Below, piece by piece: positions 1 through 5,704 of a stretch of DNA of 5,704 bases. The notes under the pieces were generated by a model. It saw only the letters and a program-made list of their open reading frames with translations. It did not search any database and was not told the origin of the DNA. Where the stretch lies: the NCBI GenBank assembly GCA_021820645.1, contig JAKADJ010000173.1, positions 1 through 5,704 on the forward strand. Reading direction: 5' to 3'. A program made the translations under genes and the position numbers. The stretch's first letter is position 1, and every line of letters starts with the position of its first letter. Source of the DNA: Bacillota bacterium. GTDB lineage: Bacteria > Bacillota_E > Sulfobacillia > Sulfobacillales > Sulfobacillaceae.

Positions 1-1
1 G

Positions 2-1198
2 GGCCCTTCTTGCACCCAGCTATTAGCCTGGTTTGGTGCGGATGTGCTGAAAATTGAGCGGCCGGGCGTGGGTGATGTCACGCGCAATCAGTTGCGGGAC
101 ATTCCCGATGCCGACGCGTTATATTTTACAACACTGAATAGCAACAAAAAATCGCTGGAGTTGGACACCAAGACTCCTCAGGGTAAAGAAATCCTGGAAA
201 AGCTGATTCGGGAAGCGGACGTAATGGTCGAAAACTTTGCGCCGGGGGCATTGGACCGGATGGGGTTTAGTTGGGAACGGATTCAGGAACTGAATCCCCG
301 GATCATCTTCGGATCGGTTAAGGGATTCGGCGAAAACTCCAGATATTCGGACCTCAAGGTGTACGAGAACGTCGCGCAATGTGCCGGCGGCGCCGCGTCG
401 ACCACGGGGTTTTGGGATGGCCCGCCCACCATTAGTGGCGGTGCCTTAGGTGATAGCAACAGCGGGATGCACTTGGCCATTGGCATTCTGACCGCATTGA
501 TCGGGCGGGAAAAGACCGGGAAGGGCCAAAAGGTAAGTGTTGCCATGCAAGACGCCGTGCTGAACCTCTGTCGGGTTAAACTCCGCGACCAACAGCGACT
601 CGACCGTTTAGGGTACCTCGAAGAATATCCGCAATACCCGAACGGTACGTTTGGCGAGGCCGTACCTCGGGGTGGCAACGCTGGAGGCGGTGGCCAACCC
701 GGTTGGGTTTTGAAATGTAAAGGTTGGGAAACCGATCCGGACGCCTATATTTACTTTACGTTGCAAGAGCAGAATTGGGCCCGCACCTGTCAAGCCATTG
801 GAAAACCTGAGTGGATTGATGACCCGGCGTATAAGACCACAAAAGCGCGGCAGACGCATATTTTTGACATCTTTGCAGATATTGAGAAGTGGTTGGCCGA
901 TAAGACCAAGTATGAAGCGGTGGACATTTTACGGAAGTTTGATGTCCCTTGTGCCCCGGTGATGAACATGAAGGAAATTGAAGAAGATCCGGATTTGCGG
1001 GCCAGTGGGAGTATTGTCGAAGTCGAGCACAAAACTCGCGGGCGGTATCTGACCGTGGGAAGTCCGATTAAATTCTCGGGATTTAAGCCGGAGATTGTGG
1101 GATCGCCGCTGCTCGGCGAGCACACTGACGAAGTTTTGGCTGGTCTTGGGTATAGTGCTGATCAGATTGCTGCCTTACATGAGGCAAAGGTCGTTTAG
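2..1198 (+). CDS. frc: Formyl-CoA:oxalate CoA-transferase, 5' end cut by window edge
   Basis: Class III CoA-transferase that moves CoA from formyl-CoA to oxalate, giving oxalyl-CoA and formate; a cytoplasmic enzyme of oxalate catabolism. The frame is open from base 2, and codons 2-43 read [14 protein letters not shown], which matches the family N-terminus (GPACTQ... in Oxalobacter formigenes Frc as I remember it). The GTG at 44 is therefore an internal valine codon and not the start; about 18 residues lie outside the window. Visible landmarks: [25 protein letters not shown], the catalytic Asp in [10 protein letters not shown] (codon 551-553), the mobile glycine loop GGGGQ (683-697) in [14 protein letters not shown], and the C-terminal [11 protein letters not shown]. 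Compared with the Oxalobacter enzyme a stretch of roughly a dozen residues before the glycine loop is missing, probably a surface loop. The specific sequence [12 protein letters not shown] and the adjacent oxc make Frc much more likely than another CaiB/BaiF family member. Confidence 0.95.
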
Positions 1199-1203
1199 TC
1201 CGA

Positions 1204-1241
1204 AGAAGTCTCACAGGACCGGTCATTCTTGTGAGACTTCT
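1204..1241 (+). terminator. Long inverted repeat after frc, probable terminator or processing hairpin
   Basis: The arms AGAAGTCTCACA (1204-1215) and TGTGAGACTTCT (1230-1241) are perfect reverse complements over 12 bp. A G-U, a G-C and an A-U pair can extend the stem inward to 15 bp with an 8-nt loop (1219-1226). It starts six bases after the frc stop codon. A four-T run (1245-1248) follows after a short GAA gap, so it resembles an intrinsic terminator with a poor U tract. It may stop or attenuate transcription between frc and oxc, or protect the frc 3' end. The structure is seen directly; the role is inferred. Confidence 0.6.
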
Positions 1242-1335
1242 GAATTTTAGTAGAGGCTTGGTAGGGACCGGGTATGTTGAGCGATGATAAGTGTAAAAAC
1301 TTTACGACGCGTGGTTAGGGTGATTAGCAAAGGTT

Positions 1336-1343
1336 GGGAGGGG
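1336..1343 (+). promoter_or_regulatory. Ribosome binding site of oxc
   Basis: GGGAGGGG lies 5 bases before the ATG at 1349. It overlaps the possible TTG start at 1334, which argues that 1334 is not used and that ATG 1349 is the true start. A further in-frame ATG at 1364 is too far from this site. Confidence 0.75.
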
Positions 1344-1348
1344 TACTG

Positions 1349-3031
1349 ATGGATTCGGTAGCAATGACGGACGGATTCCATATTGTCGTCGATGCGTTCA
1401 AACTGAACGGTATTGATACGATATATGGGGTGGCGGGCATTCCCATCACAGATTTGTTGCGTTTGGCCCACGAAGAGGGGATTCGATACATTGGATTTCG
1501 CCATGAACAAAGTGCGGCCAATGCGGCAGCGATTGCGGGATATTTGACCAAGAAGCCGGGTGTCTGTATGACGGTGTCTGGCCCCGGGTTCCTGAACGGG
1601 ATGGTGGCACTGGCCAACGCGACCACCAACTGTTTTCCGATGATTCTAATTAGCGGGTCCAGTGACCGCGCGATCATCGACCTGGAACAAGGAGATTACG
1701 AAGAATTAGATCAGTTGAATGCAGCGAGGCCCTACGCGAAAGCCTCGTTCCGGGTCAACCGGCCGCAAGATATCGGAATTGGATTGGCACGTGCTATTCA
1801 CGCCGCCGTATCGGGGCGGCCGGGTGGAGTATATCTCGACTTGCCGGCCGATGTGTTGGGATCCACGCTTGACGTCGAGACCGCGAAGAAGTCTCTGGTG
1901 AAGCCCGTCGATCCCGCGCCAAGTCAAATTCCATCCCCGGAATCGGTCAAGCGGGCGGTTGCGTTATTGTCCGAAGCCAAGCGGCCTCTGATCATTCTTG
2001 GAAAAGGCGCGGCGTACGCGCAAGCGGACCAAGAAATCCGCACGTTTGTCGAGTCAACCGGGATCCCGTTTTTACCGATGTCGATGGCCAAGGGACTCCT
2101 TCCTGACAATCATCCACAATCCGCCGCGGCTGCCCGTTCGTATGCGATTGGGCAGGCAGACGTTGTGGTGCTGTTGGGTGCGCGCTTGAATTGGCTACTA
2201 TCTCATGGTAAGGGCCCGTTGTGGTCGGAAACCACCCAGTACGTACAAATTGATATCTCGCCGACCGAGATGGACAGCAATCGCCTGATTGCGGCTCCTG
2301 TTGTTGGCGACATCAAGTCCGCGGTATCGGCTATTTTGGCCGAGATCAAGCCGAATCAGATTCGGCCGAGTGCTGACTGGACTAACGGGATTGCAGAACG
2401 AAAACAAAAGAATGTGCAACGCATGGCGGAACGTCTGAATGCGGATCCCAATCCGATGAATTTTTCGAGCGCCTTGCGCGTGGTGCGCGATGCTCTCGCA
2501 GATCGGCCCGACATCTACGTGGTCAATGAAGGCGCCAATAGCCTCGACTTTGCCCGAAACATTATTGACATGAGTGAGCCGCGTAAGCGGTTGGACAGCG
2601 GCACCTGGGGCATTATGGGCATTGGCATGGGGTATGCCATCGGCGCTGCGGTCGAGAGCGGGAAACCCGTGGTTGCCATCGAAGGAGATAGTGCCTTTGG
2701 GTTTAGTGGAATGGAACTGGAAACCATCTGTCGATATCGCCTTCCGATCGTTATCGTGGTCTTGAACAATGGAGGTATTTATCGAGGAGATCCGGCGGGT
2801 AGTAAGCCCTCTCCGACCGGGTTTGTGCATGACTCACGCTACGATAAGCTGATTGAAGCATTTGGTGGCAAGGGCTATCATGTGCAAACCAGCGCCAGCC
2901 TTGAGAAGGCCCTTAAAGAGGCTATCGAAGCGGGAACTCCGGCATTGATCAACTGTGTCATCGACCCAACCGCCGGGACTGAGAGTGGTCATATCCAGAG
3001 TCTAAACCCGAAGAGTGCGTTGCAGAAATAA
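1349..3031 (+). CDS. oxc: Oxalyl-CoA decarboxylase (thiamine diphosphate dependent)
   Basis: Decarboxylates oxalyl-CoA to formyl-CoA and CO2; formyl-CoA then feeds back to Frc. The 560 residues from ATG 1349 are close to the roughly 568 of Oxalobacter Oxc, and similarity is visible along the whole length. It has the three-domain layout of ThDP enzymes: N-terminal pyrimidine-binding domain with the cofactor-activating Glu53 in FRHEQ, central regulatory domain ([14 protein letters not shown]), and C-terminal pyrophosphate-binding domain with the metal motif from GDS (446-448) to NN (473-474). Residues matching the known Oxc active site are present: Tyr117-Glu118 in QGDYEE, Tyr478 in NNGGIY, and Ser546 in ESGHIQSLN. 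No signal peptide is apparent, so it should be cytoplasmic. It lies 150 bases after frc with a hairpin between them, so it may have its own promoter, although I found no convincing -35/-10 pair. Acetolactate synthase is excluded by the Oxc-specific motifs. Confidence 0.96.
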
Positions 3032-3038
3032 GAGGAAA

Positions 3039-3066
3039 GAGGCCTCTCGACAAAAGGAGAGGCCTC
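3039..3066 (+). terminator. Perfect 10-bp hairpin just after oxc
   Basis: The arms GAGGCCTCTC (3039-3048) and GAGAGGCCTC (3057-3066) are perfect reverse complements around the loop GACAAAAG. The stem begins 7 bases after the oxc stop. It has terminator-like strength and position, but no T tract follows on the + strand (ATCCCCAAAACC), so it is either a non-canonical terminator or an mRNA-stabilising or processing structure. The role is inferred. Confidence 0.5.
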
Positions 3067-3068
3067 AT

Positions 3069-3108
3069 CCCCAAAACCAGGTGTGCGTGCCACAGCGGTG
3101 GTTTGGGG
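3069..3108 (+). repeat. Second intergenic hairpin, possible structured leader of the PAS gene
   Basis: CCCCAAAACCA (3069-3079) pairs with TGGTTTGGGG (3099-3108) as a 10-bp stem with one bulged A. Inside it TGTG (3082-3085) can pair with CACA (3091-3094) around a 5-nt loop. It starts 2 bases after the previous hairpin ends. The remaining bases to the PAS start (3109-3213) contain a weaker CTGATT/AATCAG pair (3145-3150 with 3167-3172) and no convincing promoter. I do not recognise a known riboswitch class here. Confidence 0.4.
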
Positions 3109-3213
3109 TGAGCCGATGGAGAAAAGACCGGAGATCGGGTCGGACTGATTTTGTGGCGAATCCCTTAATCAGGACGATGTCTAACCTACTGGAGCGAAAA
3201 GGAGACAACGTCG

Positions 3214-3654
3214 ATGAGCTTTGATGTCGAGCGATTTGCCCGGGTGTTGTTACACACCATGCCGGATGCGGTGATCTATGCAGATGCCAAAGGTATCATT
3301 CAATTTTGGAACGCTGGTGCAGAGCGTATTTTTGGATTCGGACCTTCTGAGGCGTTGGGGCAGTCGCTCGATATAATTATTCCGGAAAATCTTCAAAAAC
3401 GTCACTGGGAAGGCTACGATAAGACTATGAGCACTGGTGAGAGTCGTTATGAGGCAGGGGCCTTGCTTGCAGTGCCTGCTATTCGTAAGGATGGGACCAG
3501 GATCTCGGTGGAATTCACCATTCTACCGTTTCGCGAAGAAAGTGGAGAAATGGCGGGAATTGCGGCGGTGATGCGGGATGTTACGAAGCAATTCGAAGAA
3601 ATGCGGTCGCTTCGCAAAAAAGTGGCCCAGAGTCTTGCAGCGGAAACCCGGTAA
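3214..3654 (+). CDS. Small stand-alone PAS-domain protein
   Basis: 146 residues, nearly all one PAS fold (about 8-125) followed by a short charged helix (about 123-143) that could mediate pairing with itself or a partner. Family landmarks seen: MPDAVIYAD, GIIQFWNAGAERIFG, EALGQSLDIIIPE, RKDGTRISVEFTI, and the closing GIAAVMRDVT. There is no kinase, HTH, GGDEF or other output domain and no membrane segment, so it is a cytoplasmic sensor or adaptor whose partner is not visible. His64 in KRHWEGY lies in the region where FixL-type haem PAS domains carry their haem ligand, but alignment by eye is offset by one residue, so haem binding is only a possibility. The start ATG 3214 is supported by AAGGAG (3199-3204) 9 bases upstream. 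Only 32 bases separate it from the formate dehydrogenase gene, so the two are probably co-transcribed. The PAS fold is certain; ligand and role are unknown. Confidence 0.88.
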   Translation: MSFDVERFARVLLHTMPDAVIYADAKGIIQFWNAGAERIFGFGPSEALGQSLDIIIPENLQKRHWEGYDKTMSTGESRYEAGALLAVPAIRKDGTRISVEFTILPFREESGEMAGIAAVMRDVTKQFEEMRSLRKKVAQSLAAETR

Positions 3655-3673
3655 TCGGGTGACTGCATGGAAA

Positions 3674-3680
3674 GGGGGAG
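3674..3680 (+). promoter_or_regulatory. Ribosome binding site of the formate dehydrogenase gene
   Basis: GGGGGAG lies 6 bases before ATG 3687. An in-frame TGA at 3660-3662, with no SECIS-like hairpin after it, closes the frame upstream. Together these fix the start and show that the short N-terminus of the protein is encoded as such. Confidence 0.75.
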
Positions 3681-3686
3681 TTAGAA

Positions 3687-5588
3687 ATGGCTGTTGCGTA
3701 TACGAAGAGCGCGCGAACGCGCTTAACCACCCCGCTCATACGAGAAGCGGGAGAACTACGAGTCGCGACGTGGGAGGAGGCGTTATCCCGGGCGGCGGAG
3801 TTGTTCGGCGCCGTCAAGTCCCAGTATGGCCCGAACGGGCTTGGCGTATTTAGCTGTTCGAAATCCACGAATGAGCTCAATTATTTGGCATCAAAATTCT
3901 CACGGGTCGTTTTTGGCACGCATAATATCGACTCCTGTAACCGGACCTGACACGCCCCTTCAGTCGTGGGTCTCACGACTGTGTTTGGGAGTGGCGCGGG
4001 AACGAGTTCTTATGATGATTTTCATCACACGGCATTCATTTTGTTGGTAGGATCTAACGCGGCGGAAGCGCACCCGATTATTTTTCACCACATTATGAAA
4101 GGTGTTCACAATGGCGCTGAATTAGTGGTTGTGGATCCGCGTAAAACTCTAACCACCAAACGTGCTCATGAACATCTTCAGATCGCGGTCGGTTCAGACA
4201 TTGCGCTCTTGAATGCGATGGCCCACGTCATTATCCGAGATGGGCTGTATCGAACAGACTTCATTGATAGGGCAACCGAGGGCTTTGCGGCGTTCGCCGA
4301 GAGCGTCAAGGCTTGGACACCTGAACGTGCGTCCGTCCCCACTGGAATATCGGCCGAACGCATTGAGTCGTTGGCGCGACGTTACGCGAAAGCACCTACG
4401 GCCATGATTGGTTGGACGTTAGGAATTACTGAGCACCACAATGCAGTGGATAACGTCTTGGCCCTCATAAATCTGTCCCTGTTATGCGGTAATGTGGGAA
4501 GACCCGGGGCGGGTCTGAACCCACTACGCGGGCAGAACAACGTGCAGGGTGGGGGCGATATGGGTGCGCTACCGGGCCGCCTGCCTGGGTTTCAAGACGT
4601 GTTGGACCCGGAAGTGCGCAGCAAGTTTGAAGCGGCGTGGGGGGTACCGATTAGCGCCGAACCCGGTTGGGACCAAACGCAGATGTTCGAAGCCATCGAG
4701 AACGACAAGTTGCGTGGCCTCTATATTATTGGGGAGAATCCTATTCAATCGGAAGCTAACGCCGAGCATATGCGGCATTTGTTTAATAAGTTGGACGCCT
4801 TAGTGGTCCAGGATATCTTCTTAACCGCGACCGGGGAGATGGCGGACGTGGTACTGCCCGCCAATGTCTCCTTTGCCGAAAGCGATGGGACCTATACCAA
4901 TAGTGAACGACGCGTTCAGCGCGTACGCGCTGCGCGTAAAGCCCCGGGCCAAGCCCAGGATGATTTGTGGGTGGTTGCCTCATTAGCCCAGGCGATGGGC
5001 CATCCGTGGCCGGTGCAGGGAGCGGAAGCCGTCTTCGACGAAATGCGGAAGTTAACCACAAATTACCGGGGAATGACCTACGAACGATTGGAACAAGCGC
5101 AAGGAATGCAGTGGCCGGTACCCTATGAGGGACACCCGGGCAGTAAGGTCTTGCATGATCGATTGTGGGAAGCGACCGTTGAGAAAAAAGCACCTTTTAT
5201 CCCGGTAGATTGGTCGCCGCCATCAGAAATGCCAACCCCTGAGTTCCCGCTGTTGCTAACGACCGGACGCCGACTGGCATTCTTTAACACTGGAGTACAG
5301 TCCAACGTTTACGACCATCCGCATAAGATCGGGGAATGGATGGAAATGCACCGTGACGACGCCAAACCATTAGGAATTCGCGACGGTGAAACTGTGGCTG
5401 TGGTCTCTCGCCGAGGACGCGTAGAAGTGCCGGTACATTATTCGGATGCGGTGATGCCGGGGACCGTATTTATGACCCTACATTTTCCAGAACACGTCAT
5501 GACGAATAATTTGACGATTGATGCGACGGATCCGAAGTCCGGCACCGCCGAGTTTAAGGCCGCTGCGGTACGAATTGAGCGACTGTGA
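3687..5588 (+). CDS. fdhF: Selenocysteine formate dehydrogenase catalytic subunit, lacking the N-terminal [4Fe-4S] domain; TGA 3948-3950 read as Sec
   Basis: Molybdopterin oxidoreductase that oxidises formate to CO2 at a bis-MGD Mo or W centre, where selenocysteine is the metal ligand. Reading the in-frame TGA as Sec gives 633 residues. Seen in order: LTTPLIR and a WEEAL/NELNY segment (15-70); the active site NIDSCNRT-Sec88-His89-APSVVGL; a GSNAAEAHP and VVVDPRKT cofactor region; NPLRGQNNVQGGGDMGALP with Arg281, 193 residues after Sec as for Sec140-Arg333 in E. coli FdhF; GENPIQSEAN; VQDIFLT; ADVVLP; and a C-terminal dinucleotide-binding domain from about 515 (TTGRRLAFFNTG to TAEFKAAAVRIE). 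E. coli FdhF has 715 residues; here the first ~57 family positions, with all four cluster cysteines, are absent. There is no Tat signal, so it is cytoplasmic. It should oxidise formate released by Frc/Oxc. The electron acceptor is not shown; a NAD-linked complex with downstream subunits is possible. Frameshift or pseudogene is unlikely because the frame and motif are continuous across the TGA. Confidence 0.93.
3948..3950 (+). other. Selenocysteine codon (UGA) in the formate dehydrogenase gene
   Basis: This in-frame TGA sits exactly where formate dehydrogenases carry Sec or Cys: SCNRT before it and HAPSVVGL after it, compared with CCARV-U-HGPSVAGL in E. coli FdhF. The next residue is the conserved active-site His. 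The residues SCNRT before it differ slightly from the common CAR(V/L) pattern: Asn replaces Ala and Thr is at -1. Confidence 0.93.
3951..3996 (+). promoter_or_regulatory. Bacterial SECIS element for UGA recoding
   Basis: CAGTCGTG (3961-3968) and CACGACTG (3974-3981) form a perfect 8-bp upper stem closed by the loop GGTCT (3969-3973). Counting the U of UGA as 1, the loop is G22-G23-U24-C25-U26, the same position and bases as in the E. coli fdhF SECIS, where G23 and U24 contact SelB; position 17 is also U, although here it would be paired in the stem. A possible lower stem pairs CGCC (3953-3956) with GGCG (3993-3996), with CC (3957-3958) pairing to GG (3988-3989). The element also codes for HAPSVVGLTT, so it is under both protein and RNA constraint. 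Confidence 0.92.
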
Positions 5589-5622
5589 ACCCGGCCCAAA
5601 TCTGTATTAATGACTAGAGAAG

Positions 5623-5628
5623 AGGTGG
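5623..5628 (+). promoter_or_regulatory. Ribosome binding site deciding the start of the last gene
   Basis: AGGTGG lies 4 bases before ATG 5633. An overlapping ATG at 5629 reaches a stop after 14 codons, so 5633 is the usable start. Confidence 0.5.
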
Positions 5629-5632
5629 ATGG

Positions 5633-5704
5633 ATGGACAGCGAGAACGGGACAGTCTCTGACGCCGTGAAGGTCCTCCTGCATGATATACCTCGCGAGCG
5701 GGGT
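5633..5704 (+). CDS. Start of a further gene, cut by the window end; possibly a formate dehydrogenase accessory subunit
   Basis: Twenty-four codons are open to the window end, reading MDSENGTVSDAVKVLLHD and then IPRERG. The gap from the formate dehydrogenase stop is only 44 bases with no hairpin, so it is very likely in the same transcript. The short helix-like start with a VKVLLHDIPRERG stretch would fit the N-terminus of a NuoE/FdsG-like thioredoxin-fold [2Fe-2S] subunit of NAD-linked formate dehydrogenases, but too little is visible to assign it. That the gene exists is fairly sure; the identity is a guess from context. Confidence 0.6.
   Translation, partial: MDSENGTVSDAVKVLLHDIPRERG

Follow-up and report, generated by a model that had tools for sequence, protein, structure and literature searches.

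What enzyme is made from a formate dehydrogenase (FDH) gene whose reading frame contains a TGA codon? The question is raised by the window analysed here, a stretch of 5,704 nucleotides (G000:C35:37210-42913) in a draft genome of 2.88 Mb in 107 contigs (83.6% complete). The nearest loci elsewhere were found in two Bacillota MAGs (85 and 83%) and then in Sulfobacillus (up to 82%). With the TGA at 3948..3950 (plus strand) read as selenocysteine (Sec), positions 3687..5588 of the same strand give 633 residues and a stop codon, with Sec88 within CNRTUHAPSV. The TGA aligns with residue 140 of E. coli FdhF, and from this alignment we know that Sec88 and the conserved His and Arg of the metal-ligand site are all present in the window protein: Sec140, His141 and Arg333 of E. 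coli FDH-H correspond to 88, 89 and 281. The original prediction was that one frame crosses this TGA with FDH sequence on both sides; its coordinates are correct, and the gene passes the cut-off of the TIGR01591 Fdh-alpha profile (677.1 bits, cut-off 666.25). A Shine-Dalgarno-like GGGGGAG (3674..3680, plus strand), read directly from the sequence, precedes the ATG.

The domain composition of the protein is incomplete for an FDH alpha subunit. It has the molybdopterin and dinucleotide-binding domains and no Fe4S4 domain: a domain search of the Sec protein gave no match to PF04879 (Molybdop_Fe4S4), and its N-terminus aligns at residue 61 of E. coli FdhF. E. coli FDH-H (37% identity), unlike the window protein, carries the Fe4S4 domain in the same chain. 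We also considered an Fe4S4 domain concealed upstream in the same frame. This was excluded, as a stop codon 8 codons upstream of the ATG caps any in-frame extension and the preceding gene, for a PAS-domain protein, ends at 3654.

The missing domain was found downstream, in locus L002, where each position equals the window position plus 7210. A NuoE-like [2Fe-2S] gene (148 aa) starts at 5633..5704 on the plus strand and runs past the window end. It is overlapped by 4 nt by a NuoF-like FMN/NADH gene outside the window (L002 13286-14503, starting at GTG 13286), whose product has FMN, SLBB and NADH_4Fe-4S domains only. The third gene downstream of the Sec gene, also outside the window (L002 14528-15367), encodes a protein of 279 aa that has Fer2_4 and Fer4 domains and, at its C-terminal end (residues 223-274), PF04879; of the two proteins, only this one has PF04879. 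The TIGR01591 profile is divided accordingly, with positions 50-672 in the Sec gene and 1-52 in the 279-aa protein, and on chain A of PDB 6tg9 the Sec protein covers 306-931 while the 279-aa protein covers 25-306. Since the Sec protein lacks the Fe4S4 domain and the 279-aa protein ends in that very domain, the alpha subunit is split in two genes. The halves flank the NuoE- and NuoF-like genes, giving the order C-E-F-N (C, catalytic half; N, iron-sulfur half).

As in Fds-type enzymes, NuoE-, NuoF- and NuoG-N-like parts accompany the FDH catalytic domain. FdsABGD of Rhodobacter capsulatus and Cupriavidus necator has the catalytic, NuoE- and NuoF-like parts in common with the window system, and both halves match 6tg9 chain A. 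However, the Fds-type alpha subunit holds its iron-sulfur, Fe4S4 and catalytic parts in one chain, whereas here they belong to two genes parted by NuoE and NuoF; FdsA is described as one chain with a Cys ligand (PMC13397495), in contrast to two genes and Sec in the window system. Putative Sec FDHs have been described in all Sulfobacillus genomes, beside NuoEFG-like genes (Justice et al. 2014, PMC4378227), so the Sec part of our finding is not new. These enzymes belong to the same genus-level group and share the Sec catalytic subunit, the NuoEFG-like cluster and a proposed NADH coupling, but in the account given in the available text of that paper there is no mention that the catalytic gene is without an Fe4S4 domain and that the NuoG-like gene carries it. 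In Pelobacter, an iron-sulfur protein resembling a non-catalytic portion of FDH is reported to be encoded beside NADPH oxidoreductase genes (PMC3543383). A literature search, which did not cover subscription papers or preprints, found no description of the split alpha subunit in the sources it reached. A comparable division is known from formylmethanofuran dehydrogenase, where FwdB and FwdD make an FDH-like catalytic unit from two polypeptides. There the last (dinucleotide-binding) domain is on a separate chain, whereas in the window FDH it is the first (Fe4S4) domain.

To see how general the arrangement is, 80 related loci were compared, of which 25 were left out for having less than 4 kb downstream. 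In 54 of the 55 testable loci, the catalytic half is followed on one strand by NuoE, NuoF and the iron-sulfur half, in that order; the lone exception is L109, whose sequence stops about 500 nt beyond the NuoF match. Among 64 loci matching the iron-sulfur half, 59 have the motif CxxCxxxC...CxK 10-55 residues before the stop, and the other 5 iron-sulfur partners are cut by the locus end. According to the labels in the records (MAG labels as written), the full order occurs in Bacillota, Actinomycetota, Chloroflexota, Planctomycetota, Acidobacteriota, Gemmatimonadota, Myxococcota, Rokubacteria and Spirochaetota, and the Sec gene also in Eremiobacterota. More Actinomycetota genomes have the same order, including L183, a version with Cys. 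An extra 0.6-3.3 kb lies between the catalytic half and NuoE in L065, L072, L088, L100, L108 and L113.

Our explanation of the locus, which we consider very probable as a whole, is a cytoplasmic NAD+-linked (Fds/NuoEFG-like) Sec FDH with an alpha subunit produced as two separate proteins. The bis-MGD metal site, with its Sec88, His89 and Arg281, would be on the 633-aa product. Beside this site there is normally a [4Fe-4S] cluster of the same chain; here that cluster would come from the C-terminal domain of the 279-aa NuoG/HoxU-like protein once the halves are assembled. Electrons from formate would pass from the Mo/W-Sec centre across the subunit interface to that cluster, then to the other Fe-S clusters, and through the FMN of the NuoF-like subunit to NAD+. 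We infer NAD+ as the acceptor because the NuoE/NuoF-like partners have FMN and NADH_4Fe-4S domains.

It could be argued instead that the catalytic half acts by itself or together with other carriers, and that NuoE, NuoF and the 279-aa protein form a separate HoxEFU-like diaphorase merely sharing the operon. The families that the 279-aa protein matches do include HoxU (PRK07569, at 122.7 bits under the cut-off of 333), and the N-terminal [4Fe-4S] cluster is described as missing in some enzymes of the superfamily (PMC10100899). Nevertheless, the 279-aa protein ends in exactly the missing Fe4S4 domain, with its four Cys and the Lys intact, and the gene order is kept in 54 of the 55 testable loci, so we regard a separate diaphorase as unlikely.

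A further candidate is the coupling of formate to ferredoxin and NAD+ by electron bifurcation, as in HylABC-FdhF2 of Clostridium acidurici, or an enzyme running toward CO2 reduction; we judge this quite improbable. The subunit set is similar, as the HylABC-FdhF2 account also has NuoE-, NuoF- and ferredoxin-like proteins and a Sec FDH encoded by separate genes (PMC5736913), and among NCBIfam families the 279-aa half matches NADH-dependent [FeFe] hydrogenase A6 best, though at 170.7 bits far under the cut-off of 765 for that family. But HylB is reported to have, in addition to FMN and NAD binding, a 2Fe-2S domain and two 4Fe-4S domains (PMC5736913), extras that the NuoF-like protein lacks, and the HylABC type is not favoured by this difference in domain set. 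C. acidurici FdhA is likewise described as keeping its own 4Fe-4S domain (PMC5736913), unlike the window catalytic half. Moreover, formate released by the products of the oxalate genes upstream of the Sec gene favours oxidation over CO2 reduction.

The two-protein, NAD+-linked reading has practical consequences. Metal-dependent FDHs are studied for CO2 reduction; if it is true, the metal subunit and the proximal cluster lie on separate chains that could be made, swapped and wired separately, and the split would make the role of the proximal cluster directly testable. The split also explains the database records of ~540-aa fragments and of a '2Fe-2S iron-sulfur cluster-binding protein', and the class is easily misannotated because both halves resemble fragments.

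A SECIS apical hairpin lies at 3961..3981 (plus strand), with an 8-bp stem of perfect pairing, CAGTCGTG / CACGACTG (3961-3968 / 3974-3981), and the loop GGUCU at 3969-3973. The ribosome would insert Sec at UGA 3948 with the aid of SelB on this hairpin, whose stem begins 10 nt past the TGA and whose loop begins 18 nt past it. The original prediction had claimed the spacing of E. coli fdhF for this stem and loop, and in fdhF (MG1655) GGTCT indeed stands at the same +18 offset. When both strands of the window were scanned, this was the single instance of a perfect 8-bp stem with a GGTCT loop. RNA folding and a SECIS search had been proposed as checks. Positions 3948-3995 fold at -21.0 kcal/mol compared with a shuffled mean of -14.7, although with z of -2.25 and 7 of 200 shuffles equally good the folding energy by itself is only modest evidence; the Rfam SECIS_3 match (3945-4003) reaches 25.3 bits, under the gathering score of 63.

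The comparison with homologues is more decisive. TGA stands at this site, inside CNRTUHAP, in all 110 homologous loci examined (L010-L119, chosen by similarity to the window's protein). They represent 96 distinct 60-nt stretches, as there is partial overlap between L010-L039 and L040-L058; the loop is GGTCT in 92 of the 96 and GGGCT in 4. For pairing and covariation, 94 distinct 48-nt rows were compared. Across them, pairing in the apical helix amounts to 88.7%, and the innermost six pairs are intact in every row. Pairs 18-30 and 21-27, at third codon positions, show C-G/G-C swaps in 6 and 25 rows, respectively. Cells changed on both sides number 59, whereas shuffles give 18.7 and slid controls no more than 34; the covariation score is 0.221, as opposed to 0.110 in shuffles and no more than 0.086 in slid controls. 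The stem pairs with double changes number 4, a count that some slid controls also reach. Conservation does not extend to the lower helix in the fold of the window (56.2% paired in these rows). A bacterial SECIS hairpin thus follows the UGA, and it is conservation and covariation, over folding energy and Rfam score, that decide the matter.

A search of 61 genomes listed 38 matches at 54% identity or more, and each of them has one TGA inside. Substitutions in one species pair fall on 35 synonymous and 10 non-synonymous codons before the TGA and on 259 and 81 after it, which indicates purifying selection on both sides in the pair compared. The host was expected to have selA, selB, selC and selD, and all were found in its genome: selA, selB, tRNA-Sec (anticodon tca) and selD lie above their family cut-offs, and fdhD is present too. 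With ARAGORN, the 4.1-kb locus around selB gave no tRNA; the tRNA-Sec was found on another contig. The selD gene (G000:C72:35443-36375) itself contains an in-frame TGA, so selenophosphate synthetase is probably a selenoprotein too. With stricter search filters, the draft genome G017 has the Sec FDH gene and no selA match, and the drafts G018, G020 and G021 have the gene and no tRNA-Sec above the cut-off. An extra in-frame stop beside the Sec TGA was observed in G151 (L171; a second TGA) and G122 (L159; TAG).

Annotation programs usually take such UGA codons for stops, as noted in PMC10100899. Automatic gene calling reported, instead of the whole gene, a truncated ORF at 3966..5588 (plus strand) of 540 aa; the misannotation had been forecast, and P0002 (540 aa) in the protein collection has the same sequence as the ORF that begins at the internal GTG 3966. 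Among 120 listed protein matches, the best 54 have 504-579 aa and the next 66 have 627-668 aa; all six sequences inspected from the latter group have Cys at the Sec site. That translation truly stops at the TGA, or that this codon reflects a sequencing error or a decayed gene, with the fragment as the only product, is hardly credible: the automatic gene calls do treat it as a stop, but the TGA in 110 of 110 loci, the covarying hairpin, the Sec genes and the purifying selection on both sides (one pair) speak against this, and the same evidence, apart from the Sec genes, excludes a frameshift or a pseudogene. On the level of sequence, it is confirmed that the window gene is, as predicted, a real Sec FDH that would be translated through its stop-like codon. 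The original prediction of one selenoprotein with a SelB-type hairpin, Sec machinery in the host and a truncated gene call is supported, though incomplete, because the gene is the catalytic half only of a split alpha subunit. It missed the split, and this C-half/N-half architecture is more interesting than the Sec itself.

For the origin of the split, trees of the catalytic part were computed by a quick method (no bootstrap) from 80 chosen rows, or 77 after dropping three long branches. A single branch (SH-aLRT 98) separates the 55 split rows from all the others, and the 7 Cys rows form one nested clade (SH-aLRT 100). Closest to the split rows are six short Sec FDHs that have an Fe4S4 domain of their own, followed by L135. 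The short enzymes, sister to the split clade, are L185, L186, L187, L192, L197 and L198, which came from the G061-phylum genome search; no NuoE or NuoF match was found within the 16-18 kb fetched around them. The distances of the two halves are correlated (r 0.925, n 54), as relatedness alone would also give.

In the fused relatives L135-L144, the halves adjoin in one frame in 10 of 10. The full order NuoF-[N-C]-NuoE was seen in 4 of them (L137, L138, L139, L141); L135 has N-C-F, L140 and L142 have F-N-C with no NuoE match, L136 and L143 have N-C alone, and L144 has N-C-E on a cut contig. Circular permutation of the fused order F-[N-C]-E gives C-E-F-N. As the two best-supported outside groups do not have F-[N-C]-E, the permutation is a reading of gene order and not a traced event. 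We think it likely that one ancestral event, at the boundary between the Fe4S4 domain and the molybdopterin domain, cut the alpha subunit between the [4Fe-4S] domain and the metal-binding part through a circular permutation of the operon (e.g. tandem duplication and loss), after which the cluster beside the metal site would be delivered in trans. The resulting class would have spread over at least nine bacterial phyla (record labels), mostly with Sec and with one change to Cys in actinomycetes among the rows examined.

The genes upstream suggest where the formate comes from. The first is frc, for formyl-CoA transferase (2..1198, plus strand; a 416-aa ORF whose start lies 53 nt beyond the left end of the window), which matches NF003809 (727.3 bits) and TIGR03253 (701 bits) above both cut-offs. 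It is followed by oxc, for oxalyl-CoA decarboxylase (1334..3031, plus strand; TIGR03254, 968.8 bits, above cut-off), with an uncertain start at TTG 1334 or later. Between oxc and fdh lies the gene of a 146-aa single PAS-domain protein (3214..3654, plus strand; PF00989, 65.8 bits), in which no partner or output domain was evident. Frc would make oxalyl-CoA and free formate, Oxc would make formyl-CoA and CO2, and FDH would finish the breakdown of oxalate by turning formate into CO2 and NADH, in this genome and in the oxalate-linked relatives. From the gene content and the known Frc and Oxc reactions, oxidation of oxalate to CO2 with NADH formation is the likely role of the oxalate-linked FDH, and the gene set suggests that Sulfobacillus-type bacteria have a complete route from oxalate to CO2. 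The words 'oxalate' and 'oxalyl' are absent from the available text of PMC4378227. Phosphoglycolate salvage via oxalyl-CoA was also weighed as a possible role; in Cupriavidus necator, that route is reported to make little if any contribution (PMC7486775).

All of frc, oxc and PAS stand beside fdh in 11 of the 80 loci, every one Sulfobacillus-type. In L041 there is PAS with a partial oxc match of ~100 residues (L041 4862-5155) and no frc match. The PAS protein is present in all 12 oxalate-linked loci, which form one clade among 19 Sulfobacillus-type rows (SH-aLRT 97). Two split FDH operons occur in one Sulfobacillus MAG: L044, where frc, oxc and PAS are all full, and L041, which is perhaps a decaying duplicate. 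Upstream of frc in the present genome, a divergent gene on the minus strand (L002 5677-6666) appears by eye to be LysR-type regulator-like. The genome also has a second, fused FDH-like protein without a TGA (G000:C93:58069-59937, L133), with an open frame of 1007 aa and 33% identity.
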